Source: Halopenitus persicus (GTDB taxonomy: Archaea > Halobacteriota > Halobacteria > Halobacteriales > Haloferacaceae). From it: a DNA stretch of 64,000 nucleotides. Numbering within the stretch: the stretch's first letter is position 1; every line of letters begins with the position of its first letter. Of this stretch, positions 1-64,000 are shown piece after piece. The notes below the pieces were generated by a model that did no database searches, was not told where the DNA came from, and saw nothing but the letters and a program-made list of their open reading frames with translations. The stretch covers positions 372,001 to 436,000 of the forward strand of contig NZ_AP017558.1 of NCBI RefSeq assembly GCF_002355635.1, in the 5' to 3' direction. The translations under genes and the position numbers were made by a program.

Positions 1-166
1 CGACGCCGTCTCGACGCTCGAGGATGCCGGATCGATCGAGTACGCACGCGGGAAGGCCGAGGAGCTCACCGAGCGGTCGAAACGGCACCTCGAGGTGCTG
101 CCGGACAACGAGGCCCGTGAGACGCTCGCCGAGCTGGCCGATTACCTGATCACGCGCGGGTACTGA
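1..166 (+). CDS. polyprenyl (geranylgeranyl/geranylfarnesyl) diphosphate synthase, C-terminal fragment
   Basis: The reading frame is open from base 2 to a TGA at 164-166, giving the last 54 residues of a protein that begins outside the window. The tail (gly-ser-ile-x-tyr-ala-arg, a helix rich in Ala/Glu, then ...LADYLITRGY) resembles the C-terminal helices of haloarchaeal IdsA-type isoprenyl diphosphate synthases, which make the C20/C25 chains of archaeal membrane lipids. The catalytic Asp-rich motifs lie upstream of the window, so the assignment rests on tail similarity alone. Confidence 0.6.
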   Translation, partial: DAVSTLEDAGSIEYARGKAEELTERSKRHLEVLPDNEARETLAELADYLITRGY

Positions 167-213
167 CGCGGCGGCCGACGCCCACGCGTCCGTCGTTCCT
201 ATGTGCGTCCGCG

Positions 214-681
214 TTATGCGCGTTCGTCCGCGACGTCCGCGAGGATCGCCTCGGCGTGGTCCTCGGGGTCGACGCCCTCGTAGGCGAGGACGATCTCGCC
301 CGCCGCATCGACGACGTAGGTGTTCCGGAAGACGCCGTCGACGACGTTGCCGAACACGTTCTTCTCGCCGTAGGAGTCGTAGGCGCCGGCCACCGATCCA
401 TCCGTATCCGACAGGAGGTGAAACGGCAGATCGTACTTGTCGGCGAAGTCCGCGAGGTCGTCGACCGGGTCGTCGCTGATCCCGACGACCGCGACGTCAG
501 CCGCGGCGAACCGGTCCCACGCGTCGCGGAACCCGCAGGCCTCGGTCGTACACCCCGGGGTGTCCGCCCGGGGATAAAAATAGACGACGGTGTAGTCGGC
601 GTCGATCGACTCGAGCGAGACCGTTTCGCCGTGCTGGTTCGGCAGCGAGAACGACGGGGCGTCGGTGCCGGGATCGAGCAT
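214..681 (-). CDS. bcp: peroxiredoxin, Bcp/PrxQ type
   Basis: A 155-residue thioredoxin-fold peroxidase that reduces hydrogen peroxide and organic hydroperoxides in the cytoplasm. The peroxidatic cysteine is Cys44 in TPGCTTEACGF. A second cysteine, Cys49, sits five residues later, the spacing of the alpha-type Bcp enzymes that form an intramolecular disulfide. Length is normal for the family. It is convergent with the upstream isoprenoid gene and follows gins on the same strand after about 70 bp that contain a T5 tract, so it is probably a separate transcript. Confidence 0.93.
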   Translation of the reverse strand: MLDPGTDAPSFSLPNQHGETVSLESIDADYTVVYFYPRADTPGCTTEACGFRDAWDRFAAADVAVVGISDDPVDDLADFADKYDLPFHLLSDTDGSVAGAYDSYGEKNVFGNVVDGVFRNTYVVDAAGEIVLAYEGVDPEDHAEAILADVADERA

Positions 682-749
682 ACCCGCTCTCGCCGGCCGG
701 CGACAAAAAGTCCGCCGGTCGGGGTTCGACGGAGCCGGTTGGGTGGACG

Positions 750-1805
750 CTATTCGATCCGTTCGGCCGCGTCACGCTTCAGCAGCGGGTCGGCGTTGGC
801 GGCCGGCAGCGTCACCACGTCCTCGCTCTCGAGGTCGTACTCCCGTTCGTCGACCCCGAGGATCTCCCCGACGTCCCGGGTGATACGAACGACGGTGCGG
901 TCGAGATCGACCCCGTCGTGGCTGCGATCGTCCACGGCAGTCTCGTCGTGGCTGCGGCCCTCCGAAGCACCGTCCCCGCGACCCTTCGCGGCGCCGTCGC
1001 CGACGGCGTCGACGGCGTCGTCGGTGCCGGTCTCGGTGCGGCCCTCGGTCGTACGGTCCCCGGTGCCGTGACCGGCTTCCGTCACGGGATCGGTCTGGAC
1101 GCTCGCGGCGGTCGACGTGGTCGAATCGACGCCCATCGCCTCGGCGAGCGCTCCGCCGTCGTCCGTACCGGGGGCGGACTCGACGGCGGTTTCGGTCGCG
1201 TGGTCGGTCGTCTCGACGTCCGCGTCGCCGTTCGCCGGCGCCGGTGGATCCTCCGGCGGGACCGGGCGGTCGGCGTCCTCTTCCCGTTCCGTTCCGGGTC
1301 GGGTCGCGGACGCGTCGGCGTCCGCCGTGACATCGGCGTCCGCCGGAACGTCGGCGGTGGCGGCCGACGCGGCGTTCGTCAGTTCCGACGCGCTCGGCGC
1401 CGCCTCGGTGACGGTCTCCGCGCCCGTGAGGACGTCGAGCACCGAGGACTTGTTGGCCTCGATGCGGGTCACCAGGTCCTCGAACAGCTCGCGCTCCTGG
1501 GTCGTCATCCCCTCGCGCTCGACCGGCATATCGGCCGCGGCGAAGGAGGCGAGCTTGACGACCTTTCCGACCCGGCGCTCGTACAGTGCCTCGGCGACCT
1601 CCTCGGCCGTCTCGACCTCGTCGGACATCCGGCGCACGTCGTCGTCCGAGAAGGGGTTCTCCACGCGCTCGGCCCGCCGATCGCGCGCGGCGCGGAGGTC
1701 GGCGATGTAGGACGCCACGTCCTCGTAGAACGCGTCGCGGAGATGCTGCAGGCTGTCCTTTCGGCGTTCCTTGGCCTGCACCGATCTGAGCTCGTCCAGA
1801 TTCAT
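750..1805 (-). CDS. GINS complex subunit (Gins51-like), replisome
   Basis: A 351-residue protein directly downstream of priS, the usual haloarchaeal place for the single GINS gene. GINS bridges the MCM helicase with primase and RecJ-like Cdc45 at the replication fork. The N-terminal 130 residues are helical and charged (MNLDELRSVQAKERRKDSL onwards) and match the GINS A domain. Residues about 140-300 are a long low-complexity acidic linker rich in Asp, Thr, Ala and Glu. The last 50 residues (TVVRITRDVGEILGVDERE...) form a small beta-rich B domain. The linker makes it longer than methanogen homologues of about 200 residues. Confidence 0.85.
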   Translation of the reverse strand: MNLDELRSVQAKERRKDSLQHLRDAFYEDVASYIADLRAARDRRAERVENPFSDDDVRRMSDEVETAEEVAEALYERRVGKVVKLASFAAADMPVEREGMTTQERELFEDLVTRIEANKSSVLDVLTGAETVTEAAPSASELTNAASAATADVPADADVTADADASATRPGTEREEDADRPVPPEDPPAPANGDADVETTDHATETAVESAPGTDDGGALAEAMGVDSTTSTAASVQTDPVTEAGHGTGDRTTEGRTETGTDDAVDAVGDGAAKGRGDGASEGRSHDETAVDDRSHDGVDLDRTVVRITRDVGEILGVDEREYDLESEDVVTLPAANADPLLKRDAAERIE

Positions 1806-1888
1806 CGTGTATGCGGGTTCATCGTGGATGCGTGTCGTCAGGGGGACGAAGGTACTCGTCCAGCAGCGACGTCACGGTCCGCTCGAGA

Positions 1889-3052
1889 TCATCGTTCCGG
1901 GGCCTTGCTGGCGTCGCCGCGCGCCATCAGGAACACGCCGACGCACTCGGGGACCGTGTTCGTTCCCGGCTCCACCATTACGGCCTCACCGTTTAACTCT
2001 ACCGTCGTCGGCTCCGGGCTGGTGATCTCGATCGTGCGGTCGGTGAACCGGTCCGGGACGGCATCGACCAGCGGATCGAAGGCGTCGAGGTCCGCTCGCG
2101 GGATCCGACACACCTCGAGCCCGCTGCCGCCGTGAAGCGTTCCCGGAACGCGGATGAGTCGGTGCGTGTCCGTCGTCACCGGCTCGTCGACCGGGGCCGT
2201 CCGTTCGGCGGTCACCCGTGCACACAGCGCCGACACGAGCCGGCGAACGCCGGGGCCGCCCGCCTCCAGATTCCCCTCCCGAACCGCGTCGGGGTTCCGG
2301 TGAAACGCGCCGAGGATCGTCTTCGCCCGTCCCTCGCCGATGCCGTCGAGCTCCTGGAGCCGATCCAGCGCGGCGTCCTCGTCCATCCCCCGGAGGTCGT
2401 CCGCGTACTCCAGGAGTGCCTCGTGGACGCGCCGTCCCCAGCCGCCCTCGGTCCGGAGGACGCGCTTGGTCGTCCCCCGCTCCTGCTCGGTTCGGATCAG
2501 CCCGTCGACGTCGAGGTCGATCGCGCGGATGTAGTCGACGATCTCGCGTCGTGCCTCGCTGTCCAGTTCGAGGACGGCCTCATCGCGGACGTGGACGTGA
2601 TAGCCGCGACCGCCGGAGAAGACGATCTGGAGGTCCTCGAACCCGAAGTCGTCCTCGAGGAACGTGAGCAGCCGCTCGAGCGCGTCCTTGCAGGCCGCCA
2701 GCATCTCGGCGTACGTCGCCGATTCGGGGTCGATCGACGGCAGGTGGTCGGCGTCGAGATCGAAGACCAGATCCGCCCGGCGCCAGCCCTTGCTTCCCAT
2801 CGTCGAGGCGCCCGGATCGTCGTAGCGCGCCGCGGAGAAGTAGGCGTGTCTCGGCGCCGTCTCCCGGAAGAACGCCTCGAGGTTCCCCAGGTCCAGCAGC
2901 GACTGGTGGCGCACCATCGTCGTGCCGCTTCCCGGCGTCCACGGGATGTGGCCCCACTCGCGCTCGTTCGCTCCGGGAGGCGGCGACAACGACGTGTCAC
3001 GATAGTAGTCGCCGAACCGGCCGCGGAGGTACTCGCGCGTGCGGTCGTCCAT
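1889..3052 (-). CDS. priS: DNA primase small (catalytic) subunit PriS
   Basis: A 387-residue archaeo-eukaryotic primase catalytic subunit, which synthesises RNA/DNA primers with PriL. The metal-binding Asp pair is in FDLDAD (Asp98 and Asp100). The nucleotide-binding motif SGGRGYHVH is at residues 146-154, and the late RVPGTLHGGSGL motif is also present. A helix-hairpin-helix-like segment (LDGIGEGRAKTILGAF) around residues 225-240 matches haloarchaeal versions. Gins51 follows 83 bp downstream on the same strand, so the pair is probably one replication operon. Confidence 0.96.
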   Translation of the reverse strand: MDDRTREYLRGRFGDYYRDTSLSPPPGANEREWGHIPWTPGSGTTMVRHQSLLDLGNLEAFFRETAPRHAYFSAARYDDPGASTMGSKGWRRADLVFDLDADHLPSIDPESATYAEMLAACKDALERLLTFLEDDFGFEDLQIVFSGGRGYHVHVRDEAVLELDSEARREIVDYIRAIDLDVDGLIRTEQERGTTKRVLRTEGGWGRRVHEALLEYADDLRGMDEDAALDRLQELDGIGEGRAKTILGAFHRNPDAVREGNLEAGGPGVRRLVSALCARVTAERTAPVDEPVTTDTHRLIRVPGTLHGGSGLEVCRIPRADLDAFDPLVDAVPDRFTDRTIEITSPEPTTVELNGEAVMVEPGTNTVPECVGVFLMARGDASKAPER

Positions 3053-3133
3053 CGCTCTCGGTCGGTAACACCGGTCGGCGTAAAGTCGTTCCGTTCGCCG
3101 GACCTATGTCGCTTGCCGACGGAGCGATCCCGT

Positions 3134-3280
3134 ATGCGCGAGGAAGACGAGATCCGCGAGCAGTACGAGTTCCTGACGGAGCACCTCGAGGACGAGGAGA
3201 TGCGTCACGAGGGCGTCAAGGAGATGTTCACCTACTACAAACGGGCGCTCGGGTGGGTCCTCGAGGAAGAACACATCTAA
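3134..3280 (+). CDS. small conserved haloarchaeal protein, 48 aa
   Basis: A 48-residue acidic protein that starts MREEDEIREQYEFLTEHL and is predicted almost wholly helical, ending in an aromatic-rich part (MFTYYKRALGWVLEEEHI). It is divergent from priS with an 81 bp gap. Codon use is typical of the window (strong G/C third positions), which supports real coding despite the size. I recognise it only as a mini-protein of the kind kept in haloarchaea. Function is unknown. Confidence 0.65.
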   Translation: MREEDEIREQYEFLTEHLEDEEMRHEGVKEMFTYYKRALGWVLEEEHI

Positions 3281-3322
3281 CTCGGACGGCCGACCAGCGA
3301 CGTTCCCGTCCTGCCGGCGAGG

Positions 3323-3604
3323 TCACTCGATCGACAGCGACGTCTCCGTTCCGTCCGCGTCCGCGCCGACGTCCCACTCGATCTCGAACTCGACGCTCCG
3401 CTCCTCGGTCCCGCTCCCGGTTTCGCGTTCGACCTGCACCCCGAAGGTCGCCCGCGGCGGCACCGACAGCGACACGGACTCCTCGCCGGCGGCGAGCGTG
3501 ACCGGCTCGCCGGCCTCGAGCTTGTCGGCGACCGTCCTGAGGGACGTCGCGATCGATTCACGCGATTCGACGGATTCCGTCGCGAAGATCGTCTCTTCGG
3601 GCAT
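3323..3604 (-). CDS. amphi-Trp domain-containing protein
   Basis: A 93-residue protein with a helix (ESRESIATSLRTVADKLEAG) followed by beta strands alternating hydrophobic and charged residues and ending EFEIEWDV. This is the signature of the amphi-Trp domain, a small haloarchaeal and bacterial domain of unknown role. A strong TATA box lies 27 nt upstream, so the mRNA is probably leaderless. It is convergent with the 48-residue gene and divergent from the PadR gene. Confidence 0.8.
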   Translation of the reverse strand: MPEETIFATESVESRESIATSLRTVADKLEAGEPVTLAAGEESVSLSVPPRATFGVQVERETGSGTEERSVEFEIEWDVGADADGTETSLSIE

Positions 3605-3625
3605 ACCACGTCTCCGGCGGCGGCA

Positions 3626-3636
3626 CTATAAAAAGT
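3626..3636 (-). promoter_or_regulatory. TATA box of the amphi-Trp gene
   Basis: On the minus strand the box reads CTTTTTATAG and is centred 27 nt before the ATG at 3604, the standard spacing for a leaderless haloarchaeal transcript. Confidence 0.7.
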
Positions 3637-3805
3637 AGCACCGTCTTCCGCCGCCACCATCGGAACGACCGCGGTCGCAGTTCGTGCCGTTCGAGTGTCA
3701 TTATATATGTCTTCTGACGACCGGAGTAGTCACGAAGCTGGTGTTTCGGACATCATCCAAACGCCGATTTACTGGGATTCTCTCCGGATATCGATCGCCG
3801 ATCCG

Positions 3806-3834
3806 ATATATTTATCAGATATAAAGATATAATG
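3806..3834 (+). promoter_or_regulatory. AT-rich promoter and possible autoregulatory operator of the PadR gene
   Basis: This is an unusually AT-rich stretch in a GC-rich window, with overlapping TATA-like elements (TATATTTATC and ATATAAAGATATAA). The second is centred about 27 nt before the ATG at 3852. A short inverted repeat TATC-A-GATA is embedded at its core. PadR proteins often bind AT-rich palindromes over their own promoters, so this is a plausible operator, but that is inference. Confidence 0.5.
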
Positions 3835-3851
3835 TTAAACCGAATTCATAG

Positions 3852-4127
3852 ATGTACGATCTGACAGGATTCCAGCGGGACCTGCTGTACGTGATCGCTG
3901 GGCTCGACGAGCCGCACGGACTCGCGATCAAGGAGGAGCTCGAGGACTACTACGAGAAGGAGATCCACCACGGCCGTCTCTACCCGAACCTCGATACGCT
4001 CGTCGAGAAGGGACTCGTCGAGAAGGGCCAACGCGATCGCCGAACGAACTACTACACGCTCACGCGCCGCGGCCAGCGGGAGATCGACGCCCGTCAGGAG
4101 TGGGAAGCACAGTACGTCGAGGTCTAA
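3852..4127 (+). CDS. PadR family transcriptional regulator
   Basis: A 91-residue winged-helix DNA-binding protein that is only the PadR N-terminal domain, without the C-terminal dimerisation domain. The family signature is clear: a first helix FQRDLLYVIAGL, then GLAIKEELEDYY, then HGRLYPNLDTLVEKGLV (recognition helix) and the wing TNYYTLTRRG. It is divergent from the amphi-Trp gene. A T5 tract about 80 bp downstream (4210-4214) may terminate it. The ligand and targets cannot be read from the sequence. Confidence 0.9.
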   Translation: MYDLTGFQRDLLYVIAGLDEPHGLAIKEELEDYYEKEIHHGRLYPNLDTLVEKGLVEKGQRDRRTNYYTLTRRGQREIDARQEWEAQYVEV

Positions 4128-4253
4128 CGGCGGATTCGCGGGGCGAACCCCGACCGGCCTATTCGACCCGATCGTCCGGCGCGTTCGCCCAGTCAAGCGT
4201 GACACTCGTTTTTATAGGCAGCACCATCCGCGAGGCGACGTCATCGAAGACGG

Positions 4254-4574
4254 TCACATTCGATAGCGACGCTCGTCGTCCCGCTGGGGATATTGGGACT
4301 CGCCGGTCATCTCGTCGACCGACATCCCCATCAGATACTCGTCGTAGGAGACGTCGTATCCGTTCCGCAGCTGGAAGTCGAGGTCGCCGGTGTCGACCGT
4401 CGTGCGGAACAGCGCGTGGATCCCTCGCCGGACCAGCTCGTCGGCGTCGGCGCCGGTCGCCGCGAGCAACATCGCCAGTTCGGTCCGCGTCTCCCGGTCG
4501 AGCTCGACGTCGATCGACTCGCCGAGTTCGCCGTACGTCTCCTCGACGTCGGTCGTCAGGTCCTCGAGCGTCAT
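4254..4574 (-). CDS. conserved haloarchaeal protein of unknown function, 106 aa
   Basis: An acidic 106-residue protein starting MTLEDLTTDVEETYGELGES. I chose this ATG because the longer frame adds a low-complexity stretch with no domain character. The middle (RTELAMLLAATGADADELVRRGIHALFR) looks like a small helical bundle, and the end is DDERRYRM. It is divergent from mutY. I do not recognise a named family. Conserved haloarchaeal origin is inferred from composition and context. Confidence 0.6.
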   Translation of the reverse strand: MTLEDLTTDVEETYGELGESIDVELDRETRTELAMLLAATGADADELVRRGIHALFRTTVDTGDLDFQLRNGYDVSYDEYLMGMSVDEMTGESQYPQRDDERRYRM

Positions 4575-4664
4575 GGCTTTCCGCAGCGCCCCGGCTCCGA
4601 AACCGCTTTCGGATCGGGGCGGATCGCACGCGTCGGCGTCGCCCGGCGACGGTCGATCGACCAG

Positions 4665-4675
4665 CATTCATAAGC
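4665..4675 (+). promoter_or_regulatory. TATA-like box of mutY
   Basis: The sequence CATTCATAAG is centred about 27 nt before the ATG at 4698. This spacing supports that ATG over the upstream GTG at 4680. Confidence 0.5.
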
Positions 4676-4697
4676 ACCCGTGGACACAACGGCGCGT

Positions 4698-5675
4698 ATG
4701 ACGAGTTCCGGGGACGACGCCATGACGGCCGGCCGTTCCGGCGGGGTCGAGGATCACACGCTCCCGGCTGACGTCGATCTTCCCGCGAACCTCGAGGACG
4801 TTCGGTCGGCGCTCATCGAGTGGTACGAGGCCGACCATCGCGAGTTTCCGTGGCGGAAGACCGAGGACCCCTACGCGATCCTCGTCTCGGAGGTGATGAG
4901 CCAGCAGACCCAGCTCGACCGGGTCCGACCGGCCTTCGAGGCGTTCCTCGAGGAGTGGCCGACGGCCGCCGATCTGGCCGCGGCCGACAGAAGCGACGTG
5001 GTTGGGTTCTGGTCGAGCCACTCGCTCGGCTACAACAACCGCGCGAAATACCTCCACGAGGCCGCACGGCAGGTTCGCGAGGAGTACGACGGTGAGTTCC
5101 CACGGACGCCGCAGGAGCTCCAGGAGCTGATGGGCGTGGGTCCCTACACCGCCAACGCGGTCGCCTCCTTCGCGTTCAACGCCGGCGACGCCGTCGTCGA
5201 TACGAACGTGGAACGCGTGCTGTACCGCGCCTTCGACGTTCCCGATTCGGACGACGCGTTCGAGGACGTCGCTTCGGCGCTGTTGCCCGAGGGACGCTCC
5301 CGGGTGTGGAACAACGCGATGATGGAGCTCGGCGGGGTGGCTTGCGGGACGACGCCGCGGTGTGACGAGGCGGGCTGTCCGTGGCGGGAGTGGTGCAGCG
5401 CCTACGAGACCGGCGACTTCACGGCACCCGACGTCCCGACGCAGCCGAGTTTCGAAGGAAGTCGTCGCCAGTTCCGGGGCCGGATCGTCCGACTGCTCGG
5501 CGACCACGAGGAGATGGAGCTGGATGCGCTCGGCCATCGGATCCGGGTCGACTACACGCCCGATGGCGAGCACGGACGTGACTGGCTCCGCGGCCTCCTG
5601 GCGGATCTGTCCGACGACGGGATCGTCGAGGTTCGTGAGCGTGCGGAGCGGACCCTCGTTCGACTCCGGGAGTGA
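4698..5675 (+). CDS. mutY: A/G-specific adenine DNA glycosylase MutY
   Basis: A 325-residue HhH-GPD superfamily glycosylase that removes adenine mispaired with 8-oxoguanine. The adenine-pocket glutamate is Glu65 in SEVMSQQTQ, the hairpin is LMGVGPYTANAV (144-155), and the catalytic aspartate is Asp168 in VVDTNVERV. Four cluster cysteines lie at 216, 222, 227 and 233. Their spacing (5, 4, 5) differs from the E. coli MutY 6, 2, 5 pattern. The C-terminal 90 residues replace the NUDIX-like domain with a shorter segment. A SprT-like gene follows after 3 bp and is probably co-transcribed. Confidence 0.93.
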   Translation: MTSSGDDAMTAGRSGGVEDHTLPADVDLPANLEDVRSALIEWYEADHREFPWRKTEDPYAILVSEVMSQQTQLDRVRPAFEAFLEEWPTAADLAAADRSDVVGFWSSHSLGYNNRAKYLHEAARQVREEYDGEFPRTPQELQELMGVGPYTANAVASFAFNAGDAVVDTNVERVLYRAFDVPDSDDAFEDVASALLPEGRSRVWNNAMMELGGVACGTTPRCDEAGCPWREWCSAYETGDFTAPDVPTQPSFEGSRRQFRGRIVRLLGDHEEMELDALGHRIRVDYTPDGEHGRDWLRGLLADLSDDGIVEVRERAERTLVRLRE

Positions 5676-5678
5676 GGA

Positions 5679-6368
5679 ATGGCGCGAACGTCGGACTCGA
5701 GCGGAGACGACGATGCCGAGGACGGAACCGACGGCAACACCCGAGTCGAGGGTGACGGCAACATCCGAGTCGGGAGTGACGGCAACGCCGGGACCGGAAC
5801 TCACGACGGGAGCGAGGGGAGCGACCGAGACGGTCCTCGGGTGGCCGTCGAGACGTACCGGGTCGGGACGGACGCGACGCCGGCGGAGTTTCTCGCGGCC
5901 GCACGTGTCTACGCGCGAGCCGTGGTCGAGACGCACGCGCTGACCGTCTCCGTGAGCGCCCTCGAGTGGGAAGTCAGTCGACGCGCGAAACGGCGCGCCG
6001 GGGCGGTACGCCATCGAGACGGCGATCCGAAGGCGGTCGTCCTCGCCTGGTTGCAGTTCCGCAACCGCGGCTGGCGGGCGACGGCGGCGACCATCCGACA
6101 CGAACTCATCCACGTCCATCTGCTGAACGAACGCGACGACCCGAGCCACGGATCGGCCTTTCAGCGCCTGGCGGGGACGCTCGCGACGCACGTTCGCTGC
6201 GACAGGTTCGTCGACCCGACGTGGTGGGTCCGCTGTACCGATTGCGGCGCGGAGCTCGCCCGCTATCGACGATCGAAGCTGGTCAGGGAACCCGATCGCT
6301 ACCGATGCGGGGAGTGTGGCGGCCGGTACCGGGTCGTTCGAGCGGACGACGCCGACACGGACGGGTGA
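5679..6368 (+). CDS. SprT-like zinc metalloprotease domain protein
   Basis: A 229-residue protein whose first 50 residues are an acidic Gly/Asp tail with a short tandem repeat, followed by a SprT-like domain. The zinc motif is HELIHVH (His141, Glu142, His145) with a third ligand candidate at His157 in DDPSHGSAF. A zinc ribbon (Cys186/Cys189 and Cys210/Cys213) closes the protein. The eukaryotic relative Spartan cleaves DNA-protein crosslinks, so coupling with mutY 3 bp upstream fits a DNA-repair role. That role is inferred, not shown. Confidence 0.85.
   Translation: MARTSDSSGDDDAEDGTDGNTRVEGDGNIRVGSDGNAGTGTHDGSEGSDRDGPRVAVETYRVGTDATPAEFLAAARVYARAVVETHALTVSVSALEWEVSRRAKRRAGAVRHRDGDPKAVVLAWLQFRNRGWRATAATIRHELIHVHLLNERDDPSHGSAFQRLAGTLATHVRCDRFVDPTWWVRCTDCGAELARYRRSKLVREPDRYRCGECGGRYRVVRADDADTDG
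5730..5795 (+). repeat. 24-bp tandem array inside the SprT-like gene (about 2.7 copies)
   Basis: Units start at 5730, 5754 and 5778, each opening with GACGGCAAC and encoding DGN followed by five variable residues. The unit length is a multiple of three, so the frame is kept. It lies in the disordered N-terminal tail, outside the catalytic domain. Confidence 0.8.
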
Positions 6369-6695
6369 TCGGGAGTCGATGGCGATCCACCGCGTCCGCG
6401 ACGGGCGAGTACCGGGCGGGTACCGGACAGCAGCGGTACCGGTCGACGCGTGGCGTCGATGAGGAATGGCGAGCAGTCGGCGCGAAACCGGGTCGGTGGG
6501 ATCGGGAGGTCCTCTCGCGACGGAGCGCCGAACACCCGCGCTCGACCGTCGCGAGCAGCGGTCAGGTCACGGGGTCGCTGCGTCGGCATCCGGGATAAAC
6601 GTCCGGTCGGATCGCCGGCGTATCCGAGGCACCGATCGGTTCGGAGACGGTCCGCCGGCCCCCGAATTTTTGTGTGCTCCGACCAGGGGAACGGT
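6369..6695. other. intergenic stretch without a recognisable gene
   Basis: These 327 bp separate the SprT-like gene and the FMN reductase. Frames on both strands lack domain character and codon bias. The only feature I see is an AATTTTTG tract at 6665-6672, about 27 nt before the next ATG, which may act as TATA element of the reductase gene or as T-tract terminator of the upstream operon. Confidence 0.5.
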
Positions 6696-7268
6696 ATGAA
6701 CGATCCACACGTGGTCGGCATCGTGGGAAGCCTTCGATCGCGGAGTCGAACCCGCATCGCGGTTCGGGTCGCTCTCGAAGGGTCCAGTACGGCCGGTGCG
6801 ACGACGGAACTGCTCGACCTCCGCGAGTACGACCTTCCGCCGTTGAATCCCGACCTCGACGACCAGGGCGACGGCGCCGCGTTCCGCGCCGCCATCCGTG
6901 ATGCCGATGCGGTCATCCTGGGGACGCCGATGTACCACGGCTCCTGTTCGGGCGTGCTGAAGAACGCCCTCGACCACTGCGGGTTCGAGGAGTTCGAGGG
7001 AGTCACCGTCGGATTGGTGGCCGTCGCCGGCGGCTCGTTCCCGATCACGGCGCTCGACCATCTGCGGTCGGTCTGCCGCGCACTCAACGCGTGGGTGCTC
7101 CCGTATCAGGCCGCCGTCCCGCGGGGCAACTCCGCAATCGACGACGGGGAGTTCACCGATCGTGACCTCCGCGATCGCGTCGCGACGCTCGGGGACCGGG
7201 TCGTCGCCTACCGGTCGATCGAGCCGGAGCCGTCGACCTTCGAGAGCGACCAGAACAAGGGCGCGTGA
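6696..7268 (+). CDS. NADPH-dependent FMN reductase family protein
   Basis: A 190-residue flavodoxin-like oxidoreductase. The phosphate-binding loop is GIVGSLRSRSRTR (residues 8-20), the beta-strand 3 motif is VILGTPMYHGSCSGVLKNALD, and the flavin-edge loop is VAVAGGSFP. Members reduce FMN, quinones, azo compounds or metals with NAD(P)H in the cytoplasm. The ATG at 6696 is the first start with domain character and fits the promoter-like tract 27 nt upstream. The substrate is not predictable. Confidence 0.87.
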   Translation: MNDPHVVGIVGSLRSRSRTRIAVRVALEGSSTAGATTELLDLREYDLPPLNPDLDDQGDGAAFRAAIRDADAVILGTPMYHGSCSGVLKNALDHCGFEEFEGVTVGLVAVAGGSFPITALDHLRSVCRALNAWVLPYQAAVPRGNSAIDDGEFTDRDLRDRVATLGDRVVAYRSIEPEPSTFESDQNKGA

Positions 7269-7358
7269 GCGGCTCGACCCGGGAACGGGGGGCGCCAAGA
7301 ACCGGCAAAACGTGCAAACAGTTATCACTCCGTGTTCAGTATGTTGTGATGAACTCCC

Positions 7359-7922
7359 ATGGCACTCTACGATCGGATCCTGGTCCCGACCGACGGATCG
7401 CCGGAAGGGGACCGGGCCGTCGAGCACGCGCTTCAGTTGGCGACGATCCACGGCGCCAGCGTCCATACGCTGTACGTGATCAACGTCTCGAGTTACGCCG
7501 GGCTTCCGATGGAGTCGTCCTGGGAGGGCGTCGACGAACTGTTGCGGTCCGACGCCGAGTCGGCGGTCGAGGAGGTCCGATCGATAGCGGCCGACTACGA
7601 CGTGCCCGTCGAGACGGCGATCGTCGAGGGATCGCCGAGCCGGGAGATCATCGATTACGCCGAGGGGGAGGGTTGTGACGTCATCGTGATGGGAACCCAC
7701 GGGCGCGGCGGGATCGACCGGCTGCTGCTGGGAAGCGTCGCCGAAAAGGTCGTCCGGGGCTCGTCGGTACCGGTGCTCACGGTGCGTCTCGGCGAGACGG
7801 GAGGGTCGGAGGCGGCCGACGCAGCCGGCACGACGGGTGCAGCCGAGTCGCCCGAGACGACCGACGCGGACGCGAACTCTGCCGACGGTCCGTCCGGCTC
7901 GGAGGCCTCGGGAAGCGGCTGA
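7359..7922 (+). CDS. universal stress protein, UspA family
   Basis: A 187-residue protein: one Usp domain (1-145) plus an acidic Ala/Thr/Asp tail (146-187). The N-terminal strand ILVPTDGSPEGDRA and the ATP-binding signature GTHGRGG followed by LLLGSVAEKVV (112-133) are intact, so it belongs to the ATP-binding Usp class. TATA-like sequence (CAGTTATCAC, 7319-7328) precedes it by about 35 nt. It is convergent with birA, with only 45 bp between the stops. Confidence 0.92.
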   Translation: MALYDRILVPTDGSPEGDRAVEHALQLATIHGASVHTLYVINVSSYAGLPMESSWEGVDELLRSDAESAVEEVRSIAADYDVPVETAIVEGSPSREIIDYAEGEGCDVIVMGTHGRGGIDRLLLGSVAEKVVRGSSVPVLTVRLGETGGSEAADAAGTTGAAESPETTDADANSADGPSGSEASGSG

Positions 7923-7967
7923 ACCCGACCACGCCGAGGGTGGGGACGACCCCCGACACCCGACCGG

Positions 7968-8984
7968 TCACTCGACCGGGCGAAGGTGCTCACAGTCCCC
8001 TGAGAGCACGGTCTCGGTCCCGTCGTCGGTCTCGAGGACGAGCGCGCCGGGGAATTCGACGTCGACCGCGACCCCCTCGACGGTTCCGCTCGCCGTTTCG
8101 ACCCGGACCGACCGGCCGATCGTGATCGCCCGTTCGCGCCACTCCGCGAGCACGGAGTCCGGTTCGCTCGTCAGTTCGTGGAACCGCTCGAGCAGCGTCT
8201 GCGCCACGTGTCGCCGGTCGACGTCCTCGCCGACCGCTGCGCGGAGGCTCGTGGCGCCCGGTGGTAGGGACGCGACGTCGACGTTCGCGTTCACGCCGAT
8301 CCCGACGACGATCCACGAGACGCGGTCGGCCTCCCCGCGCATCTCGGTGAGGATCCCGGCGAGTTTGGCGCCGCCCCGGTCGGTCCGATCGTCCTCGTCC
8401 CGGTCGGTCCGATCGTTCCCGCTCCGGTCGGTCCGATCGTCCTCGTCCCGGTCGGCGTCCGGATCGGGAACGAGGACGTCGTTGGGCCATTTGATCCGGG
8501 CATCGACGCAGGCTTCTCGACAGGCGTCGGCCGCCGCGACCGCGGCCGCGAGCGTGACGATCGGCGCGTGGGCCGGCGGCAGATCGGGGCGTATCACCAC
8601 GGAGGCGTAGATTCCGCCGGACGGCGACGACCAGTCCCTGTCGAGTCGGCCGCGGCCGCCGGTCTGCTCGTCGGCGATCACCGCGACGTCGGTTCGTCCC
8701 GCCTCGGCGAGTTCGCGAGCCCGATCGTTGGTCGACCCGATCGCCTCGTGGAACTCGATCTCGTAGGGAGCGGTCGATCCGTACCGGATCGCGGCCGCTC
8801 CGTACGTCGGCGTGTCGGTCACCGCGTACCCCTGGTCCCCGCTCTCGATCTCGAACCCGCTGTCCCGGAGCGCCTCGACGTGCTTCCAGACCGCCGCCCG
8901 GGAGACGCCGAGCCGCTCGGCGAGTTCGGGGCCGGAGACGGGTCCCGATTCGAGCGCGTCTAACAGCGCGCGACGAGTGTCCAT
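7968..8984 (-). CDS. birA: biotin-protein ligase with N-terminal HTH (BirA)
   Basis: A 338-residue bifunctional BirA. The N-terminal winged helix is at about 13-58 (SGPELAERLGVSRAAVWKHV), the biotinyl-AMP loop is GGRGRLDRDW (109-118), and KWPNDV (165-170) is the family signature. The enzyme activates biotin with ATP and attaches it to carboxylase carrier proteins, while the HTH suggests biotin-dependent repression. Directly after KWPNDV an acidic Asp/Arg-rich insert (174-205) encoded by a 24-bp tandem array interrupts the catalytic domain. It is divergent from cofD. Confidence 0.93.
   Translation of the reverse strand: MDTRRALLDALESGPVSGPELAERLGVSRAAVWKHVEALRDSGFEIESGDQGYAVTDTPTYGAAAIRYGSTAPYEIEFHEAIGSTNDRARELAEAGRTDVAVIADEQTGGRGRLDRDWSSPSGGIYASVVIRPDLPPAHAPIVTLAAAVAAADACREACVDARIKWPNDVLVPDPDADRDEDDRTDRSGNDRTDRDEDDRTDRGGAKLAGILTEMRGEADRVSWIVVGIGVNANVDVASLPPGATSLRAAVGEDVDRRHVAQTLLERFHELTSEPDSVLAEWRERAITIGRSVRVETASGTVEGVAVDVEFPGALVLETDDGTETVLSGDCEHLRPVE
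8378..8456 (-). repeat. 24-bp tandem array inside birA (about 3.3 copies)
   Basis: Units start at 8378, 8402 and 8426, and each contains GGTCGGTCCGATCGT on the plus strand. They encode DRTDR plus three variable residues in the BirA insert just after KWPND. The length is a multiple of three, so the frame is maintained. Confidence 0.85.
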
Positions 8985-9093
8985 ACGGTCCCTGATCGAC
9001 GCGGCGAGATAGTGGTTCCGCCGTCCGCCGTCCCAGGGCGTCGCCCGAGGACGTCATCCGTTGCGATCCGGACCGACCGCTTCCAGGACGGAG

Positions 9094-9103
9094 CATACAA
9101 GCC
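9094..9103 (+). promoter_or_regulatory. TATA-like box of the cofD operon
   Basis: GCATACAAGC is centred about 27 nt before the cofD ATG at 9125. Only one such box is seen before the four overlapping genes that follow, consistent with one transcript. Confidence 0.5.
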
Positions 9104-9124
9104 GTCCCCGACCGACCGACCCGT

Positions 9125-10117
9125 ATGGTCACGTTTCTCGCCGGGGGCACGGGTACGCCGAAGCTGCTGCAGGGAGCGACCCGCGTCTGGGAGCCGGGAT
9201 CGATCACGGTCGTCGGCAACACCGGCGACGACGTCGAGATCGGCGGCCATCTCGTCTGCCCGGACGTCGACACCGTGCTCTTCTGGGGCGGTGACGTCCT
9301 CGACCGCGAGACGTGGTGGGGGATCCACGGCGACACCACCGCGACGCACGACGAGCTCGACCGGCTCGCGTCCGCCGCCGGCCTCGAGACGGGACCGCGA
9401 TACCTCCCCGATGAGGCCCAGACCGCCGGTCGGCGGATCGCGAACTGGCGACGGTTCTCCGGCGTCGCCGAGTTCCTCGAGATCGGCGACCGCGATCGCG
9501 CCGTCCACATCACGCGAACGAGCCTGCTCGACGAGGGACGGTCGCTGACCGACGTCACGCGAACGCTCGCGGACGCGTTCGACCTGTCCGTCGATCTCGT
9601 TCCGATGTCGGACGATCCGGTCGCCACGATCGTCCACACCGACGCGGGGCCGCTCCACTTCCAGGAATACTGGGTCGCCCGTCGTGCGGCGCCGACCGTG
9701 GAGGACGTCGAGTTCCGTGGAGCTGACCGGGCAACGCCGACGCAGGCGGTCACGGACGCCCTCTCGGAGCCGGTCGTGATCGGACCGTCGAATCCCGTGA
9801 CGAGCATCGGCCCGATGCTCGCGCTGTCGGGCGTCGAGGCCGCGTTGCAGGGGACCCCGGTCGTCGCCGTTTCGCCGTTCGTCGAGGACGAGGTCTTCTC
9901 GGGGCCGGCCGCGGAGCTGATGGACGGCGTCGGCTACGAGCCCGGCACCGCCGGCGTGGCGGCGGCGTATCCGTTCGCCGACGTGTTCGTCCTGGACGAT
10001 GCCGACGAAACCGACCTCGACCGCGAGGTCGTTCGAACCGATACTCGCATCGAGAACGGCGACGACGCCGAGCGCGTGGCTCTCGCCTGTCGATCCGCGC
10101 TCGAGACGGTTCGATGA
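9125..10117 (+). CDS. cofD: 2-phospho-L-lactate transferase CofD (coenzyme F420 biosynthesis)
   Basis: A 330-residue enzyme of normal length that joins the phospholactyl (or phosphoenolpyruvyl) group to the deazaflavin Fo, giving F420-0. The N-terminal motif [14 protein letters not shown], the loop [19 protein letters not shown], and the late [13 protein letters not shown] segment are CofD hallmarks. Haloarchaea make F420, so the function is expected. The stop codon overlaps the start of the next gene in an ATGA arrangement, which indicates translational coupling. Confidence 0.95.
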
Positions 10118-11076
10118 ACGATGGGGTGAAATGGATGGCTCACGAGGAACACGGTGAGATGGATCCGGACCGTGACGAGATGGATCCGGACCGTAGCGAG
10201 ACGGCTCCGGAACGCGGCGAACGCGTTCCCTTCGACCCGCCGGTGGCGGCCGCGAGCCTCAGCGGTCGGTCCGACGCGTCGTGGGCCCGCGCCGCGGCCC
10301 CGCACGTCGGCTGTGCCGTCCTCGGTGGGATCGCGATCGATCCGGCCAGCCGGGCGGCCGCGCGCGACCTCGTCGACCGCGGTCGCGAGGAGTTCCTCCC
10401 GTCGGACCCGATCGCGTTCGTCGACGCCCAGTTGGAGGCGCTCGCGGACGCGCCGCTTCGACCGGCCGTCAACGTCCGGAGCACGACGGCCGCCCCGATC
10501 GAGCGCGTCGCGGGCGTCTGTGCGGCCCACGGCGCGATCCTCGAGGTAAACGCGCACTGCCGCCAACCGGAACTGTGTGCGGTCGGCTGCGGCGAGTCGC
10601 TGCTTGCCGACTCGGACCGGCTCTCGGAGTACGTCGCGGCGGCTGCGGACGCTGGCGCAACGGTGAGCGTGAAGGCTCGAGCCGAGGTTCCCGGCGTTGA
10701 CCTGCCGACCCTCGCCCGGTCGGTCGAGGATGCAGGCGCCCGCATCCTCCACCTGGATGCGATGGATACCGAACGCGCCGTGGCCGACGTCGCGACCGCG
10801 ACCGACCTGTTCGTGATCGCGAACAACGAGGTTCGTGGGCGCGAGAGCGTCCGGGAGTACGCCGCGTACGGGGCCGACGCGGTGAGCGTCGGTCGCCCGA
10901 GCGACGAGCCGGCCGTCCTCGAGCGCGTCGCCCGCGCGGCGGCCGAGTTCGTTTCGGAACCCGGATCCGACCCCGACCGTCAAACCGGAAGCGGAAGCGA
11001 GACCGGGACGGAGGGCGAAACCGGGGTCGGATCGGGGGCCGACACGCGATCGAAACCGGAGGATGCATCGCCGTGA
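10114..11076 (+). CDS. tRNA-dihydrouridine synthase-like TIM-barrel protein (archaeal NifR3-related)
   Basis: A 320-residue protein. After an acidic N-terminal tail with tandem repeats (about 1-45) comes a TIM barrel with [48 protein letters not shown] and [15 protein letters not shown]. These match the archaeal group annotated as related to NifR3/Dus flavoenzymes. NAHCRQ in the position where Dus proteins carry a catalytic Cys region is consistent. The last 45 residues are again low complexity. Whether it truly acts on tRNA is uncertain; its position between cofD and a CitG-like gene suggests a cofactor role instead. Confidence 0.75.
10156..10218 (+). repeat. 21-bp tandem array at the start of the Dus-like gene (3 copies)
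   Basis: Units start at 10156, 10177 and 10198. Copies 1 and 2 share GAGATGGATCCGGACCGT and copy 3 is diverged. They encode seven-residue units of the type EMDPDRD in the N-terminal tail and keep the frame. Confidence 0.85.
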
Positions 11077-12023
11077 CTGGGGACGAATCCGAGGACCGAC
11101 GCCCGGCTTCGAGCGATGCACCGAGCCGACCCAGCGACCGCGTCCGAACCGCGATCCGGAGCGACGCGTCCCGGACGTCCGCCGCGAACGCGCAGTTGGC
11201 GCTGTTGCTGGAGGTCGCCGGAACGCCCAAGCCCGGCAACGTCGATCGGGCGCGCGACCTCGAGGACCTCCGATTCGAACACTTCCTCGCGGGCGCGATC
11301 GGGGCCGGTGACGGGTTTCGTCGCGCCGAGCGCGGCGCCCGCGTCGGGAGCGCGTTCGAACGCGCGGTCGCCGGAATGAGCCGCCAGTCGGGCGGAAACA
11401 CGCAGTTCGGCTGCCTGCTCCTGCTCGTTCCGCTCGTCTCGGCTGCGGCTCGAGGATCGCTCACTCCCGACGGCCTCGAGCGCATCGCCGCCGAGACGAC
11501 CGTCGCGGACGCGGTCGACTTCTATCGCGCCTTCGAACACGTCGACGTCGCGGTCCCCGATCCGCCGGCGGATCTCGACGCCCTCGACGTTCGCCGCGGG
11601 GCCGCCGCGGCACCCGCCCTCAGGGATCGCGATCTGGCGCTCGCGGACGTGCTGGCACTCTCGGTCGAGACGGAGGCGGACGACCGGATCCCCGACTGGA
11701 ACGCGGTCGAGTGGACGACCGGCTTCGAGCGAACGTTCGCGGTCGCCGAGTCGATACGAACCGATACGGGACCGGTCGGCGATCGCGCCGCCAGGGCGTT
11801 CATCGGTCTGCTTGCCGACCGACCGGATACCCTCGTGGCGACCGCCCACGGCCCGTCGGTCGCGCGGGAGGTCTCCGACCGCGCCGCCGCCGTTCGTGGC
11901 GATCTCGAGGCCGCGGAGGCGCTCGCGGACGCGCTCGTCGAGGAAGGGATCAACCCCGGAACGACCGCCGACGCGGTCGCGGCCGGCCTCTTCGTCGCGC
12001 TCGAACGGGGGCTGTCCGTGTGA
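11073..12023 (+). CDS. CitG/MdcB-like triphosphoribosyl-dephospho-CoA synthase family protein
   Basis: A 316-residue protein starting at a GTG that overlaps the previous stop (GTGA). It carries the CitG family features: a long first helix ending in EVAGTPKPGNVDRARD, GMSRQSGGNTQFGCLLLLVPL, and a late GINPGTTADAVAAGLFVAL. CitG transfers a triphosphoribosyl group to dephospho-CoA for citrate lyase, but no citrate lyase genes are nearby. Archaeal homologues occur with C1-carrier (methanopterin-type) biosynthesis genes, so the reaction here is probably a related pyrophosphoryl or ribosyl transfer. Substrate is unknown. Confidence 0.78.
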   Translation: MTGDESEDRRPASSDAPSRPSDRVRTAIRSDASRTSAANAQLALLLEVAGTPKPGNVDRARDLEDLRFEHFLAGAIGAGDGFRRAERGARVGSAFERAVAGMSRQSGGNTQFGCLLLLVPLVSAAARGSLTPDGLERIAAETTVADAVDFYRAFEHVDVAVPDPPADLDALDVRRGAAAAPALRDRDLALADVLALSVETEADDRIPDWNAVEWTTGFERTFAVAESIRTDTGPVGDRAARAFIGLLADRPDTLVATAHGPSVAREVSDRAAAVRGDLEAAEALADALVEEGINPGTTADAVAAGLFVALERGLSV

Positions 12024-12766
12024 CCCGGTCCGGAGACGGCAGCGATCACGGGGGCGCGAACGCCGACGCTGACCCATCGGACCGCCGATTGGTCGACCCT
12101 GACCGGTTCGATCCCGACGACGAGCGAACGCGCGTCCTTCCCCGCGGGACGGGAAACGGCTGGCCGGTCGATCTCGACGGGGTGACCGAGACCGTTGTGG
12201 CGACGCGTGGTCCCGACGGGATGTGGAATCTGGCCGCGCTTGGCGTTCACGCTCCGGATCGGGACGCGTTCGTCGCCGGGACGGACGACGCGGAAGCGGC
12301 TCCGACCGCACGAACCTACGGCCGAACGCGGACCCGACGGAACGTCGAGCGCACCGGTCACGGCGTGATCCAGTTCACGAGCGACCCGCGGGAGTTCGTC
12401 GACGCGGCGCTGACGATCGACGAGCAGTCGGACCCCCTGCTGGCGAACGCGGACGCGTACGTCGAGGTCGAGTTCACGCGCGTCGACCGCGTCGTCGAGG
12501 CCGGCACCGAGATCCACACGTGGGAACTCGAACCGGTCGCGGGACGGATCCTCGAGGAGCGGGTCCCCCGGACGAACCGGGGGTTCGGCGCGGTCATCGA
12601 CGCGACCGTCGCTGCCTCGCGCCTCGGCGTCGAGGGGTTCGACGATGACGAACTGCTCGACCGGCTGCAGTACTTCGCCGATACCGTCGAGCGCTGTGGC
12701 GGGCCGCGGGAACGGACCGCGTTCGAGCGGATCGATGACGCGACGGGCTGGCGGGATCTGCGGTGA
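12020..12766 (+). CDS. DUF447 family protein
   Basis: A 248-residue protein that begins at a GTG overlapping the CitG-like stop. The core reads VTETVVATRGPDGMWNLAALGVH, then GVIQFTSDPREFVDAALTID, then TWELEPVAGRILEERVPRTNRGF. This resembles the flavin-reductase-like beta barrel assigned to DUF447, a family found in methanogens, methylotrophs and haloarchaea. Members in methylotrophs lie in tetrahydromethanopterin gene clusters. The stop codon lies at the start of a 23-bp tandem array. It is the last gene of the cofD chain. Confidence 0.75.
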   Translation: MTRSGDGSDHGGANADADPSDRRLVDPDRFDPDDERTRVLPRGTGNGWPVDLDGVTETVVATRGPDGMWNLAALGVHAPDRDAFVAGTDDAEAAPTARTYGRTRTRRNVERTGHGVIQFTSDPREFVDAALTIDEQSDPLLANADAYVEVEFTRVDRVVEAGTEIHTWELEPVAGRILEERVPRTNRGFGAVIDATVAASRLGVEGFDDDELLDRLQYFADTVERCGGPRERTAFERIDDATGWRDLR

Positions 12767-12828
12767 CGAGGTGGCGGGATCGGCGGTGACGAGGTGGCGG
12801 GATCGGCGGTGACGAGGTGGCGGGATCT
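12760..12828 (+). repeat. 23-bp tandem array over the DUF447 stop codon (3 copies)
   Basis: Three near-identical units begin at 12760, 12783 and 12806, each containing GGTGACGAGGTGGCGGGAT. The TGA stop of DUF447 (12764-12766) lies in the first unit, and the last ten bases of each unit copy the codons just before the stop. The unit is not a multiple of three. Confidence 0.9.
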
Positions 12829-12936
12829 GTAGTAACCGGTTGGAATGGGCCACACGCTGGTGGCCGATACGGAGCCCGCACGATCGGCGCTGTTCGGCGT
12901 CCTGCGGACGTACGCGGGGCTCGAGGCGGAACGAAC

Positions 12937-12945
12937 CCTTTTAGT
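12937..12945 (+). promoter_or_regulatory. TATA box of rps17e
   Basis: CCCTTTTAG is centred 26 nt before the ATG at 12968 and fits a leaderless transcript. Confidence 0.6.
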
Positions 12946-12967
12946 TCGCGCCGCCGGTACCGGCGGT

Positions 12968-13165
12968 ATGGCCATCAAACCCAAGTACATCAAGCAGCTG
13001 GGGAACGTCCTCATCCAGGAGTATCCCGACTCGTTCAACACGGACTTCGAGACGAACAAGGAGAGCGTCGAGGCGCTCACGACGGTCGAGTCCAAGGGCG
13101 TCCGGAACCGGATCGCCGGCTACGTCACGCGAAAGAAGGCCCAGTCGGCCGCCTCCGCGGCCTGA
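12968..13165 (+). CDS. rps17e: small-subunit ribosomal protein eS17 (S17e)
   Basis: A 65-residue archaeal S17e, a component of the 30S subunit absent from bacteria. The motif MAIKPKYIKQLGNVLI, then FETNKESVEALTTVESK and VRNRIAGYVTRKK, covers the conserved domain completely. The start is fixed by the TATA box 26 nt upstream. It is separated from the cofD chain by the 23-bp array and has its own promoter. Confidence 0.95.
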   Translation: MAIKPKYIKQLGNVLIQEYPDSFNTDFETNKESVEALTTVESKGVRNRIAGYVTRKKAQSAASAA

Positions 13166-13291
13166 CCGTCGGCCCTCTCACACTCGTCCGACGGGACGTT
13201 CCGTCCCGGACCGTTCTCCGACCGCCCGCCGGCCGATCGCGGCGCGTTTTCGCCGAGGGTTTATCCCCGAAGCCGCGGCCATCTCGTCGGG

Positions 13292-14530
13292 ATGGACCCC
13301 GTGTTCCGGCCGGTCGTCGACCCGACGTTCGCGGTTGCCGCGATCGCGTTCGTGGTCGGCGGCGCCGCCCTCGGAACGATCAGCGGGCTGATCCCGGGAC
13401 TACACGCGAACAACTTCGCGCTCGTGCTCGCCGGCGCCGCCCCGAGCATCCCCGCGGACCCGCTGCTCGTCGGCTGCGCGATGCTCGGGGCGGGCGTGGT
13501 ACATACGTTCCTCGACATCGTTCCCTCCCTCTCGCTGGGCGTCCCGGACGCCGCGATGGCGGTCGCCTCGCTGCCTGGCCATCGGCTGGTGATCGCCGGG
13601 CGGGGTCGCGAGGCGTTGCGGCTCTCCGCGGTCGGATCCGGGCTGGCGGTGCTGCTCGCCGTTCCGTTGGCGATCCCCGTCACGTGGGTGATGATCCACG
13701 CGTATCCGACGATCCGGGCGAACATCGGGATCGTCCTGGCGGCAGTCGTCGGATTCCTCCTCGTGACGGAGTCCTCGCGGCGGGCGGCGGTCGCCGGGCT
13801 CGGCGTCTTTCTCGCGAGCGCGTTTCTCGGATCGGTCACGCTCGACGTCGACCCGAACGCGCCGCTTTCGACCGGCGGGATGCTCGCGCCGTTGTTCAGC
13901 GGCCTCTTCGGTGCGCCGGTCCTCATCGACGCGATCGACGGTGCCGGCGTGCCGCCCCAGTCGGACGCCCGGATCGCGATGGACCGTCGGCCGCTCGGCA
14001 TTACGGCCGCTGCGGGATCGTTCGCGGGGGCGATCGTCGGCTATCTGCCGGGCGTCTCGGCGGCGATCGCCGCGACGGCGGCGATCCCCGTCGTTCCACG
14101 GTCGGACGCCGACCGGGGGTTCGTGGTCGCCACGAGCGGCGCGTCGACGAGCAACACGGTCTTCGCGCTGTTCGCGCTCGTCGCGCTGGGCGTGCCCCGG
14201 ACGGGCGTGATGGTGGCCATCGAGGAGGTTGCGGTTCCGCTCGCCCTCCCCGTCCTGCTCGCGGCGACCGCCCTCGCCGCCGGGATCGGGTTCTGCGTGC
14301 TGCTTCTGGTCGGCGACGCGTACCTCCGGATCGTCGGCAGGGCGGACTACGCTCGACTCTCGCTCGGCGTACTCACGTTTCTGGTCGGACTCTCGTTCCT
14401 GTTCGCGGGACTCGTCGGCGTCGGGACGCTCGTCGTCGCCGCGGCGTTGGGGCTCGTTCCGCCGCGGGTCGGCACCCGTCGCGTCCATCTGATGGGGGTG
14501 TTGATCGGTCCGTTGCTGTTGGGATCGTGA
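13292..14530 (+). CDS. TctA-like / DUF112 multi-pass membrane permease
   Basis: A 412-residue hydrophobic protein with about ten predicted membrane segments. The family motif GTISGLIPGLHANNFAL (residues 29-45) and the repeated GYLPGVSAAIAATAAIP with TSGASTSNTVFALFALVALG correspond to the two TctA half-repeats. Bacterial TctA works with TctB and a periplasmic TctC in tricarboxylate uptake, but no TctB or TctC is present here. Haloarchaeal members are stand-alone, and the substrate is unknown. Confidence 0.82.
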   Translation: MDPVFRPVVDPTFAVAAIAFVVGGAALGTISGLIPGLHANNFALVLAGAAPSIPADPLLVGCAMLGAGVVHTFLDIVPSLSLGVPDAAMAVASLPGHRLVIAGRGREALRLSAVGSGLAVLLAVPLAIPVTWVMIHAYPTIRANIGIVLAAVVGFLLVTESSRRAAVAGLGVFLASAFLGSVTLDVDPNAPLSTGGMLAPLFSGLFGAPVLIDAIDGAGVPPQSDARIAMDRRPLGITAAAGSFAGAIVGYLPGVSAAIAATAAIPVVPRSDADRGFVVATSGASTSNTVFALFALVALGVPRTGVMVAIEEVAVPLALPVLLAATALAAGIGFCVLLLVGDAYLRIVGRADYARLSLGVLTFLVGLSFLFAGLVGVGTLVVAAALGLVPPRVGTRRVHLMGVLIGPLLLGS

Positions 14531-14607
14531 CCAGGTACGCGCGACGTTTCGCGCGGGCACCGGACGGTAGGGATCCGAAACCGATCCCGACCGAACGCAA
14601 AGAACAA

Positions 14608-14616
14608 CGGTTAAAA
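14608..14616 (+). promoter_or_regulatory. TATA box of the zinc-finger mini-protein and EF-1beta operon
   Basis: CGGTTAAAA is centred 27 nt before the ATG at 14640. The EF-1beta gene begins 2 bp after the mini-protein stop, so this box probably serves both. Confidence 0.55.
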
Positions 14617-14639
14617 GTCGCGCCCCGGTTCATCAGAGT

Positions 14640-14819
14640 ATGAGCGATAGTCAGCAGCAGGCGGCCACTCAGTGCGTCTCCTGCGGGATCCAGGTCGCCG
14701 GGATGAACGCCGCCCGGTTCGATTGCCCCGAGTGCGGCACGAACATCAGCCGATGCGCGAAGTGCCGCAAGCAGAGCAACCTGTATGAGTGTCCCGACTG
14801 CGGCTTCCGGGGGCCCTAA
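14640..14819 (+). CDS. HVO_2753-like four-CxxC zinc-finger mini-protein
   Basis: A 59-residue protein with four CxxC pairs: CVSC (12-15), CPEC (29-32), CAKC (39-42) and CPDC (51-54). Length and cysteine pattern match the haloarchaeal zinc-finger micro-protein studied in Haloferax as HVO_2753, which binds zinc and was linked to swarming and biofilm phenotypes. It lies 2 bp before EF-1beta, the usual neighbour, suggesting a link with translation. The molecular target is unknown. Confidence 0.88.
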
Positions 14820-14821
14820 CG

Positions 14822-15088
14822 ATGGGTGACGTCGCAGCCAAGATCAAGGTGATGCCGAACAGTCCCGAGGTCGACCTCGACGAGCTCCAGGAGCTGCTCG
14901 AGGACTCGCTCCCCCAGGGCGCGAAGATCCGCGGGTTCGAACGCGACGACGTCGCGTTCGGCCTCGTCGCGCTGTTGCCGACCGTGATCGTCCCCGACGA
15001 CGCGGGCGGCACCGAGGCCGTCGAGGAGGCGTTCAGCGGCGTCGAGGGCGTCGAATCCGTCGCGGTCGAGAACGTCGGCCGTCTGTAA
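14822..15088 (+). CDS. aef1b: translation elongation factor 1-beta (aEF-1beta)
   Basis: An 88-residue archaeal EF-1beta, the nucleotide-exchange factor of EF-1alpha. The conserved strands [38 protein letters not shown] and [19 protein letters not shown] give the small alpha/beta fold with the function at the C-terminal end. Length is normal. It is co-transcribed with the zinc-finger gene. A tRNA-Thr in the opposite orientation follows downstream. Confidence 0.95.
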
Positions 15089-15229
15089 CGCCGGCAGTCC
15101 TTCGTCTCGGAGCGTTCGTTTTCTCGGCCGTCTGCCCGCTGAGAGCGCCTCTCACGCCGGGGTCGTTGTTTCAGCGTACGACGACCACTGGCGGTCAGTC
15201 AAAACTGATGGTCAGCTGACGCAAGAACG

Positions 15230-15303
15230 AGCCAGGGCGGGGATTTGAACCCCGGAAGTCTCGATTACAAGTCGAGTGCATGAACCGCCCATGCTCCCCT
15301 GGC
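15230..15303 (-). tRNA. tRNA-Thr(UGU)
   Basis: On the minus strand the acceptor GCCAGGG pairs with CCCTGGC, the D stem is GCAT/ATGC, the anticodon stem is CTCGA/TCGAG around CTTGTAA (anticodon TGT at 15267-15269), and the T arm is CGGGG-TTCAAAT-CCCCG. No intron, and no encoded CCA. About 74 nt; the left boundary could be off by one. Confidence 0.93.
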
Positions 15304-15443
15304 ACGGGACCGGATTGTCGACCCACCTTTGAGTCAGTATCGGTTTTCCGGCCCGATCGGGCCGCGTCGTCGGCGGGTTCGGGACGCAGCCGCCCGCCCG
15401 TTTCGTACCGGCCCGGGGTCGGCCCGGGGTCGGCCACCGTTGG

Positions 15444-16013
15444 TCACCGGTCGGGGAGTTCCTTCTCGAGCTCGACCCGATGGGGTTCATAGTCGTGCCG
15501 ACGATAGAGGCGACGCGCGTCGACGTTGCTCGCCATCGCCTCGATCGCGACGGCGTCGACCCCGGCCGTCGCGAGTCGTCGTTCCCCCCGATCGAGCAGC
15601 GACGAACCGATCCCGCCGTCACGGGCTCCCGGCTTGACGAACAGCGCGTCGATGAATCCCCGGTCGACGTCCCGTTCGTAGGACCCGCGTTCGCGTGAAA
15701 CCAGAACGAATCCGATCGGGTCGCGTTCAGCGGGGTCGTCCCTTCCAGGTGCCGTGTCAGTGGACCGGGCAAGAAAGACCTCCTCCGCGACGATGGCTTC
15801 CGCAAGCCTGTCTCGAACGACCCGTGCGTTGGGTCGAGCCCGAAGATGTGACCCCTCCTCCCGTTGATCGCTCGCCAGTGCGAGCCACAGGTCGACGAGC
15901 GCGTCGAGGTCCGCCATCGTGGCGGCGACGACCGCGTGGGACGATGTAGCATCGTCGCCGGTATCGGTTTCGTCCGTCGGTTCGTCCTCGGCGTCCGTTT
16001 CTCGTTCGGTCAT
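15444..16013 (-). CDS. GNAT family N-acetyltransferase
   Basis: A 189-residue protein with an acidic N-terminal tail (1-30) and a GNAT domain. The acetyl-CoA loop is at about 134-144 (FVKPGARDGGIGSSLL, the haloarchaeal version of the R/Q-x-x-G-x-G/A motif), followed by AIEAMASNVDARRLYRRHDYEPHRVELEKEL. I chose the ATG at 16013 because the longer frame adds an arginine-rich shadow translation. Substrate is not predictable. Confidence 0.85.
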   Translation of the reverse strand: MTERETDAEDEPTDETDTGDDATSSHAVVAATMADLDALVDLWLALASDQREEGSHLRARPNARVVRDRLAEAIVAEEVFLARSTDTAPGRDDPAERDPIGFVLVSRERGSYERDVDRGFIDALFVKPGARDGGIGSSLLDRGERRLATAGVDAVAIEAMASNVDARRLYRRHDYEPHRVELEKELPDR

Positions 16014-16095
16014 TACGCATCCAATCGGTCGGGGTCGGGCTCTCGCTCGCGATCGGAGGACGCGACTACGGGGACGGGACCGGCCACGAGCGCAC

Positions 16096-16659
16096 TCAGA
16101 CCTCCTGACAGTCCGGACAGACGAGTCGCCCGTCGTGGTGCTCGAGGGTCGCGGACAGGGTTCCACAGACCTCACAGATGCTCTGTGTCGGTTCCGTCTC
16201 GGTTCCCCGTTCGGCATCCCGCTCCAGGGACCTCGATCGCCGCTCGCCGTTGGCTTCGGGGGTCGCGTTCTCGAGCCGTTGCGTGGGTCGAGCAGCGAGC
16301 ACGTCGTGTTCGGTGAGGACGCCGACCGCCCGTCCGTCCTCCGTGACGATCAACCGGTTCGTTCCCTCGGCGATCAGCCGCTCCTCGGCGGCGGCGATCG
16401 ATTCGCTCGCCGCGATCGTCGGTGCCGGCGGACTCATCACCTTCCCGACCGTCGTCCCGTTCGGATCGTTGCCCTCCAGCACCGCCGCGAGGGCGTCACG
16501 CGGGGAGAGACAGCCGACCGGTTCATCGCCGCGAACGACCACCAGACAGTCGGCGGAGTCGGCCACCAGCAGCGCCGCGGCCTCGCCGAGCTCGTCCGAC
16601 TCGCTGACGCCCAGGAACTCCCTGTGCATCACGTCTCGGGTAGTGGTACCATTGTTCAT
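16096..16659 (-). CDS. CBS-pair protein with C-terminal zinc ribbon
   Basis: A 187-residue protein with two CBS motifs (about 5-62 and 68-128), with VMHREFLGVSESDELGEAA, CLVVVRGDEPVG, KVMSPPAPTIAASESI and NRLIVTEDGRAVGVLTEHDVL. After a charged linker a small zinc ribbon follows (CEVC and CPDC, last 28 residues). CBS pairs usually sense adenine nucleotides or SAM, while the ribbon may bind nucleic acid or protein. A TATA-like GGTTTTACAG lies 28 nt upstream. Partner unknown. Confidence 0.85.
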   Translation of the reverse strand: MNNGTTTRDVMHREFLGVSESDELGEAAALLVADSADCLVVVRGDEPVGCLSPRDALAAVLEGNDPNGTTVGKVMSPPAPTIAASESIAAAEERLIAEGTNRLIVTEDGRAVGVLTEHDVLAARPTQRLENATPEANGERRSRSLERDAERGTETEPTQSICEVCGTLSATLEHHDGRLVCPDCQEV

Positions 16660-16762
16660 ACTGGTAGATCGGACCTGTCCCTGTAAAACCTACCTCCAGT
16701 ACAGTTAACACGGATGGGAACCTATCTCACGGATCGGCGCGTCGAACCGGCGTTCCGGCCGG

Positions 16763-17080
16763 TTATGCGTCGGCGCCGACGAACGTCTCGGCACCCTCGT
16801 AGAACCAGTACCCCGCCTCGCGCATCGACCGGCCGAGCTCCCGGTGGAACTCGACGAAGTCCGCGAACTCCTCCCGATCGACGTGATCGAAGATCTCCTC
16901 GACGGAGACGACGGTCTCGTAGTCGATCCGAACCGGGTGGTCGCCGTACGCCTCGACGTACTCCGCGGCCGACAGCGGGAAGTCCTCCTCCTCGTCGATC
17001 TTCTTCGCGAGGACCGCGTGCCCGTACTTCCGTTTGCCCTCGCTCCCCTCCTCACCGTCGGGGTCGTGTGGCCAGTCCAT
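16763..17080 (-). CDS. conserved haloarchaeal protein (DUF5785-like), 105 aa
   Basis: A 105-residue acidic protein starting MDWPHDPDGEEGSEGKRKYG and ending FYEGAETFVGADA. The sequence recalls a haloarchaea-only family that I remember as DUF5785. No catalytic motif is visible; aromatic residues cluster at the C-terminus. The ATG at 17080 is preferred because upstream in-frame sequence consists of a 30-bp tandem array. Function is unknown. Confidence 0.7.
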   Translation of the reverse strand: MDWPHDPDGEEGSEGKRKYGHAVLAKKIDEEEDFPLSAAEYVEAYGDHPVRIDYETVVSVEEIFDHVDREEFADFVEFHRELGRSMREAGYWFYEGAETFVGADA

Positions 17081-17146
17081 ATCCTGGTTTCGCGATCGGC
17101 TGGCATAGTCGTTACGTTCCGGTCGACCCCTTCCCCGGTCGACGGA

Positions 17147-17236
17147 CGTGTCGCCCCCGAACAACTGGTCAACGAGCGTGTCGCCCCCGAACAACTGGTC
17201 AACGAGCGTGTCGCCCCCGAACAACTGGTCAGCGGT
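17147..17236 (-). repeat. 30-bp tandem array at the stop codon of the 119-aa gene (3 copies)
   Basis: Units begin at 17147, 17177 and 17207 and share GTGTCGCCCCCGAACAACTG. The TGA of the upstream gene (17229-17231 on the minus strand) lies in the copy nearest that gene; the copies further out carry the same TGACCAGTTG core. Copies are adjacent, with no spacers, so this is not a CRISPR. Confidence 0.9.
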
Positions 17237-17588
17237 CGAGACCGCCCTGCGCTTTGACCCGCATGATCTGCCGGACGTTCCGGTAGATCGCCTCCGGCGA
17301 GGTGTCCTCCGCGGGGTCGTACAGGTCGGAGACTCGATAGAGGACGGCCGCGACCTGCTGGCTCTCGGAGCTGTCCGCGCGAACGTCCTCGGCGATCGCG
17401 CGGAGGGCTCGTCGCGTTTCCGCGGCGTCGGCGGGGATCGCACGAGCAGCGGGCGCATCGTGAACAGCGGGCGCATTGTGGACGGTGGATGCATCGCGGA
17501 TGGCGGGTGCATCGCGGATGGCGGATGCATCGTGGGCGTCCGGTGTCCCATCCGCGTCCGGTTCCGGATCCTCGTCGCCGGCCGTCAT
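17229..17588 (-). CDS. small conserved haloarchaeal protein, 119 aa, with degenerate repeat tail
   Basis: The N-terminal half (about 1-50) is low complexity, made of six-residue units such as DAPAIR and DAPAVH from an 18-bp array. The C-terminal half (TRRALRAIAEDVRADSSESQQVAAVLYRVSDLYDP...) is a plausible small helical domain. The ATG overlaps the mrp stop (ATGA) upstream, so it is co-transcribed with mrp. I cannot name the family. A role alongside Fe-S assembly is only suggested by the overlap. Confidence 0.65.
   Translation of the reverse strand: MTAGDEDPEPDADGTPDAHDASAIRDAPAIRDASTVHNAPAVHDAPAARAIPADAAETRRALRAIAEDVRADSSESQQVAAVLYRVSDLYDPAEDTSPEAIYRNVRQIMRVKAQGGLDR
17454..17543 (-). repeat. 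18-bp tandem array inside the 119-aa gene (5 diverged copies)
   Basis: Units start at 17454, 17472, 17490, 17508 and 17526, each opening with GCAT(C/T)G on the plus strand. They keep the frame and encode Asp-Ala-rich six-residue units in the N-terminal tail. Confidence 0.85.
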
Positions 17589-18631
17589 CGCGCCTGATCG
17601 GCCGCCTGGCGGCGGCGGACGACGCCGGCGTTGTTCGCGACGGCCGCGCTGATGGCCGCGAACGCCTCGGACGTCTCCCCCTCGTCCAACACGATCGGTT
17701 CCCCGCCGTCGCCGCCGGTTCTGACGGCGGGGTCGAGCGGGACGCCGCCGAGGAACGGCAGGTCGTGTTCGGCCGCCAATCGCTCGCCGCCGCCCTCGCC
17801 GAAGACGTCGTGGACGCTCCCGCAGTCGGGACACCGGAAGCCGGCCATGTTCTCGGTGACGCCGAGCACGTTGGTGTCGTGTTTTCCGAACATCCGGAGC
17901 CCCTTGACCGCGTCGTCGAGCGCCACGTCCTCCGGGGTCGTCACGATCACCGCGCCGGTCAGCGGCAGCGTCTGCAGGATCGTCAGCTGCGTGTCGCCGG
18001 TTCCGGGCGGGAGGTCGAGCACGAGGTAATCGAGCTCGCCCCAGTCGACGTCCTCGACGAGCTGGGTGATGATCTTGTGTACCATCGGGCCGCGCCAGAT
18101 GACGGGGTCGTCCTCGCCGGTGAGAAAGTCCATACTCATCACGCGCATTCCGTACTGTTCGGGCGGGACGATCGTCTCGCCGTCGGTCCGTGGCTGCGTC
18201 TCGGCGCCGACCATCCGCGGCACGTTGGGGCCGTAGACGTCGGCGTCGAACAGGCCGACGCTCGCACCCATGTCCGCCAGGCCGGCCGCGACGTTGACCG
18301 CCATCGTCGACTTCCCGACGCCGCCCTTCCCGGAGGCGACCGCGATGACGTTCTTCACCTTCGGGAGGACCTGCTCGTCCGGGGCGACCGCGGACGGGAT
18401 TCGCGCGGACAGCTCGGGGTCGAGGCCGGCGTCCGAAAGCGTCCCCCGAACCTCCTCGGCGATCGCCGTCTCGGTCGGCGAGTAGGGCGCCCCGAGCGCG
18501 AGCGAGACGCTGACCGTGGTCCCGTCCTCGCGCACGGTCACGTCGTTCACGAGCCCGAGGGAAACGATGTCGTCGTCCAGATCGGGGTCGACCACCGACC
18601 GAAGGAGATCGCGTACGCCGGATTCGTCCAT
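17585..18631 (-). CDS. mrp: Mrp/NBP35-type iron-sulfur carrier P-loop ATPase
   Basis: A 348-residue protein. Residues 1-80 form a MIP18/DUF59-like domain (DPDLDDDIVSLGLVNDV). The deviant Walker A is SGKGGVGKST (100-109), the switch region is DADVYGPNVPRM, and VLDLPPGTGDTQLT matches the Mrp family. A CPDCG pair around residue 257 binds the transferred cluster. Mrp proteins load Fe-S clusters on target apoproteins in the cytoplasm. A TATA-like CCCTTATTCG lies 27 nt before the ATG. Its stop overlaps the 119-aa gene, and it is divergent from the phosphohexomutase gene. Confidence 0.95.
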   Translation of the reverse strand: MDESGVRDLLRSVVDPDLDDDIVSLGLVNDVTVREDGTTVSVSLALGAPYSPTETAIAEEVRGTLSDAGLDPELSARIPSAVAPDEQVLPKVKNVIAVASGKGGVGKSTMAVNVAAGLADMGASVGLFDADVYGPNVPRMVGAETQPRTDGETIVPPEQYGMRVMSMDFLTGEDDPVIWRGPMVHKIITQLVEDVDWGELDYLVLDLPPGTGDTQLTILQTLPLTGAVIVTTPEDVALDDAVKGLRMFGKHDTNVLGVTENMAGFRCPDCGSVHDVFGEGGGERLAAEHDLPFLGGVPLDPAVRTGGDGGEPIVLDEGETSEAFAAISAAVANNAGVVRRRQAADQAR

Positions 18632-18730
18632 ACCCGAAGGGAGGCGTGTCGGTCGAATAAGGGTTGTGTCACGGGTGGTTCCGGGCCGACGGATGCCGTC
18701 AACCTCATCCGCCGGCGTGCGTGACCCGAT

Positions 18731-18740
18731 CGCTTTTAGG
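18731..18740 (+). promoter_or_regulatory. TATA box of the phosphohexomutase gene
   Basis: CGCTTTTAGG is centred about 27 nt before the ATG at 18762 and supports that start over the longer in-frame extension. Confidence 0.6.
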
Positions 18741-18761
18741 GCCACTCCGCCACCCGACGGT

Positions 18762-20189
18762 ATGTTCGGAACGAGCGGCGTTCGCGGTCCGGTCGGGGAG
18801 GACGTTACGGCTGCCCTCGCGGTCTCCATCGGCCGCGCGCTCGGGATGGAGGCCGACGCGGTCGTCGTCGGCCGTGACGTTCGCGATTCCGGCCGCGCGC
18901 TCGTCGACGCGCTCGCCGCGGGCCTGGTCGAGTCGGGAACCGACGTCCTCGACGTCGGGGTCGCCGCGACGCCGACCATCGCCCGGGCGGTCGCCGGCGC
19001 GGACGCCGACGCCGGCGTCGCGGTCACCGCCTCCCACAATCCCCCGGCCGACAACGGCTTCAAGCTCTGGACCCCCTCCGGGCAGGCCTTCGACGCCGCC
19101 GCTCAGAACCGGATCGCGGACCGCGTCCGGTCGGACGCGTTCGACCCGGCCGACCCGAACGACCACGGCCGGCGTCACGGGTTCGGCGACGTTTTCGAAC
19201 GTCCCGCGACGGCCAGCCATCGGGCGGCGATCGTCGACGCCGGGCGACGAGCGCTCGCCGCTGCCGACGAACGCGGGGCGACCGCGTCGCTCACCGACGC
19301 CCGCGTCGTCGTCGATCTGGGGAACGGGACGGGCCGCGTCACGGCAGACGCGCTCGTCGAACTCGGCGCCACGGTCGAGACGCTCAACGGCCAGCGGGAC
19401 GGCCGATTCCCGGGCCGAGCGAGCGAGCCGACCGCCGAGACCTGTGCGTCGCTCCGCTCCCACGTGGCCGAAACCGACGCCGACCTCGGGATCGCCCACG
19501 ACGGCGACGCCGACCGGATGATGGCGGTCGCCGACGACGGGCGCTTCCTCGAGGGGGATACGCTGCTCGCGCTGCTCGCGCGTGCCGCCGTCGCCGACGC
19601 CGTGGCGGACGCGGACGCCGGCGCCGACGACGTCGACGACGCCGCGACCCCGCGTGTCGCCGCGCCGTTGAACACGAGCCTCGCGGTCGACGACGCCCTC
19701 GATGCGGTCGGCGCCGAACTCGTCCGGACCCGCGTCGGTGACGTCGCGGTCGCCGAGCGTGCCGCCGAGGAGGGGGTCGTCTTCGGCGGCGAACCCTCCG
19801 GCGCGTGGATCTTCCCGTCCGAGACGCTCTGTCCTGATGGACCGCTTGCCGCGATCCGGATCGCGGCCCTTGCCGCCGAGCGCTCCCTCTCCGAGCGGGT
19901 CGCGGACCTCCCCTCGTACCCCATCCGGCGAGGGAACCGCGAGGTCGACGCGAAGGGGGCCGTGATGGACGCCCTCGCGTCCATCGTCGACGAGGAGTTC
20001 GACGCTGACGCCGTGAGCGCTCTTGACGGCGTCCGGGTGGAGACCGCCGACGGCTGGCTGCTCGTTCGCGCCTCCGGCACGCAGCCGCTGATCCGGCTGA
20101 CCGCACAGGCGCGGACGGATGCGGACACCGACGCCCTGTACGATCGCGCCGCGACGTTGCTGGACCGGGCGATCGAGGCTGCCGAGTGA
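18762..20189 (+). CDS. phosphohexomutase (phosphoglucosamine/phosphomannomutase family)
   Basis: A 475-residue alpha-D-phosphohexomutase that isomerises sugar 1- and 6-phosphates in glycan precursor synthesis. It begins with MFGTSGVRGPVG, the typical N-terminus of archaeal GlmM-like enzymes. The phosphoserine is Ser91 in TASHNPP, the metal loop is DGDADR, the sugar-binding loop is GEPSGAW, and the phosphate loop is RASGTQPLIR. A short Asp/Ala-rich acidic insertion follows the metal loop. Whether glucosamine, glucose or mannose phosphate is the substrate cannot be decided. The gene ends in a 17-bp duplication. Confidence 0.93.
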   Translation: MFGTSGVRGPVGEDVTAALAVSIGRALGMEADAVVVGRDVRDSGRALVDALAAGLVESGTDVLDVGVAATPTIARAVAGADADAGVAVTASHNPPADNGFKLWTPSGQAFDAAAQNRIADRVRSDAFDPADPNDHGRRHGFGDVFERPATASHRAAIVDAGRRALAAADERGATASLTDARVVVDLGNGTGRVTADALVELGATVETLNGQRDGRFPGRASEPTAETCASLRSHVAETDADLGIAHDGDADRMMAVADDGRFLEGDTLLALLARAAVADAVADADAGADDVDDAATPRVAAPLNTSLAVDDALDAVGAELVRTRVGDVAVAERAAEEGVVFGGEPSGAWIFPSETLCPDGPLAAIRIAALAAERSLSERVADLPSYPIRRGNREVDAKGAVMDALASIVDEEFDADAVSALDGVRVETADGWLLVRASGTQPLIRLTAQARTDADTDALYDRAATLLDRAIEAAE

Positions 20190-20211
20190 TCGACACGGCC
20201 GAGTGATCGAC
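20181..20211 (+). repeat. 17-bp duplication including the phosphohexomutase stop codon
   Basis: GCCGAGTGATCGAC occurs at 20181-20194 and again at 20198-20211. The TGA stop (20187-20189) lies in the first copy. The repeat ends where the convergent kinase gene ends. Confidence 0.8.
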
Positions 20212-20973
20212 CTACCCGATCCGCGTCCCGGGAGATTCGCCCCGCAGGAACCCCTCGAGGTCGTCCGGCCCGAAGATGAACGCCGGCGATCCGAGCGCGA
20301 GCAGTTCCTCGACCTTCGCAGCCATCCCGCCCGAGACGTCCGTCGACTCGCTCGCGCCGAGCAGGTCGGCCACCTCGGCGAAGGCGTCGATCCGGGGAAT
20401 GACGTCGCCCGCGCCGTCGAGCACGCCGGGAACGGTCGAACAGAGACCGACGCGGTCGGCACCGAGGTCGCCTGCCAGCTCGACGACCAGTTCGTCGCCC
20501 GAGATCACCGTGACGCCCTCCGTCGCGGTGGCGACCCCGTCACCGTGTAACACTGGCACGAATCCCTCCTCGACCAGCGTCGCGGCCGCGTCCGTCGGGA
20601 ACGTGAGATCACCCTCCGGACCGTCCGCCCGCGCGCCGACCGACAGCGGGTGCACGGGGATCGCGTCCACGCCCCGTTCGTGAAGGCGGTCGAGCACGAA
20701 CCGGTTGAGCGTCGTCATCGCCCCGTGGACGTCCATCACGGCTCCGACGTCGTGGGTTCCCGCTGTCGTGGTCACACCGTGGGCGCTCGCGTGGTGGTGG
20801 CCGAAGCTCCCGCCGCCGTGGACGATGACGAGGTCGTCGACGAGCCCGTCCGCCAGCGCGCCGGCGATCGCGTCGCAGGCGGCGTCCAACGCGGGCGCGT
20901 CGAGCGTCTCCGGCCGGTCCTTCTCGGTGATCACGCTGCCGCCGAGCTTGCAGACGACCGTCGATCCAGTCAT
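20212..20973 (-). CDS. ipk: isopentenyl phosphate kinase
   Basis: A 253-residue amino-acid-kinase-fold enzyme that phosphorylates isopentenyl phosphate to IPP in the archaeal mevalonate route. Lys9 in CKLGGSVITEKD contacts the phosphates. HGGGSFGHHHA (52-62) carries the histidine that is diagnostic for isopentenyl phosphate kinases. GDGVATATEGVTVISGDELV and the late TDVSGGMAAKVEELL complete the fold. The start overlaps the mevalonate kinase stop by one base, so the two enzymes are translationally coupled. Confidence 0.94.
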   Translation of the reverse strand: MTGSTVVCKLGGSVITEKDRPETLDAPALDAACDAIAGALADGLVDDLVIVHGGGSFGHHHASAHGVTTTAGTHDVGAVMDVHGAMTTLNRFVLDRLHERGVDAIPVHPLSVGARADGPEGDLTFPTDAAATLVEEGFVPVLHGDGVATATEGVTVISGDELVVELAGDLGADRVGLCSTVPGVLDGAGDVIPRIDAFAEVADLLGASESTDVSGGMAAKVEELLALGSPAFIFGPDDLEGFLRGESPGTRIG

Positions 20974-21989
20974 CACGGCGCCTCCACCCGAACGCCCTCG
21001 GTCGCGAGTTCCGCCCGAAAGGCGTCGGCACACCCCTGCGTGAACGACAGCGCCGTCTCCGTCTCCGGCGTCGGGTCGAGCGCGACGATGCACCCGCCGC
21101 CGCCGGCGCCCGTCAGCTTCGCGCCGTGCGCCCCGGCGTCGCGCGCAGCCCACACCATCGCGTCCAGCGAGCGTGCGGAGACGCCAAGCGCCGACAACAG
21201 CCCGTGGTTGAAGTTCATCAGGTCGCCGAGCTCGGCGAGCAGCTCCGCGTCGGGCTCCGACCCGGGCGTCGCCGCCTCGAGGAGGTCCTCGCCCTCGCGA
21301 ACGACGTCGCCGATCGACCGTACCGTCTCGTCCGCGAAGCCGTACTCCTCGATGAGCCCCCGGACGCCCGCCACGAGCGCTCCGGTGTCGCCGGCCCCGC
21401 CGTCGAACCCGACGACGAACGGAAGGTTCGGGGTCTCGATCGGCTCGCAGTCGTCGCCCTCGACGCGCACCGCGCCCCCCATCGTCGAGCAGAACGTGTC
21501 GGCACGCGAGGCCTGCCCGTCCTGGACGTCGAACTCCGCGCGATAGGCTCGGTCGGCCAGCTCCCGCGGCGCCAGCGGCTCGCCGAGCGCGCGGGTCGCC
21601 GCGTCGATGCCCGCGACGACGACCGCGGCCGAGGACCCGAGCCCGGCCCCGAGCGGGATGTCGCTCTCGACGGTGATGTCGAAGCCCGCGTTCGGCGCCC
21701 CGGCCGCGTCCCGCGCCTGCGAGACGGCGGCGTCGATGTAGCCCATCGCGGCGTCGAGCAACGAGCGCTCGACGTCCACGTCGGGATGGTCGCCGACGGT
21801 TCCGTCGTACTCCACCGTGAACCCGTCGAGCGAGAGGTCCTCGGCCGCGACGCGGACGTGGTCGTCGCTGCGCGGCTCGACGGTCACGCGGGCACGGCGC
21901 TCGATCGCGCACGGCACCGCGGGCTGGCCGTAGACGACGGCGTGTTCGCCGAAGAGATACACCTTCCCCGGCGCGCTGCAGACGGTCAT
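20973..21989 (-). CDS. mvk: mevalonate kinase
   Basis: A 338-residue GHMP kinase that phosphorylates mevalonate at the 5 position. Motif 1 is APGKVYLFGEHAVVYG (6-21), motif 2 is DIPLGAGLGSSAAVVVAG, and motif 3 is AKLTGAGGGGCIVAL. The product feeds the phosphomevalonate decarboxylase/isopentenyl phosphate kinase branch used by haloarchaea. It is followed directly by ipk. A GTTATCG box about 24 nt upstream of the ATG is a possible promoter. Confidence 0.95.
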   Translation of the reverse strand: MTVCSAPGKVYLFGEHAVVYGQPAVPCAIERRARVTVEPRSDDHVRVAAEDLSLDGFTVEYDGTVGDHPDVDVERSLLDAAMGYIDAAVSQARDAAGAPNAGFDITVESDIPLGAGLGSSAAVVVAGIDAATRALGEPLAPRELADRAYRAEFDVQDGQASRADTFCSTMGGAVRVEGDDCEPIETPNLPFVVGFDGGAGDTGALVAGVRGLIEEYGFADETVRSIGDVVREGEDLLEAATPGSEPDAELLAELGDLMNFNHGLLSALGVSARSLDAMVWAARDAGAHGAKLTGAGGGGCIVALDPTPETETALSFTQGCADAFRAELATEGVRVEAP

Positions 21990-22329
21990 ACTCCCCACCA
22001 CAGGCTCGGCGATAACAGGCGTTGCGCTTGTGGTCGGACGCGACCGTCGCCGCGGCGCCCGCCACGACATCGGTTGCTTCCGAAGGACGAGTACTTATAT
22101 ACTCCCCGCCCGGAAAGCCCGCCAGGTGATCCGCTCCGTATGCCGCGGGCGATCACCGGGGGAATTGGGGAATGGACGCGGCGCGGTCGCGCCGCCGTGA
22201 TCCCGTTCGTCGCCGTGGGTTGCGAGTCGACGACGCGGGAACGACGGTTCGCCGCGTACCGGCGCGGCCGCTCCGAACCACGCGCCACAGGCGCGAACGC
22301 GTCCGTCAGGAAACGAAAAATTCGGGTCG
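21990..22329. other. intergenic stretch between rps2 and mvk with two TATA-like elements
   Basis: In these 340 bp I find no gene with haloarchaeal codon bias. A striking GAGTA-N6-TACTC element with a central TATA lies at 22088-22103 and could drive transcription on either strand. A T5 run (minus strand) at 22316-22320, just after the rps2 stop, is a plausible terminator of the ribosomal operon. Confidence 0.5.
22312..22322 (-). terminator. T-tract terminator after rps2
   Basis: On the minus strand GAATTTTTCGTTTC follows the rps2 stop within about 15 nt. Haloarchaeal 3' ends commonly map to such T tracts without a hairpin. Confidence 0.5.
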
Positions 22330-23163
22330 CTACAGCTCGGCCTCGAAGTCCTCGAGGGCGTAGACCGTGTCGGCACCGCGGCGGTCGAGCGTCTCGTTGG
22401 CGAGCAGCCAGTAGACGACCGAGAGCGCGCGGCGACCCTTGTTGTTCGTCGGGATCGCCAGGTCGACGTTCGACAGCTGGTTGTTTGAGTCGCACATCGC
22501 GATGACGGGGATGCCGACCGTGATGGCCTCCTTGACGGCCTGGGCGTCGCCGATCGGGTCCGTGACGACCACGACGTCCGGCTCGATGTAGCCGGCGTAA
22601 TCGGGGTTCGTCAGCGTACCCGGAATGAACCGGCCGGTTCGGGCGCGCGCGCCGATCGCGTCAGCGAACTTCTCGGCCGGGAAGCGGCCGTACTGTCGCG
22701 AGGAGGTGACGAGCACCTGCTCGGGGGCGTAGCCGGACAGGAAGTCGGCGGCCACGCGGATGCGCTCGTCCGTCTTCGAGACGTCGAGCACGTAGAGGCC
22801 GTCGTCGCGGACGCGGTGGATGAACCGCTCCATGTCCTGCGTCTTCTGTTGGGTCCCGATGTGGACGCCGGCGCCGAGGTACTCCTCGACGGGGATGAGC
22901 AGATCCGCGTCCTCGTCGGGCATCACGTCGTCGTCGAAGCGCGGCTCCTCGTCCGCCTCGTCGTCCACGTCGGCCGCCTCCTCGGCGGCGTCCGCGTCGG
23001 GTTCGTCCGAGCCGGCGTCGGCCTCGGCGGCCGCCGCCGCGTCGTCGGGCTGTTCGGCTGTCGTGTCGGCCGCGTCCTCGAGGTCGGCGTCGGCCGCCGC
23101 GGCGTCCTCCGCCGTGGCGTCCGCGTCCGCGTCGAGTTCGACCGTGTCGTTGTCCTCAGTCAT
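22330..23163 (-). CDS. rps2: small-subunit ribosomal protein uS2
   Basis: A 277-residue S2. The conserved domain begins near residue 85 with [20 protein letters not shown] and continues with [31 protein letters not shown] and the C-terminal [21 protein letters not shown]. The first 80 residues are an Asp/Ala-rich acidic extension that bacteria and most other archaea lack, common in haloarchaeal S2. It is the last gene of the S9-type operon and follows enolase by 36 bp. Confidence 0.96.
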
Positions 23164-23199
23164 GGGTGGTGGTGGTCTCGGTTGAATGTCGGTTCGGCA

Positions 23200-24402
23200 T
23201 CACACCGCGTCCTCGGCGATGCGGATCAGTTCGTTGAGCTTCGCCGTCCGCTCGCCGCCGACCGTCCCCGTCTTGATGTAGGGTGCGTCGGTGGCGACGG
23301 CCAGGTGGGCGATCGTCGTGTCCTCGGTCTCGCCGGAGCGGTGGGAGATGACGGGGTCGTAGCCGTTTCTGACCGCCAGCTCGACGGCGTCGACGGCGTC
23401 GGAGAGCGTCCCGATCTGGTTCGGCTTGATCAGGATGCTGTTTCCGGCGCCCGTCTCGATCCCCGTTCGGAGTCGGTCGACGTTGGTGACGAACAGGTCG
23501 TCCCCGCAGATCAGCGTCCGGTCGCCCACCAGGTCGGTGAGCTCGGCGAACCGGTCGTAGTCCTCCTCGTCGAGGGGGTCCTCGACGTACGCGAGGTCGT
23601 ACTCCGTGACCAGATCGGCGACGTACTCGACCTGCTCGGCGGGCGAGCGGGTCCGGTCGCCGTAGACGTACGCGTCGGCCTCGGAATCGTACAGCTCCGC
23701 GCCGGCCATGTCGAGGCCGAACCGGACGGTGAAGCCGACGTCGTCGGCGACCCGCTCGGTCGCCGCCGCCATCACCTCGAACGCCTCCGCGTCGTCGATC
23801 GACGGCGCCCAGGCACCCTCGTCGCCCTTGGCCGCCGGGACGCCCCGGTCGGCGAGGATCTCCGCGACCGCGTCGTGGACCGCCGCGTTCGCGAAGACCG
23901 CCTCCGAGACGCTCGGCGCGCCCGTCGGCGCGGCCAGGAACTCCTGGATGTGCGTGGCGTCGGCGGCGTGTTCGCCGCCGCCGATCACGTTGCCCAGCGG
24001 CACGGGGAAGTTCCCGCCACGGAAGGCGCCGCCGAGATGTTGATATAGCGGTGCGCCGAGAACGTCGGCGGCCGCCTTCGCAGCGGCCATCGAGATCGCG
24101 ACCGCCGCGTTGGCCCCGATCGCGGAGAAGTCCTCGGTGCCGTCCGCCGCGTGCAACGCGGCGTCGACAGCGCGCTGATCGCCCGCGTAGACGCCCTCGA
24201 GTCGCGGCACCGCGTGTTCGCGGGCGGCGGCGATCGCCTCCGCGGGCGGGAGCTCGACCGCCTCGTATTCGCCGGTCGAGGCGCCCGAGGGCGCCGCAGC
24301 CCGTCCGAACCCGCTCGATTCGGTGAGCACGTCGGCCTCGACGGTCGGGTTCCCGCGGGAATCGAGCACCCGACGCAGCGAGACGGACGTGACTCGCGTC
24401 AT
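23200..24402 (-). CDS. eno: enolase (phosphopyruvate hydratase)
   Basis: A 400-residue glycolytic enzyme that converts 2-phosphoglycerate to phosphoenolpyruvate. The N-terminal substrate loop is [15 protein letters not shown]. The metal ligands lie in ...[17 protein letters not shown] and [10 protein letters not shown]. The catalytic lysine is in [10 protein letters not shown], and the signature [17 protein letters not shown] is intact. Its presence inside a ribosomal/RNA-polymerase operon is the arrangement known from the halobacterial S9 operon. The start overlaps the rpoK stop. Confidence 0.97.
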
Positions 24403-24578
24403 TACGCCTCCTCCCGGCGGACGGTGAACGGGAGCACGCCGGCGTCGTACTCCTCGGCGGCGACGAGGATCGGCTGCGTCTCGTCGGTGTCGATGAGCAC
24501 CGGTGCGCCGTAGGACACCTGCAGCGCTCGTGCGCCGAGGATGCGTGCCTTCTCGTAGCGGTTGTGGTTCGTTGACAT
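24402..24578 (-). CDS. rpoK: DNA-directed RNA polymerase subunit K (Rpo6)
   Basis: A 58-residue homologue of eukaryotic Rpb6 and bacterial omega, which helps assemble RNA polymerase. The sequence [20 protein letters not shown] and the hydrophobic LPFTVRR end cover the conserved core. It lacks the acidic N-terminal extension of Rpb6, as usual for archaea. It lies between rpoN and eno with almost no spacing. Confidence 0.95.
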
Positions 24579-24581
24579 AGG

Positions 24582-24776
24582 TTACTGGTACGGGGAGACG
24601 ACGTCGACGAGGTCGGTGTGACTGACCATCATCCGCCGGCAGCAGTGCCGGTCGACGCCGAGGTCGTCGAGGACCTCGCCGGGGTCCTCATCGCCCTCGC
24701 GGGCGCGCGCTTTGAACTCGTCCCAGTGTTCACCGACGACGTTGCCGCACGTGAAACACCGGACAGGGATCATCAT
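24582..24776 (-). CDS. rpoN: DNA-directed RNA polymerase subunit N (Rpo10)
   Basis: A 64-residue zinc-binding subunit equivalent to Rpb10. The atypical zinc site CFTC near residues 7-10 and HCCRRMM near 44-50 is complete. It starts MMIPVRCF; the second Met is an alternative start. It lies 12 bp after rps9. Confidence 0.95.
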
Positions 24777-24788
24777 GGGTGGATCACC

Positions 24789-25187
24789 TCAGCGGTAGGA
24801 CTTCTGATACCGGGCACGTGCGCCGGGTCCGCCCCACTTCTTGGGCTCGGACTGCCGAACGTCGTTGACCAGCAGCGTCCGGTCGAAGCTCATGTAGGCG
24901 TCGCGCAGCTCCGCGTCGCCCAGGTGCTGCACCAGCCCGCGGGCGATCGCGGTTCGCACGGCGTCCGCCTGGCCGCTGAACCCGCCGCCGTCGACGGTGA
25001 CGTCGATGTCGACCTGATCGCGGAGGTCCTCACCCGCGATGCGGAACGGCTCCAGCATCTTGAGGCGTGCCTGCTCCGGATCGATCAGCTCGACCGGTCG
25101 GGAGTTGATTCGCACGCGACCCTCGCCGTCGCGCACGGTGGCGCGGGCGACGGCCGTCTTCTTCTTGCCGGATGTATTGGTTACCAT
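24789..25187 (-). CDS. rps9: small-subunit ribosomal protein uS9
   Basis: A 132-residue S9 starting [20 protein letters not shown] and ending with the universal [14 protein letters not shown] tail, whose terminal arginine reaches the P-site tRNA. The start overlaps the rpl13 stop by seven bases, which shows translational coupling. Confidence 0.97.
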
Positions 25188-25630
25188 GTGACGTTAGCAC
25201 CCAGACTCTCGGAGACGTCCCCGAGCGTCGTGAACTTGATGTTCGACAGGCGGTCCAGCGAGGTGTCCTCGAGGACGGTCGACTCGTGATCGTCGTCGCC
25301 CTCGTAGGGATCGCCGACGTACACGCGAACGTTCTCGAACGCCTCACGGCCGTGCTGTTTCTTATACGGCACCATCCCGCGGATCGTTCGCTTGAAGATC
25401 CGGTCGGGACGCTTCGGGTAGTACGGACCGCTGTCCGACCCGAGGCCCGCACGCGTGTGGTAGGTGTCCATCGTGTCCTCCTCGTTGCCGGTGATCACGG
25501 CGTGTTCCGCGTTGACCACGGCGACGCGCTCGCCCTCGAGCGCGCGCTGGGCGACGATGGATGAGACGCGACCGAGGATGCAGTCGCGGGCGTCGACGAC
25601 GACGTCCGCGTCGAACTCGGCGAGACTCAT
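25181..25630 (-). CDS. rpl13: large-subunit ribosomal protein uL13
   Basis: A 149-residue L13 with [41 protein letters not shown] and [21 protein letters not shown]. It overlaps rpl18e upstream (4 bp) and rps9 downstream (7 bp) in the typical archaeal order. Confidence 0.97.
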
Positions 25631-25980
25631 CGGATCACCCGGACGTTCGATCCGGCGGGGTTCTCCTTGACGAACTGTGCGAGCGGCACCGCGTCGCCCG
25701 CCTGCTCGATCTTCTTTCGGGCCGTTCCCGAGAAGTCGACGGCGGTAACGGTGACGTTCTTCTCGAGCACGCCGCTGCCCAGCACCTTGCCGGGGACGAC
25801 GACCGTCTCGTCTTCCTGGGCGTAGCGCTCGATGCGCCCCAGGTTGACCTCAGCGTGCGTGCGCCGTGGCTTTTCGAGCCGATCCGCGACGTCCTGCCAG
25901 ACCGCAGCGTCGGCGTCGCGGGATGCCGACTTGAGGTCGGCGATGAGGTTCTGTAGTTGTGGATTCGTCTTGCTACTCAT
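25627..25980 (-). CDS. rpl18e: large-subunit ribosomal protein eL18 (L18e)
   Basis: A 117-residue archaeal/eukaryal L18e with [36 protein letters not shown] and [19 protein letters not shown]. It begins 63 bp after tRNA-Leu on the same strand and opens the S9-type operon L18e-L13-S9-RpoN-RpoK-eno-S2. Confidence 0.96.
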
Positions 25981-26043
25981 TGGTGTCCTCCGAAATGAAG
26001 GTACGCGTGGCGACCGGTCGCGTCGCCGGGGTGAAAAGTGGAG

Positions 26044-26128
26044 TGCAGGGAGCAGGATTTGAACCTGCGGACCTCTACAGGACAGCGCCCTGAACGCTGC
26101 GCCGTTGGCCTGACTTGGCTATCCCTGC
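26044..26128 (-). tRNA. tRNA-Leu(CAG)
   Basis: On the minus strand the acceptor GCAGGGA pairs with TCCCTGC, and the anticodon arm is CAGCG-TTCAGGG-CGCTG (anticodon CAG at 26090-26092). A long class II variable arm and the T arm GCAGG-TTCAAAT-CCTGC follow. 85 nt, no intron seen. It precedes rpl18e by 63 bp, the arrangement described for the halobacterial S9 operon, where this tRNA is co-transcribed. Confidence 0.95.
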
Positions 26129-26257
26129 GTGCACTCCACGCTACTTCGGCGCCCTTCAAACCACTTTCGGTCCGTCCGGACGCGATCGTCGACCGCGTCG
26201 ATCGTCCGGATCGGACCTCCCCGACGTCCGTGCCGGCGGTTCCGGCGGCGCTCACGG

Positions 26258-26276
26258 CCCGTCCGTGACGGACGGG
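26258..26276 (-). terminator. perfect 8-bp GC hairpin downstream of rpoD
   Basis: CCCGTCCG-TGA-CGGACGGG is a perfect stem with a 3-nt loop, 46 nt after the rpoD stop and upstream of tRNA-Leu. No T tract follows on the minus strand, so a processing or mRNA-stabilising role is as likely as termination. Confidence 0.45.
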
Positions 26277-26321
26277 GGCGAGCGTTCGTGTCGGGGTGGT
26301 GGGATGAAGGGACATGGCTGT

Positions 26322-27074
26322 TCAGACGGCGATTGCGGTTCGAAGCTCGTCCGCGCGGTCCTCGATCGTTCCGATCGCGCGGACGATCAGTTCCTCGACG
26401 TCGACGGAGCCGTCGGTCTCGACGTGGAAGACGAACGCGCCGGGGACGTCCTCGACGCTGACGTCCTTGCCCGGGTACCGCTCGGAGAGGTCGTGGTCGA
26501 AGGTTTCGGTCGGCACGATCTCGCCGTCCTCCGTCTCGATCACGCCGCGAAGGATGCGCGGTTCCTCCTCGTCGAACTCGCCGAGGTCGCCCTCGACGGT
26601 GATCCGCTGGAGGTGTCGATAGCCGACGGAGACGCCGCCCTGGTGTTTGGCGTGCTCCTTGCCGGTGTCGAGCACCGCGTCGGCCTCCAGCTCGACCCGC
26701 TGTCCCTCCTTCAACTCGATGAGGGGGACGTTCTCGTCGGCGGGTTCCACGAGCGGCTCCGCGGACACGAGGTCCCCGGAGTAGGCTGTTCGCGGTCCCG
26801 TGACGTCGAGCGCGAGCGTCACCTCGTCGCCGATCTCGAAGTCGTCGAGCGGCGACGTGAGCGGGACGAGCCCGAGCCGGAGCCCGAGCATCTCATCGAA
26901 CATCACGGAGGAGTTCTCGACGAACCGAACCGTGTCGATCGAGAACGTCGGGACGTCGGCGATCATCGCCCGGCGGATGCCGTTGGCGAACGCCGGCGAC
27001 AGCCCGCGGATCAACACCCGCGCGCTCCGGTCGTCGCGTTCGATGTACTGCACGTCGAAGTCGGCCTCGCTCAT
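26322..27074 (-). CDS. rpoD: DNA-directed RNA polymerase subunit D (Rpo3)
   Basis: A 250-residue homologue of Rpb3 and the bacterial alpha N-terminal domain, needed for polymerase assembly with subunit L. The alpha motif [29 protein letters not shown] lies at the N-terminus. The protein contains no cysteine at all, so the 4Fe-4S cluster found in subunit D of some archaea is absent. It starts 1 bp after the rps11 stop. Confidence 0.97.
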
Positions 27075-27075
27075 G

Positions 27076-27465
27076 TTAGATCCGTTTGTTCTTCGGCGCC
27101 TTCGTTCCGTCGTGCGGGATCGGGGTGACGTCCTCGATCCGGCCGATCTCGACGCCGGCGCGGGCGAGCGCTCGGATCGTCGCCTGGGCGCCGGGGCCGG
27201 TGGACTTGTTGAGGTTGCCGCCGGGACCGCGCACGCGAACGTGCACGCCCTCCAGGCCGGCCGCCTTGACCTCCTCGGCGACGACCTCGGCCATCTGCAT
27301 GGCGGCGTACGGCGACGCCTCGTCGCGGTTCTGTTTCACCACGGTCCCGCCGGACGACTTCGCGATCGTCTCGGCGCCGGTCTCGTCGGTCACCGTGATG
27401 AGCGTGTTGTTGAACGATGCGTAGACGTGGGCGATTCCCCACTTTCCGTCTTCTGAGTCGCTCAT
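27076..27465 (-). CDS. rps11: small-subunit ribosomal protein uS11
   Basis: A 129-residue S11 with [41 protein letters not shown] and the C-terminal [16 protein letters not shown]. It sits on the 30S platform. It follows rps4 by 6 bp. Confidence 0.97.
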
Positions 27466-27471
27466 GGATGG

Positions 27472-27999
27472 TTACTCCTGTGCGTCCGCGCGTTCCGGGT
27501 GTAGTTCGTCGGCGAGCGGACTCGTCTCGTCGAAGGCGACCGTCTCCTCCGCGGTCGTGTCGACCTTCTTCGACGGGCGCGTGACGCGTGCGCCGTCGAC
27601 GGTGACGTGTCCGTGGACGATGAACTGTCGCGCCTGCTTCGTCGAGGACGCGAGTCCCTTCCGGTAGGCGACCGTCTGGAGACGGCGCTCGAGCAGGTCG
27701 GTGACGTCGAGCGACAGCACCGCCGAGATGTCGTCGGTCTCGCCGAGGATGCCGAGACGGCGGAGTCGCGCGATGAACTCCGAGCCGGCCTCCTGAGCGG
27801 CCTCGACGTCGCCCTGCGCCTCGCCGAGCAGTCGCCGCGCCTCGCGGCGCATGTTCCGCAGCTCGGACTGGGCGCGCCAGAACTCCTCCTTGTTCTTGAG
27901 GCCGTACCGTGAGACGAGGTCCGCCTCCTCGGCGATCCGCTCGCCCTGGTACGGGTGGTTGGGCGTCTCGTAGGCCTTGGTGTTGTTGCCGGTCGTCAT
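27472..27999 (-). CDS. rps4: small-subunit ribosomal protein uS4
   Basis: A 175-residue S4 with the archaeal N-terminus ([20 protein letters not shown]) and an S4 RNA-binding domain ([20 protein letters not shown], then [16 protein letters not shown]). An acidic tail ends the protein. The start overlaps the rps13 stop by 4 bp. Confidence 0.97.
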
Positions 28000-28532
28000 T
28001 CTTCCTCACCGGCCGCTTCTTCGGCCGCTTCCTCTTCGGCCATGTCCTCGCGGATCTCCTCGACGTTGACGCCGATTGTGCCCTCGGTCCGTCCCGTGGA
28101 CTTGGTCCGCTGTCCGCGGACCTTCTGTCCGCGCTTGTGTCGGACTCCCTTGTAGGAGTCGATCATCTTCATGCGGTTGATGTCGTGTCGTCGCTGCTCC
28201 GAGAGTTCGGTTCCGATCTTGTGGCCGGTCTCGCCGGTGAAGAAGTCCTTCTGCCGGTTGACCATCCACTCCGGAACGTGGTCCTCGAAGTTCTCGACGA
28301 CGTCGACGACGGCATCGATGTCGTCGTCGTCGAGCGCGCCGAACGTGGCCGTGCGGTCCACGTCGGCGGTCTCCGCGACGAGTCGCGCCGCGCGCGTGCC
28401 GATTCCGTTGAGGTCTGTCAGGCTTCGCTCGACCGTCTTCGTTCCGTCGAGGTCCGCGCCCCCGATACGAACGAAGTACTGGAGGTCCTCGTCCTCCTCC
28501 GGCGAGCCGTCCTGTGGTTCTTCTGCACTCAT
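27996..28532 (-). CDS. rps13: small-subunit ribosomal protein uS13
   Basis: A 178-residue S13 with [20 protein letters not shown] and the helix-hairpin-helix [35 protein letters not shown]-type sequence near residues 130-150 contacts tRNA and S19. Acidic extensions at both ends are typical of haloarchaea. It is the first protein gene of its operon, 59 bp behind tRNA-Ser. Confidence 0.97.
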
Positions 28533-28591
28533 AGGTGTCTGGAGTGTCGGTGCGGCGGATGGACGTCCATCCGCCGCCGGTTCGATTCGAG

Positions 28592-28677
28592 CGTTGCGGC
28601 GGGGATTCGAACCCCGGAGGCGTGACCGCCACAGAGTTAGCAACCCTGCGCCTTGGGCCAGACTTGGCTACCGCAAC
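28592..28677 (-). tRNA. tRNA-Ser(GCU)
   Basis: On the minus strand the acceptor GTTGCGG pairs with CCGCAAC, and the anticodon arm is CAGGG-TTGCTAA-CTCTG (anticodon GCT at 28639-28641). A long class II variable arm and T arm CGGGG-TTCGAAT-CCCCG follow. 86 nt. It points into rps13 59 bp downstream. Confidence 0.95.
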
Positions 28678-28753
28678 CCGCGTGTATCGTCGCCCTTCCG
28701 GACTCGGGGTACAGCACCCCTGCAGTACGTGCGTGTTGAGGAACCCGTCATCG

Positions 28754-28764
28754 ATACTTAAACG
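28754..28764 (-). promoter_or_regulatory. TATA-like box upstream of tRNA-Ser and the rps13 operon
   Basis: On the minus strand CGTTTAAGTAT lies about 80 nt before tRNA-Ser, the only AT-rich element in this gap. It would give a short 5' leader before the tRNA, or serve the tRNA-rps13 unit jointly. Confidence 0.45.
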
Positions 28765-28816
28765 TCACGGATGCCTGCGGGCAGTGTTCCGGGATCGCAT
28801 ACCGATTCGGGGTCGA

Positions 28817-28864
28817 TCGGGCCGAGAGCAGACCTCTAGGTCGGGCCGAGAGCAGACCTCCGGG
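28817..28864 (+). repeat. 24-bp tandem duplication between htrA and the tRNA-Ser promoter
   Basis: Two copies starting at 28817 and 28841 share TCGGGCCGAGAGCAGACCTC. They lie just downstream of the HtrA-like gene (stop at 28876, minus strand), outside any recognised gene. Confidence 0.85.
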
Positions 28865-28875
28865 CCGGGCTGGAC

Positions 28876-29940
28876 TCAGATCTGTGGTTCGGGTCGCGTT
28901 CCAAGCTCGAGTTGGACGGTCGTCTCGCCCCCGCCCCGCCGGATCCGAACGTCGATCACGTCTCCCGGAGTCGTCTCGAGCGCGAGGTACCGCGACAGCG
29001 AGCTCTGCGTGTCGATCGGCGTCTCCCCCAGACCGACGATGACGTCGCCGCCGGTCGGGACCGGCGTCCCGTCGACGACCGTCTCGCCGGTCGATCCGCG
29101 GAGCACCCCGTCCGCCGGTCCCCCGGATTCGGTCGCGGTGACGTAGACCCCGCGTGCAGCGGGCAGGCCGTTCGCCTCGGCGATCAGCGGCCCGACGTCA
29201 CGGATCGCGACGCCCATATACGAGTGGTCGTACCGGCCGTGCTCGATCAGGGAGGGGACGACGCGGCGGGCCAGCGGCGCCGAAACGCCGAACCCGAGGT
29301 TGTCGCTGCCCGACACGCGGGCGGTCGCGACCGCCACGACCTCGCCGTCGAGCGTCAGTATCGGGCCGCCGCTATTGCCGGGATTTAACGCGGCATCTGT
29401 CTGTATCGCGTCCGCGATCGTGTAGTTCCCCGTCGCGGGGATGCTCCGATTGCGACCGCTGATGATCCCCTGGCTGGCGCTTCCCGAGAAACCGAGCGGC
29501 GAGCCGACGACGAGCACCTCGGTGCCGATCGGCGGCACGGTTTCCCGGAGGGGCAGCGGCTCCGCGTCGATGGCTTCCCCCGGCTCCAGGACCGCGAGGT
29601 CGCTGTAGGGATCCGTCCCGAGGACCGCGACTTCGACCCACGCGCCGTCCGCGTACTGGAGCCGAACCGCGTCGGGATCCGGGCCGACGACGTGCTGGTT
29701 CGTCACGACGTACGCGCCGTCGGCGGCGGCCGGCCGATATCGAAATCCCGATCCTTGTCCGGTTCGTCCGTCAGCCGTCACTTGCACCCGTGCGACGGAC
29801 GGCGCGACGTCCTCGTAGAGCATCGCGAACCGTCGCTCTCCGACCGGATCGTTGCGTGCCGGCGCCACACAGCCCGCCGTCGAGCCGGCCGCGACGCTCC
29901 CGCCGAGCAAACCGAGAAACTCCCGTCGCGTTCGCTGCAT
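28876..29940 (-). CDS. HtrA/DegP-type serine protease, Tat-exported lipoprotein
   Basis: A 354-residue trypsin-fold protease for quality control at the cell surface. The N-terminus TRREFLGLLGGSVAAGSTAGC has a twin-arginine signal and a lipobox with Cys24, so it is probably exported folded and lipid-anchored. The catalytic triad is His83 (TNQHVV), Asp114 (YSDLAVL) and Ser190 (NPGNSGGP). One PDZ domain covers about 240-354, with the substrate loop SYMGVAIRDV. Length is normal for one-PDZ HtrA. Confidence 0.93.
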   Translation of the reverse strand: MQRTRREFLGLLGGSVAAGSTAGCVAPARNDPVGERRFAMLYEDVAPSVARVQVTADGRTGQGSGFRYRPAAADGAYVVTNQHVVGPDPDAVRLQYADGAWVEVAVLGTDPYSDLAVLEPGEAIDAEPLPLRETVPPIGTEVLVVGSPLGFSGSASQGIISGRNRSIPATGNYTIADAIQTDAALNPGNSGGPILTLDGEVVAVATARVSGSDNLGFGVSAPLARRVVPSLIEHGRYDHSYMGVAIRDVGPLIAEANGLPAARGVYVTATESGGPADGVLRGSTGETVVDGTPVPTGGDVIVGLGETPIDTQSSLSRYLALETTPGDVIDVRIRRGGGETTVQLELGTRPEPQI

Positions 29941-30054
29941 ACGTCGGCATCGATCGGGGAACCGTTAAGCCCCCGGAAGTGGTGGTCGAGCTTCCGGCCG
30001 GCTTTGACCGTCGGAGTCGACGGGTCTTTTCGTTCGCCGCGCGAATCGCGACGT

Positions 30055-30516
30055 ATGAGCCTCGACGTTCCGGTTCCCGACCCACCCGAGCTCGCGTCGA
30101 TCGACCCAAACGAGTACGAGGATGCCGACGTGGCCGGGGACGCGGAGTACAGGCGCGACGAGATCGAGGCCCTCCTTCGAGAGGGTGCGTGGACGGACGC
30201 GTTCGAGGAGTGGGCGGCGACGAGCGACCTCGACGAGGCCGACTGGGCGATCGTCCGCGACCTGGGCCTGGTCTCGCGGTTCGACTTCTTCTGGGACGAC
30301 TTCGCCGACCGCGTCGGCTACCACGCTCCCGGCCTCCCGGAGGACTGGCGGGAGCGCGATCTCCACCCGGACCTCGATTCGTGGGGGACCGTGTCGGGGA
30401 TCAACGCCGGCCTGACCGAGCTCGGCCAGATCGTTTGCGAGACCCTCAAGCAGGAGTACATCGACTGGGAGGCCGACTACGACGCGCCGGACGATCTCCC
30501 GGAGTTCGACGACTGA
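30055..30516 (+). CDS. conserved haloarchaeal protein of unknown function, 153 aa
   Basis: A very acidic 153-residue protein starting MSLDVPVPDPPELASIDPNE. The centre has a helix set (ALLREGAWTDAFEEWAATS) and an aromatic stretch (RFDFFWDDFADRVGY). The C-terminus is Asp-rich. A TATA-like GTCTTTTCG lies 27 nt upstream. The next gene, cobT, starts 2 bp after the stop, so the two are co-transcribed and this may be a partner in cobamide assembly, but that is only positional evidence. Confidence 0.7.
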   Translation: MSLDVPVPDPPELASIDPNEYEDADVAGDAEYRRDEIEALLREGAWTDAFEEWAATSDLDEADWAIVRDLGLVSRFDFFWDDFADRVGYHAPGLPEDWRERDLHPDLDSWGTVSGINAGLTELGQIVCETLKQEYIDWEADYDAPDDLPEFDD

Positions 30517-30518
30517 GC

Positions 30519-31637
30519 ATGGCGGGCCACCGACGCGACGGCGCGCCCGGCGCCGTCACCGATCCGGACCCGAGAACAACGCCCGATCGGCCCACGATAC
30601 CGCCGGTCGACGAGGCGGCGGAACGCGCCGCGCTCCAGCGACAGCCGACGCTCACGAAGCCGCCCGGAAGCCTCGGCCGGCTCGAGGACCTCGCGGTCGC
30701 GCTCGCCGGCGTCACCGGTGATTCCCGGCCCGACCTGGCCGATGCGACGGTCGTGGTCGCGGCCGGCGATCACGGCGTCGTCGACCGCGGCGTCTCCGCG
30801 TATCCGCAGGCCGCGACGCGGGCGATGCTCGAGAACTTCCTGCACGGCGGCGCCGCGGTCAACGCGATCGCCGACGCCGTCGGCGCCGAGACGCTCGTCG
30901 TGGACGCCGGGATCGCGGGTGACCCGGTTCCGGGCGCGCTTGCGGTCCGGATCGGCGCCGGAACGAACGACGCGTCCAGTGGCCCGGCGATGGCCCGATC
31001 GGACGCAGTCGACGCGGTCGAGGCCGGCGTCCGGATCGCGGACTCGGAGCTGGCGGACGCCGACATCGTCGCGCTGGGCGAGATGGGGATCGGGAACACC
31101 ACCATCGCGGCGACGATCACCGCGGCGTTGACCGACGCCGCCCCGGCCGAGGCGACCGGGCACGGAACCGGGATCGATGACGAGACGCTCGAACGGAAGG
31201 TGGCCGTCGTCGAGGACGCGCTCGCGGCGAACGGCCTCGACGCGGAGGCCGGAGACCCCGCCGACGACCACGATCCCCTCGACGTCCTCGCTCGCGTCGG
31301 CGGGTTCGAGATCGGCGTTCTCGCCGGCGTCGCGCTGGGCTGTGCGGCCGACCGAACGCCGGTCGTCGTCGACGGCGTCATCACCGGGGCCGCTGCCCTT
31401 CTCGCGGACGCCGTCGATCCGTCGGTTCGTCCCTTCCTGCTCCCCTCGCACGCGGGTGCCGAGCCCGCGCACGCGATCCAACTCGACGCGCTCGACCTCG
31501 AGCCGTTGTTCGAATACGACCTCCGGTTGGGTGAGGGAACCGGTGCCTGTCTGGCGCTCCCGATCTACCGGTCGGCGTGTGCGACCCACCGGGAGATGGC
31601 GACCTTCGCCGACATCGGTCTCGAGGACGGCGGCTGA
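30519..31637 (+). CDS. cobT: nicotinate-nucleotide-dimethylbenzimidazole phosphoribosyltransferase-like (CobT)
   Basis: A 372-residue CobT family enzyme that makes the alpha-ribotide of the lower ligand base for cobamide synthesis. TKPPGSLGRLEDLA (46-59) is the substrate-binding signature, AAGDHGVVDRGVSAYP follows (81-96), and the catalytic glutamate motif GEGTGACLALP lies near the C-terminus. The lower base used here is not evident. An in-frame acidic stretch (DAEAGDPADDHDP) is inserted late. Other cobamide genes are not adjacent, but cobB occurs at 54.9 kb. Confidence 0.88.
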   Translation: MAGHRRDGAPGAVTDPDPRTTPDRPTIPPVDEAAERAALQRQPTLTKPPGSLGRLEDLAVALAGVTGDSRPDLADATVVVAAGDHGVVDRGVSAYPQAATRAMLENFLHGGAAVNAIADAVGAETLVVDAGIAGDPVPGALAVRIGAGTNDASSGPAMARSDAVDAVEAGVRIADSELADADIVALGEMGIGNTTIAATITAALTDAAPAEATGHGTGIDDETLERKVAVVEDALAANGLDAEAGDPADDHDPLDVLARVGGFEIGVLAGVALGCAADRTPVVVDGVITGAAALLADAVDPSVRPFLLPSHAGAEPAHAIQLDALDLEPLFEYDLRLGEGTGACLALPIYRSACATHREMATFADIGLEDGG

Positions 31638-31679
31638 GACGTGGTCGCGGTCGTGGTTCGGCTCACACGGGTCGCCGGT

Positions 31680-31767
31680 CCCGTTCCCCGAGGTCGTAAC
31701 TCCCGTTCCCCGATGTCGTGACGCCCGGTCGTTGAGGTCGTGGCTCCCGGTCGCCGAGGCCGCGACT
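31680..31767 (+). repeat. 22-bp imperfect tandem array between cobT and ileS (4 copies)
   Basis: Units begin at 31680, 31702, 31724 and 31746; each starts CCCG(T/G)(T/G)C and contains GAGGTCGT or a variant. It starts 43 bp after the cobT stop. The unit is not a multiple of three. Confidence 0.75.
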
Positions 31768-31804
31768 CCGTCGTATTCAAATACGCGGCCGAACACGCTC
31801 GGAT

Positions 31805-34800
31805 ATGGAGCAGATCGACGACCAGTACACACCCGCGGACGTCGAATCCGCGATCGAGGCGTACTGGGACGACGCCGACGCCTACGAGGCGGCGACGGAG
31901 GCCCACGCCGACGACCCGCCGTTCTTCTTCGTCGACGGGCCGCCGTACACCTCGGGGCAGATGCACCTCGGAACGGCCTGGAACAAGACGCTGAAGGACG
32001 CGATCATCCGGTACAAGCGGATGACCGGCCACCGGGTGACCGACCGGCCGGGCTACGACATGCACGGCCTCCCGATCGAGGTGAAGGTCGAGGAGAAGCT
32101 CGGGTTCGACTCCAAACGCGACATCGAGGAGTACGGGATGGAGGCGTTCATCGATGAGTGTCTGGAGTTCGCCGAATCCAACCGCGAGGCGATGGACGAG
32201 GACTTCAAATCCATCGGCGCGTGGATGGACTGGGACGACCCCTACAAGACGGTCTCGCCCGAGTACATGGAGTCGGCCTGGTGGGCGTTCTCCGAGGTCG
32301 CCGACCGCGGGCTCGTCGAGCGCGGCAAGCGGTCGATCTCGCAGTGTCCCCGGTGTGAAACCGGACTCGCGAACAACGAGGTCGAGTACGAGGACGTCGA
32401 GGACCCCTCGGTCTACGTGAAATTCGACCTTTCGGACCGCGAGGGAAGCCTCGTCATCTGGACGACGACGCCGTGGACGATCCCCGCGAACACCTTCGTC
32501 GCGGTCGACGAGGAACTCACCTACAACGCGGTGCGCGCCCGCAAGGACGGCGATGGCGGCGCGGACGGCGAGGACGGAGGCGACACCGAGGACCTGCTCT
32601 ACGTCGCCGCCGAGTGCGTCGAGGACGTCCTCAAGCGGGGTCGGTACGACGACTACGAGATCGAGGCCGAGCTGTCGGGCGCGGAGCTCGTCGGCTGGGA
32701 GTACGACCATCCGCTCGCGAACCACCTCGCCGAGTACCCCGACTTCGAGGGGGCCGGGCAGGTGTACGCCGCCGACTACGTCGAGGCCGACCGCACGGGA
32801 CTGGTCCACTCCGCGCCCGGTCACGGTGAGGTCGACTTCGAGCGCGGCCGCGAGCTCGGGCTGGAGATCGCCTGCCCGGTCGAGCCGAACGGCGAGTTCA
32901 CCGACGCGGCCGGCGAGTACGCCGGGCAGTTCGTGCGCGACGCGAACGACGACATCATCGCGGACCTGATCGACGACGGCCGGATGCTCGCCCACGACAC
33001 CGTCGAGCACAGCTACGGGCACTGTTGGCGGTGTGACACCGGGATCATCCAGCTCGTCACCGACCAGTGGTTCATCTCGATCACCGACGTCAAGGACGAC
33101 CTCCTCGAGAACATGCGGGATTCGGAGTGGTTCCCGAGCTGGGCCCGCGACCAGCGCTTCCGCGACTTCATCGAGGACGCGCCGGACTGGAACGTCTCCC
33201 GGCAGCGCTACTGGGGCATCCCGATCCCGATCTGGGTCCCCGAGGACGCCGACTCCGAGTCCTTTGACGAGGAGATGATCGTGATCGGCACGCGCGAGGA
33301 GCTGTCCGACCGCGTCGACCAGTCGGTCGATCCGACCGAAATCGACCTCCACCGGCCGACCGTCGACGACCTCACCATCACCGAGGACGGAACCACCTAT
33401 CGGCGCGTCGAGGACGTCTTCGACGTCTGGCTCGACTCCTCGGTGGCCTCGTGGGCGACGATCGGCTACCCCGGCGAGACCGAGGCCTTCGAGGAACTGT
33501 GGCCCGCCGACCTGATCGTCGAGGCGCACGACCAGACCCGGGGCTGGTTCTGGTCCCAGCTCGGGATGGCGACGGCCGCGTTCGGCGAGACGCCCTACGA
33601 ACAGGTGTTGATGCACGGATTCGTCAACGACAGCGAGGGCCGGAAGATGTCGAAGTCGGTCGGCAACATCGTCACGCCCGAGGAGGCGATCGAGCGCGCC
33701 GGCCGCGACCCCCTCCGAACGTACCTGTTGAGCCACGACCAGCAGGGGATCGACCTGGCCTTCGAGTGGGACGGGCTCGGCGAGATCCAGGGCAAGCTCA
33801 ACATCCTCTGGAACACGTTCCGGTTCCCGCTGCCGTACATGGACCTGGACGACTACGACCCCGCGTCGGCGGACCTCTCGGACGGCGAGCTCGAGCTCGT
33901 CGACGAGTGGGTCCTCTCGCGGCTGCAGTCGGTCGAACGCGAGGTCAGCGATGCCTGGGCGGAGTACCGGATCAGCGACGCCGTCAACGCGCTGATCGAG
34001 TTCGTCACCCAGGACGTCTCCCGCTTTTATATCAAGGCGGTTCGCGATCGGATGTGGGAGGAGACCGACTCGGCCTCCAAACGCGGCGCGTACGCCACGA
34101 TCGCCACCGTTCTCGACGAGACGATCCGGATGCTCGCGCCGATCGCCCCCTACGTCACCGAGCGGATGTACCGGACGCTCGACGGCGAGGCAACGACGGT
34201 CCACGCGCTCGCGTATCCCGAGCCCGACGACGACCGCCACGATCCGGATCTCGAGCACGACGTCGCCGTGATGCGCGACGTCGAGGAGACCGCAGCGACC
34301 GCGCGCCAGCAGGCCGGCCGGAAGCTCCGGTGGCCCGTCTCGCGCGTGATCGTCGAGACCGAGGACGACGACGTCGCGGGCGCCGTCGAAACCCTCGAGG
34401 ACCTCATCCTCGACCGCGTGAACGCGCGGTCGCTCGTGGTCACCGACCGGTTCGAGGAGCTCGAGGAGCGCGCACGGCCGCAGATGGCGGAGATCGGCCC
34501 CGCCTTCGGCGGGCAGGCACAGGAGGTGATGACCGCCGTGGAGGGTGCCTCCCGCGAGGCGGTCGAGAACGGCGGCGTGACCGTCGACGGCGAGGCGGTC
34601 GAGCTCGAGCCGGAGATGGTCCAGTACGAGGCCACGCCGCCGGAGGGCGTGAGCGCGGCGACGTTCGACGACGGCACGATCTACGTTGACACGACCCTCA
34701 CCGACGACATCGAGGCCGAGGGATACGCCCGCGACGTCATCCGCCGCGTCCAGGAGATGCGCAAGGATCTCGACCTCGAGGTCGACGCGAGCATCGGGCT

Positions 34801-34975
34801 CGGCGTCGCGATCGACGACGACCGCGTCGCCGACCTGGTCGACGAGCACCGCGACCTCATCGCCGAGGAGACCCGCGCGACCGAGTGGCTCGACGATCCC
34901 GACGCGGCGACCGACGCCCGCGAGGAGTGGAACGTCGAGGGGATCACCGTCACGATCGGCATCGATCGGATCTGA
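31805..34975 (+). CDS. ileS: isoleucyl-tRNA synthetase
   Basis: A 1056-residue class I synthetase that charges tRNA-Ile in the cytoplasm. The HIGH-type motif is PPYTSGQMHLGTAWNK (HLGT at 54-57) and the KMSKS loop is at 614-618 (GRKMSKSVGN). The editing domain carries TTTPWTIPANTF. A zinc site CPRCETG near residue 183 is visible. An Asp/Gly-rich insert of about 17 residues lies in the editing domain (DGDGGADGEDGG). A box GTATTCAAATAC about 27 nt upstream fits the promoter. Confidence 0.98.
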   Translation: MEQIDDQYTPADVESAIEAYWDDADAYEAATEAHADDPPFFFVDGPPYTSGQMHLGTAWNKTLKDAIIRYKRMTGHRVTDRPGYDMHGLPIEVKVEEKLGFDSKRDIEEYGMEAFIDECLEFAESNREAMDEDFKSIGAWMDWDDPYKTVSPEYMESAWWAFSEVADRGLVERGKRSISQCPRCETGLANNEVEYEDVEDPSVYVKFDLSDREGSLVIWTTTPWTIPANTFVAVDEELTYNAVRARKDGDGGADGEDGGDTEDLLYVAAECVEDVLKRGRYDDYEIEAELSGAELVGWEYDHPLANHLAEYPDFEGAGQVYAADYVEADRTGLVHSAPGHGEVDFERGRELGLEIACPVEPNGEFTDAAGEYAGQFVRDANDDIIADLIDDGRMLAHDTVEHSYGHCWRCDTGIIQLVTDQWFISITDVKDDLLENMRDSEWFPSWARDQRFRDFIEDAPDWNVSRQRYWGIPIPIWVPEDADSESFDEEMIVIGTREELSDRVDQSVDPTEIDLHRPTVDDLTITEDGTTYRRVEDVFDVWLDSSVASWATIGYPGETEAFEELWPADLIVEAHDQTRGWFWSQLGMATAAFGETPYEQVLMHGFVNDSEGRKMSKSVGNIVTPEEAIERAGRDPLRTYLLSHDQQGIDLAFEWDGLGEIQGKLNILWNTFRFPLPYMDLDDYDPASADLSDGELELVDEWVLSRLQSVEREVSDAWAEYRISDAVNALIEFVTQDVSRFYIKAVRDRMWEETDSASKRGAYATIATVLDETIRMLAPIAPYVTERMYRTLDGEATTVHALAYPEPDDDRHDPDLEHDVAVMRDVEETAATARQQAGRKLRWPVSRVIVETEDDDVAGAVETLEDLILDRVNARSLVVTDRFEELEERARPQMAEIGPAFGGQAQEVMTAVEGASREAVENGGVTVDGEAVELEPEMVQYEATPPEGVSAATFDDGTIYVDTTLTDDIEAEGYARDVIRRVQEMRKDLDLEVDASIGLGVAIDDDRVADLVDEHRDLIAEETRATEWLDDPDAATDAREEWNVEGITVTIGIDRI

Positions 34976-35040
34976 TCGGCAACGACCGCGCCCGATCGGC
35001 CGACTGCGACCCGATCGGTGGCCGTGGACGACCGCAGGCG

Positions 35041-35238
35041 GACCGCATCCGGGCGCCGTGTGGACCGCATCCGGGCGCCGTGTGGACCGCATCCGGGCGC
35101 CGTGTGGACCGCATCCGGGCGCCGTGTGGACCGCATCCGGGCGCCGTGTGGACCGCATCCGGGCGCCGTGTGGACCGCATCCGGGCGCCGTGTGGACCGC
35201 ATCCGGGCGCCGTGTGGACCGCACCCGGCCCCCGGTGG
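35041..35238 (+). repeat. 22-bp perfect tandem array downstream of ileS (8 copies plus one degenerate)
   Basis: Eight identical units from 35041 to 35216, each containing GCATCCGGGCGCCGTGTGG, then one diverged copy. The array fills the gap between ileS and the next GNAT gene. All six frames stay open through most of it, which produces long false open frames. Identity of the copies implies recent expansion. Confidence 0.95.
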
Positions 35239-35304
35239 ATCGCATCCGGACCCGGGGCTCCCCTCCGAAAGATATTCGAACACGTCCGCCGTGTACTCCA
35301 CACG

Positions 35305-35775
35305 ATGCAAATCCGACCGGCGTGTCCCGGCGATGCCGAGGCACTACGGGCGGCGGTTTCCCGCGCGGGTGAAACGGCCGTGTTCGACGATTTCGGTGCA
35401 CCGATACTCGACGTCTCCGCGGCGGGGGTCCGTGAAGCCGCGGCGACGGCCGACTGCTCGTTTCTCGTCGAGGCCGACGGCAAACCCGTCGGCGTGGCGC
35501 TCGCGCATCCCGACTCCGACGGTCGGGAGGCTGAGCTGCTCGCGTTGTGGGTCCATCCCGACCACGCGGCCGACGACGTGGAGACGACCCTGCTCGGCAA
35601 CGTTGCGCGCTCGCTCGCGCGCGACGGCGTCGAGTCGATCCGGACGTCGGTCCCGCACGACGACCCGACGAGCCGGGAGTTCTACCGAGCCAACGGCTTC
35701 AACCACAAGACGAGCCGGGAGGGACCGGCCGGGACGGAGATCGTCTTCGTCGCCCCGGTCGAACGCCTCTCGTAG
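35305..35775 (+). CDS. GNAT family N-acetyltransferase
   Basis: A 156-residue GNAT protein. The fold motifs are MQIRPACPGDAEALRAAV, EADGKPVGVALAHPD, ELLALWVHPDHAADDVETTLL and SREFYRANGFNHKTSREGPAG. The acetyl-CoA loop (HPDHAADDVETTL) is diverged from R-x-x-G-x-G/A, so activity is not certain. A box GATATTCG lies about 30 nt upstream. It is followed by a methyltransferase 5 bp downstream. Confidence 0.85.
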   Translation: MQIRPACPGDAEALRAAVSRAGETAVFDDFGAPILDVSAAGVREAAATADCSFLVEADGKPVGVALAHPDSDGREAELLALWVHPDHAADDVETTLLGNVARSLARDGVESIRTSVPHDDPTSREFYRANGFNHKTSREGPAGTEIVFVAPVERLS

Positions 35776-35780
35776 CCCCG

Positions 35781-36404
35781 ATGTTCGGTCCCGGCGACTC
35801 GACGTTCGGTCCCGGCGACGTCCGGTTCTTCGACCGTCTCGCGCCGCTGTACGACTTCGTGATGCCGGGGGCCGATCCCGAGGTCCTCGCGGACGCGCTC
35901 GGCGTCGCGACCGGCCCGGTTCGGCGCGTGATCGACGTCGGTGGCGGATCCGGTCGCGCGGCGGCGCTGCCCGCCGGGCTGGACGCCGACGGCCCGGTCG
36001 TGGTCGACGCAAGTGCCGGGATGCTCGCACGTGCTCGTGAACGCGGGTTCGGCGCCGTTCGCGGCGACGCGGCGCGGCTCCCGGTCCACTCGAACGCGGT
36101 CGACGCCGCGGTGATCGTCGACGCGCTCCACCACTTTCCCGACGTTTCGGGCACGCTCGCGGAGCTGCGTCGAACGATACGTCCCGGCGGCGTGGTCGTG
36201 ATCCGCGAGTTCGATCCGTCACATCCGCTCGGGCGCGTTCTGGCCGTCGGCGAGCGAGCCATCGGGATGGACTCGGCGTTCGTCACGCCTGCCGCCCTCC
36301 GCGACGCGCTCGAGGCGACCGGGTTCGAGACGGCCGTCCCCGATGACGGATTCATGTACACGGTCGTCGGGCGAGTTCCGGACTCCGAGGACGCGTCGCG
36401 GTAG
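35781..36404 (+). CDS. SAM-dependent methyltransferase (UbiE/Methyltransf_11-like)
   Basis: A 207-residue Rossmann methyltransferase with motif I VIDVGGGSGRAAALPAG, motif II VVVDASAGML, motif III GDAARLPVHSNAVDAAVIVDALHHFPD and a class-typical IRPGGVVVIREFDP. Substrate is unknown; quinone or lipid is a common target in this group. The C-terminal codons are part of the first unit of a 25-bp array, and only the T in that unit makes the TAG stop. Confidence 0.9.
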   Translation: MFGPGDSTFGPGDVRFFDRLAPLYDFVMPGADPEVLADALGVATGPVRRVIDVGGGSGRAAALPAGLDADGPVVVDASAGMLARARERGFGAVRGDAARLPVHSNAVDAAVIVDALHHFPDVSGTLAELRRTIRPGGVVVIREFDPSHPLGRVLAVGERAIGMDSAFVTPAALRDALEATGFETAVPDDGFMYTVVGRVPDSEDASR

Positions 36405-36485
36405 GCCGGCCGAGGACGCGTCGCGGGAGGCCGGCCGAGGACGCGTCGCGGGAGGCCGGCCGAGGACGCGTCGCGGGAGGCCGGA
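36386..36485 (+). repeat. 25-bp tandem array that begins within the methyltransferase 3' end (4 copies)
   Basis: Units start at 36386, 36411, 36436 and 36461, each with CGAGGACGCGTCGCGG. The first has a T where the others have G, and that T makes the TAG stop at 36402-36404. In the other copies the codon would read through. Confidence 0.92.
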
Positions 36486-36539
36486 TCGGTCCCCGCGACG
36501 ATCCGCACGAAACAAGGGCACCCCGTCCGGAACGGGGGT

Positions 36540-36953
36540 ATGGACGTCGAAGCGTTCCTCGAGAGCCGCCTGGACCGTGCGGCGATCCCCCTGGCCGTGG
36601 GGGACGTCGTCGCGATCCTGGTGGTGTTGACGATCGGCGCGAACCAGCACAATCCGACCGACTTCCTGATCGAGAACCCGCTGTATCTCCTCGGGATCTA
36701 CGCGCCCTTCCTGATCGGCTGGGTGCTCGTAGCGCCCCTCATCGGCGCGTACTCGCCGGGGGCGGTCGAGTCCGCGAAGGCGTCGGTTCCGCTCGTCGTT
36801 CGATCGTGGATTCCGGCGGCGCTGATCGGACTCGGGCTCCGGGCGACCCCGGTCTTTCACGGCGGCGTGCAGGCGGTCTTTGTCGCGGTGATGGTGGTGA
36901 CGGGTGCGGTCGCGCTCGTCGTCTGGCGGGGGCTGTACTTCAAGCTCAGGTGA
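36540..36953 (+). CDS. DUF3054 family membrane protein
   Basis: A 137-residue membrane protein with four predicted transmembrane segments (IPLAVGDVVAILVVLTIGAN, YLLGIYAPFLIGWVLVAPLI, SWIPAALIGLGLRA, AVFVAVMVVTGAVALVVW). A charged N-terminal helix (MDVEAFLESRLDRA) precedes them. This matches the DUF3054 topology and length. Function is unknown. Confidence 0.82.
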   Translation: MDVEAFLESRLDRAAIPLAVGDVVAILVVLTIGANQHNPTDFLIENPLYLLGIYAPFLIGWVLVAPLIGAYSPGAVESAKASVPLVVRSWIPAALIGLGLRATPVFHGGVQAVFVAVMVVTGAVALVVWRGLYFKLR

Positions 36954-37056
36954 CGCCACCCACCATAAATCACGAATCGAACACGTTCCGGCTTTTATAT
37001 GGATCGGGTCGAATACGTTCGCCGTCCTTCTCGTCGGTCGGGAACCTGCAGCCCCC

Positions 37057-37066
37057 CTATTTATGT
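37057..37066 (+). promoter_or_regulatory. TATA box of the multicopper oxidase gene
   Basis: CCTATTTATG is centred about 27 nt before the ATG at 37089. A second AT-rich box (CTTTTATATG, 36993-37002) lies further upstream and may be an alternative promoter. Confidence 0.55.
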
Positions 37067-37088
37067 ACGGGTCCTCGCTCCAGGTGTG

Positions 37089-38240
37089 ATGAACGACCGC
37101 ATCGGCGCACCCGGCTCGAACGTGTCGCGACGCGAATTTCTGGCGGCCACCGGCGGCGTCGGCTCCGCACTGCTTGCGGGCTGTCAGGCCCCGTCGAACG
37201 GCGGCGGCGCGAAGGCAATGACCGACTCGACGCCGACTCAAACGTCCGCGGAGTCGCTGCCGCGGACCAGCCCGCCCGAGGTCGTGGACGTCGACGAGCA
37301 GGGCGGTTCGGTGACGCTGTCGACCCAGCCGGCGGTCCACGCGGCCCACCCGCTCGACTCGATGGGCGGGCCCGTCGAGCTGCCCCGCGTGTGGGCGTTT
37401 CGGGCCGACGACGGCGACCCGAGCGTGCCCGGACCGATCATCCGGACGACCGAGGGCGAGGACATCGAGGTGACCCTCGACAACACCGACGGCCACCTTC
37501 CCCACACGATCCACTTCCACGGCTCGCAGAAGGCCTGGAAGGACGACGGCGTCCCGACGACGACCGGGATCACGGTCGCGCCAGGCGAGCAGCACACCTA
37601 CGAGATCCCGGCCAACGTCCCCGGCACGCACCTCTATCACTGCCACTTCCAGACGCAGCGGCACATCGACATGGGGATGTACGGGATCTTCCGCGTCGAC
37701 CCCAAGGGCTACGAGCCGGCCGACCGGGAGTACTTCATGACGGTGAAGGACTGGGACTCTCGGCTCAACCGGATGATGGCCGGCGAGGACGTCTCCTACA
37801 GCCCGCGGAACCGAAACCCGGACGTCTTCACCGTCAACGGGAAGGTCGCGCCGCGGACGTTCCACCCCGAGGACGGCTCGCCGATGATCGTCGACCACGG
37901 CGACACGGTCCGGCTGCACTGGGTCAACGCGGGCTACATGAGCCACCCGCTGCACATCCATAACCACCGATTCACGCGGACCGAGAAGGACGGCGGGACG
38001 ATCCCCGAGGTCGCCCGCCACGAGATGGACGTCTGTAACGTCGCGCCGGCCGAGCGACACACCGTCGAGTTCACGGCGGACGCCGACCCCGGCATCTACC
38101 CGATGCACTGTCACAAGGTCGACCACGTGATGAACGGGAACGTCTATCCGGGCGGGATGCTCTCGGCGATCGTCTACCGCGAGGCGATGAACACCGACGT
38201 CTTCGCCGACCTGATGGAGTACGCTGGCTACCAGGGGTGA
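37089..38240 (+). CDS. two-domain multicopper oxidase, Tat-exported lipoprotein
   Basis: A 383-residue exported oxidase. SRREFLAATGGVGSALLAGC is a Tat signal with a lipobox (Cys32). Copper motifs are HTIHFHG (139-145), HLYHCHF (181-187), HPLHIHNH (286-293) and MHCHKVDH (339-346). Thus both cupredoxin domains have a candidate type 1 cysteine (Cys185 and Cys341), and His pairs can form the trinuclear site between them. That resembles two-domain laccase-like enzymes. The substrate is unknown; metal, phenol or nitrite oxidation or reduction are all possible. Confidence 0.9.
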   Translation: MNDRIGAPGSNVSRREFLAATGGVGSALLAGCQAPSNGGGAKAMTDSTPTQTSAESLPRTSPPEVVDVDEQGGSVTLSTQPAVHAAHPLDSMGGPVELPRVWAFRADDGDPSVPGPIIRTTEGEDIEVTLDNTDGHLPHTIHFHGSQKAWKDDGVPTTTGITVAPGEQHTYEIPANVPGTHLYHCHFQTQRHIDMGMYGIFRVDPKGYEPADREYFMTVKDWDSRLNRMMAGEDVSYSPRNRNPDVFTVNGKVAPRTFHPEDGSPMIVDHGDTVRLHWVNAGYMSHPLHIHNHRFTRTEKDGGTIPEVARHEMDVCNVAPAERHTVEFTADADPGIYPMHCHKVDHVMNGNVYPGGMLSAIVYREAMNTDVFADLMEYAGYQG

Positions 38241-38257
38241 GACCGCGACCGGCGAGC

Positions 38258-39733
38258 CTACGCCGCGTTTCGGCGACCGAGAACGATCCCGGTGACCGAC
38301 GCGACGGTCGCGAACCCGGCGAGGACGAGGAACAGCGTCGGCTCGGTGGCGTACTCGAGGATCGTCCCCGCGATCGCGCCGCCGAGCGCCCCCACGCCGA
38401 AGACGCCGAGGTAGGTGTAGCCGTACGAGAGTCCACGCGTGCCGGCGGGCGTGTACTCCGCGACGGTCGCCTGGTATAGCGGCTGGACGAGGAACAGGAA
38501 CACGCCCATCAGCGCCCCGACGACCGCGAGCGGGACGAGTCCGAGGCCGGCCGCGGGAAGGAACGCGAGCGCGAGCACCGCGAGCCCGCCGAACCCGACC
38601 GCGATGCCGTACTCGACCGGCACGCGGTCCGTCAGCTTGCCGCCGACGTACTGGCCGACCACGCCGATCAGCAACAGTCCCGAGTAGAAGTAGTCGCTCG
38701 GCGCGAGCGTGTTCCCGTCGCTCGGATCGACCCCCAGCGGGCCGTGGAGGGCCTCCGGGAGGAGCGCGGCGATCGCGATCGGCTCGAACCCCTCGAGGCG
38801 TCCGAGCAGCTCCGGGAGGAACGTGAGGAACCCGCGGTAGTAGAGTCCCGAGCACATCACGACGAGGAAGACGAGCGCGAAGCTCCCGGCGAAGAGCCGC
38901 CGCGACTCGGCCCGGAACGCCGCGACCGAGTCGACGCCCGCGCTCGCCTTCGAGTCCCCGCCGCCGTCATCGCCGCCATCGCCGTCGGTCGCTGTGCCGC
39001 CGTCGCCGTCGGTCGCTGCGCTGCCGTCGCCGTCGGTCGCTGCGCTGCCGTCGCCGTCGGTCGCTGCGCTGCCGTCGCCGTCGGTTGCCGCCGCGACGCC
39101 GTCACCGTCAGCCTCGCTCCCGTCCTCGTCCCCGTCCGTCCCGATGGCGGCTTCGGGATCGATGTCGGACCGGGAGGCGTAGACGGCCGCCAGCAGCGCC
39201 GGAACCGCCAGCAGTCCCGCGACGACGCGCCAGTCGAGCACCAGAAGCAGCGTGGCCGCGACGAGGGGACCGAGGCCGATCCCGAGGTTCCCGGCGATCC
39301 CGTGATACGCGAAACCGGTCCCGCGCTCCTCGATCCCCTTCGAGATGAGCGAGAGGCCGGCCGGGTGGTACACCGAGGCGGCGACCCCCCACACGACGAG
39401 CGCCAGCGTGATCACCACCACGGTCGGCGCGAGCGCCAGCAGGCCGAAGGACGCGCCCATCCCGACCAGACACCACGTGATGAGCCGGCGGGAGCCGATC
39501 CGGTCGACCAGGATTCCACCCGGGAGGGCGCCGAGGCCGAACAGGCCGTAGCCGATCGTCACCACGACGCCGAGGGTCGCGGTCGTCACCTCGAGGGTCA
39601 TCACGCCGAGGTCGATGACCGAGAACTCCGTCAGCCAGATCGCGACGAAGATCGGGACCGCGAGCTCGTAGGTGTGGACCATCCCGTGTGCCAGGGTGAC
39701 CAACGCGACGATGGAGCGGTCGTTCCGGTTCAC
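38258..39733 (-). CDS. MFS transporter
   Basis: A 491-residue major facilitator transporter with about 12 membrane segments. The loop 2-3 signature is GGILVDRIGSRRLI (94-107 region), with the fosmidomycin-resistance-like N-terminus ALVTLAHGMVHTYELAVPIF. Between segments 6 and 7 lies an Asp/Gly/Ala-rich cytosolic loop of about 70 residues, five copies of an eight-residue unit (TDGDGSAA) encoded by a 24-bp array. Substrate cannot be predicted. It is convergent with the multicopper oxidase gene. Confidence 0.9.
   Translation of the reverse strand: MNRNDRSIVALVTLAHGMVHTYELAVPIFVAIWLTEFSVIDLGVMTLEVTTATLGVVVTIGYGLFGLGALPGGILVDRIGSRRLITWCLVGMGASFGLLALAPTVVVITLALVVWGVAASVYHPAGLSLISKGIEERGTGFAYHGIAGNLGIGLGPLVAATLLLVLDWRVVAGLLAVPALLAAVYASRSDIDPEAAIGTDGDEDGSEADGDGVAAATDGDGSAATDGDGSAATDGDGSAATDGDGGTATDGDGGDDGGGDSKASAGVDSVAAFRAESRRLFAGSFALVFLVVMCSGLYYRGFLTFLPELLGRLEGFEPIAIAALLPEALHGPLGVDPSDGNTLAPSDYFYSGLLLIGVVGQYVGGKLTDRVPVEYGIAVGFGGLAVLALAFLPAAGLGLVPLAVVGALMGVFLFLVQPLYQATVAEYTPAGTRGLSYGYTYLGVFGVGALGGAIAGTILEYATEPTLFLVLAGFATVASVTGIVLGRRNAA
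38975..39094 (-). repeat. 24-bp tandem array inside the MFS gene (5 copies)
   Basis: Units begin at 38975, 38999, 39023, 39047 and 39071; the middle copies share GCCGTCGCCGTCGGTCGCTG. They encode the acidic TDGDGSAA unit in the central cytosolic loop and keep the frame. Confidence 0.92.
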
Positions 39734-39933
39734 TGCCGCCGTCTCGGGCGCGCGGGTAGTTTATGGCTCCGATCGGCGTTGGAGTCCGTTCGGGTTGCGG
39801 TCCGTTCGGGTTGCGGCCCCTTCGGCGTTGGTTTCCTCGCGGAGCGGTGACCACCTCGCGGATCGGTGCCGGCCCGTGCACCGATCATCGCTTCCACACA
39901 TCGACTGGCGCTCGGACGGTTCATAAGTTATGA

Positions 39934-39954
39934 GATGGTTTCAAGTCAACCATC
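39934..39954. promoter_or_regulatory. 7-bp perfect inverted repeat upstream of the 87-aa membrane gene
   Basis: GATGGTT-TCAAGTC-AACCATC lies about 30 bp before the TATA box of the gene at 40019 and in the divergent gap to the MFS gene. It could be an operator. No regulator gene is adjacent. Confidence 0.45.
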
Positions 39955-39982
39955 CGATCGTGACTCCGTGGGCACGGGAAAC

Positions 39983-39991
39983 AATTATATA
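39983..39991 (+). promoter_or_regulatory. TATA box of the 87-aa membrane gene
   Basis: AATTATATA lies 28-36 nt before the ATG at 40019, in a stretch visibly richer in AT than its surroundings. A strong, leaderless-type promoter. Confidence 0.6.
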
Positions 39992-40018
39992 CCCATCGTC
40001 CGTACTATTGATCGTATT

Positions 40019-40282
40019 ATGACTGGATACTACGACTACATCCTCGGCCTCATCCCCGCGGCGCTCATCGGGATCACTCTCGCGTTGACTCTCGTGGGCC
40101 TCCCCGTGGTGTCGGCCGTGCCCGTCGGCGCGACGGTCGCGATCGGACTGATGGGCCACGCGATGTTCCTCAAGGGTCCAGTCCCGGAGACGCCCTCCAT
40201 CGAGACGAACGGTTTCGGCGCCGAATCCGGCGTCGACCGATCGACGCAGTCCCCCGGACTGTCCGCGCAGAACGCGGACTGA
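40019..40282 (+). CDS. small haloarchaeal membrane protein, 87 aa
   Basis: An 87-residue protein with two hydrophobic segments (YILGLIPAALIGITLALTLV and VPVGATVAIGLMGHAMFL) and a polar C-terminal tail of about 35 residues with PETPSIETNGFGAESG. It resembles small conserved haloarchaeal membrane proteins without known function. A T5 tract 7 nt after the stop is a good terminator. It has its own strong TATA box and an inverted repeat upstream, so it is a separately regulated gene. Confidence 0.72.
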   Translation: MTGYYDYILGLIPAALIGITLALTLVGLPVVSAVPVGATVAIGLMGHAMFLKGPVPETPSIETNGFGAESGVDRSTQSPGLSAQNAD

Positions 40283-40287
40283 TCCGT

Positions 40288-40294
40288 CCGTTTT
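40288..40294 (+). terminator. T-tract terminator after the 87-aa membrane gene
   Basis: GTTTTTCG follows the stop codon within 10 nt, a typical haloarchaeal T-tract end. Confidence 0.5.
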
Positions 40295-40318
40295 TCGTCA
40301 CGATCCGCCGTCGCGTCC

Positions 40319-40350
40319 TGATCGCGGGCCCTGATCGCGGGCCCTGATCC
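40319..40350 (+). repeat. 13-bp tandem duplication between the 87-aa gene and the cyclodeaminase gene
   Basis: TGATCGCGGGCCC is repeated, followed by TGATCC. It lies about 35 bp after a stop codon in non-coding sequence. Confidence 0.7.
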
Positions 40351-40376
40351 TCGACCGGCCGTGTGGCCTCCTCAAC

Positions 40377-40386
40377 CGTTTTATCG
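40377..40386 (+). promoter_or_regulatory. TATA box of the ornithine cyclodeaminase family gene
   Basis: CGTTTTATCG is centred 26 nt before the GTG at 40407 and supports this start. Confidence 0.6.
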
Positions 40387-40406
40387 TTGCCCGCCGAACC
40401 GCGAGT

Positions 40407-41417
40407 GTGACCGAGACACTGTTCCTCACCAGCGGCGAGGTCGCGGGGCTCGCGGGGCCGGCCGAATACGTCGACGTCGTCCGTGACGGCTACCGGCAGG
40501 TCGGCGAGGGCGCGCCCGCCGAACCGAGGACGAAGCTCGTGAATCGGGACCCAGCGGGGATGTTGACCACCTACGCCGCGATCCTCCCGGAGACCGGCGC
40601 GATGGGCGGGTACACCTACGCGGCCGGATTCGGCGCGAAGGACGTCTGGTTCATGACGCCGCTGTTCGACGCCGACTCCGGCGAACCGCTCGCGCTCATC
40701 GACGGCGCGTCGATGAATCCGTTTAAAACCGGAGCCGCCGGAGCGGTCGGCGTCGACGCGCTCGCGCGGGAGGACGCCGCCGAGGTCGCCGTCATCGGCG
40801 CCGGCGCGCAGGCTCGCGGCCAGCTCCGGGCGACGGCGACGGTCCGCGAGTTCGACGCCGGCCGGGTCTACTCGCCGACCCCCGAGAGCCGGGAGACGTT
40901 CGCCGCGGAGCTGACCGACACGCTGTCGTTCCCCGTCGAGGCGGTCGACTCCAGCGCCGCGGCGCTTGCGGACGCCGACGTCGTGATCACCGCGACGAAC
41001 GCGAGCGATCCGGTGATCGACGACGGCGACGTCGAGCCCGGCACCCACATCACGGCGATGGGGCAGTACACGCCCGGCAAGAACGAGCTGCCGCCGGAGA
41101 CGATCGCTCGAGCGACGTACGTCCCCGACCTTCGGGATCGCGTGCTGCAGGACGCCGGCTCCTTCCTCGCGGCGATCGATGCGGGCCTGATCGACGAGGC
41201 GGATCCGGAGGCCCACGTCCACGCCGAACTCGGTGAGATCGTCGCCGGGAGCGTCCCCGGCCGAACGGATGCGGACGAGGTGACGATCTTCGACTCCGGC
41301 GGCACCGGGATCGAGACCGTCGCGGCGGCACACCTCCTGTACGAACGCGCGGTCGAGCGGGGATTAGGGGAAACGATCTCGATATCGCCCGGCAGCGAGG
41401 CGCTCACGGGACGATAA
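40407..41417 (+). CDS. ornithine cyclodeaminase/mu-crystallin family enzyme (archaeal alanine dehydrogenase-like)
   Basis: A 336-residue NAD(P)-dependent enzyme starting at GTG. The family motifs KLVNRDPAGMLTTYAAILPE, GGYTYAAGFGAKD and LALIDGASMNPFKTGAAGAVGVD are present, and the nucleotide loop is VIGAGAQARGQL (130-141). The family includes ornithine cyclodeaminase, archaeal alanine dehydrogenase and other imine-reducing enzymes; sequence alone does not choose. It ends 2 bp before the convergent pelA stop. Confidence 0.88.
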   Translation: MTETLFLTSGEVAGLAGPAEYVDVVRDGYRQVGEGAPAEPRTKLVNRDPAGMLTTYAAILPETGAMGGYTYAAGFGAKDVWFMTPLFDADSGEPLALIDGASMNPFKTGAAGAVGVDALAREDAAEVAVIGAGAQARGQLRATATVREFDAGRVYSPTPESRETFAAELTDTLSFPVEAVDSSAAALADADVVITATNASDPVIDDGDVEPGTHITAMGQYTPGKNELPPETIARATYVPDLRDRVLQDAGSFLAAIDAGLIDEADPEAHVHAELGEIVAGSVPGRTDADEVTIFDSGGTGIETVAAAHLLYERAVERGLGETISISPGSEALTGR

Positions 41418-41419
41418 AA

Positions 41420-42487
41420 TCACGTGAGCCGATAACGAAGTATCGCGGCGATGCCGCCGAGGTTGTGGAGCTGCTCGCCCGGGGCGAACTCGCTGGAGAA
41501 GACGACGACGTCGCCGCCCTGCTGTTCGACCGATTCGATCACGTCGTTGACGTCGATCTCCCAGTCACCGTCGCCCTGTCTCTCGGTCCGGAGCCGGTCG
41601 TCGACGACCAACAGCGTCTCCACCGCGCCGAATTCGGCGGCCTCGGCGACGTCCGCCGGTCCGTAGGTGGCCTTCGCGCCCTCGGCGATCCGCTCGGTCA
41701 GATCGTCGATGAGCGCCGCCTCCTTCGCGATCCGGGTTTCGTCCTGGACCTCCTCGACGGCGCCCCGCTTGAGGACCTCGTGGACGCCGCGGTCGCCCAC
41801 GCTCGCGGTATCGACGACGCGGATCGAGGCGTCGAGCTCGGGGAACTCCTCGGCGACGTACTCGCGTGCGTCCCGCTTGGTGAAGCCCGGCCCCGCGAGG
41901 ATGATCGCGTCGGCGTCGAGGTGGACGAGCGCGGACCCGAGCTCCTCGAAGAGTTCGGTTCGGGGCCGGGCGTACTCGCCCTTGCCGGTCGGCCGCGTGA
42001 ACGAGGCGTACTCGTCGGTGCCGTACTGCTCGACGGTGTGGATGAACGCCGCGCCCTCCTCGACGGTCGCGATCGCGACGTCGGGGTTCTCGGCGGCTTC
42101 GGTGGCCTCCTCGATCCGCTCGAGCTGGTCGGGCTTGAAGCGCTTCTCGACGGTGATCTCGTCGTGTTCCTCGACGTTGATCGTGTGGTGTTGCCCGAGC
42201 TGGTCCTCGCGGGAACAGCCGACGATCTCGCCGCCGACCCGCAGCCGGTTGGCGAACCGGGCGAACTCGACGGTCTCGACCGCGAGCGTGACGAACAGGT
42301 GCTCGCGCTCCCCGCCGGTGTCCCGCATCTGGTCGTCGTTTCGCTGGATCCGACGCGTCGTGTCGCCCTCGACGCGGTCGCCCGGCTCGAGGACGTGTGA
42401 GAGATGCCAGAGGTCGTCGACGGTCTCCGGGACGAGGGAGAGTCGCTCACGCCCCTCCTCCCCGTGGCCACGATCCGTGATTCGCAT
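41420..42487 (-). CDS. pelA: mRNA surveillance protein Pelota
   Basis: A 355-residue eRF1-related protein that rescues stalled ribosomes with aEF-1alpha and ABCE1. Domain 1 (1-130) begins [22 protein letters not shown] and includes [15 protein letters not shown]. Domain 2 has [28 protein letters not shown], and domain 3 carries [16 protein letters not shown] and [13 protein letters not shown]. The GGQ of release factors is absent, as expected for Pelota. Length is normal. Confidence 0.96.
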
Positions 42488-42511
42488 ACCGGCGGTTCGC
42501 CCGCCGAGGTA

Positions 42512-43813
42512 TCAACGCTTGGCTTCTCGGCTCGACGTCCCGTCCGTCCCCCAGACGAACCCGCCGGTCGTCTCGTCGACGCTTTCGTCGGAATCGTCGG
42601 GCGCATCGGAATCGTCGGGCGCATCGGAATCGTCGGGCGCATCGGAATCGTCGGAATCGTCGGAAGCGCCGGAAGCGTCGGCACGCGAGGGCTCGTCCGT
42701 TGCGGCAGGATCGACGCGACGACCGACCTGGAGCGCCGGTGCAACGTCGTGATCGACCGGAAGTTCCTCTCCATCCCGTGACTCGGCCGCCACACGATCG
42801 TTTTCCGCAGTTTCCCCGGCGGTCACGGAAGCCTTCGAATCAGCCGGCGTTTCGGCGGAGCTGCCGCGCGAAACGGGCTCATCGACCGGGCTGGAGTCAC
42901 CGCCCGAGTCGGGGCGGGATTCATCGTCCGAGTCGGGGCGGGACCGAAGCGCCGGCGCGGCACCGCGGCCGTACAGCGACCGGGTCACGATCCGGACCAC
43001 GAACAGGCCGGCGATCCCGACGAGGAACGGGGTCAGCGCGAGCGCCAGCGCGGCACCGACGATCCCCACGGCCGCCTCGAGGAGCCAGCCGACGGCGTAC
43101 TCGCCGGTTCCGGCGACCCGAAGGACGCGACGGGGACGAAGCCCGTCGCGCAGTCGGCCGGTCGCGGCGAAGCAGGCCAGCCCCGCCGGCCGGACGTAGA
43201 TGGCGCCCGCGGCCACGCTGCAGGTCGTGGCGACCGTCACGGCGCCGATCGCGAGGACGGCGATCGAGGCGCCGGCGGGATCGAGGAGGACGGCGCCGAT
43301 CTCGCCGGCCACGGATCGGAGGACCTCGATCCCGGCTGATCCGACGCCGATCGGACTGGAACCGGTGGTCGAACCGAGACCGGTGGTCGGATCGAGGCCG
43401 GCCGGGAGCGGTCGCGTCACCGCCTCGCCGAGCGGGATGCCGGATTCCCGCGCGGACTGGACGGTGATGGCGGCGAGCCCGATCACCGGAACGAGCGCCG
43501 CCGGGAGCGCGTAGCCGATCGACAGCAGGATGGACTTGACGCCGTCGACGTACAGCGACGGGAAGTCCCGGAACGCCGGGGCGCCGGGGTCGCCCTCGAT
43601 CCCCGCGTGGACGACGGACACGTCGTAACCACGCAGGAGGAACAGCGGCGCGCCCAGGACCGGCAGGAGGACGACGACTCGCGGATCGACGACGACGCCG
43701 ACGAGCCAGGCCAACGCCGCGATCCGACCGAGGACGAGGAGGGCGGTGCCGACCAGGACCGTCGCCACGACGTCGGGGCCGCGGCCGGGGGTCGCGATCG
43801 CCTCGCGGAGCAT
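42512..43813 (-). CDS. DUF4013 family membrane protein with acidic repeat tail
   Basis: A 433-residue protein. The N-terminal 290 residues carry six or more membrane segments and the DUF4013 pattern (APLFLLRGYDVSVVHAGIEG, DFPSLYVDGVKSILLSIGYALP, CFAATGRLRDGLRPRRVLRV). The last 140 residues are hydrophilic, Asp/Ser-rich and disordered, with an 18-bp array coding for DDSDAP. The ATG at 43813 is preferred because it opens directly into the membrane domain. Function is unknown. Confidence 0.82.
   Translation of the reverse strand: MLREAIATPGRGPDVVATVLVGTALLVLGRIAALAWLVGVVVDPRVVVLLPVLGAPLFLLRGYDVSVVHAGIEGDPGAPAFRDFPSLYVDGVKSILLSIGYALPAALVPVIGLAAITVQSARESGIPLGEAVTRPLPAGLDPTTGLGSTTGSSPIGVGSAGIEVLRSVAGEIGAVLLDPAGASIAVLAIGAVTVATTCSVAAGAIYVRPAGLACFAATGRLRDGLRPRRVLRVAGTGEYAVGWLLEAAVGIVGAALALALTPFLVGIAGLFVVRIVTRSLYGRGAAPALRSRPDSDDESRPDSGGDSSPVDEPVSRGSSAETPADSKASVTAGETAENDRVAAESRDGEELPVDHDVAPALQVGRRVDPAATDEPSRADASGASDDSDDSDAPDDSDAPDDSDAPDDSDESVDETTGGFVWGTDGTSSREAKR
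42591..42656 (-). repeat. 18-bp tandem array inside the DUF4013 gene (about 3.7 copies)
   Basis: Units start at 42591, 42609, 42627 and 42645 and share GAATCGTCGGGCGCATCG. They code for DDSDAP in the acidic tail. Confidence 0.92.
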
Positions 43814-43892
43814 ACCGACACGTCTCGCCGTGTTTATAAATAGTTCCTGGCAAGGGACCGTATGCAACGCGTCGGCACGCGAGGTGCACGAC

Positions 43893-44984
43893 ATGCCGGC
43901 TGACGGGAAAGTCACGGAGGAGTTCTTCCGGACCCGAATCGCGACCCGGCTCGGGGCCGACCGTGAGGACGTCCGACTCGGTCCGAAACACGGCTGCGAT
44001 TTCGGGGTGGTTCGGGGGTCGGGGGAGGAGACCGCCACCGTGCTCGCGACGGACCCGATCTCGATCCTGCCGGCCCTCGGGTACGAGCGTGCGGGGCGGT
44101 TCGCGCTGCACATCGTCCTCTCGGACGTCGCCGTCTCGGGGATCGCGCCGAGCCACCTCTCCATCGCCTTCTCGCTCCCCGCCGGGATGACCGACGAGGC
44201 GTTCGACCGGGTCTGGACGGCGATCCACGAGGAATGCGCCGACCTCGGGATCGCCATCACGACCGGTCACACCGCGCGGTACCCGGGAAGCACGTTCCCC
44301 TGGGTCGGGGCCGCGACGGCGATCGGCCGCGGCGAGCCCGACCGGATCGTCCGTCCCGACGGCGCGCGCCCGGGCGACCGCATCGTCGTGACCAAGGGCC
44401 CGGCCGTCGAGGCGACCGGCCTGTTCGCCTCGCTGTATCCCGAGGCGCTCGACGAGCTCCCGCCCGAGGTCGTCGCGACCGCCCAACGGCGTCTCGATGA
44501 CGTCCGACTCGTCCGGGACGCGCTCGCGCTCGCCGACCACGACGGCGTTCACGCGATGCACGACGCGACCGAGGGCGGCCTGCTGGGTGCGTTCCACGAG
44601 TTGGCGAGCGCCGGCGGGGTCAACATCGGCGTCGAGACCGAGCGCGTGCCGATCCGGCCGGGCGTCGAGGAGACCTGCGCCGTGCTCGGGATGGATCCCT
44701 GGCGGGCCACGACCGCCGGGACCCTCCTCGCGGCCGTCGACGCGGCCGTCGCCGAGGACGTCGTCTCGACGCTTCGCGACCGGGGAACCCCCGCCGCGGT
44801 CGTGGGAGAGGTCCTGGCGGACGCCGCGGGGGATGCCGGCGATGACGCCGCGGGAGATGGCGACGATGCCGGCGATGGCGGTGGAAACGCCCCCGCCCGC
44901 GTCGTGGTCGACGGCGAGGACACCGAGCCGCCCGCCGGGGACTCCTCCTGGCCGGTGTACGCGCGCCTCTCGGAGGCTCGGTAG
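43893..44984 (+). CDS. AIR synthase-related (PurM/HypE/ThiL-like) ATP-binding protein
   Basis: A 363-residue protein of the PurM-like superfamily. The N-terminal half binds a phosphate through a glycine-rich loop (FGVVRGSGEETATVLATDPIS, then GRFALHIVLSDVAVSGIAPSHL). The second half has AMHDATEGGLLGAFHELASAGGVNIGVE and AGTLLAAVDAAVAEDVV, the typical H-D-A/V-T-E-G-G motif. HypE, ThiL, SelD and PurM share these. No hydrogenase or thiamine genes are near. A Gly/Asp repeat-like insert precedes the C-terminus. Reaction unknown. Confidence 0.82.
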   Translation: MPADGKVTEEFFRTRIATRLGADREDVRLGPKHGCDFGVVRGSGEETATVLATDPISILPALGYERAGRFALHIVLSDVAVSGIAPSHLSIAFSLPAGMTDEAFDRVWTAIHEECADLGIAITTGHTARYPGSTFPWVGAATAIGRGEPDRIVRPDGARPGDRIVVTKGPAVEATGLFASLYPEALDELPPEVVATAQRRLDDVRLVRDALALADHDGVHAMHDATEGGLLGAFHELASAGGVNIGVETERVPIRPGVEETCAVLGMDPWRATTAGTLLAAVDAAVAEDVVSTLRDRGTPAAVVGEVLADAAGDAGDDAAGDGDDAGDGGGNAPARVVVDGEDTEPPAGDSSWPVYARLSEAR

Positions 44985-45042
44985 CTCGCGTTCGCGGTCG
45001 CGGGGACCCGATCCCCGTCGTCCGCCGAACGCGGATCGGGTG

Positions 45043-45050
45043 CCTTTATC
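45043..45050 (+). promoter_or_regulatory. TATA box of the winged-helix regulator gene
   Basis: CCTTTATC is centred 27 nt before the ATG at 45074. Confidence 0.55.
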
Positions 45051-45073
45051 CGATCCGAGCGGTAGACCCGGGT

Positions 45074-45451
45074 ATGGTGCGGGACCCGTCACGGCGCGAG
45101 GAACCGCCCGACCCGCAGGCGGTGCTGTCGGCGTTGAGCGACGACGACGCCGTCGACATCATCGCCGCGCTCGACGCGCCGAAGACCGCGAGCGAGCTCT
45201 CCGAGGAGTGTGACATCCCGCTCTCGACGACCTACCGGAAGCTGGAGCTGTTGACCGACGCCGATCTGCTGCAGGAATCGACCGAGATCCGACGCGACGG
45301 CCAGCACACGACGCGATACGACGTGGCCTTCGATTCGGTCACCGTCGAACTCGACGAGGACAACGCGCTGTCGATCGAGTTCTCGCGACCGGATCGGGCG
45401 ACGGACCAGCGGCTCGCGGCCCTCTGGTCGCAAGTCCGGGAGGAGACGTGA
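45074..45451 (+). CDS. winged helix-turn-helix transcriptional regulator (ArsR-like), 125 aa
   Basis: A 125-residue regulator. The N-terminal half is a winged helix: AVLSALSDDDAVDIIAALD, TASELSEECDIPLSTTYRKLELL (recognition helix) and DLLQESTEIRRDGQHTTRYDV (wing). The C-terminal 40 residues (VAFDSVTVELDEDNALSIEFSRP) form a small beta domain. It pairs with the small membrane gene 157 bp downstream, a pairing I recall in haloarchaea. Ligand and operator are unknown. Confidence 0.87.
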   Translation: MVRDPSRREEPPDPQAVLSALSDDDAVDIIAALDAPKTASELSEECDIPLSTTYRKLELLTDADLLQESTEIRRDGQHTTRYDVAFDSVTVELDEDNALSIEFSRPDRATDQRLAALWSQVREET

Positions 45452-45607
45452 CCCGGCCCGTCGCCGGTCGGCGATCGCCCGTGATCGGGCCCGACCGATC
45501 GGAGCGGTTCCGCGCTCGACCACCCGGTACCGTGCTCGACCGATCGGATCCACGCTCGCGGATCGCTCGCGATCCGACCACCACAGACCGACCACGGAGG
45601 AACACCC

Positions 45608-45889
45608 ATGGCTGACGTGTACATCAACCTGCTCATCATCGCCGCGAAGACCGCCATCCTACTGCTCGGTGGCAGCATCACGTACTACGCGGGACGCGCG
45701 TATCGCCGCACGGGCGACCCGTCGTTACGCGCCCTGTCGATCGGCTTCGGGCTCGTGACGGTGGGAGCGTTGCTCGGCGGCATCTCGCATCAGGTGCTCG
45801 CTCTGGAACTCGCGATCGGGATCGCGATAAACAGCGTCCTGACCGCGTTCGGGTTCGGGGTCATCGTCTACTCGTTGTACATCGAGTGA
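45608..45889 (+). CDS. small membrane protein (DUF7521-like), 93 aa
   Basis: A 93-residue protein with three predicted membrane segments (INLLIIAAKTAILLLGGSIT, LSIGFGLVTVGALLGGISH, LAIGIAINSVLTAFGFGVIV) linked by a positive loop GRAYRRTGDPSLRAL. A strong Shine-Dalgarno sequence (GGAGGA) lies about 6 nt before the ATG, unusual in a window of mainly leaderless genes. It follows a winged-helix regulator and may be its membrane partner. Confidence 0.75.
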   Translation: MADVYINLLIIAAKTAILLLGGSITYYAGRAYRRTGDPSLRALSIGFGLVTVGALLGGISHQVLALELAIGIAINSVLTAFGFGVIVYSLYIE

Positions 45890-45894
45890 CCGGT

Positions 45895-45958
45895 CCGCCG
45901 CGTTGCGGGTCGCGTTGCGGGTCGCGGTTCGGGTCGCGATTCGGGTCGCGGTTCGGGT
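45895..45958 (+). repeat. 12-bp tandem array after the small membrane gene (about 5 copies)
   Basis: GGGTCGCG(G/T)TTC-type units begin at 45907, 45919, 45931 and 45943, starting about 10 bp after the DUF7521-like stop and ending before the convergent TetR gene. Confidence 0.8.
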
Positions 45959-45980
45959 CCCAGGCCTGCCGGATGGGGCG

Positions 45981-46682
45981 CTATGTCGACCGGCCGTTCA
46001 TCCGGTCGGCCGGCGCGACCGAGACCGGCTCGTCCCGCGGGAGCAGTACTTCGACGGCCTCGACGTCCGGGAGCTTGACACCCTCAGCCAGCATCGGATC
46101 GATGACGCGATCGATGACGGTCCGCGCGACCGTTCGGGTGTAGGTGTCGCCGTCGACGTCCATCTCGTCGAGGGTTATCTGTCTCGTCCGCGCACCGTCG
46201 AGCGTCGCCACGAGCAGGGCAGCCGTCTCCTGGACGTCGATCGGTTCGAAGGTTCCCTCCGCGATCCCCTGTTCGATGATCTCCGCCACCGTTCCGCGGA
46301 AGACCCGGTCGCTGCGCTGGAGCTGCGACCGGATCCGGTCGTTGAACGGGCCCTGTGAGCGGAGCTCCAACAGCGCGATGTGGAAGTGCTCCCGGTCGGT
46401 CTCGTCGGGGTCGAACCCGAACCACGCGATGAACTCGACGAGCCGCTCGGTGGCCGGGCGATCGGCACCCGCCTCGGCGCGGCGCTCGAACGTGGTGATG
46501 AGGTGGTCGAGGAACGCGACGAGCAGGTCCTCCTTCGTGTCGTAATGGTAGTGTAACAGCGACTTGCTCTTCGAGCACGCGTCCGCGATGTCCTGCATCG
46601 TCAGGTCCGCGTATCCGTGTTCGCGCAGGGCACGGTAGACGCCGGCCATGATCTCCTCGGCCGTGCTCGCGTCGTCGCTCAT
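45981..46682 (-). CDS. TetR family transcriptional regulator
   Basis: A 233-residue TetR repressor. The DNA-binding domain is ADLTMQDIADACSKSKSLLHYHYDTKEDLLVAFLDHLI (25-62; recognition helix around SKSKSLLHYHY). The rest is a ligand-binding helical domain with FDPDETDREHFHIALLELRSQ and a late basic-rich tail. It is divergent from the amidase gene with 136 bp between them, so control of that gene is likely. A near-palindromic AATG-TG-CATT lies in this gap (46712-46721). Confidence 0.93.
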   Translation of the reverse strand: MSDDASTAEEIMAGVYRALREHGYADLTMQDIADACSKSKSLLHYHYDTKEDLLVAFLDHLITTFERRAEAGADRPATERLVEFIAWFGFDPDETDREHFHIALLELRSQGPFNDRIRSQLQRSDRVFRGTVAEIIEQGIAEGTFEPIDVQETAALLVATLDGARTRQITLDEMDVDGDTYTRTVARTVIDRVIDPMLAEGVKLPDVEAVEVLLPRDEPVSVAPADRMNGRST

Positions 46683-46818
46683 TCACCGAACGGTGGTCAA
46701 GCACGCGTAAATGTGCATTGATACCGGCGATGCTGGGGGCCCCACCTGGATGCCGTCTTCCGAAGTGGACCGGATCGCGCCGGGATACGCTTACAAGGAC
46801 GTGCGGGGTACCCGACGT

Positions 46819-48324
46819 ATGACCGATTTCACGGCGGAAGCACCCCTCACGCGGCTCGTCCGGTCGTTTCGTACGGACGGTGTGCGGATCGCGGATACAC
46901 GGGCTGGCGACGCCCGGACCGGGAACGCACGGGTCGGGACGTATTACGACGACCTCCGCGAACGCTTCGACGCCGTGGAACCCACGATCCGCGCGTTCGT
47001 CGGCGAACGACCCGATGACGTGGCCTCCGACGGCCACGATGACGTCGACGGTCGCCGGAACGGGCGCCGAAACCGGAACGGGCGTCGAAACCGGAACGGG
47101 CGCCGAAACCGGAACGGACGCCGAAACCGGGACGAGGGTCGGTTCGAGCGGATCGATCGAGCGCTCGAAGCCCGCCGCGAAACCGCCCGAAACGAGCCGA
47201 ATTGCCCGCCGCTTTACGGGATTCCGATCGGCGTCAAGGACGTCATTCACGTTGACGGGCTGCCGACGCGAGCCGGATCCACGGTTCCGCCCGCGGCGCT
47301 GTCCGGACCCGAGGCGTCGGTCGTCACGGCGCTCCGCGAGGCCGGCGCGGTGGTGCTCGGAAAGACGGTAACGGCGGAGTTCGCGCACTTCGCGCCGGGG
47401 CCGACGCGAAATCCCCACGATCCGGGACACACGCCCGGCGGGTCGAGCAGCGGGTCGGCGGCGGCGGTGGCAGCCGGGCTGTGTCCGCTCGCGCTGGGCA
47501 CGCAGACGATCGGGTCGGTGAACCGCCCGGCGTCCTTCTGCGGGATCGTCGGCGTGACGCCGAGCGCCGGTCGGGTCCCGACCGACGGAATCGTTCCGGC
47601 CGCGCCGTCGGTCGACGTCGTCGGGTACTTCACCCAGGACGTCGCGGGTGCCCGTATCGCAGCCGACGTCGTGTATCCGGATTGGCGGGGCGCGTCCTCC
47701 CCGCCGCCGCTCGAGCGGGTCGGCGTGATGGACGGGCCGTATCTCGACCGGGCTGACGAGGTCGCACGTGAACATCTCCGAACCCACGTCGACCGGCTCG
47801 ACGCCGCCGGATACGAGGTCGTTCGGCTCCCGATCGTCGCGGGAACGGACGCGGAAGCGGCGGCGGTGATCGACCGACACGAAACTCTCGTGGCGGCCGA
47901 ATTCGCGCGTTCACACGCCGAGCTGTTTCCGGAGTACGGCGACCGCTATGCCCCCGCGACCGCCGAGCTGATACGCGAGGGGCGGTCGGTCTCCGCGGGA
48001 ACCCTCGCGGACGTTCGTGCGGGCCGGTCCGCGCTCCGCGACCGCGTCCACTCGGCGATGGACGCCAACGATCTCGACGTCGTCGTCAGTCCGTCCGCCC
48101 CGGGTCCGGCTCCCGAGGGGATCGACTCGACCGGCGACCCGGTTCTGAACCTGCCGTGGACCCATGCAGGCCTCCCGACGGTCACCGTTCCGGCGACCGA
48201 GACGGACGCGGGGCTCCCGATCGGGATCCAGTGTATCGCGCGCCACGGTGCGGACGAGCGGCTGCTCGCGTGGTGTTCGGCGATCGAACGGGCGGTGGCG
48301 GGCGGACGTGAGTGGTCGATGTGA
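46819..48324 (+). CDS. amidase signature family hydrolase with basic repeat insert
   Basis: A 501-residue amidase with the Ser-cisSer-Lys triad: Lys140 in GIPIGVKDVIHV, Ser209-211 in GGSSSGSAAAVAAGL, and Ser233 in GTQTIGSVNRPAS. In most relatives that last motif reads TGGS, so Ile232 is atypical. Before the catalytic domain (79-104) lies an Arg/Asn-rich insert of four NGRRNR units from an 18-bp array, odd in an acidic proteome. The substrate is unknown. The divergent TetR gene may control it. Confidence 0.9.
   Translation: MTDFTAEAPLTRLVRSFRTDGVRIADTRAGDARTGNARVGTYYDDLRERFDAVEPTIRAFVGERPDDVASDGHDDVDGRRNGRRNRNGRRNRNGRRNRNGRRNRDEGRFERIDRALEARRETARNEPNCPPLYGIPIGVKDVIHVDGLPTRAGSTVPPAALSGPEASVVTALREAGAVVLGKTVTAEFAHFAPGPTRNPHDPGHTPGGSSSGSAAAVAAGLCPLALGTQTIGSVNRPASFCGIVGVTPSAGRVPTDGIVPAAPSVDVVGYFTQDVAGARIAADVVYPDWRGASSPPPLERVGVMDGPYLDRADEVAREHLRTHVDRLDAAGYEVVRLPIVAGTDAEAAAVIDRHETLVAAEFARSHAELFPEYGDRYAPATAELIREGRSVSAGTLADVRAGRSALRDRVHSAMDANDLDVVVSPSAPGPAPEGIDSTGDPVLNLPWTHAGLPTVTVPATETDAGLPIGIQCIARHGADERLLAWCSAIERAVAGGREWSM
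47057..47128 (+). repeat. 18-bp tandem array inside the amidase gene (4 copies)
   Basis: Units start at 47057, 47075, 47093 and 47111, each close to GGAACGGGCGCCGAAACC. They encode NGRRNR, a very basic unit, and keep the frame. Confidence 0.92.
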
Positions 48325-48384
48325 GTGACCGACGTCAGTGACTCGACGGGACGACGTGTTGGGGCACCTGTCGCGAAGGGCCGC

Positions 48385-48636
48385 CTACTGTGCCTGGACG
48401 CGCCACGTGGTCGCGCCGGTGTAGGACCACTTCTCGATCTCCAGGTCGGGGAGCGAGCCCTGCAGCTGGACCATCAGGGCGCCGATCTCCTTCGGCGAGA
48501 GGTCGACGTCGTCGGCGATGAACTTCCCCTTGATGTAGATCTCGCCGTTCTTCGCCTCCTCGCGGAGGAAGTCGGCGAGTCGGCGCGCTTTCGGTGACCC
48601 GTACGATCCGTCCGTGCTGCTGGTGTTGGTGCTCAT
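48385..48636 (-). CDS. small haloarchaeal protein (DUF7123-like), 83 aa
   Basis: An 83-residue protein with a Ser/Thr-rich start and a winged-helix-like core (KARRLADFLREEAKNGEIYIKGKFIADDVDLSPKEIGALMVQLQ) ending EKWSYTGATTWRVQ. The fold suggests nucleic-acid binding. I recall it as a haloarchaeal family named DUF7123; I could not check. The start overlaps the stop of the upstream 98-residue membrane protein gene, so the two are co-transcribed. Confidence 0.7.
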   Translation of the reverse strand: MSTNTSSTDGSYGSPKARRLADFLREEAKNGEIYIKGKFIADDVDLSPKEIGALMVQLQGSLPDLEIEKWSYTGATTWRVQAQ

Positions 48637-48929
48637 GGGTTGTGTGCGTTCGCGGCGTTCGATTTGTGGCCGTCGTGGGCGGCCGATCGTTGCTCGGAGT
48701 CGCTGCGGGGACTGTGGTCGTGTCCGACGATCGCGCACACGACGTTCAGCGCGAGCAGGAGCAGGAACAGCTCCGCGCTCGCGTCGATGACGATCCCGTG
48801 CAGGACCGGGAGGTACGTCAGCGGGAGCAACACCGCCGTCCAGAACGCCCCCGCACGGAGGCGTCGACCGGTGCCTCGGCGGAGCCGCGTGGGAAGGGCG
48901 GTGGTGGGTCGGAGGGAATGATTCGACAT
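48633..48929 (-). CDS. small membrane protein, 98 aa
   Basis: A 98-residue protein starting MSNHSLRPTTALPTRLRRGT with two hydrophobic segments (AGAFWTAVLLPLTYLPVLHG and ELFLLLLALNVVCAIVG) and a His/Ser-rich tail (GHDHSPRSDSEQ). I chose the ATG at 48929 because GGTGA lies a few nt upstream. A TATA box (TATTATATAC) lies about 43 nt upstream, giving a 16 nt leader. It overlaps the DUF7123-like gene. Function unknown. Confidence 0.6.
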   Translation of the reverse strand: MSNHSLRPTTALPTRLRRGTGRRLRAGAFWTAVLLPLTYLPVLHGIVIDASAELFLLLLALNVVCAIVGHDHSPRSDSEQRSAAHDGHKSNAANAHNP

Positions 48930-49278
48930 CTGTGTCACCTGCTTCGTTTCCATCACTGCCCCCGAGGGGTATATAATAGGACGAGCGTTGGCGCTGATTC
49001 ACGTCGATTAACGCCGACCCACGACGTTTCACGACCTTTTAGGAACCGAGTCCGACGTTTTATAACGCTCTTAAAAACTCTTAGACCTTTCACAATCCGT
49101 TTTGAGGGGTTTTCATTGAACGGAATTCGGACGTCGGAATCACCGACTGCTCCGACGGATCGGGCTGGATTCGGGTGCGATCGGGGCCTCATCGCGGCTC
49201 GCCGCGGCGGCGCGCGCGGTTACCGGCAGCGGGCGCCAAGAGACGAACGAGGTACCGTGGCACTCCCCGTGGTTCGGC
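48930..49278. other. intergenic, AT-richer stretch with promoter of the small membrane gene
   Basis: These 349 bp hold a TATA box at about 48967-48977 (minus strand TATTATATAC) and an AT-rich zone at 49030-49115 with CCTTTTAGG, GTTTTATAACG and CTTAAAAAC. Open frames here lack codon bias. The AT-rich zone could hold a second promoter or a small RNA; I cannot show either. Confidence 0.5.
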
Positions 49279-50136
49279 TCAGGGGGATGTCACGGTTACG
49301 TCACCCGTGATCAACTGTGCGGACGGGGGCGCGATCGTGATCCCGTTCTCATCAAACCGCCGTTTCACCAGTCGCCGGAAATCGGAGCGGATCGTCAGAA
49401 TGTCCTTGTTTCTCGGGTCATCGATCCAGAACTCCGCCTGCAACGTGATCGCGTTCTCGCCGAGGTCGACGATCCGAGAGTTCGGTACTGGCTCACCGAG
49501 AACTGGCTCCAGAGCCGTCGCGACCCGTTGTAGCTCCAGCAGCGCCCGCTCGGTGTCCTCGTAATAGGCGACGAACACCCGTTCCGTGATTCGATAGTTA
49601 TGCCGGCCGTAGGGGCGTGTGATCGCGTTGGTCGTAAGTACAGTGTTCGGGACCGCGATCGTTTCGTGGTTCGGCGTACGGATGCGAGTGACGCGAAAAT
49701 CGACCGCTTCGATGGTCCCGTCCCCGCCCGGCCACTCGATCCAGTCACCGACGTTGAAGTCCGGATCCGCGACGAGAAACATTCCGCTGATGAGCGATCC
49801 GAACACTTGCTGACCGGCGATACCGAGCGCGAACGTGATGGCCGCGATGATGATCGCGGACTCGGAGAGTATCCCTCCGTACCCGGCGGCAATGATGCCC
49901 GTGAGGATCGCGAACCCGATCAGCACGACCCGAAGGTACGTCTCCGTCGCCGTCTCGATCGTGGGATTGTTTCGATTACGCGATCTGACAACCCGGGTCG
50001 CAAGCGGGATGAGAACGCCCCGGCCGCCGAAGTAGACGACGCCGAATCCGACGGTGAACCAGAACAGTTCCGATAGTATCCGGTTGTACGCCGAAAGAAC
50101 GTCGATCAACCACGGGTGGGTACCCTGTCCGATCAT
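49279..50136 (-). CDS. mechanosensitive ion channel, MscS family
   Basis: A 285-residue small-conductance channel. Three membrane segments (SELFWFTVGFGVVYFGGRGV, TYLRVVLIGFAILTGIIAAG and SAIIIAAITFALGIAGQQVFG) precede the typical MscS beta domain (LISGMFLVADPDFNVGDWIEW). The pore-lining helix with Gly/Ala packing is AIIIAAITFALGIAGQQVFGSLI. The channel opens under membrane tension to release solutes at hypo-osmotic shock. The ATG at 50136 is chosen; a TTG lies upstream. Confidence 0.94.
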   Translation of the reverse strand: MIGQGTHPWLIDVLSAYNRILSELFWFTVGFGVVYFGGRGVLIPLATRVVRSRNRNNPTIETATETYLRVVLIGFAILTGIIAAGYGGILSESAIIIAAITFALGIAGQQVFGSLISGMFLVADPDFNVGDWIEWPGGDGTIEAVDFRVTRIRTPNHETIAVPNTVLTTNAITRPYGRHNYRITERVFVAYYEDTERALLELQRVATALEPVLGEPVPNSRIVDLGENAITLQAEFWIDDPRNKDILTIRSDFRRLVKRRFDENGITIAPPSAQLITGDVTVTSP

Positions 50137-50234
50137 ATGTGCGTTTTCGGGGCGGACCACCAAAAATCACGACACGGTCTCTCGCGTCGTGTTTAGTTAC
50201 GGGACAAAACTGAGGCGTGCTGGTCTCCGAGTCG

Positions 50235-50438
50235 TCACCGGCGGCCGTAGGTCAGCCGCATCGCGACGCCGTCAAGCCGGTCCGTGAGACGGCCGAGCCA
50301 AGCGCCCGGCGAGACGGCACGGGCCGACCCGTCGTCGACCTCGATGTACTCCTCGTCGACGGATCCGGGGCCGTCCTCGGACATCTCGACGACCGCGGTC
50401 ATTCCGCAGCGGCCGCAGGCCTCCTTCGGTTCGTCCAT
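50235..50438 (-). CDS. small acidic CxxC protein, 67 aa
   Basis: A 67-residue protein starting MDEPKEACGRCGMTAVVEMS with a single CGRC pair and the acidic stretch SEDGPGSVDEEYIEVDDGS. A second cysteine pair is lacking, so a zinc site would need dimerisation. A box around 50460 (TTTATC on the minus strand) fits a promoter. The end RLTYGRR is basic. Function unknown. Confidence 0.55.
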   Translation of the reverse strand: MDEPKEACGRCGMTAVVEMSEDGPGSVDEEYIEVDDGSARAVSPGAWLGRLTDRLDGVAMRLTYGRR

Positions 50439-50558
50439 ATATGAGTATCGTTCGCACGCCAGATTGATAAATCTGATCGCGACGCGTCGACTCCACGTGT
50501 GCCGGAACCGGATGCTGGTCGAAGGATGTTTACGGTGGCCACGCCAGAAGTTACCACG

Positions 50559-51182
50559 ATGAGCGATTCCGAGACGGTTCCGGACGCGCCGGCGGCGGTC
50601 GACGACCATCCCGATCGACCGCAGGTGGCCGACGAGCATCTCCAACGCGTCGCGGACCGGTTGCGCCACAGTTATGACCTCGAGACCGACCGGACGGTCC
50701 GCGGCGAACGCTTCGACCTGTACGGCCACCTGGCGGTGGAAAGCCAGAAGCAGTTCCTCCATCGATCGATCAACTGGGCCAACCACGAGACGGAGGAACA
50801 CGTCTTCACGCGCCGTCAGGAGCGGCTTTCCCCGTCGACGCTCGACCGGCTCGTCGATCTCGGACACGAGCTGGCGGCCGACTGGATCGACCCCGACGAG
50901 ACCCACCAGGCCACCGAGTTCACTTTCGTGATCGTCGTTCCCGAGATCACCGACGACGTGCGCGCGTACGTCGAGGGCTTCCGCGACCGGACCCTCCTGG
51001 CGTTCGGCTATTACGGCCATTACGAGGTGAACCTCGCCGTGGTCGCGCCCGACCGTGAGACGGCCGTCGCGAGCGAGCTCGCGGACGTCGTCGAGGCGTT
51101 CGCGTTCTGGGACCGCGAGCCGCGGACGGCGCCGGATCCCGACGGCCTCCGCTCCCGGATCACGTCGTGGTTTACAAGATAG
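50559..51182 (+). CDS. conserved haloarchaeal protein of unknown function, 207 aa
   Basis: A 207-residue protein with an acidic N-terminal tail and a mixed alpha/beta core: RLRHSYDLETDRTVRGERFDLYGHLAVESQKQFLH, NWANHETEEHVFTRRQERL, and FTFVIVVPEITDDVRAYVEGF. The second part (HYEVNLAVVAPDRETAVASELADVVEAFAFW) ends in an aromatic tail. I do not recognise a family with certainty. It is not obviously linked with its neighbours. Confidence 0.7.
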   Translation: MSDSETVPDAPAAVDDHPDRPQVADEHLQRVADRLRHSYDLETDRTVRGERFDLYGHLAVESQKQFLHRSINWANHETEEHVFTRRQERLSPSTLDRLVDLGHELAADWIDPDETHQATEFTFVIVVPEITDDVRAYVEGFRDRTLLAFGYYGHYEVNLAVVAPDRETAVASELADVVEAFAFWDREPRTAPDPDGLRSRITSWFTR

Positions 51183-51215
51183 CGGGCCTCGTCGGAACGA
51201 GGACCACGGTGCGTC

Positions 51216-51297
51216 CCCGTTCCGAACCCATCCTCGGACCGTTTCCGAACCCGTTCTCAAGCCGTTTCCGAACCCGTTCTCAAGCCGTTTCCGAACT
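51216..51297 (+). repeat. 23-bp tandem array between the 207-aa gene and cstA (about 3.5 copies)
   Basis: CCGTTTCCGAACCCGTTCTC-type units begin at 51239, 51262 and 51285, preceded by a degenerate copy. The array lies 35-115 bp after the stop of the 207-aa gene. Confidence 0.85.
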
Positions 51298-51333
51298 GAT
51301 CATGGGCCGATCACGGACCGGCGGTGGACCGGG

Positions 51334-53190
51334 CTAGTCGTCGCCCGGTTGGACGTCCGGTCCCCTGCCCCGTCGTGCGTCGCTGATGTTCGCGTAGCCG
51401 ATCCGAACCAGCGACAGCGCGAGGAAGATCAACACGAGCCCGAGGACGATCTGGACGCCGGCGGAGAGCATCGACCCGATCCCCTCGGCACCGCCCTGCA
51501 CCAGGTTTACGAGGAGGTTCTCGTAGACCGTGATCCAGACCAGTCCGAGGACGGTTATCGTTACCATCAGTGCCATCGGCACGCCGGTGCTGATCAGCTG
51601 CTTGGAGCGGTCCCAGTTGGCGATCCAAACGGTCGCGGTCAGCAGCGCGAGCGCGGCGAGCAGCTGGTTCGCGCCGCCGAACAGCGCCCACAGCGTCGCC
51701 CACTCGCCGGAGATGACGAGCACGTACGCGATCCCGCACTGGAGCACCGGATTGGTGTAGCGCCCGCGGGCGAACGACCCGATGCCGCCCGAGAGGCCGG
51801 TCTCGGTGCCGCTGCCCTGCGTGCCGACGATCTCCTCCATCATATACCGCCCGAGCCGGGCGGCCGTGTCGGTCGAGGTGAGCAGGAAGCTCACGAGCAC
51901 GAGGGCCATGAAGGGCCCGCCGTAGGCCGTCGGAATGCCGAAGCTCGTCAGGATCACACCGCCGCCGGCCGCGAAGTTCGGGAGCGCGCCGCCGATGCCG
52001 CCGCCCGCGGCCGCGCTCGCGCCGCCCGCGATGGCGAGGGTGGCGATCGCCGTCGTCGCGAGCAGTCCCTCCGCGAGCATCCCGCCGTAGCCGATGAGCC
52101 GGGCGTCGCTCTCCTTGTTCAGCTGTTTGGCCGTCGTGCCCGAGGAGACCAGCGAGTGGAACCCGCTGATCGTCCCGCAGGCGATCGTGACGAACAGCAG
52201 GGGGAACAGCGGGTACGGCGCGACCGAGTCGACGCCGAAGAAGCCCTCGAAGGCGTTGATGCTGTCGGCGACCACCAGGGGTTCCGCCGACGTGCCGAGC
52301 AGGGTTCCGACGATGATCGCGAGGAGGGCCCCGCCGACGCCCGCGTACAGCAGGAACGACGAGAGGTAATCGCGGGGCTGCAGGAGCACCCACACCGGAA
52401 GCGCGCTCGCGATCGCGGCGTAGAGCAGTATCACGGGGACCCACGCCGCGGCGTTTCCGTTGAGCGCCGCGGTTCCCGCGCCGGGGATCCACGATCCGGT
52501 GCCGCCGAACAGGACGAGCGTGCCGGCCGGATGGGTTCCTTCGGCCAGCTCGAAGAGCGCGATCGGGTACTGGATCCCGACCCAGACGCCCGCGAACACG
52601 CCGGCGACGAAGACGATCGTGCCGGGAATGAGCGGCCCGTCCATCTGGTAGAGGTAGATCCCGAAGACGATCGCCAGCGCGATGTAGATGACGCTGGCCG
52701 TCGCCGCCTGCGGATAGGCGTTCAGGACGATCCCGACCACGAGCGCGAACACGCCCACGACGAGGATGATCGTCAGGAACGCGAACCACAAGAGCATGTT
52801 CTTGCCGCGCTCGCCGACGTACTCGCCCATGATGTAGCCGATCGACTTCCCCTCGTGTCGGACCGAACTCGACAGCGAGACGAAGTCGTGAACCGCCCCC
52901 ATCAGTGGGTTTCCGATCGCGACCCACGCCAGCGCCGGGAGCCACCCCCAGATGGCCCCGGCGGTGATCGGGCCGACGATCGGCGCCCCGCCGGCGATGC
53001 TCGAAAAGTGGTGCCCGAGCAGGACCGGCTTCTTCGAGGGGACGTATTCCTGTCCGTCATCGTATTTATGTGCCGGCGTCTCACGGTCGTCGTCCAGTTC
53101 AACGAACCGCGCCAGATACCTCGAATACGCGAGGTAGCCGACGGTGAACGTTACGATCGACGCCAGAATGAGCCACAGTACTTGGACCAT
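51334..53190 (-). CDS. cstA: carbon starvation protein A family (CstA/BtsT-like transporter)
   Basis: A 618-residue protein with many membrane segments, starting MVQVLWLILASIVTFTVGYLAY. Family motifs are KPVLLGHHFSSIAGGAPIVGP, GAIWGWLPALAWVAIGNPLMGAVHDF, IACGTISGFHSLVSSGTTAKQL and LTSTDTAARLGRYMMEEI. CstA relatives import pyruvate or peptides. I prefer this ATG because a strong Shine-Dalgarno (AAGGAGGAT) lies just before it; the longer in-frame GTG would place that element in the coding sequence. Confidence 0.95.
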   Translation of the reverse strand: MVQVLWLILASIVTFTVGYLAYSRYLARFVELDDDRETPAHKYDDGQEYVPSKKPVLLGHHFSSIAGGAPIVGPITAGAIWGWLPALAWVAIGNPLMGAVHDFVSLSSSVRHEGKSIGYIMGEYVGERGKNMLLWFAFLTIILVVGVFALVVGIVLNAYPQAATASVIYIALAIVFGIYLYQMDGPLIPGTIVFVAGVFAGVWVGIQYPIALFELAEGTHPAGTLVLFGGTGSWIPGAGTAALNGNAAAWVPVILLYAAIASALPVWVLLQPRDYLSSFLLYAGVGGALLAIIVGTLLGTSAEPLVVADSINAFEGFFGVDSVAPYPLFPLLFVTIACGTISGFHSLVSSGTTAKQLNKESDARLIGYGGMLAEGLLATTAIATLAIAGGASAAAGGGIGGALPNFAAGGGVILTSFGIPTAYGGPFMALVLVSFLLTSTDTAARLGRYMMEEIVGTQGSGTETGLSGGIGSFARGRYTNPVLQCGIAYVLVISGEWATLWALFGGANQLLAALALLTATVWIANWDRSKQLISTGVPMALMVTITVLGLVWITVYENLLVNLVQGGAEGIGSMLSAGVQIVLGLVLIFLALSLVRIGYANISDARRGRGPDVQPGDD

Positions 53191-53193
53191 TGT

Positions 53194-53201
53194 ATCCTCC
53201 T
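53194..53201 (-). promoter_or_regulatory. strong Shine-Dalgarno that decides the cstA start
   Basis: On the minus strand AAGGAGGA ends about 4 nt before the ATG at 53190. A complete anti-SD match is unusual in this mainly leaderless window. A TATA-like region (ATTAAGTAATTTTTC) lies about 25-40 nt further upstream. Confidence 0.7.
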
Positions 53202-53320
53202 TCACGGATTATGAGAAAAATTACTTAATGATTGTGGTATCTGTGAACTGGTTACACGTGTGGTGTGGAACCAACCCATACTAACTGGAGCACACGACCC
53301 ACCGCCGTGGAATACGTGCG

Positions 53321-53400
53321 AACCACCGTGAGAGACGAAGAACCACCGTGAGAGACGAAGAACCACCGTGAGAGACGAAGAACCACCGTGAGAGACGAAA
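53321..53400 (+). repeat. 20-bp perfect tandem array between arsA-like gene and cstA (4 copies)
   Basis: Four units at 53321, 53341, 53361 and 53381, each reading AACCACCGTGAGAGACGAAG or differing in one final base. It lies about 35 bp after the stop of the ArsA-like gene (minus strand). Confidence 0.95.
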
Positions 53401-53434
53401 CCGCTACGCGCGATCGAACGCCATCGGGCTGGAA

Positions 53435-54409
53435 TTAGTCGGTTGTCGGGGCATCCGGCGCCGTCTCGATCGCGATCTCCTCGGCGATCTCGGCGAGGAG
53501 ATCGCCTTTGATCTCGGAGACGCGTTGTTGGAGCACCGCGACGACCGGCTCGTCGAACTCCTCGCGGATCCGATCGAGTCGTCGTCGGTCGGTTTGGTGC
53601 CGTTCCCGGAGATACGTCGCCCCGATCCCCGTCTCGTCCGGGTCGGGCTCCGGCGCCACCTTGTTGACGATCAGCCCGCCGACGCCGAGTCCGGCCTCCG
53701 AGAGGTCCGCGATCGCACGGTGGGACTCCTCGATCGAGAGGTCGTCGGGGTTCAACACCAGGTAGAAGGCGGCCTCCTCGCGGAGGACGCGTCCCGCGAA
53801 CTCGAAGGTCTCCTTGCGGTCGGTCAGTCGCTCGATGATCGGGTCGTTCGCGAGCTTCTCGCGGGCCTCGGCGTCCCCGATCGCGGCCTTCTCGAAGAGG
53901 TCGACGCTCTCGCGCCGTTTGGCCATCAGCCGATCGATCCACGACTCGAGGAACTCCGGCAGCGCCAGCAGCCGGAGGGTCCCGCCCGTCGGCGAGGTGT
54001 CGAATATCACCCGGTCGTAGTCCTCGCTGTTTCGCATCACGTCGATGAACCGGTCGAACAGCGCCGCCTCGTAGGCACCCGGCGTCCGGTGGGCGAGCTC
54101 GATCTGGCGGTCGATCTCGTTGACGATCGCCGGGCTCACCTGGTCGCTCATCGCCGACCGGATCTCCGCCATATGGCGCTTGATCTCGGCGTCGGGGTCG
54201 ATCTCCATCGCAAACAGGTTGTCGTGTCCCGCCACCGCCTCCGGTTCGTCGCCGAACCGTTGGTCGAAGACGTCGGAGGTGCTGTGTGCCGGATCGGTGG
54301 ACACGAGGAGGGTATTGAGCCCGTCACGCGCACACCGCAGGCCGTAGGCGCTCGAGACGGTCGTCTTGCCGACGCCGCCTTTGCCCCCGAAGAAGACGAA
54401 CTTGCGCAT
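53435..54409 (-). CDS. ArsA/GET3-like ATPase
   Basis: A 324-residue P-loop ATPase of the ArsA/Get3 family. The deviant Walker A is GGKGGVGKTT (8-17), the A motif is VSTDPAHSTSDVFDQRF, and the switch II region is VIFDTSPTGGTLRLLALPE. There is one ATPase domain, as in Get3-type proteins that dimerise. No arsenic genes are near. Its start overlaps the stop of a 98-residue gene, so both act together; targeting of membrane proteins is possible but not shown. Confidence 0.92.
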   Translation of the reverse strand: MRKFVFFGGKGGVGKTTVSSAYGLRCARDGLNTLLVSTDPAHSTSDVFDQRFGDEPEAVAGHDNLFAMEIDPDAEIKRHMAEIRSAMSDQVSPAIVNEIDRQIELAHRTPGAYEAALFDRFIDVMRNSEDYDRVIFDTSPTGGTLRLLALPEFLESWIDRLMAKRRESVDLFEKAAIGDAEAREKLANDPIIERLTDRKETFEFAGRVLREEAAFYLVLNPDDLSIEESHRAIADLSEAGLGVGGLIVNKVAPEPDPDETGIGATYLRERHQTDRRRLDRIREEFDEPVVAVLQQRVSEIKGDLLAEIAEEIAIETAPDAPTTD

Positions 54410-54705
54410 CAGAAGTGGTACTGTTGGCCCTTGCGTTCGATCAGCGACTGTCGGTCCCACATCCGCCGCTCCCAGGCGACGAACTCGTCGGTGAGGTACG
54501 GGAGCAGCTCCGCCGTGTAGTAGGAGACGGGGCTGGGGATGCCGAAGGCGTCGGCGAAACAGGCGAACATGAACACGTCCGCCGCGTCCTCGGCCTCCTT
54601 CTCGATCTTCTCGAAGGACGGGTGCTCGATCATCCCGTGATAGAGTCCGTGCAGCCACTCCTCGAGGAGCTCGCGGAACGCCTCGATGCGCTCGTGAAGG
54701 GTCAT
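54409..54705 (-). CDS. ArsA-linked conserved protein, 98 aa
   Basis: A 98-residue helical protein starting MTLHERIEAFRELLEEWLHGLYHG with aromatic-rich segments (FMFACFADAFGIPSPVSYYTAELLPYLTDEF). The stop overlaps the ArsA-like start by one base (TGATG), so expression is coupled. A perfect-looking Shine-Dalgarno (GGAGGTG) lies about 10 nt upstream. I take it as the partner or cargo adaptor of the ATPase, an inference from gene coupling only. Confidence 0.7.
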   Translation of the reverse strand: MTLHERIEAFRELLEEWLHGLYHGMIEHPSFEKIEKEAEDAADVFMFACFADAFGIPSPVSYYTAELLPYLTDEFVAWERRMWDRQSLIERKGQQYHF

Positions 54706-54715
54706 TTCCCGGCCA

Positions 54716-54722
54716 CACCTCC
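54716..54722 (-). promoter_or_regulatory. strong Shine-Dalgarno of the ArsA-linked operon
   Basis: On the minus strand GGAGGTG is placed about 10 nt before the ATG at 54705. A TATA-like CGTTTATTG lies at about 54764-54772, so the mRNA should have a leader. Confidence 0.6.
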
Positions 54723-54846
54723 GGTTTCGTTCGGAATCACACCGGAGCTATCACGGTGAGTTCAATAAACGTTTGTGTCGGATCCACATGCCAAGGTAGG
54801 GATACTCGGCCCGTCCCGTCCGGTCAGATCGTCCTTCCGGGTCCCC

Positions 54847-54927
54847 CGGCCGACCGCAACCGGCAACCCAGCCCGGCCGACCGCAACCGGCAACCCAGCC
54901 CGACCGACCGCAACCATCAACCCGGAC
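54847..54927 (+). repeat. 27-bp tandem array upstream of cobB (3 copies)
   Basis: Units start at 54847, 54874 and 54901, sharing CGACCGCAACCGGCAACCCA in the first two. The reading frame continuing into cobB stays open across it, so an N-terminally extended CobB cannot be fully excluded. I place it outside because the next ATG opens the domain. Confidence 0.88.
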
Positions 54928-54944
54928 CGGGCGAACACATCCAT

Positions 54945-56492
54945 ATGAACGATCGTACCACCACGACCGCCGGCGGTTCCGCACCGGGCGCCGACGGTCC
55001 CACCCAGGGGTTCGTCCTCGCCGGGACCGCCTCGGGGGTCGGCAAGACGGTCGCGACCCTCGCGGTTCTGCAGGCCCTCGAGGACGCCGGCCACGAGCCG
55101 GTCGCGGCCAAGGCCGGTCCCGACTTCATCGATCCGAGCCACCACGCCGTGGTGACCGGCTCACCGTCGCGAACCCTCGACACCTGGATGCAGGGAGTCG
55201 ACGGGGTTCGCCGCTCGATCGCCCGGTCCGCGGGCGATTTCGTCGTGGTGGAGGGGATGATGGGGCTCTACGACGGCAGCGTGACCTCGACCGCCGCGAC
55301 CGCGGCGGCGCTCGACCTCCCGGTCGTCCTCGTCGTCGACGCCAGCGCGGGGATGCAAAGCGTCGGCGCGACCGCGCTCGGATTTCGCGAGTACGCGGCA
55401 CACACCCCTCTTCCCGAGGACGCTCGGACCGACTTCGACGGCGATCCGCCGTCTCTCGACGTCGTCGGCGTCCTCGCCCAACGCGCCCACGGCGGACGGC
55501 ACGCCGAGGGGATCCGGGAGTCGCTGCCCGACGGGATCGCCTTTGTGGGCCGGATCCCGCCGACCGAGGAGCTCGAGATCCCGGACCGCCACCTGGGGCT
55601 CCGGATGGGCGACGAGGCGCCGATCGATCCGGCGACGATCGCGGACGCCGCCGGGGCGATCGACGTCGAGGCGCTCCGGGACGTCGCCGGGCCGCCGGCA
55701 CGGCCCGCGTCGGGCCCGAACGGGGCTTCGGGATCGGACCGAATTGCGGGGTCGGACCGAGTCGCGGGGTCGGACCGAGTCGCGGAAGCGGATGCGGGAA
55801 CGGACGCGGGATCGAGTGACGGGCACCGACCGACGGTCGCGGTCGCCCAAGACGCCGCGTTCCGGTTCGTCTATCCGGCGGTTCGCGAGCGGCTCGCCGC
55901 CCTGGCCGCCGTCGAGCCCTTCGCGCCGGTCGCGGGCGAGGATCTTCCCGCGTGCGACGCGGTCTACCTCCCCGGCGGCTATCCGGAGCTGCACGCGGAT
56001 GCGCTCGCGGACTCGCCCGCCCTGTCGACGATCGCGGACCGGGCGGCGGAGGGGCTCCCGATCCTCGGCGAGTGCGGCGGGCTGATGGCGCTGTCGGAGT
56101 CGCTCACCACGACGGCGGGCGACACCCACGAAATGGCCGGCGTGTTGCCGGGCGCGGTCCGAATGCGTGACCGCTACCAGGCGCTCGACCACGTCGATCT
56201 TCACGCGCGGCGCGACACGCCGGCGGCGACCGCGGGGGAGACCCATCGCGGCCACGAGTTCCACTACTCCTCGCACGCGCTCGCCGGGACGGCGGCGACG
56301 GCCTCCAGCGGGGACGCCGCCGTCGATCCCGACACCGACGCCCGGTTCGCCTTCGACGTCCGGCGCGGCGAGGGGATCGACGGCGACCACGACGGGCTGA
56401 CGACGTACCGCACGGTCGGGACGTACGCCCACCGGCACGCCGATTCGGGGATGATCGACCGGCTCGTGGCGGCGGCTCGCGGCCAGGAGTGA
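54945..56492 (+). CDS. cobB: cobyrinic acid a,c-diamide synthase (CobB/CbiA)
   Basis: A 515-residue amidotransferase that converts two carboxyls of the corrin ring to amides with glutamine and ATP. The P-loop is AGTASGVGKT (26-35), followed by AAKAGPDFIDPSHHA and VVEGMMGLYDG. The C-terminal class I glutaminase domain has the nucleophile Cys377 in LGECGGLMAL and the motif RGHEFHYSSHAL. A 18-bp array encodes GSDR(I/V)A units in the linker between domains, which makes it longer than usual. Cobamide genes are dispersed in this window (cobT at 30.5 kb). Confidence 0.94.
   Translation: MNDRTTTTAGGSAPGADGPTQGFVLAGTASGVGKTVATLAVLQALEDAGHEPVAAKAGPDFIDPSHHAVVTGSPSRTLDTWMQGVDGVRRSIARSAGDFVVVEGMMGLYDGSVTSTAATAAALDLPVVLVVDASAGMQSVGATALGFREYAAHTPLPEDARTDFDGDPPSLDVVGVLAQRAHGGRHAEGIRESLPDGIAFVGRIPPTEELEIPDRHLGLRMGDEAPIDPATIADAAGAIDVEALRDVAGPPARPASGPNGASGSDRIAGSDRVAGSDRVAEADAGTDAGSSDGHRPTVAVAQDAAFRFVYPAVRERLAALAAVEPFAPVAGEDLPACDAVYLPGGYPELHADALADSPALSTIADRAAEGLPILGECGGLMALSESLTTTAGDTHEMAGVLPGAVRMRDRYQALDHVDLHARRDTPAATAGETHRGHEFHYSSHALAGTAATASSGDAAVDPDTDARFAFDVRRGEGIDGDHDGLTTYRTVGTYAHRHADSGMIDRLVAAARGQE
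55731..55790 (+). repeat. 18-bp tandem array inside cobB (about 3.3 copies)
   Basis: Units begin at 55731, 55749 and 55767 and read GGGTCGGACCGAGTCGCG or close. They encode GSDRVA in the interdomain linker and keep the frame. Confidence 0.9.
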
Positions 56493-56576
56493 TCCGGCCG
56501 GGAACGGCGGCTCGGGCGCCGGGATTGCACCACGGGAGGGGAAGGCTATTTGAGGACCTCCCACGAGGATACACCC

Positions 56577-58280
56577 ATGCTTCACGCGGAGGGCCCCCTG
56601 CTCACGATCGATATGACCGACCGGTCGGCGACCCGGACGCCGATCGACGACGTTCTCGAGGCGTTCATCGGCGGGCGCGGCGTCGCGACCGCGCTCGCGC
56701 ACGACCGGATCCCGTTCGACGCCGACCCGTTCGGGCCGGAGAACCGCGCGTACCTGGCGACCGGCCCGCTCCAGCTGTCGACCACCTCCTTCACCGGGCG
56801 GCTCTCGATGACCGGCCTGTCACCGCTGACCGACGGGCTGGTCTCGACCAATGCCGGCGGCTACCTCTCCCGGGAGTTCGCCGGGACCGGGATCTCTGCG
56901 CTCGAGGTGACGGGGGCGAGCGACGAGCTCCTGATCGCCCACGTCACCGACGAGGGGGTCGAGTTCGAGCCGGTTCCCGAACTCGCCGGCGCTCCCGTGC
57001 CCGAGGTCTCCGACCACGTCGCCGAGACGCGGGATCTGGGTCCCGAGAATTGCATCGCGATCGGTCCAGCCGGCGAGAACCGGGTCCGCTTCGCATCCGT
57101 GATGACCTTCGACTCCCGGGCGTTCGGCCGCGGCGGGCTCGGCGCCGTCCTCGGCTCGAAGAACCTCAAGGCGGTCACCTTCGAGGGCGGTTCGGCGCCG
57201 GAGATCGAAATCCCCGACCCGCCCGAGATGGAGATCCATCGGGAGGCCGCCACCTCGGACGACCTGATGCGGCGGCAGGGGACCACCGGCAACACGGAGT
57301 TCATCAACGAGAACTTCTCGCTGCCGACGCGCTACTTCTCGGAGTACGAGTTCGAGTCCGCGGCCGGCATCGGCGGGGACGCCGTCGAGGAGAAGAAGTA
57401 CAAGAAGGGCGCCTGTTCCCAGTGTGCGTACGCCTGCAAGCTTCCGACCCGCGACGAGGAGACGGGCGTCGAGACGGAGGGACCGGAGTTCGAGACGGTC
57501 TACGCTTTCGGATCGAGCCAGGGCGTCGGCGACGTCGTCGACGTGATGCGGGCCAACGAGCTCTGTGACCGGTTCGGGCTGGACACCATCTCCGCCGGCG
57601 TCACGGTCGCGGCCTACCTCGCCAGCGAGGACGAGTTCGGGAACGCCGAGCTGGCCCGCGAGATGACCGAGAAGATCGCCTACCGCGAGGGGATCGGCGA
57701 CGACCTCGCCGAGGGCGTCCACCGCGTCCACGAGCAGCTCGGCGTCGACGACTACACGGTCAAGGGGATGGAGTTCGCCGCCCACGACGGCCGCGTGCTC
57801 CACGGGCAGGGCCTCTCGTACGCGGTCGCGAACCGGGGCGCGGACCACATGTACGGCGGGCTGCTTTCCCCCGAGTACGCCGGAGAGATCGACCCCGAGG
57901 GGACGCTCGGCAAGGCCGAGCTCCTCGTCGAACACGAGAACCGCAACGCGATCCGTGACTCGGCGATCATCTGTGCCTTCTCCAGCAGCCACATCACCGA
58001 CGAGCGCCTCGCCGCGCTGCTTGAGACCGACTACGAGGAGCTGCTCGCGGTCGGCGCGCGGACGATCGAGCGCGAGCGCCATTTCAACAATCGCCGCGGG
58101 ATGGCCGCCGACGCCGATGACCTCCCCTACGAGATCCCGGACCTGGAGGCCGCGATCCAGGAGTACTACGAGGCGCGGGGGCTGCGCGAGGACGGGACGA
58201 TCCCCGACGACCGGATCGAGCCGATCGCGGCCGACCTGGGCACCGGCGACGGGACCGCGGCCTCGCCGGCCGACGACTGA
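56577..58280 (+). CDS. aldehyde ferredoxin oxidoreductase family tungsten/molybdenum enzyme
   Basis: A 567-residue AOR family enzyme that oxidises aldehydes with ferredoxin, using a tungstopterin and a 4Fe-4S cluster. The N-terminal domain has FIGGRGVATALAHDRIPFDADPFGPENR and GRLSMTGLSPLTDGLVSTNAGGYLS. Cluster ligands are Cys280, Cys283, Cys287 (CSQCAYAC) and Cys466 (SAIICAFSS). I chose the ATG at 56577 because the earlier one at 56550 adds a stretch outside the family alignment. The substrate is not evident. It is 84 bp after cobB. Confidence 0.92.
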   Translation: MLHAEGPLLTIDMTDRSATRTPIDDVLEAFIGGRGVATALAHDRIPFDADPFGPENRAYLATGPLQLSTTSFTGRLSMTGLSPLTDGLVSTNAGGYLSREFAGTGISALEVTGASDELLIAHVTDEGVEFEPVPELAGAPVPEVSDHVAETRDLGPENCIAIGPAGENRVRFASVMTFDSRAFGRGGLGAVLGSKNLKAVTFEGGSAPEIEIPDPPEMEIHREAATSDDLMRRQGTTGNTEFINENFSLPTRYFSEYEFESAAGIGGDAVEEKKYKKGACSQCAYACKLPTRDEETGVETEGPEFETVYAFGSSQGVGDVVDVMRANELCDRFGLDTISAGVTVAAYLASEDEFGNAELAREMTEKIAYREGIGDDLAEGVHRVHEQLGVDDYTVKGMEFAAHDGRVLHGQGLSYAVANRGADHMYGGLLSPEYAGEIDPEGTLGKAELLVEHENRNAIRDSAIICAFSSSHITDERLAALLETDYEELLAVGARTIERERHFNNRRGMAADADDLPYEIPDLEAAIQEYYEARGLREDGTIPDDRIEPIAADLGTGDGTAASPADD

Positions 58281-58329
58281 TCGGGAGCGCCGGCCGGCCG
58301 GTGATCGATCGCCCCCGACGGTCGTCGCT

Positions 58330-58374
58330 TATAAATCGTGGCTGTGGAGACTACAGCGGGTTTAACGATTTATA
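58330..58374. promoter_or_regulatory. 10-bp perfect inverted repeat at the left edge of the accessory island
   Basis: TATAAATCGT (58330-58339) and ACGATTTATA (58365-58374) form perfect arms with 25 nt between. It lies between the oxidoreductase gene and the toxin gene. It could be two opposed TATA elements, an operator or an insertion junction mark; nothing decides. Confidence 0.5.
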
Positions 58375-58411
58375 GGCTCTAATCAGGCGTTTCGACCCCC
58401 GAGCAAGCCCG

Positions 58412-58918
58412 TCATCGATACTCCGAAATCGTTCGATGCGGGACGTAGTAGCTAACCTCATCGATCCACGTCGATAGCCACTCATCAGCAGTCGCTTCAT
58501 CGATTTTCCCAGCATCGATTGCAGCCAACAGAACCCCAACCGACCCGACAACGGTCACGCCTTGGTCTTTCGCAAACGATCGGGCGTCTCCGTCGTCAGT
58601 TAGCAGTCGACCGTCGTGTGCGTCGGCGAGGGCGAACGCCTGTGCTTCCCCGGGATCGAGATGCCCACCAACAACGGCTTCTCTGTTTGCGACAGTATCC
58701 GAAATCGTCGCGACTGGGATTTCGTCATCAAGCGTATCGAGTGCTTCCTGGAGATATGGGTGGTTATCAACGCCGTGTTCGAGTTCCTCACCAACGACTG
58801 GTACCGTACAGATTCCGGAGAGGTCAGCAACTACCCACAGCTGATCGATGTACGCAAAATTCGAGAGGACAGTCGTGTTCAAGACGCTCGGGTTCGCTGG
58901 GAGATCGGCACCTGTCAT
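58412..58918 (-). CDS. PIN-like nuclease toxin (DUF3368-type)
   Basis: A 168-residue protein with VLNTTVLSNFAYIDQLW at the N-terminus (11-27), a mid acidic motif (GEELEHGV), LDPGEAQAFALAD and LLTDDGDARSFAKDQGV. These are the PIN-domain motifs, but the first acidic residue of the common D-T-s motif is Asn14 here, as in the DUF3368 group. Such proteins are predicted RNases paired with UPF0175 antitoxins. Its start overlaps the antitoxin stop by 4 bp. GC is visibly lower than in the rest of the window, suggesting lateral transfer. Confidence 0.85.
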   Translation of the reverse strand: MTGADLPANPSVLNTTVLSNFAYIDQLWVVADLSGICTVPVVGEELEHGVDNHPYLQEALDTLDDEIPVATISDTVANREAVVGGHLDPGEAQAFALADAHDGRLLTDDGDARSFAKDQGVTVVGSVGVLLAAIDAGKIDEATADEWLSTWIDEVSYYVPHRTISEYR

Positions 58919-59283
58919 TTAGTACGTGACTCTCCATCAGACGAGTCCTCATCATCGAATTCGAGTTCGCGTGCTGCCTCTACCTCGTAGGCTGCGTCAT
59001 CTTCGTCAACGAGCCCGAGACGGAGTTCAACACCGTGCTCACGGAGGATATCACGCATCGTCCAGCGGTCGACAGCAGCGAGTCTCGCAGCATCACCGAG
59101 CGTGATCCGCTCGCGTTCGTAGAGGGCGACCGCAGCTGCAATACGTTCGTTCTCGTGGTCCTCGAAGTATTCACGCACGAACTCGCGCAACGCATCGCTC
59201 TTGCCCCCGAACACACCAGCCTCGACAGCACCCTCAATGAGGAGGTCGAGGTCATCCGGGTAGGAGCCGGTAATTCGTGCCAT
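58915..59283 (-). CDS. UPF0175-type antitoxin with N-terminal ribbon-helix-helix-like segment
   Basis: A 122-residue protein. The first part (MARITGSYPDDLDLLIEGAVEAGVFG-GKSDALREFVREYFEDH) resembles a ribbon-helix-helix DNA-binding segment. The second (ERERITLGDAARLAAVDRWTMRDILREHGVELRLG) is the UPF0175 domain, followed by an acidic tail. It is the first gene of the pair with the PIN-like toxin. A TATA box (CATAAATAG on the minus strand, about 59312-59320) lies about 30 nt upstream. Confidence 0.85.
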   Translation of the reverse strand: MARITGSYPDDLDLLIEGAVEAGVFGGKSDALREFVREYFEDHENERIAAAVALYERERITLGDAARLAAVDRWTMRDILREHGVELRLGLVDEDDAAYEVEAARELEFDDEDSSDGESRTK

Positions 59284-59398
59284 CGTTCCATCCGAGACTA
59301 CGACTTCATACTATTTATGAACTACGCCAGACTGCCATATGCATTGAGAAGGCCGGTCGCAACTATTGTAGAAACCGACGCGGCCCTTCAGCACTCGG

Positions 59399-60274
59399 TC
59401 ACGACACGTGGTCGAAGACGAGACAGTAACAGTGGTCGTAGCCGTAGCCGTAGCGCCCGGTTTCGGGACTCCACGTCCGGTCGTCGCCGGCCGCGTCGAC
59501 CGCCCTGTTTCCAGCATTCATCCGGCCCCCATCGTCGCGGTCGACGTCATCCTCGACTCCACCGTCGTCGTCCTCGAATCCAAGGACGATCTCGGTCCGA
59601 AACCGGAGCCCGTCCGCGTCGTCGATCGCGTCCGCGAGGTCCCACGCGAGGGTGCTCACGCCCGGGCCGAACCGGACGTTTGAGACCTCCACGACCGCGA
59701 CTGCCTCGGGCGCGAGCAGGCCGGCGACCGCCTCGAAGGCCGCGGTCGCGTCGGCGAGATAGGCATCGTAGGACCCGGCTGACTCGTAGCCTTCGAAGGG
59801 GTCGGTGTCCATCCAGTCGAGCATGAACGGCGGCGCGGTACAACAGAGGTCGAACGCGGGGAGATCGGCGCCATCACCGCGATCGGTTCCGACGTCGCTT
59901 ATAAACTCATCCCGTTCGTCCCCGCCACCGCTTATAAACTCCGTCCGGGCGTCCGCCGCATCACTTATGAATGCCGACCGACCGTCGCGGGCGTCCCCGA
60001 TCACGACGCGACGGGGATGCTCGATCCGCTCGCGCACGTACGCGACGCGGCGCGGATCGCGGTCGATGCCGTAGCCGTCCCTGTCCAGCCGGTCGGCGGC
60101 GGCGATCGTGGTGCCGAAGCCCGCGAAGGGGTCGATCACGGCGTCCCCGGGGTCGCTGAAGGTCTCGATGCACCACTCCGGAACCGCCGGGATCGACCGG
60201 ACGTCGACGTCGCACCACTCCGGAAGCGACGCCGGGTCGGGTCGCTCGGCGGGAAGCGTCGTGAAGGTATCCAC
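59399..60274 (-). CDS. DNA methyltransferase (N6-adenine/N4-cytosine type), orphan
   Basis: A 291-residue amino-methyltransferase. Motif I is VIDPFAGFGTTIAAADRL (about 45-62), and the catalytic motif IV is CTAPPF (typical form S/T/D-P-P-Y/F). Motif order I then IV fits the gamma or related class. A GTG at 60274 is chosen since a TATA box (CCTTATACG) lies 28 nt upstream and no ATG fits. Between the two motifs three copies of an 11-residue FIS(D/G) unit are inserted. No restriction enzyme is adjacent. A modification or epigenetic role is likely; the target site is unknown. Confidence 0.82.
   Translation of the reverse strand: MDTFTTLPAERPDPASLPEWCDVDVRSIPAVPEWCIETFSDPGDAVIDPFAGFGTTIAAADRLDRDGYGIDRDPRRVAYVRERIEHPRRVVIGDARDGRSAFISDAADARTEFISGGGDERDEFISDVGTDRGDGADLPAFDLCCTAPPFMLDWMDTDPFEGYESAGSYDAYLADATAAFEAVAGLLAPEAVAVVEVSNVRFGPGVSTLAWDLADAIDDADGLRFRTEIVLGFEDDDGGVEDDVDRDDGGRMNAGNRAVDAAGDDRTWSPETGRYGYGYDHCYCLVFDHVS
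59897..59995 (-). repeat. 33-bp array inside the methyltransferase gene (3 copies)
   Basis: Units start at 59897, 59930 and 59963. On the plus strand two begin GCTTATAAACTC and the third is diverged. They encode an 11-residue unit with FIS(D/G) and acidic/arginine residues, and keep the frame. Confidence 0.82.
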
Positions 60275-60404
60275 ACGTCGGTACGGTTCCCGACTGCGTA
60301 TAAGGTGATCCTTGCCGACGGGCTCGGTCCTCCGTGGCTGTTCGCTGACGATATCAGTTACGAATACGTCAATACATCTAATACACTGGAGACAAAGGAT
60401 ACGT
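60275..60404. promoter_or_regulatory. divergent promoters of the methyltransferase and the PemK-type pair
   Basis: A TATA box on the minus strand (CCTTATACG, about 60298-60306) serves the methyltransferase, and one on the plus strand (AATACATCTAATA, about 60371-60383) lies 27 nt before the ATG at 60405. The 130 bp between the starts may be bound by the winged-helix antitoxin. Confidence 0.6.
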
Positions 60405-60764
60405 ATGCCCATCGACATCGAGACGTTCGAATCATCCGCTGAGGACCGGCTCCGGAAGCGCGAGGAGACGAACGCCGACCGAGTACTGCGGTTCCTCGCC
60501 ACACATTCCGACCAAGCGTTCACGCAGAGCGAGATCCGCGACGCGACCGACGTGAAGGCCGGAAGCATCAGCGTCGTTCTCTCACGCCTCGAGGACCGTG
60601 GACTCGTCCGCCACAAAGGGAACTACTGGGCGCTTGGCGACGCCGACGAGGTGGCAGCCTACACGGGGCTGGCAGAAAGTACACGGAGCGCAAACGACCG
60701 GTTCGGCGAGGAGGATCCGAACGAGTGGTTGGAACACGCCGTCGACGACGAGGATTCCGAATGA
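60405..60764 (+). CDS. winged-helix (MarR-like) putative antitoxin
   Basis: A 119-residue protein: a helical start (ETFESSAEDRLRKREETNADRVLRFLATH), a winged helix (FTQSEIRDATDVKAGSISVVLSRLEDRGLVRHKGNYWALG, 38-77) and an acidic tail (EDPNEWLEHAVDDEDSE). The stop overlaps the start of the PemK-like gene (ATGA). Position and acidic tail fit an antitoxin that binds DNA and neutralises the toxin, though the usual MazF partners are AbrB or ribbon-helix-helix proteins. Confidence 0.8.
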   Translation: MPIDIETFESSAEDRLRKREETNADRVLRFLATHSDQAFTQSEIRDATDVKAGSISVVLSRLEDRGLVRHKGNYWALGDADEVAAYTGLAESTRSANDRFGEEDPNEWLEHAVDDEDSE

Positions 60765-61102
60765 GCTATCAGCGCGGTGACGTCGTTTGGGGCCCCGATC
60801 CGTTCAAAACGGGTGAAAATCCGCGGCCGTGGCTGATCCTCAACAACGGTCGCCACCCGTTCGATGGCGAGGAGTATATGACGATCACGCTGACGACGAC
60901 GCCCCACGACGAGGGGATCCCCCTTGATGACGACGATTGGGTCGAAGGCGGAATGCCTCGGCAAAGCTATGCCTCACCGTGGACGGTGGCCTCGCCCAAA
61001 CACGCCGCGATCGTTCGCCGACAGGGCCGACTCGAGGAGTCGTTCGTCCAAACCGTGGTCGACGCACCCGGAAGCTATCTCGAGCCACCGGACGACGACT
61101 GA
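60761..61102 (+). CDS. PemK/MazF family toxin
   Basis: A 113-residue PemK/MazF-fold protein. MSYQRGDVVWGPDPFKTGENPRPWLILNN (1-29) is the family start with the RPWLIL strand, and YMTITLTTTPHD and ASPWTVASPKHAAIVRRQGRL follow. MazF toxins are mRNA interferases. Arginine 22 and Thr/Ser in the strand match catalytic positions. It is coupled to the winged-helix gene by a 4-bp overlap. Confidence 0.85.
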   Translation: MSYQRGDVVWGPDPFKTGENPRPWLILNNGRHPFDGEEYMTITLTTTPHDEGIPLDDDDWVEGGMPRQSYASPWTVASPKHAAIVRRQGRLEESFVQTVVDAPGSYLEPPDDD

Positions 61103-61163
61103 CGGGCCCGACACGCACGGTTCGGTTCGGACTCTCGGCCGTGATCGCTCGTTCGGCGGCCGA

Positions 61164-62135
61164 TCAGTCGTCGTTCGGCGTTCGCACGCGGTTCTCGAGG
61201 TCCTCGCCGGTCTCGAGGGCCGCGACGTTGCGGGCCAGGATGTCGGCGAGCCGGTCCCAGTGTTTCGGGGTGTGGCCGCCCGTATGGGGCGTGATGAGGC
61301 AGTTCTCCAGGTCCCAGAGGACGTGCTCGGGCGGGAGCGGCTCCGGGTCGGTGACGTCGAGGGCGGCACCGCGGATCCCGCTCGACTGCAGCGCCGCAAC
61401 GAGCGCGTCGGTGTCGACGATCCCGCCGCGGGCGGCGTTGACGACGACCGCGTTCGGCGGCAGCGTGGCGAGTTCCTCCGGGCCGACCAGCCCGCGCGTG
61501 AGGTCGTTGAGCGGGCAGGCGATCACGACGTAGTCGCTCCGGGAGAACGCGTCGTGGATCGCCTCCTCCTCGAAGCCGACGACCTCGTCGGTCGGGCCGC
61601 CCTTCGACGGCGTGTAGCGGACGCCGATCGTCTCGACCTCGAAGCCCTGCAGGCGCTGGACGACCGCCTGGCCGATCGAGCCCAGCCCGACGATCGTCAC
61701 CGTGCTGTCGGTGAACTCGTGGGACTGGAAGTGGCGCCACTCGCCGTTCGACTTCCGGCGCCACCCCTCGTGAAGGCGGCGGGCGAACACGAGCATGTTG
61801 GCGATCGCCTGTTCGGCGATGCCGGGCGCGTGGATCCCGCCGGCGTTGGTCACTGCCACGCCGTGCTCGCCGAGCGCGGCCATCGGGACGTGGTCCGTCC
61901 CGGCGAAGGTGCACGCGAACAGCTCCAGCCGGTCCGCCCGGTCGAGCAGGTCCTCGTCGATCGAGATCCCCGTCACGACGCGGGCGTCGGTGATCAGGTT
62001 CCGCTCCTCCGCCGGGGTCCGCGCGAGCGCGACCGTGCGGTCGGGCAGGCGCTCACGGATCGCCTCGGCGTACGATTCCATCGACAGTCCCTCTGTCCCC
62101 TCGCGGAGGACGACGACGTCCGGTTGCTCGGTCAT
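61164..62135 (-). CDS. D-isomer specific 2-hydroxyacid dehydrogenase
   Basis: A 323-residue NAD-dependent dehydrogenase. The Rossmann loop is IVGLGSIGQAVVQRL, the arginine motif is NAARGGIVDTDALV, the acid motif is LDVTDPEPLPPEH, and the histidine is in ITPHTGGHTPKHW. The family reduces 2-oxoacids to D-2-hydroxyacids. Substrate (lactate, glyoxylate, phosphoglycerate or other) is open. It is divergent from the M20 gene. Confidence 0.93.
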   Translation of the reverse strand: MTEQPDVVVLREGTEGLSMESYAEAIRERLPDRTVALARTPAEERNLITDARVVTGISIDEDLLDRADRLELFACTFAGTDHVPMAALGEHGVAVTNAGGIHAPGIAEQAIANMLVFARRLHEGWRRKSNGEWRHFQSHEFTDSTVTIVGLGSIGQAVVQRLQGFEVETIGVRYTPSKGGPTDEVVGFEEEAIHDAFSRSDYVVIACPLNDLTRGLVGPEELATLPPNAVVVNAARGGIVDTDALVAALQSSGIRGAALDVTDPEPLPPEHVLWDLENCLITPHTGGHTPKHWDRLADILARNVAALETGEDLENRVRTPNDD

Positions 62136-62246
62136 GGTGATGGGTCGGGTACGGATCGATCCCGCGGGGGACGACTTATCCTTTTATGTATCCTTCGTCA
62201 ACGGGAACTGTGTATTCTTAAGTTCGTCCGCGTGGTAGGGGGACCC

Positions 62247-63566
62247 ATGTCCACCCAAGCCACCGAGCGACTCGTCTCGTTGCGCCGGGGGTTCCACCGG
62301 CACCCGGAACCGGCCTGGCGGGAGTTCTACACGACCCACCGGCTCGTCGAGGAGCTCCGCGACGTCGGCGTCGACGAGCTCGCGATCGGTCGCGAGGCAT
62401 ACGACCCCAGCGACCGGATGGCGGTCCCCGATGAGGAATCGATCGCGGACTGGGCCGACCGCGCACGTGATCGCGGCGCCGACGAGGAGATCCTCGAGAA
62501 GACCGGCGGCGGCGTCACCGGCTGCGTCGCGGTGCTAGAGTGCGGCGACGGCCCCGCGGTCGGCCTGCGGGTCGACATCGACGGCCTGTTCATCGACGAG
62601 TCCGACGAGCCGGGTCACGTGCCCGCCGACGAGGGGTTCCGCTCGGAGATCGACGGGACGATGCACGCCTGCGGACACGACGCGCACATGACCTGGGGGC
62701 TCGCCGCCATCGAGGCGATCAAGGCGAGCGACTTCGCCGGCCGGCTCGTCGTCTTCTTCCAGCCCGCCGAGGAGGCCGGCGGCGGCGGGCACCCGATGGC
62801 CGAGAGCAGCTACATCGAGGACCTCGAGTACCTCTTCGCGGTCCACGTCGGCCTGGACCATCCGACCGGGCGCGTCGTGGCGGGCATCGAGCGCCCGCTG
62901 GCGATGTGCCACGTCGACGCGACGATCGAGGGGACCTCGACCCACGCCGGCAAGACGCCAAACGAGGGCGACAACGCGATGCAGGCGCTCGGGACCGCGA
63001 TCCAGAACGCCTACGCGATCCCCAGACACGCCGACGGGATGACCCGCGTCAACGTCGGACGGGCGGAGTCGGGAACGGCGAGCAACGTCATCGCCGACCA
63101 CGCACACCTCGAGGCCGAGGCGCGCGGGGAGACGACCGAGCTGATGGAGTACATGAAGGGCCGCCTGAAGCGGACCCTCCGCAGCGCCGCCTCGATGCAC
63201 GGCTGCACGGTCGATATCGACGTGATAAGCGAGTCGCCGCGGGCCGACAGCGACCCCGAGCTGGTCGACCACGTCGCGGGCGTGGCCCGCGGGATCGACG
63301 GCGTGACCGAGGTCGTGCCGACCGCCGACTTCGGCGCGAGCGAGGACGCGACGTTCCTGATGAAGCGGGTCCAGGAGCACGGAGGGCTCGCGTCCTACCT
63401 GATCGTCGGGACCGACCACCCGACCGGCCACCACACGCCGACCTTCGACGTCGACGAGCGGAGCCTCCGGATCGGGACCGACGTGCTGACGGCGGCGATC
63501 TGCAGGGTCGAGGACGCGTTCGCTGGCCGAGGTCGATCGCCGACCGAACCGGCGACCGACCGATGA
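62247..63566 (+). CDS. M20 family amidohydrolase/deacylase
   Basis: A 439-residue metallopeptidase-like amidohydrolase. Zinc ligands are in GTMHACGHDAHMTWG and FFQPAEEAGGGGHPM, and the dimer domain has DATIEGTSTHAGKTPNEGDNAMQALG. The end ASEDATFLMKRVQEHGG and TDHPTGHHTPTFDVDE is typical of AbgB/HipO-type amidohydrolases. A long insertion (residues about 50-90) sets it apart from standard hippurate hydrolases. Its stop overlaps the start of ilvA. Substrate (N-acyl amino acid) is unknown. Confidence 0.92.
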   Translation: MSTQATERLVSLRRGFHRHPEPAWREFYTTHRLVEELRDVGVDELAIGREAYDPSDRMAVPDEESIADWADRARDRGADEEILEKTGGGVTGCVAVLECGDGPAVGLRVDIDGLFIDESDEPGHVPADEGFRSEIDGTMHACGHDAHMTWGLAAIEAIKASDFAGRLVVFFQPAEEAGGGGHPMAESSYIEDLEYLFAVHVGLDHPTGRVVAGIERPLAMCHVDATIEGTSTHAGKTPNEGDNAMQALGTAIQNAYAIPRHADGMTRVNVGRAESGTASNVIADHAHLEAEARGETTELMEYMKGRLKRTLRSAASMHGCTVDIDVISESPRADSDPELVDHVAGVARGIDGVTEVVPTADFGASEDATFLMKRVQEHGGLASYLIVGTDHPTGHHTPTFDVDERSLRIGTDVLTAAICRVEDAFAGRGRSPTEPATDR

Positions 63567-64000
63567 CCGGGACGAACGACTCCGGGGCGAGGACGAACGA
63601 CTCCGGGGCGAGGACGAACGACTCCGGGGCGAGGACGGACGACCTCGAGGTGAGGGATGATGACACGGAGACGGGTGCGGACCGCTCCGCCGCGGACGTT
63701 CTCGTCCCCGAGGACGTCCGTGACGCACACGACCGGATCGCCGACGTCGTCCACCGGACGCCGCTCGACGGGTCGACCACGCTCGCCGAGGCCAGCGGCG
63801 CGGCGGCGGTCGGACTCAAGCTGGAGAACACCCAGCGGACCGGATCGTTCAAGATCCGCGGCGCGTACAACGCGATGGCCCAGCTCTCGCCGGCCGAGCG
63901 CGAGGCGGGCGTCATCGCCGCCAGCGCGGGCAATCACGCGCAGGGCGTCGCGCTCGCGGGCGAGTTGCTGGGGATCGACGCGGAGATCGTCGTTCCCGAG
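63563..64000 (+). CDS. ilvA: threonine ammonia-lyase (IlvA-like), N-terminal part
   Basis: 146 residues are seen, and the gene runs off the window. PLP lysine is Lys97 in RTGSFKIRGAYNAM, and the motif ASAGNHAQGVALAGELLG follows. Threonine ammonia-lyase makes 2-oxobutyrate for isoleucine. The first 45 residues are a hydrophilic tail with three copies of a seven-residue unit (NDSGART) from a 21-bp array directly after the start. The 4-bp overlap with the M20 gene suggests co-transcription. Confidence 0.9.
   Translation, partial: MTGTNDSGARTNDSGARTNDSGARTDDLEVRDDDTETGADRSAADVLVPEDVRDAHDRIADVVHRTPLDGSTTLAEASGAAAVGLKLENTQRTGSFKIRGAYNAMAQLSPAEREAGVIAASAGNHAQGVALAGELLGIDAEIVVPE
63571..63633 (+). 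repeat. 21-bp tandem array at the start of ilvA (3 copies)
   Basis: Units begin at 63571, 63592 and 63613. All share GACGAACGACTCCGGGGCGA. They encode NDSGART in the N-terminal tail and keep the frame. Confidence 0.93.

Follow-up and report, generated by a model that had tools for sequence, protein, structure and literature searches.

The four-gene chain examined here lies in a 64,000-nucleotide stretch of Halopenitus persicus DNA (hereafter the window) and is composed of two units, cofD-MJ0144 and citG-DUF447. The second pair is associated with genes of methanopterin synthesis that lie outside the chain. Judging from co-loss across genomes, gene clusters and family membership, we consider it probable that most haloarchaea possess, besides folate, a methanopterin-like pterin derived from RFAP, which would serve the methyl step to methionine. 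The citG-DUF447 pair of the window would then encode two biosynthesis enzymes of this carrier. No report of an RFAP-derived pterin in haloarchaea was found in the literature consulted.

The preliminary description of this DNA had reported four genes overlapping by 4 bp and had identified the first as cofD. The coordinates, the junction letters (cgATGAac, ccGTGAct and gtGTGAcc, a 4-bp overlap at all three junctions) and the family matches confirmed both points, the score of CofD being above the model cut-off (Table 1). The order cofD-MJ0144-citG-DUF447 was observed in 62 of the 71 named haloarchaeal loci. The 4-bp start/stop overlap recurred at 50 of 63 MJ0144/citG junctions and at 52 of 62 citG/DUF447 junctions in haloarchaeal loci. 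The same order in so many loci and the recurrent overlaps rule out chance for the arrangement.

Table 1. Genes of the chain in the window, with family matches (model cut-offs in brackets)
Gene	Position	Strand	Family match	Product
cofD	9125-10117	+	TIGR01819, 377.9 bits (257.45)	2-phospho-L-lactate transferase, coenzyme F420 synthesis
MJ0144-family gene	10114-11076	+	TIGR00736, 125.6 bits (218.7); Pfam Dus, 22.5 bits (20.4)	Dus-like TIM-barrel protein
citG-like gene, GTG start	11073-12023	+	PF01874, 192 bits (27)	CitG-like transferase
DUF447 gene, GTG start	12020-12766	+	PF04289/PF20766: DUF447_N, 68 bits (24); DUF447_C, 62 bits (24.8)	

It had also been proposed that the four products act together. 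The genomes, however, showed that the two pairs are lost, kept and moved separately: Halobacterium salinarum and a second genus still have cofD-MJ0144 but have lost citG-DUF447, and in Natrialbaceae genomes the two pairs lie apart from each other. The chain is therefore not one functional unit, and cofD is a separate neighbour rather than a member of the pterin module. It would be conceivable that the chain is a single F420 unit, in which the CitG-like, DUF447 and Dus-like proteins modify F420 or its precursor; cofD is linked in most of the named loci, and some further families of Halobacteriota have it close to citG, which agrees with such a unit. The separability of the two pairs, together with the occurrence of CitG-like and DUF447 genes in bacterial islands without cofD in the stretch, makes this very unlikely, and F420 modification was rejected as the main reading.

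The product of the second gene is an MJ0144-like protein. The cut-off of TIGR00736, the MJ0144 equivalog model, was exceeded in none of 108 haloarchaea. An AHCRQ motif is invariant in the family, and its cysteine presumably occupies the position of the Dus catalytic cysteine. The distribution of the family tracks neither RFAP synthase nor Mer; the gene travels with cofD. It is absent from three genomes that keep CitG (G018, G163 and G164) and present in the three genomes that have lost the module, and was rejected as a module member. The suggestion that the Dus-like protein takes part in a new cofactor step was thus not borne out.

The partners of citG-DUF447 were found by co-occurrence. RFAP synthase catalyses the first committed step of methanopterin synthesis, and Mer is the F420-dependent methylene-pterin reductase. 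In a comparison of 89 high-quality genomes from the order, the genomes without CitG and those without Mer were an identical set of three (G008, G060 and G114), and these are also without RFAP synthase and DUF447; for RFAP synthase, one further draft showed no match. Fisher's test gave p values of 9e-6 for CitG and Mer and 4e-5 with RFAP synthase, which ignore kinship among the genomes. One of the three, G114, is H. salinarum; the other sampled Halobacterium genomes have kept all module genes. The co-occurrence comparison suggested in the preliminary description, once run, tied citG-DUF447 to RFAP synthase and Mer and not to cofD. Of the cofactor proposed there, the pterin-like character stands, since the genes point to one, whereas the F420-linked four-gene unit does not: the real partners, RFAP synthase, Mer and split methionine synthase, lie outside the chain.

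In agreement with this pattern, RFAP synthase and DUF447 are both missing in Halobellus rufus. Some genomes depart from it. In two families (f29 and f36), represented by drafts 58-78% complete, CitG is absent while RFAP synthase and Mer are present. One genome (G162, 81% complete) carries CitG and RFAP synthase without Mer, and another (G218, 94% complete, in 170 contigs) carries CitG and Mer without RFAP synthase or Mch.

The gene clusters link the module to methionine synthase. In Halarchaeum nitratireducens, an operon mer-citG-DUF447-RFAP synthase is divergent from two metE genes, which encode a split methionine synthase. G165, from another family, has the order mer-DUF447-RFAP synthase-metE-metE, and G175 has mer-DUF447-RFAP synthase; in G193 and G218 some 7 to 8 kb separate mer from the chain. 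The genome of the window (G000) has RFAP synthase, Mer and MetE at widely separated places. Mer of this genome scored 450 bits and that of Halarchaeum 420 bits against the Mer equivalog NF002619 (cut-off 276); the Halarchaeum protein stayed below the cut-off of the second Mer model, TIGR03555 (290 of 349 bits). Haloferax volcanii also showed matches to RFAP synthase, CitG, DUF447, Mer and PF01717; HVO_2628 is its RFAP synthase homolog, HVO_1937 its mer and HVO_2479 its cofD. No match to the methionine synthase family PF01717 was found in the H. salinarum genome, and methionine is one of the five essential amino acids of this species (PMC2674319). That H. salinarum, without the module, is also without PF01717 and requires methionine was counted as support for the methionine role. 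G008 and G060, on the other hand, each retain one MetE copy; loss of the module is therefore not always loss of methionine synthase.

RFAP synthase itself was analyzed further. The enzyme of the window's genome scored 165-167 bits against the TIGR00144 subfamily model (cut-off 113.5) but stayed below the cut-off of the stricter model NF040726 (169 of 328 bits), which counts against the proposed pterin. In a tree, the haloarchaeal RFAP synthases grouped in a single clade alongside the enzymes of the bacterial islands. Of the pABA-site residues (Methanothermobacter numbering), Arg26 is retained in 30 of 33 haloarchaeal sequences, and 32 of 33 have Asn in place of Asp19. The D19N variant of the Methanothermobacter enzyme is partly active (PMC6787355).

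The joining of RFAP to the pterin requires a further enzyme, for which TIGR00284/DUF6513, a DHPS-like family, is the likely candidate in methanopterin islands. It is present in methanogens and Sulfolobus and was absent from the 21 haloarchaea tested, where the matches were weak and mostly to FolP. The joining would therefore fall to a folate-type DHPS, a point that weighs against the proposed pterin. Most genomes carry FolP in a large fused frame and a second DHPS (TIGR01496). The second DHPS is common, yet H. salinarum also retains a copy, and this protein was rejected. A KaiC-like ATPase, TFS and a dihydroxyacid dehydratase are conserved neighbours of RFAP synthase in most haloarchaea and were set aside as not being pathway genes.

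It is worth considering that folate might be the only carrier. According to the accepted view, methanopterin was lost in haloarchaea and its enzymes were shifted to folate. The RFAP synthase homolog, CitG-like protein and DUF447 would then modify folate, for instance at the tail, and the product would be used by Mer and split MetE. This agrees with the current annotation, in which haloarchaea are held to use folate alone (PMC8305020), a prevailing opinion that the preliminary description had rendered correctly. Folate was measured in haloarchaea in 1988, as far as that work is cited in PMC4500146, and both the DHPS genes and the missing TIGR00284 fit. However, FolP and Mch are still present in H. 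salinarum and genus g6, where all four module genes were lost together; Mch was accordingly rejected as a module member. The same CitG/DUF447/RFAP synthase set occurs in bacterial methanopterin islands, and the retention of the pABA-binding Arg26 also argues against a folate-only system, which we regard as rather unlikely.

The CitG-like protein shares the core motifs PKPGxVD, NT and PGxxAD with E. coli CitG, and its predicted structure matches 3h9p. These motifs and the Pfam CitG match might suggest a true triphosphoribosyl-dephospho-CoA synthase for the prosthetic group of citrate or malonate lyase. The protein, however, scored 18 to 21 bits against the NCBIfam equivalogs CitG, MdcB and PRK01237 (cut-offs 272 to 282), missing them by more than 250 bits. 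It differs from the CitG/MdcB synthases in the haloarchaeal forms GGNTxFG and NPGTTAD and in its gene company: in contrast to E. coli, citD/E/F/X are not beside the gene, which is linked instead to RFAP synthase and Mer. A true CitG function was rejected on these grounds and appears extremely improbable. Rather, the CitG-like protein probably adds a (tri)phosphoribosyl tail to the RFAP-derived pterin.

Both the N and C domains of DUF447 are present in the last protein of the chain. Its predicted structure (pLDDT 93.6), a split-barrel fold, matches the FMN-bound DUF447 structures 2iml, 2nr4 and 2ptf. The model suggests an FMN-binding protein that probably performs a reduction of the pterin or of a tail intermediate.

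Taken with the RFAP-derived pterin, these assignments would give the following scheme. RFAP synthase would still make RFAP, and the CitG-like enzyme would use CitG chemistry, taking the ribosyl group from ATP, releasing adenine and forming an alpha linkage, to add the second ribose to the tail; DUF447 would use FMN for its reduction. Mer would reduce the methylene-pterin with F420H2, the F420 being supplied through cofD, and split MetE would form methionine by passing the methyl group from the pterin to homocysteine. Folate would remain the substrate of Mch and the folate enzymes. We tentatively extend this to two C1 carriers, folate for formyl and methylene groups and the RFAP-based pterin for the methyl group fed to split MetE. 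In this extension, which is possible though somewhat doubtful, the CitG-like protein is the missing ribosyltransferase of the methanopterin tail, placing triphosphoribosyl from ATP onto ribitol, and DUF447 acts in the same pathway of archaea and bacteria as an FMN-dependent reductase. Should the main reading hold, an RFAP-type pterin has survived in most haloarchaea for the making of methionine, Mer and RFAP synthase of Haloferax need a new annotation, and loss of the pathway makes the model species H. salinarum an exception. The CitG-like and DUF447 families would gain a concrete place in methanopterin synthesis, testable in a genetically tractable aerobe, where a methionine-requiring deletion strain would make further steps of that synthesis accessible to simple genetics.

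The position of CitG-like and DUF447 genes among methanopterin genes, as stated in the preliminary description, was borne out; no literature linking DUF447, CitG or COG1767 with methanopterin was found. Almost every methanogen family examined has the two genes next to each other, in many cases with MJ0144 alongside. Methanogen tetrahydromethanopterin biosynthesis also resembles the haloarchaeal system in its RFAP synthase family and F420-dependent Mer. In haloarchaea, by contrast, no TIGR00284/DUF6513 was found, folate synthesis is also present, Mch is independent of the module, and the module is linked to methionine synthase.

Bacterial dephospho-tetrahydromethanopterin islands carry mch, fae and orf19-orf22 (PMC3615186). 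In five bacterial plasmid islands, CitG-like genes accompany RFAP synthase, methylene-H4MPT dehydrogenase and mch; fae is present in four, and DUF447 adjoins DUF6513 in three. Common to these islands and the haloarchaeal clusters are RFAP synthases on the same side of the tree, clustered with CitG-like and DUF447 genes, whereas the haloarchaeal clusters have Mer and split MetE in place of fae, mtdB and DUF6513.

The sulfopterin of Sulfolobus is a modified folate. Sulfolobus acidocaldarius, from a genus that uses sulfopterin (PMC3697235), served as a control and showed matches to RFAP synthase, CitG, DUF447 and PF01717, as in the haloarchaeal system, and to TIGR00284, with no match to Mch or Mer. 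Haloarchaea, by comparison, have folate genes, Mch and Mer.

The four genes of the chain (cofD, the MJ0144-family Dus-like gene, the CitG-like gene and DUF447) are all located on the plus strand where the preliminary description had set them, and the 4-bp overlap claimed for each junction was verified. In family scans, CofD scored 378 bits with TIGR01819, above the cut-off, the CitG-domain protein scored 192 bits, and both domains of the DUF447 protein were matched. The MJ0144-family protein reached 126 bits with TIGR00736, below the cut-off of 218.7, and was barely above the cut-off of the Pfam Dus family.

Neighbouring genes and tandem repeats of the chain in the window
Feature	Position	Placing	Remark
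Biotin-ligase-like gene		upstream of chain	opposite strand
21-bp tandem repeat	10146-10220	MJ0144-like gene	codes acidic N-terminal extension
23-bp tandem repeat	12742-12827	DUF447 end and gap behind	3.7 copies, 95% match
Ribosomal protein S17e gene		downstream of chain	
TctA-family transporter gene	13292-14530	behind S17e gene	

The order cofD-MJ0144-citG-DUF447 was found in 62 of the 71 named haloarchaeal loci. In other Halobacteriota families, citG adjoins DUF447 nearly everywhere, often with MJ0144 ahead of the pair. The chain breaks cleanly at the MJ0144/citG boundary. Several Natrialbaceae carry cofD-MJ0144 and citG-DUF447 at separate places, and three genomes (G008, G060 and G114, each of 99% completeness) have kept cofD-MJ0144 and lost both citG and DUF447. 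The reverse case, cofD-citG-DUF447 without MJ0144, was observed in G018 and G164. The conserved chain is thus two units, cofD-MJ0144 and citG-DUF447. The four genes had been suggested to define one F420-linked or pterin-like cofactor step; citG and DUF447 do fall in a pterin cofactor set, whereas the split loci and the separate loss place the Dus-like gene and cofD outside it.

The partners of citG-DUF447 were sought by family searches across the order; these covered 108 genomes, of which 89 are at least 90% complete. RFAP synthase (TIGR00144), the first committed enzyme of methanopterin synthesis, had matches in 102 of the 108, above the cut-off in 98. Among the 89, CitG and the F420-dependent methylene-pterin reductase Mer (NF002619) were each missing only in G008, G060 and G114, and RFAP synthase in these three and G218; in the phylum sample, DUF447 was missing in the same three. 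Mch, MJ0144 and pterin-binding DHPS proteins were all kept there. Fisher tests, which treat genomes as independent and are only a guide, gave 9e-6 for CitG with Mer and 4e-5 for either with RFAP synthase, versus 0.09 to 1 for these genes with Mch or MJ0144. Since G008 and G060 share one genus, and G114 (Halobacterium salinarum DSM 3754) belongs to another whose other sampled members keep everything, there were at least two loss events. In a third lineage, Halobellus rufus lacks RFAP synthase and DUF447. Two incomplete genomes (76-78%) of family f38 also lack CitG and Mer, with no RFAP synthase match above the cut-off. G162, G218 and drafts of families f29 and f36 depart from the pattern: G158, G169 and G186 (f29) and G165 and G175 (f36), 58-78% complete, contain RFAP synthase and Mer but no CitG, and the f29 draft G179 has no CitG and only sub-cut-off matches to the other two. 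The co-loss points to methanopterin genes as the partners of citG-DUF447. Co-occurrence, raised in the preliminary description for all four genes, thus held for citG and DUF447, together with RFAP synthase and Mer, but not for cofD-MJ0144.

Gene clusters were also found. In Halarchaeum nitratireducens, mer-citG-DUF447-RFAP synthase have overlapping starts and stops and diverge from two metE-like (split methionine synthase) genes. G165 carries mer-DUF447-RFAP synthase-metE-metE on one strand, and G175 mer-DUF447-RFAP synthase. In G018, about 2 kb separates RFAP synthase from mer; in G193 and G218, the distance between mer and the four-gene chain is about 7 to 8 kb. The pieces are scattered on contig 1 of the window's own genome (chain, ~0.38 Mb; metE, ~1.22 Mb; mer, ~1.34 Mb; RFAP synthase, ~1.56 Mb). 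On bacterial plasmids (Paraburkholderia, Azoarcus, Phyllobacterium, Azospirillum, Aquabacterium), the neighbours of a CitG-like gene include RFAP synthase, methylene-H4MPT dehydrogenase and Mch, and in four of the five islands also formaldehyde-activating enzyme; DUF447 adjoins DUF6513 in Azoarcus, Phyllobacterium and Aquabacterium. These clusters agree with the orf19-orf20-afpA-orf21-orf22 island (PMC3615186). The control genome of Sulfolobus acidocaldarius contains RFAP synthase, CitG, DUF447 and TIGR00284, with no match to Mch, Mer or MJ0144; Sulfolobus uses sulfopterin (PMC3697235).

RFAP production by the Haloferax homolog HVO_2628 has been judged unlikely by Pfeiffer and Dyall-Smith (PMC8305020). 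The HVGLGSGTQ, GGRSGxG and GQSSWGP stretches are conserved in the haloarchaeal proteins, of which 30 of 33 have Arg26 and 32 of 33 have Asn for Asp at position 19. In the Methanothermobacter enzyme, D19N is partly active and R26K loses affinity for pABA (PMC6787355). The haloarchaeal enzymes score above the subfamily cut-off and below the stricter equivalog cut-off. In the tree they form a single clade, which groups with the bacterial island enzymes and apart from the methanogen ones; their distance from methanogen RFAP synthase therefore does not weigh heavily against function.

Citrate lyase CitG links the ATP ribose to a hydroxyl group in alpha configuration and releases adenine; the triphosphate then serves to form a phosphodiester. 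Methanopterin carries on its ribitol an alpha-ribofuranosyl that ends in a phosphodiester. Since the CitG-like family retains the shared core motifs and the model of the window's protein matches 3h9p, a CitG-like structure from Archaeoglobus, a natural proposal is that it would move a ribosyl or triphosphoribosyl group onto the ribitol of the RFAP part. The f29 and f36 drafts without CitG would fit a droppable tail step. The DUF447 model matches FMN-bound structures as well as flavin reductases, so this protein may reduce the dihydropterin or a tail intermediate. Mer of methanogens produces the methyl level and requires F420, as the haloarchaeal Mer would; cofD, for F420 synthesis, therefore suits its place as a neighbour outside the module.

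Judging from these sequences, haloarchaea likely use an RFAP-based methyl carrier for methionine. This conflicts with the accepted folate-only view, and no earlier proposal was found in the literature searched, mostly outside subscription journals. The main rival explanation is a modified folate: folate is present in haloarchaea, and TIGR00284 (DUF6513), the DHPS-like protein of known islands, is missing from the 21 haloarchaea searched. If the RFAP-based reading holds, another DHPS must therefore join RFAP and pterin. In addition to the FolP domain, which is part of a large fused frame, a second DHPS (TIGR01496) occurs in most haloarchaea; it scores above the cut-off in loci L156 and L158 and slightly below it in L160 (H. 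salinarum).

H. salinarum has five essential amino acids, one of which is methionine (PMC2674319). The PF01717 methionine synthase is absent from this species alone among the 89 genomes, and G008 and G060 have one copy versus two in most. This widely used model species (L062/L209) is without RFAP synthase, CitG, DUF447, Mer and MetE, and other sampled Halobacterium keep them. In G060, a protein at 2040-2915 of locus L159 is near methyl-THF:corrinoid/iron-sulfur protein methyltransferase (250 bits against a cut-off of 259), perhaps a replacement methyl route in that genus.
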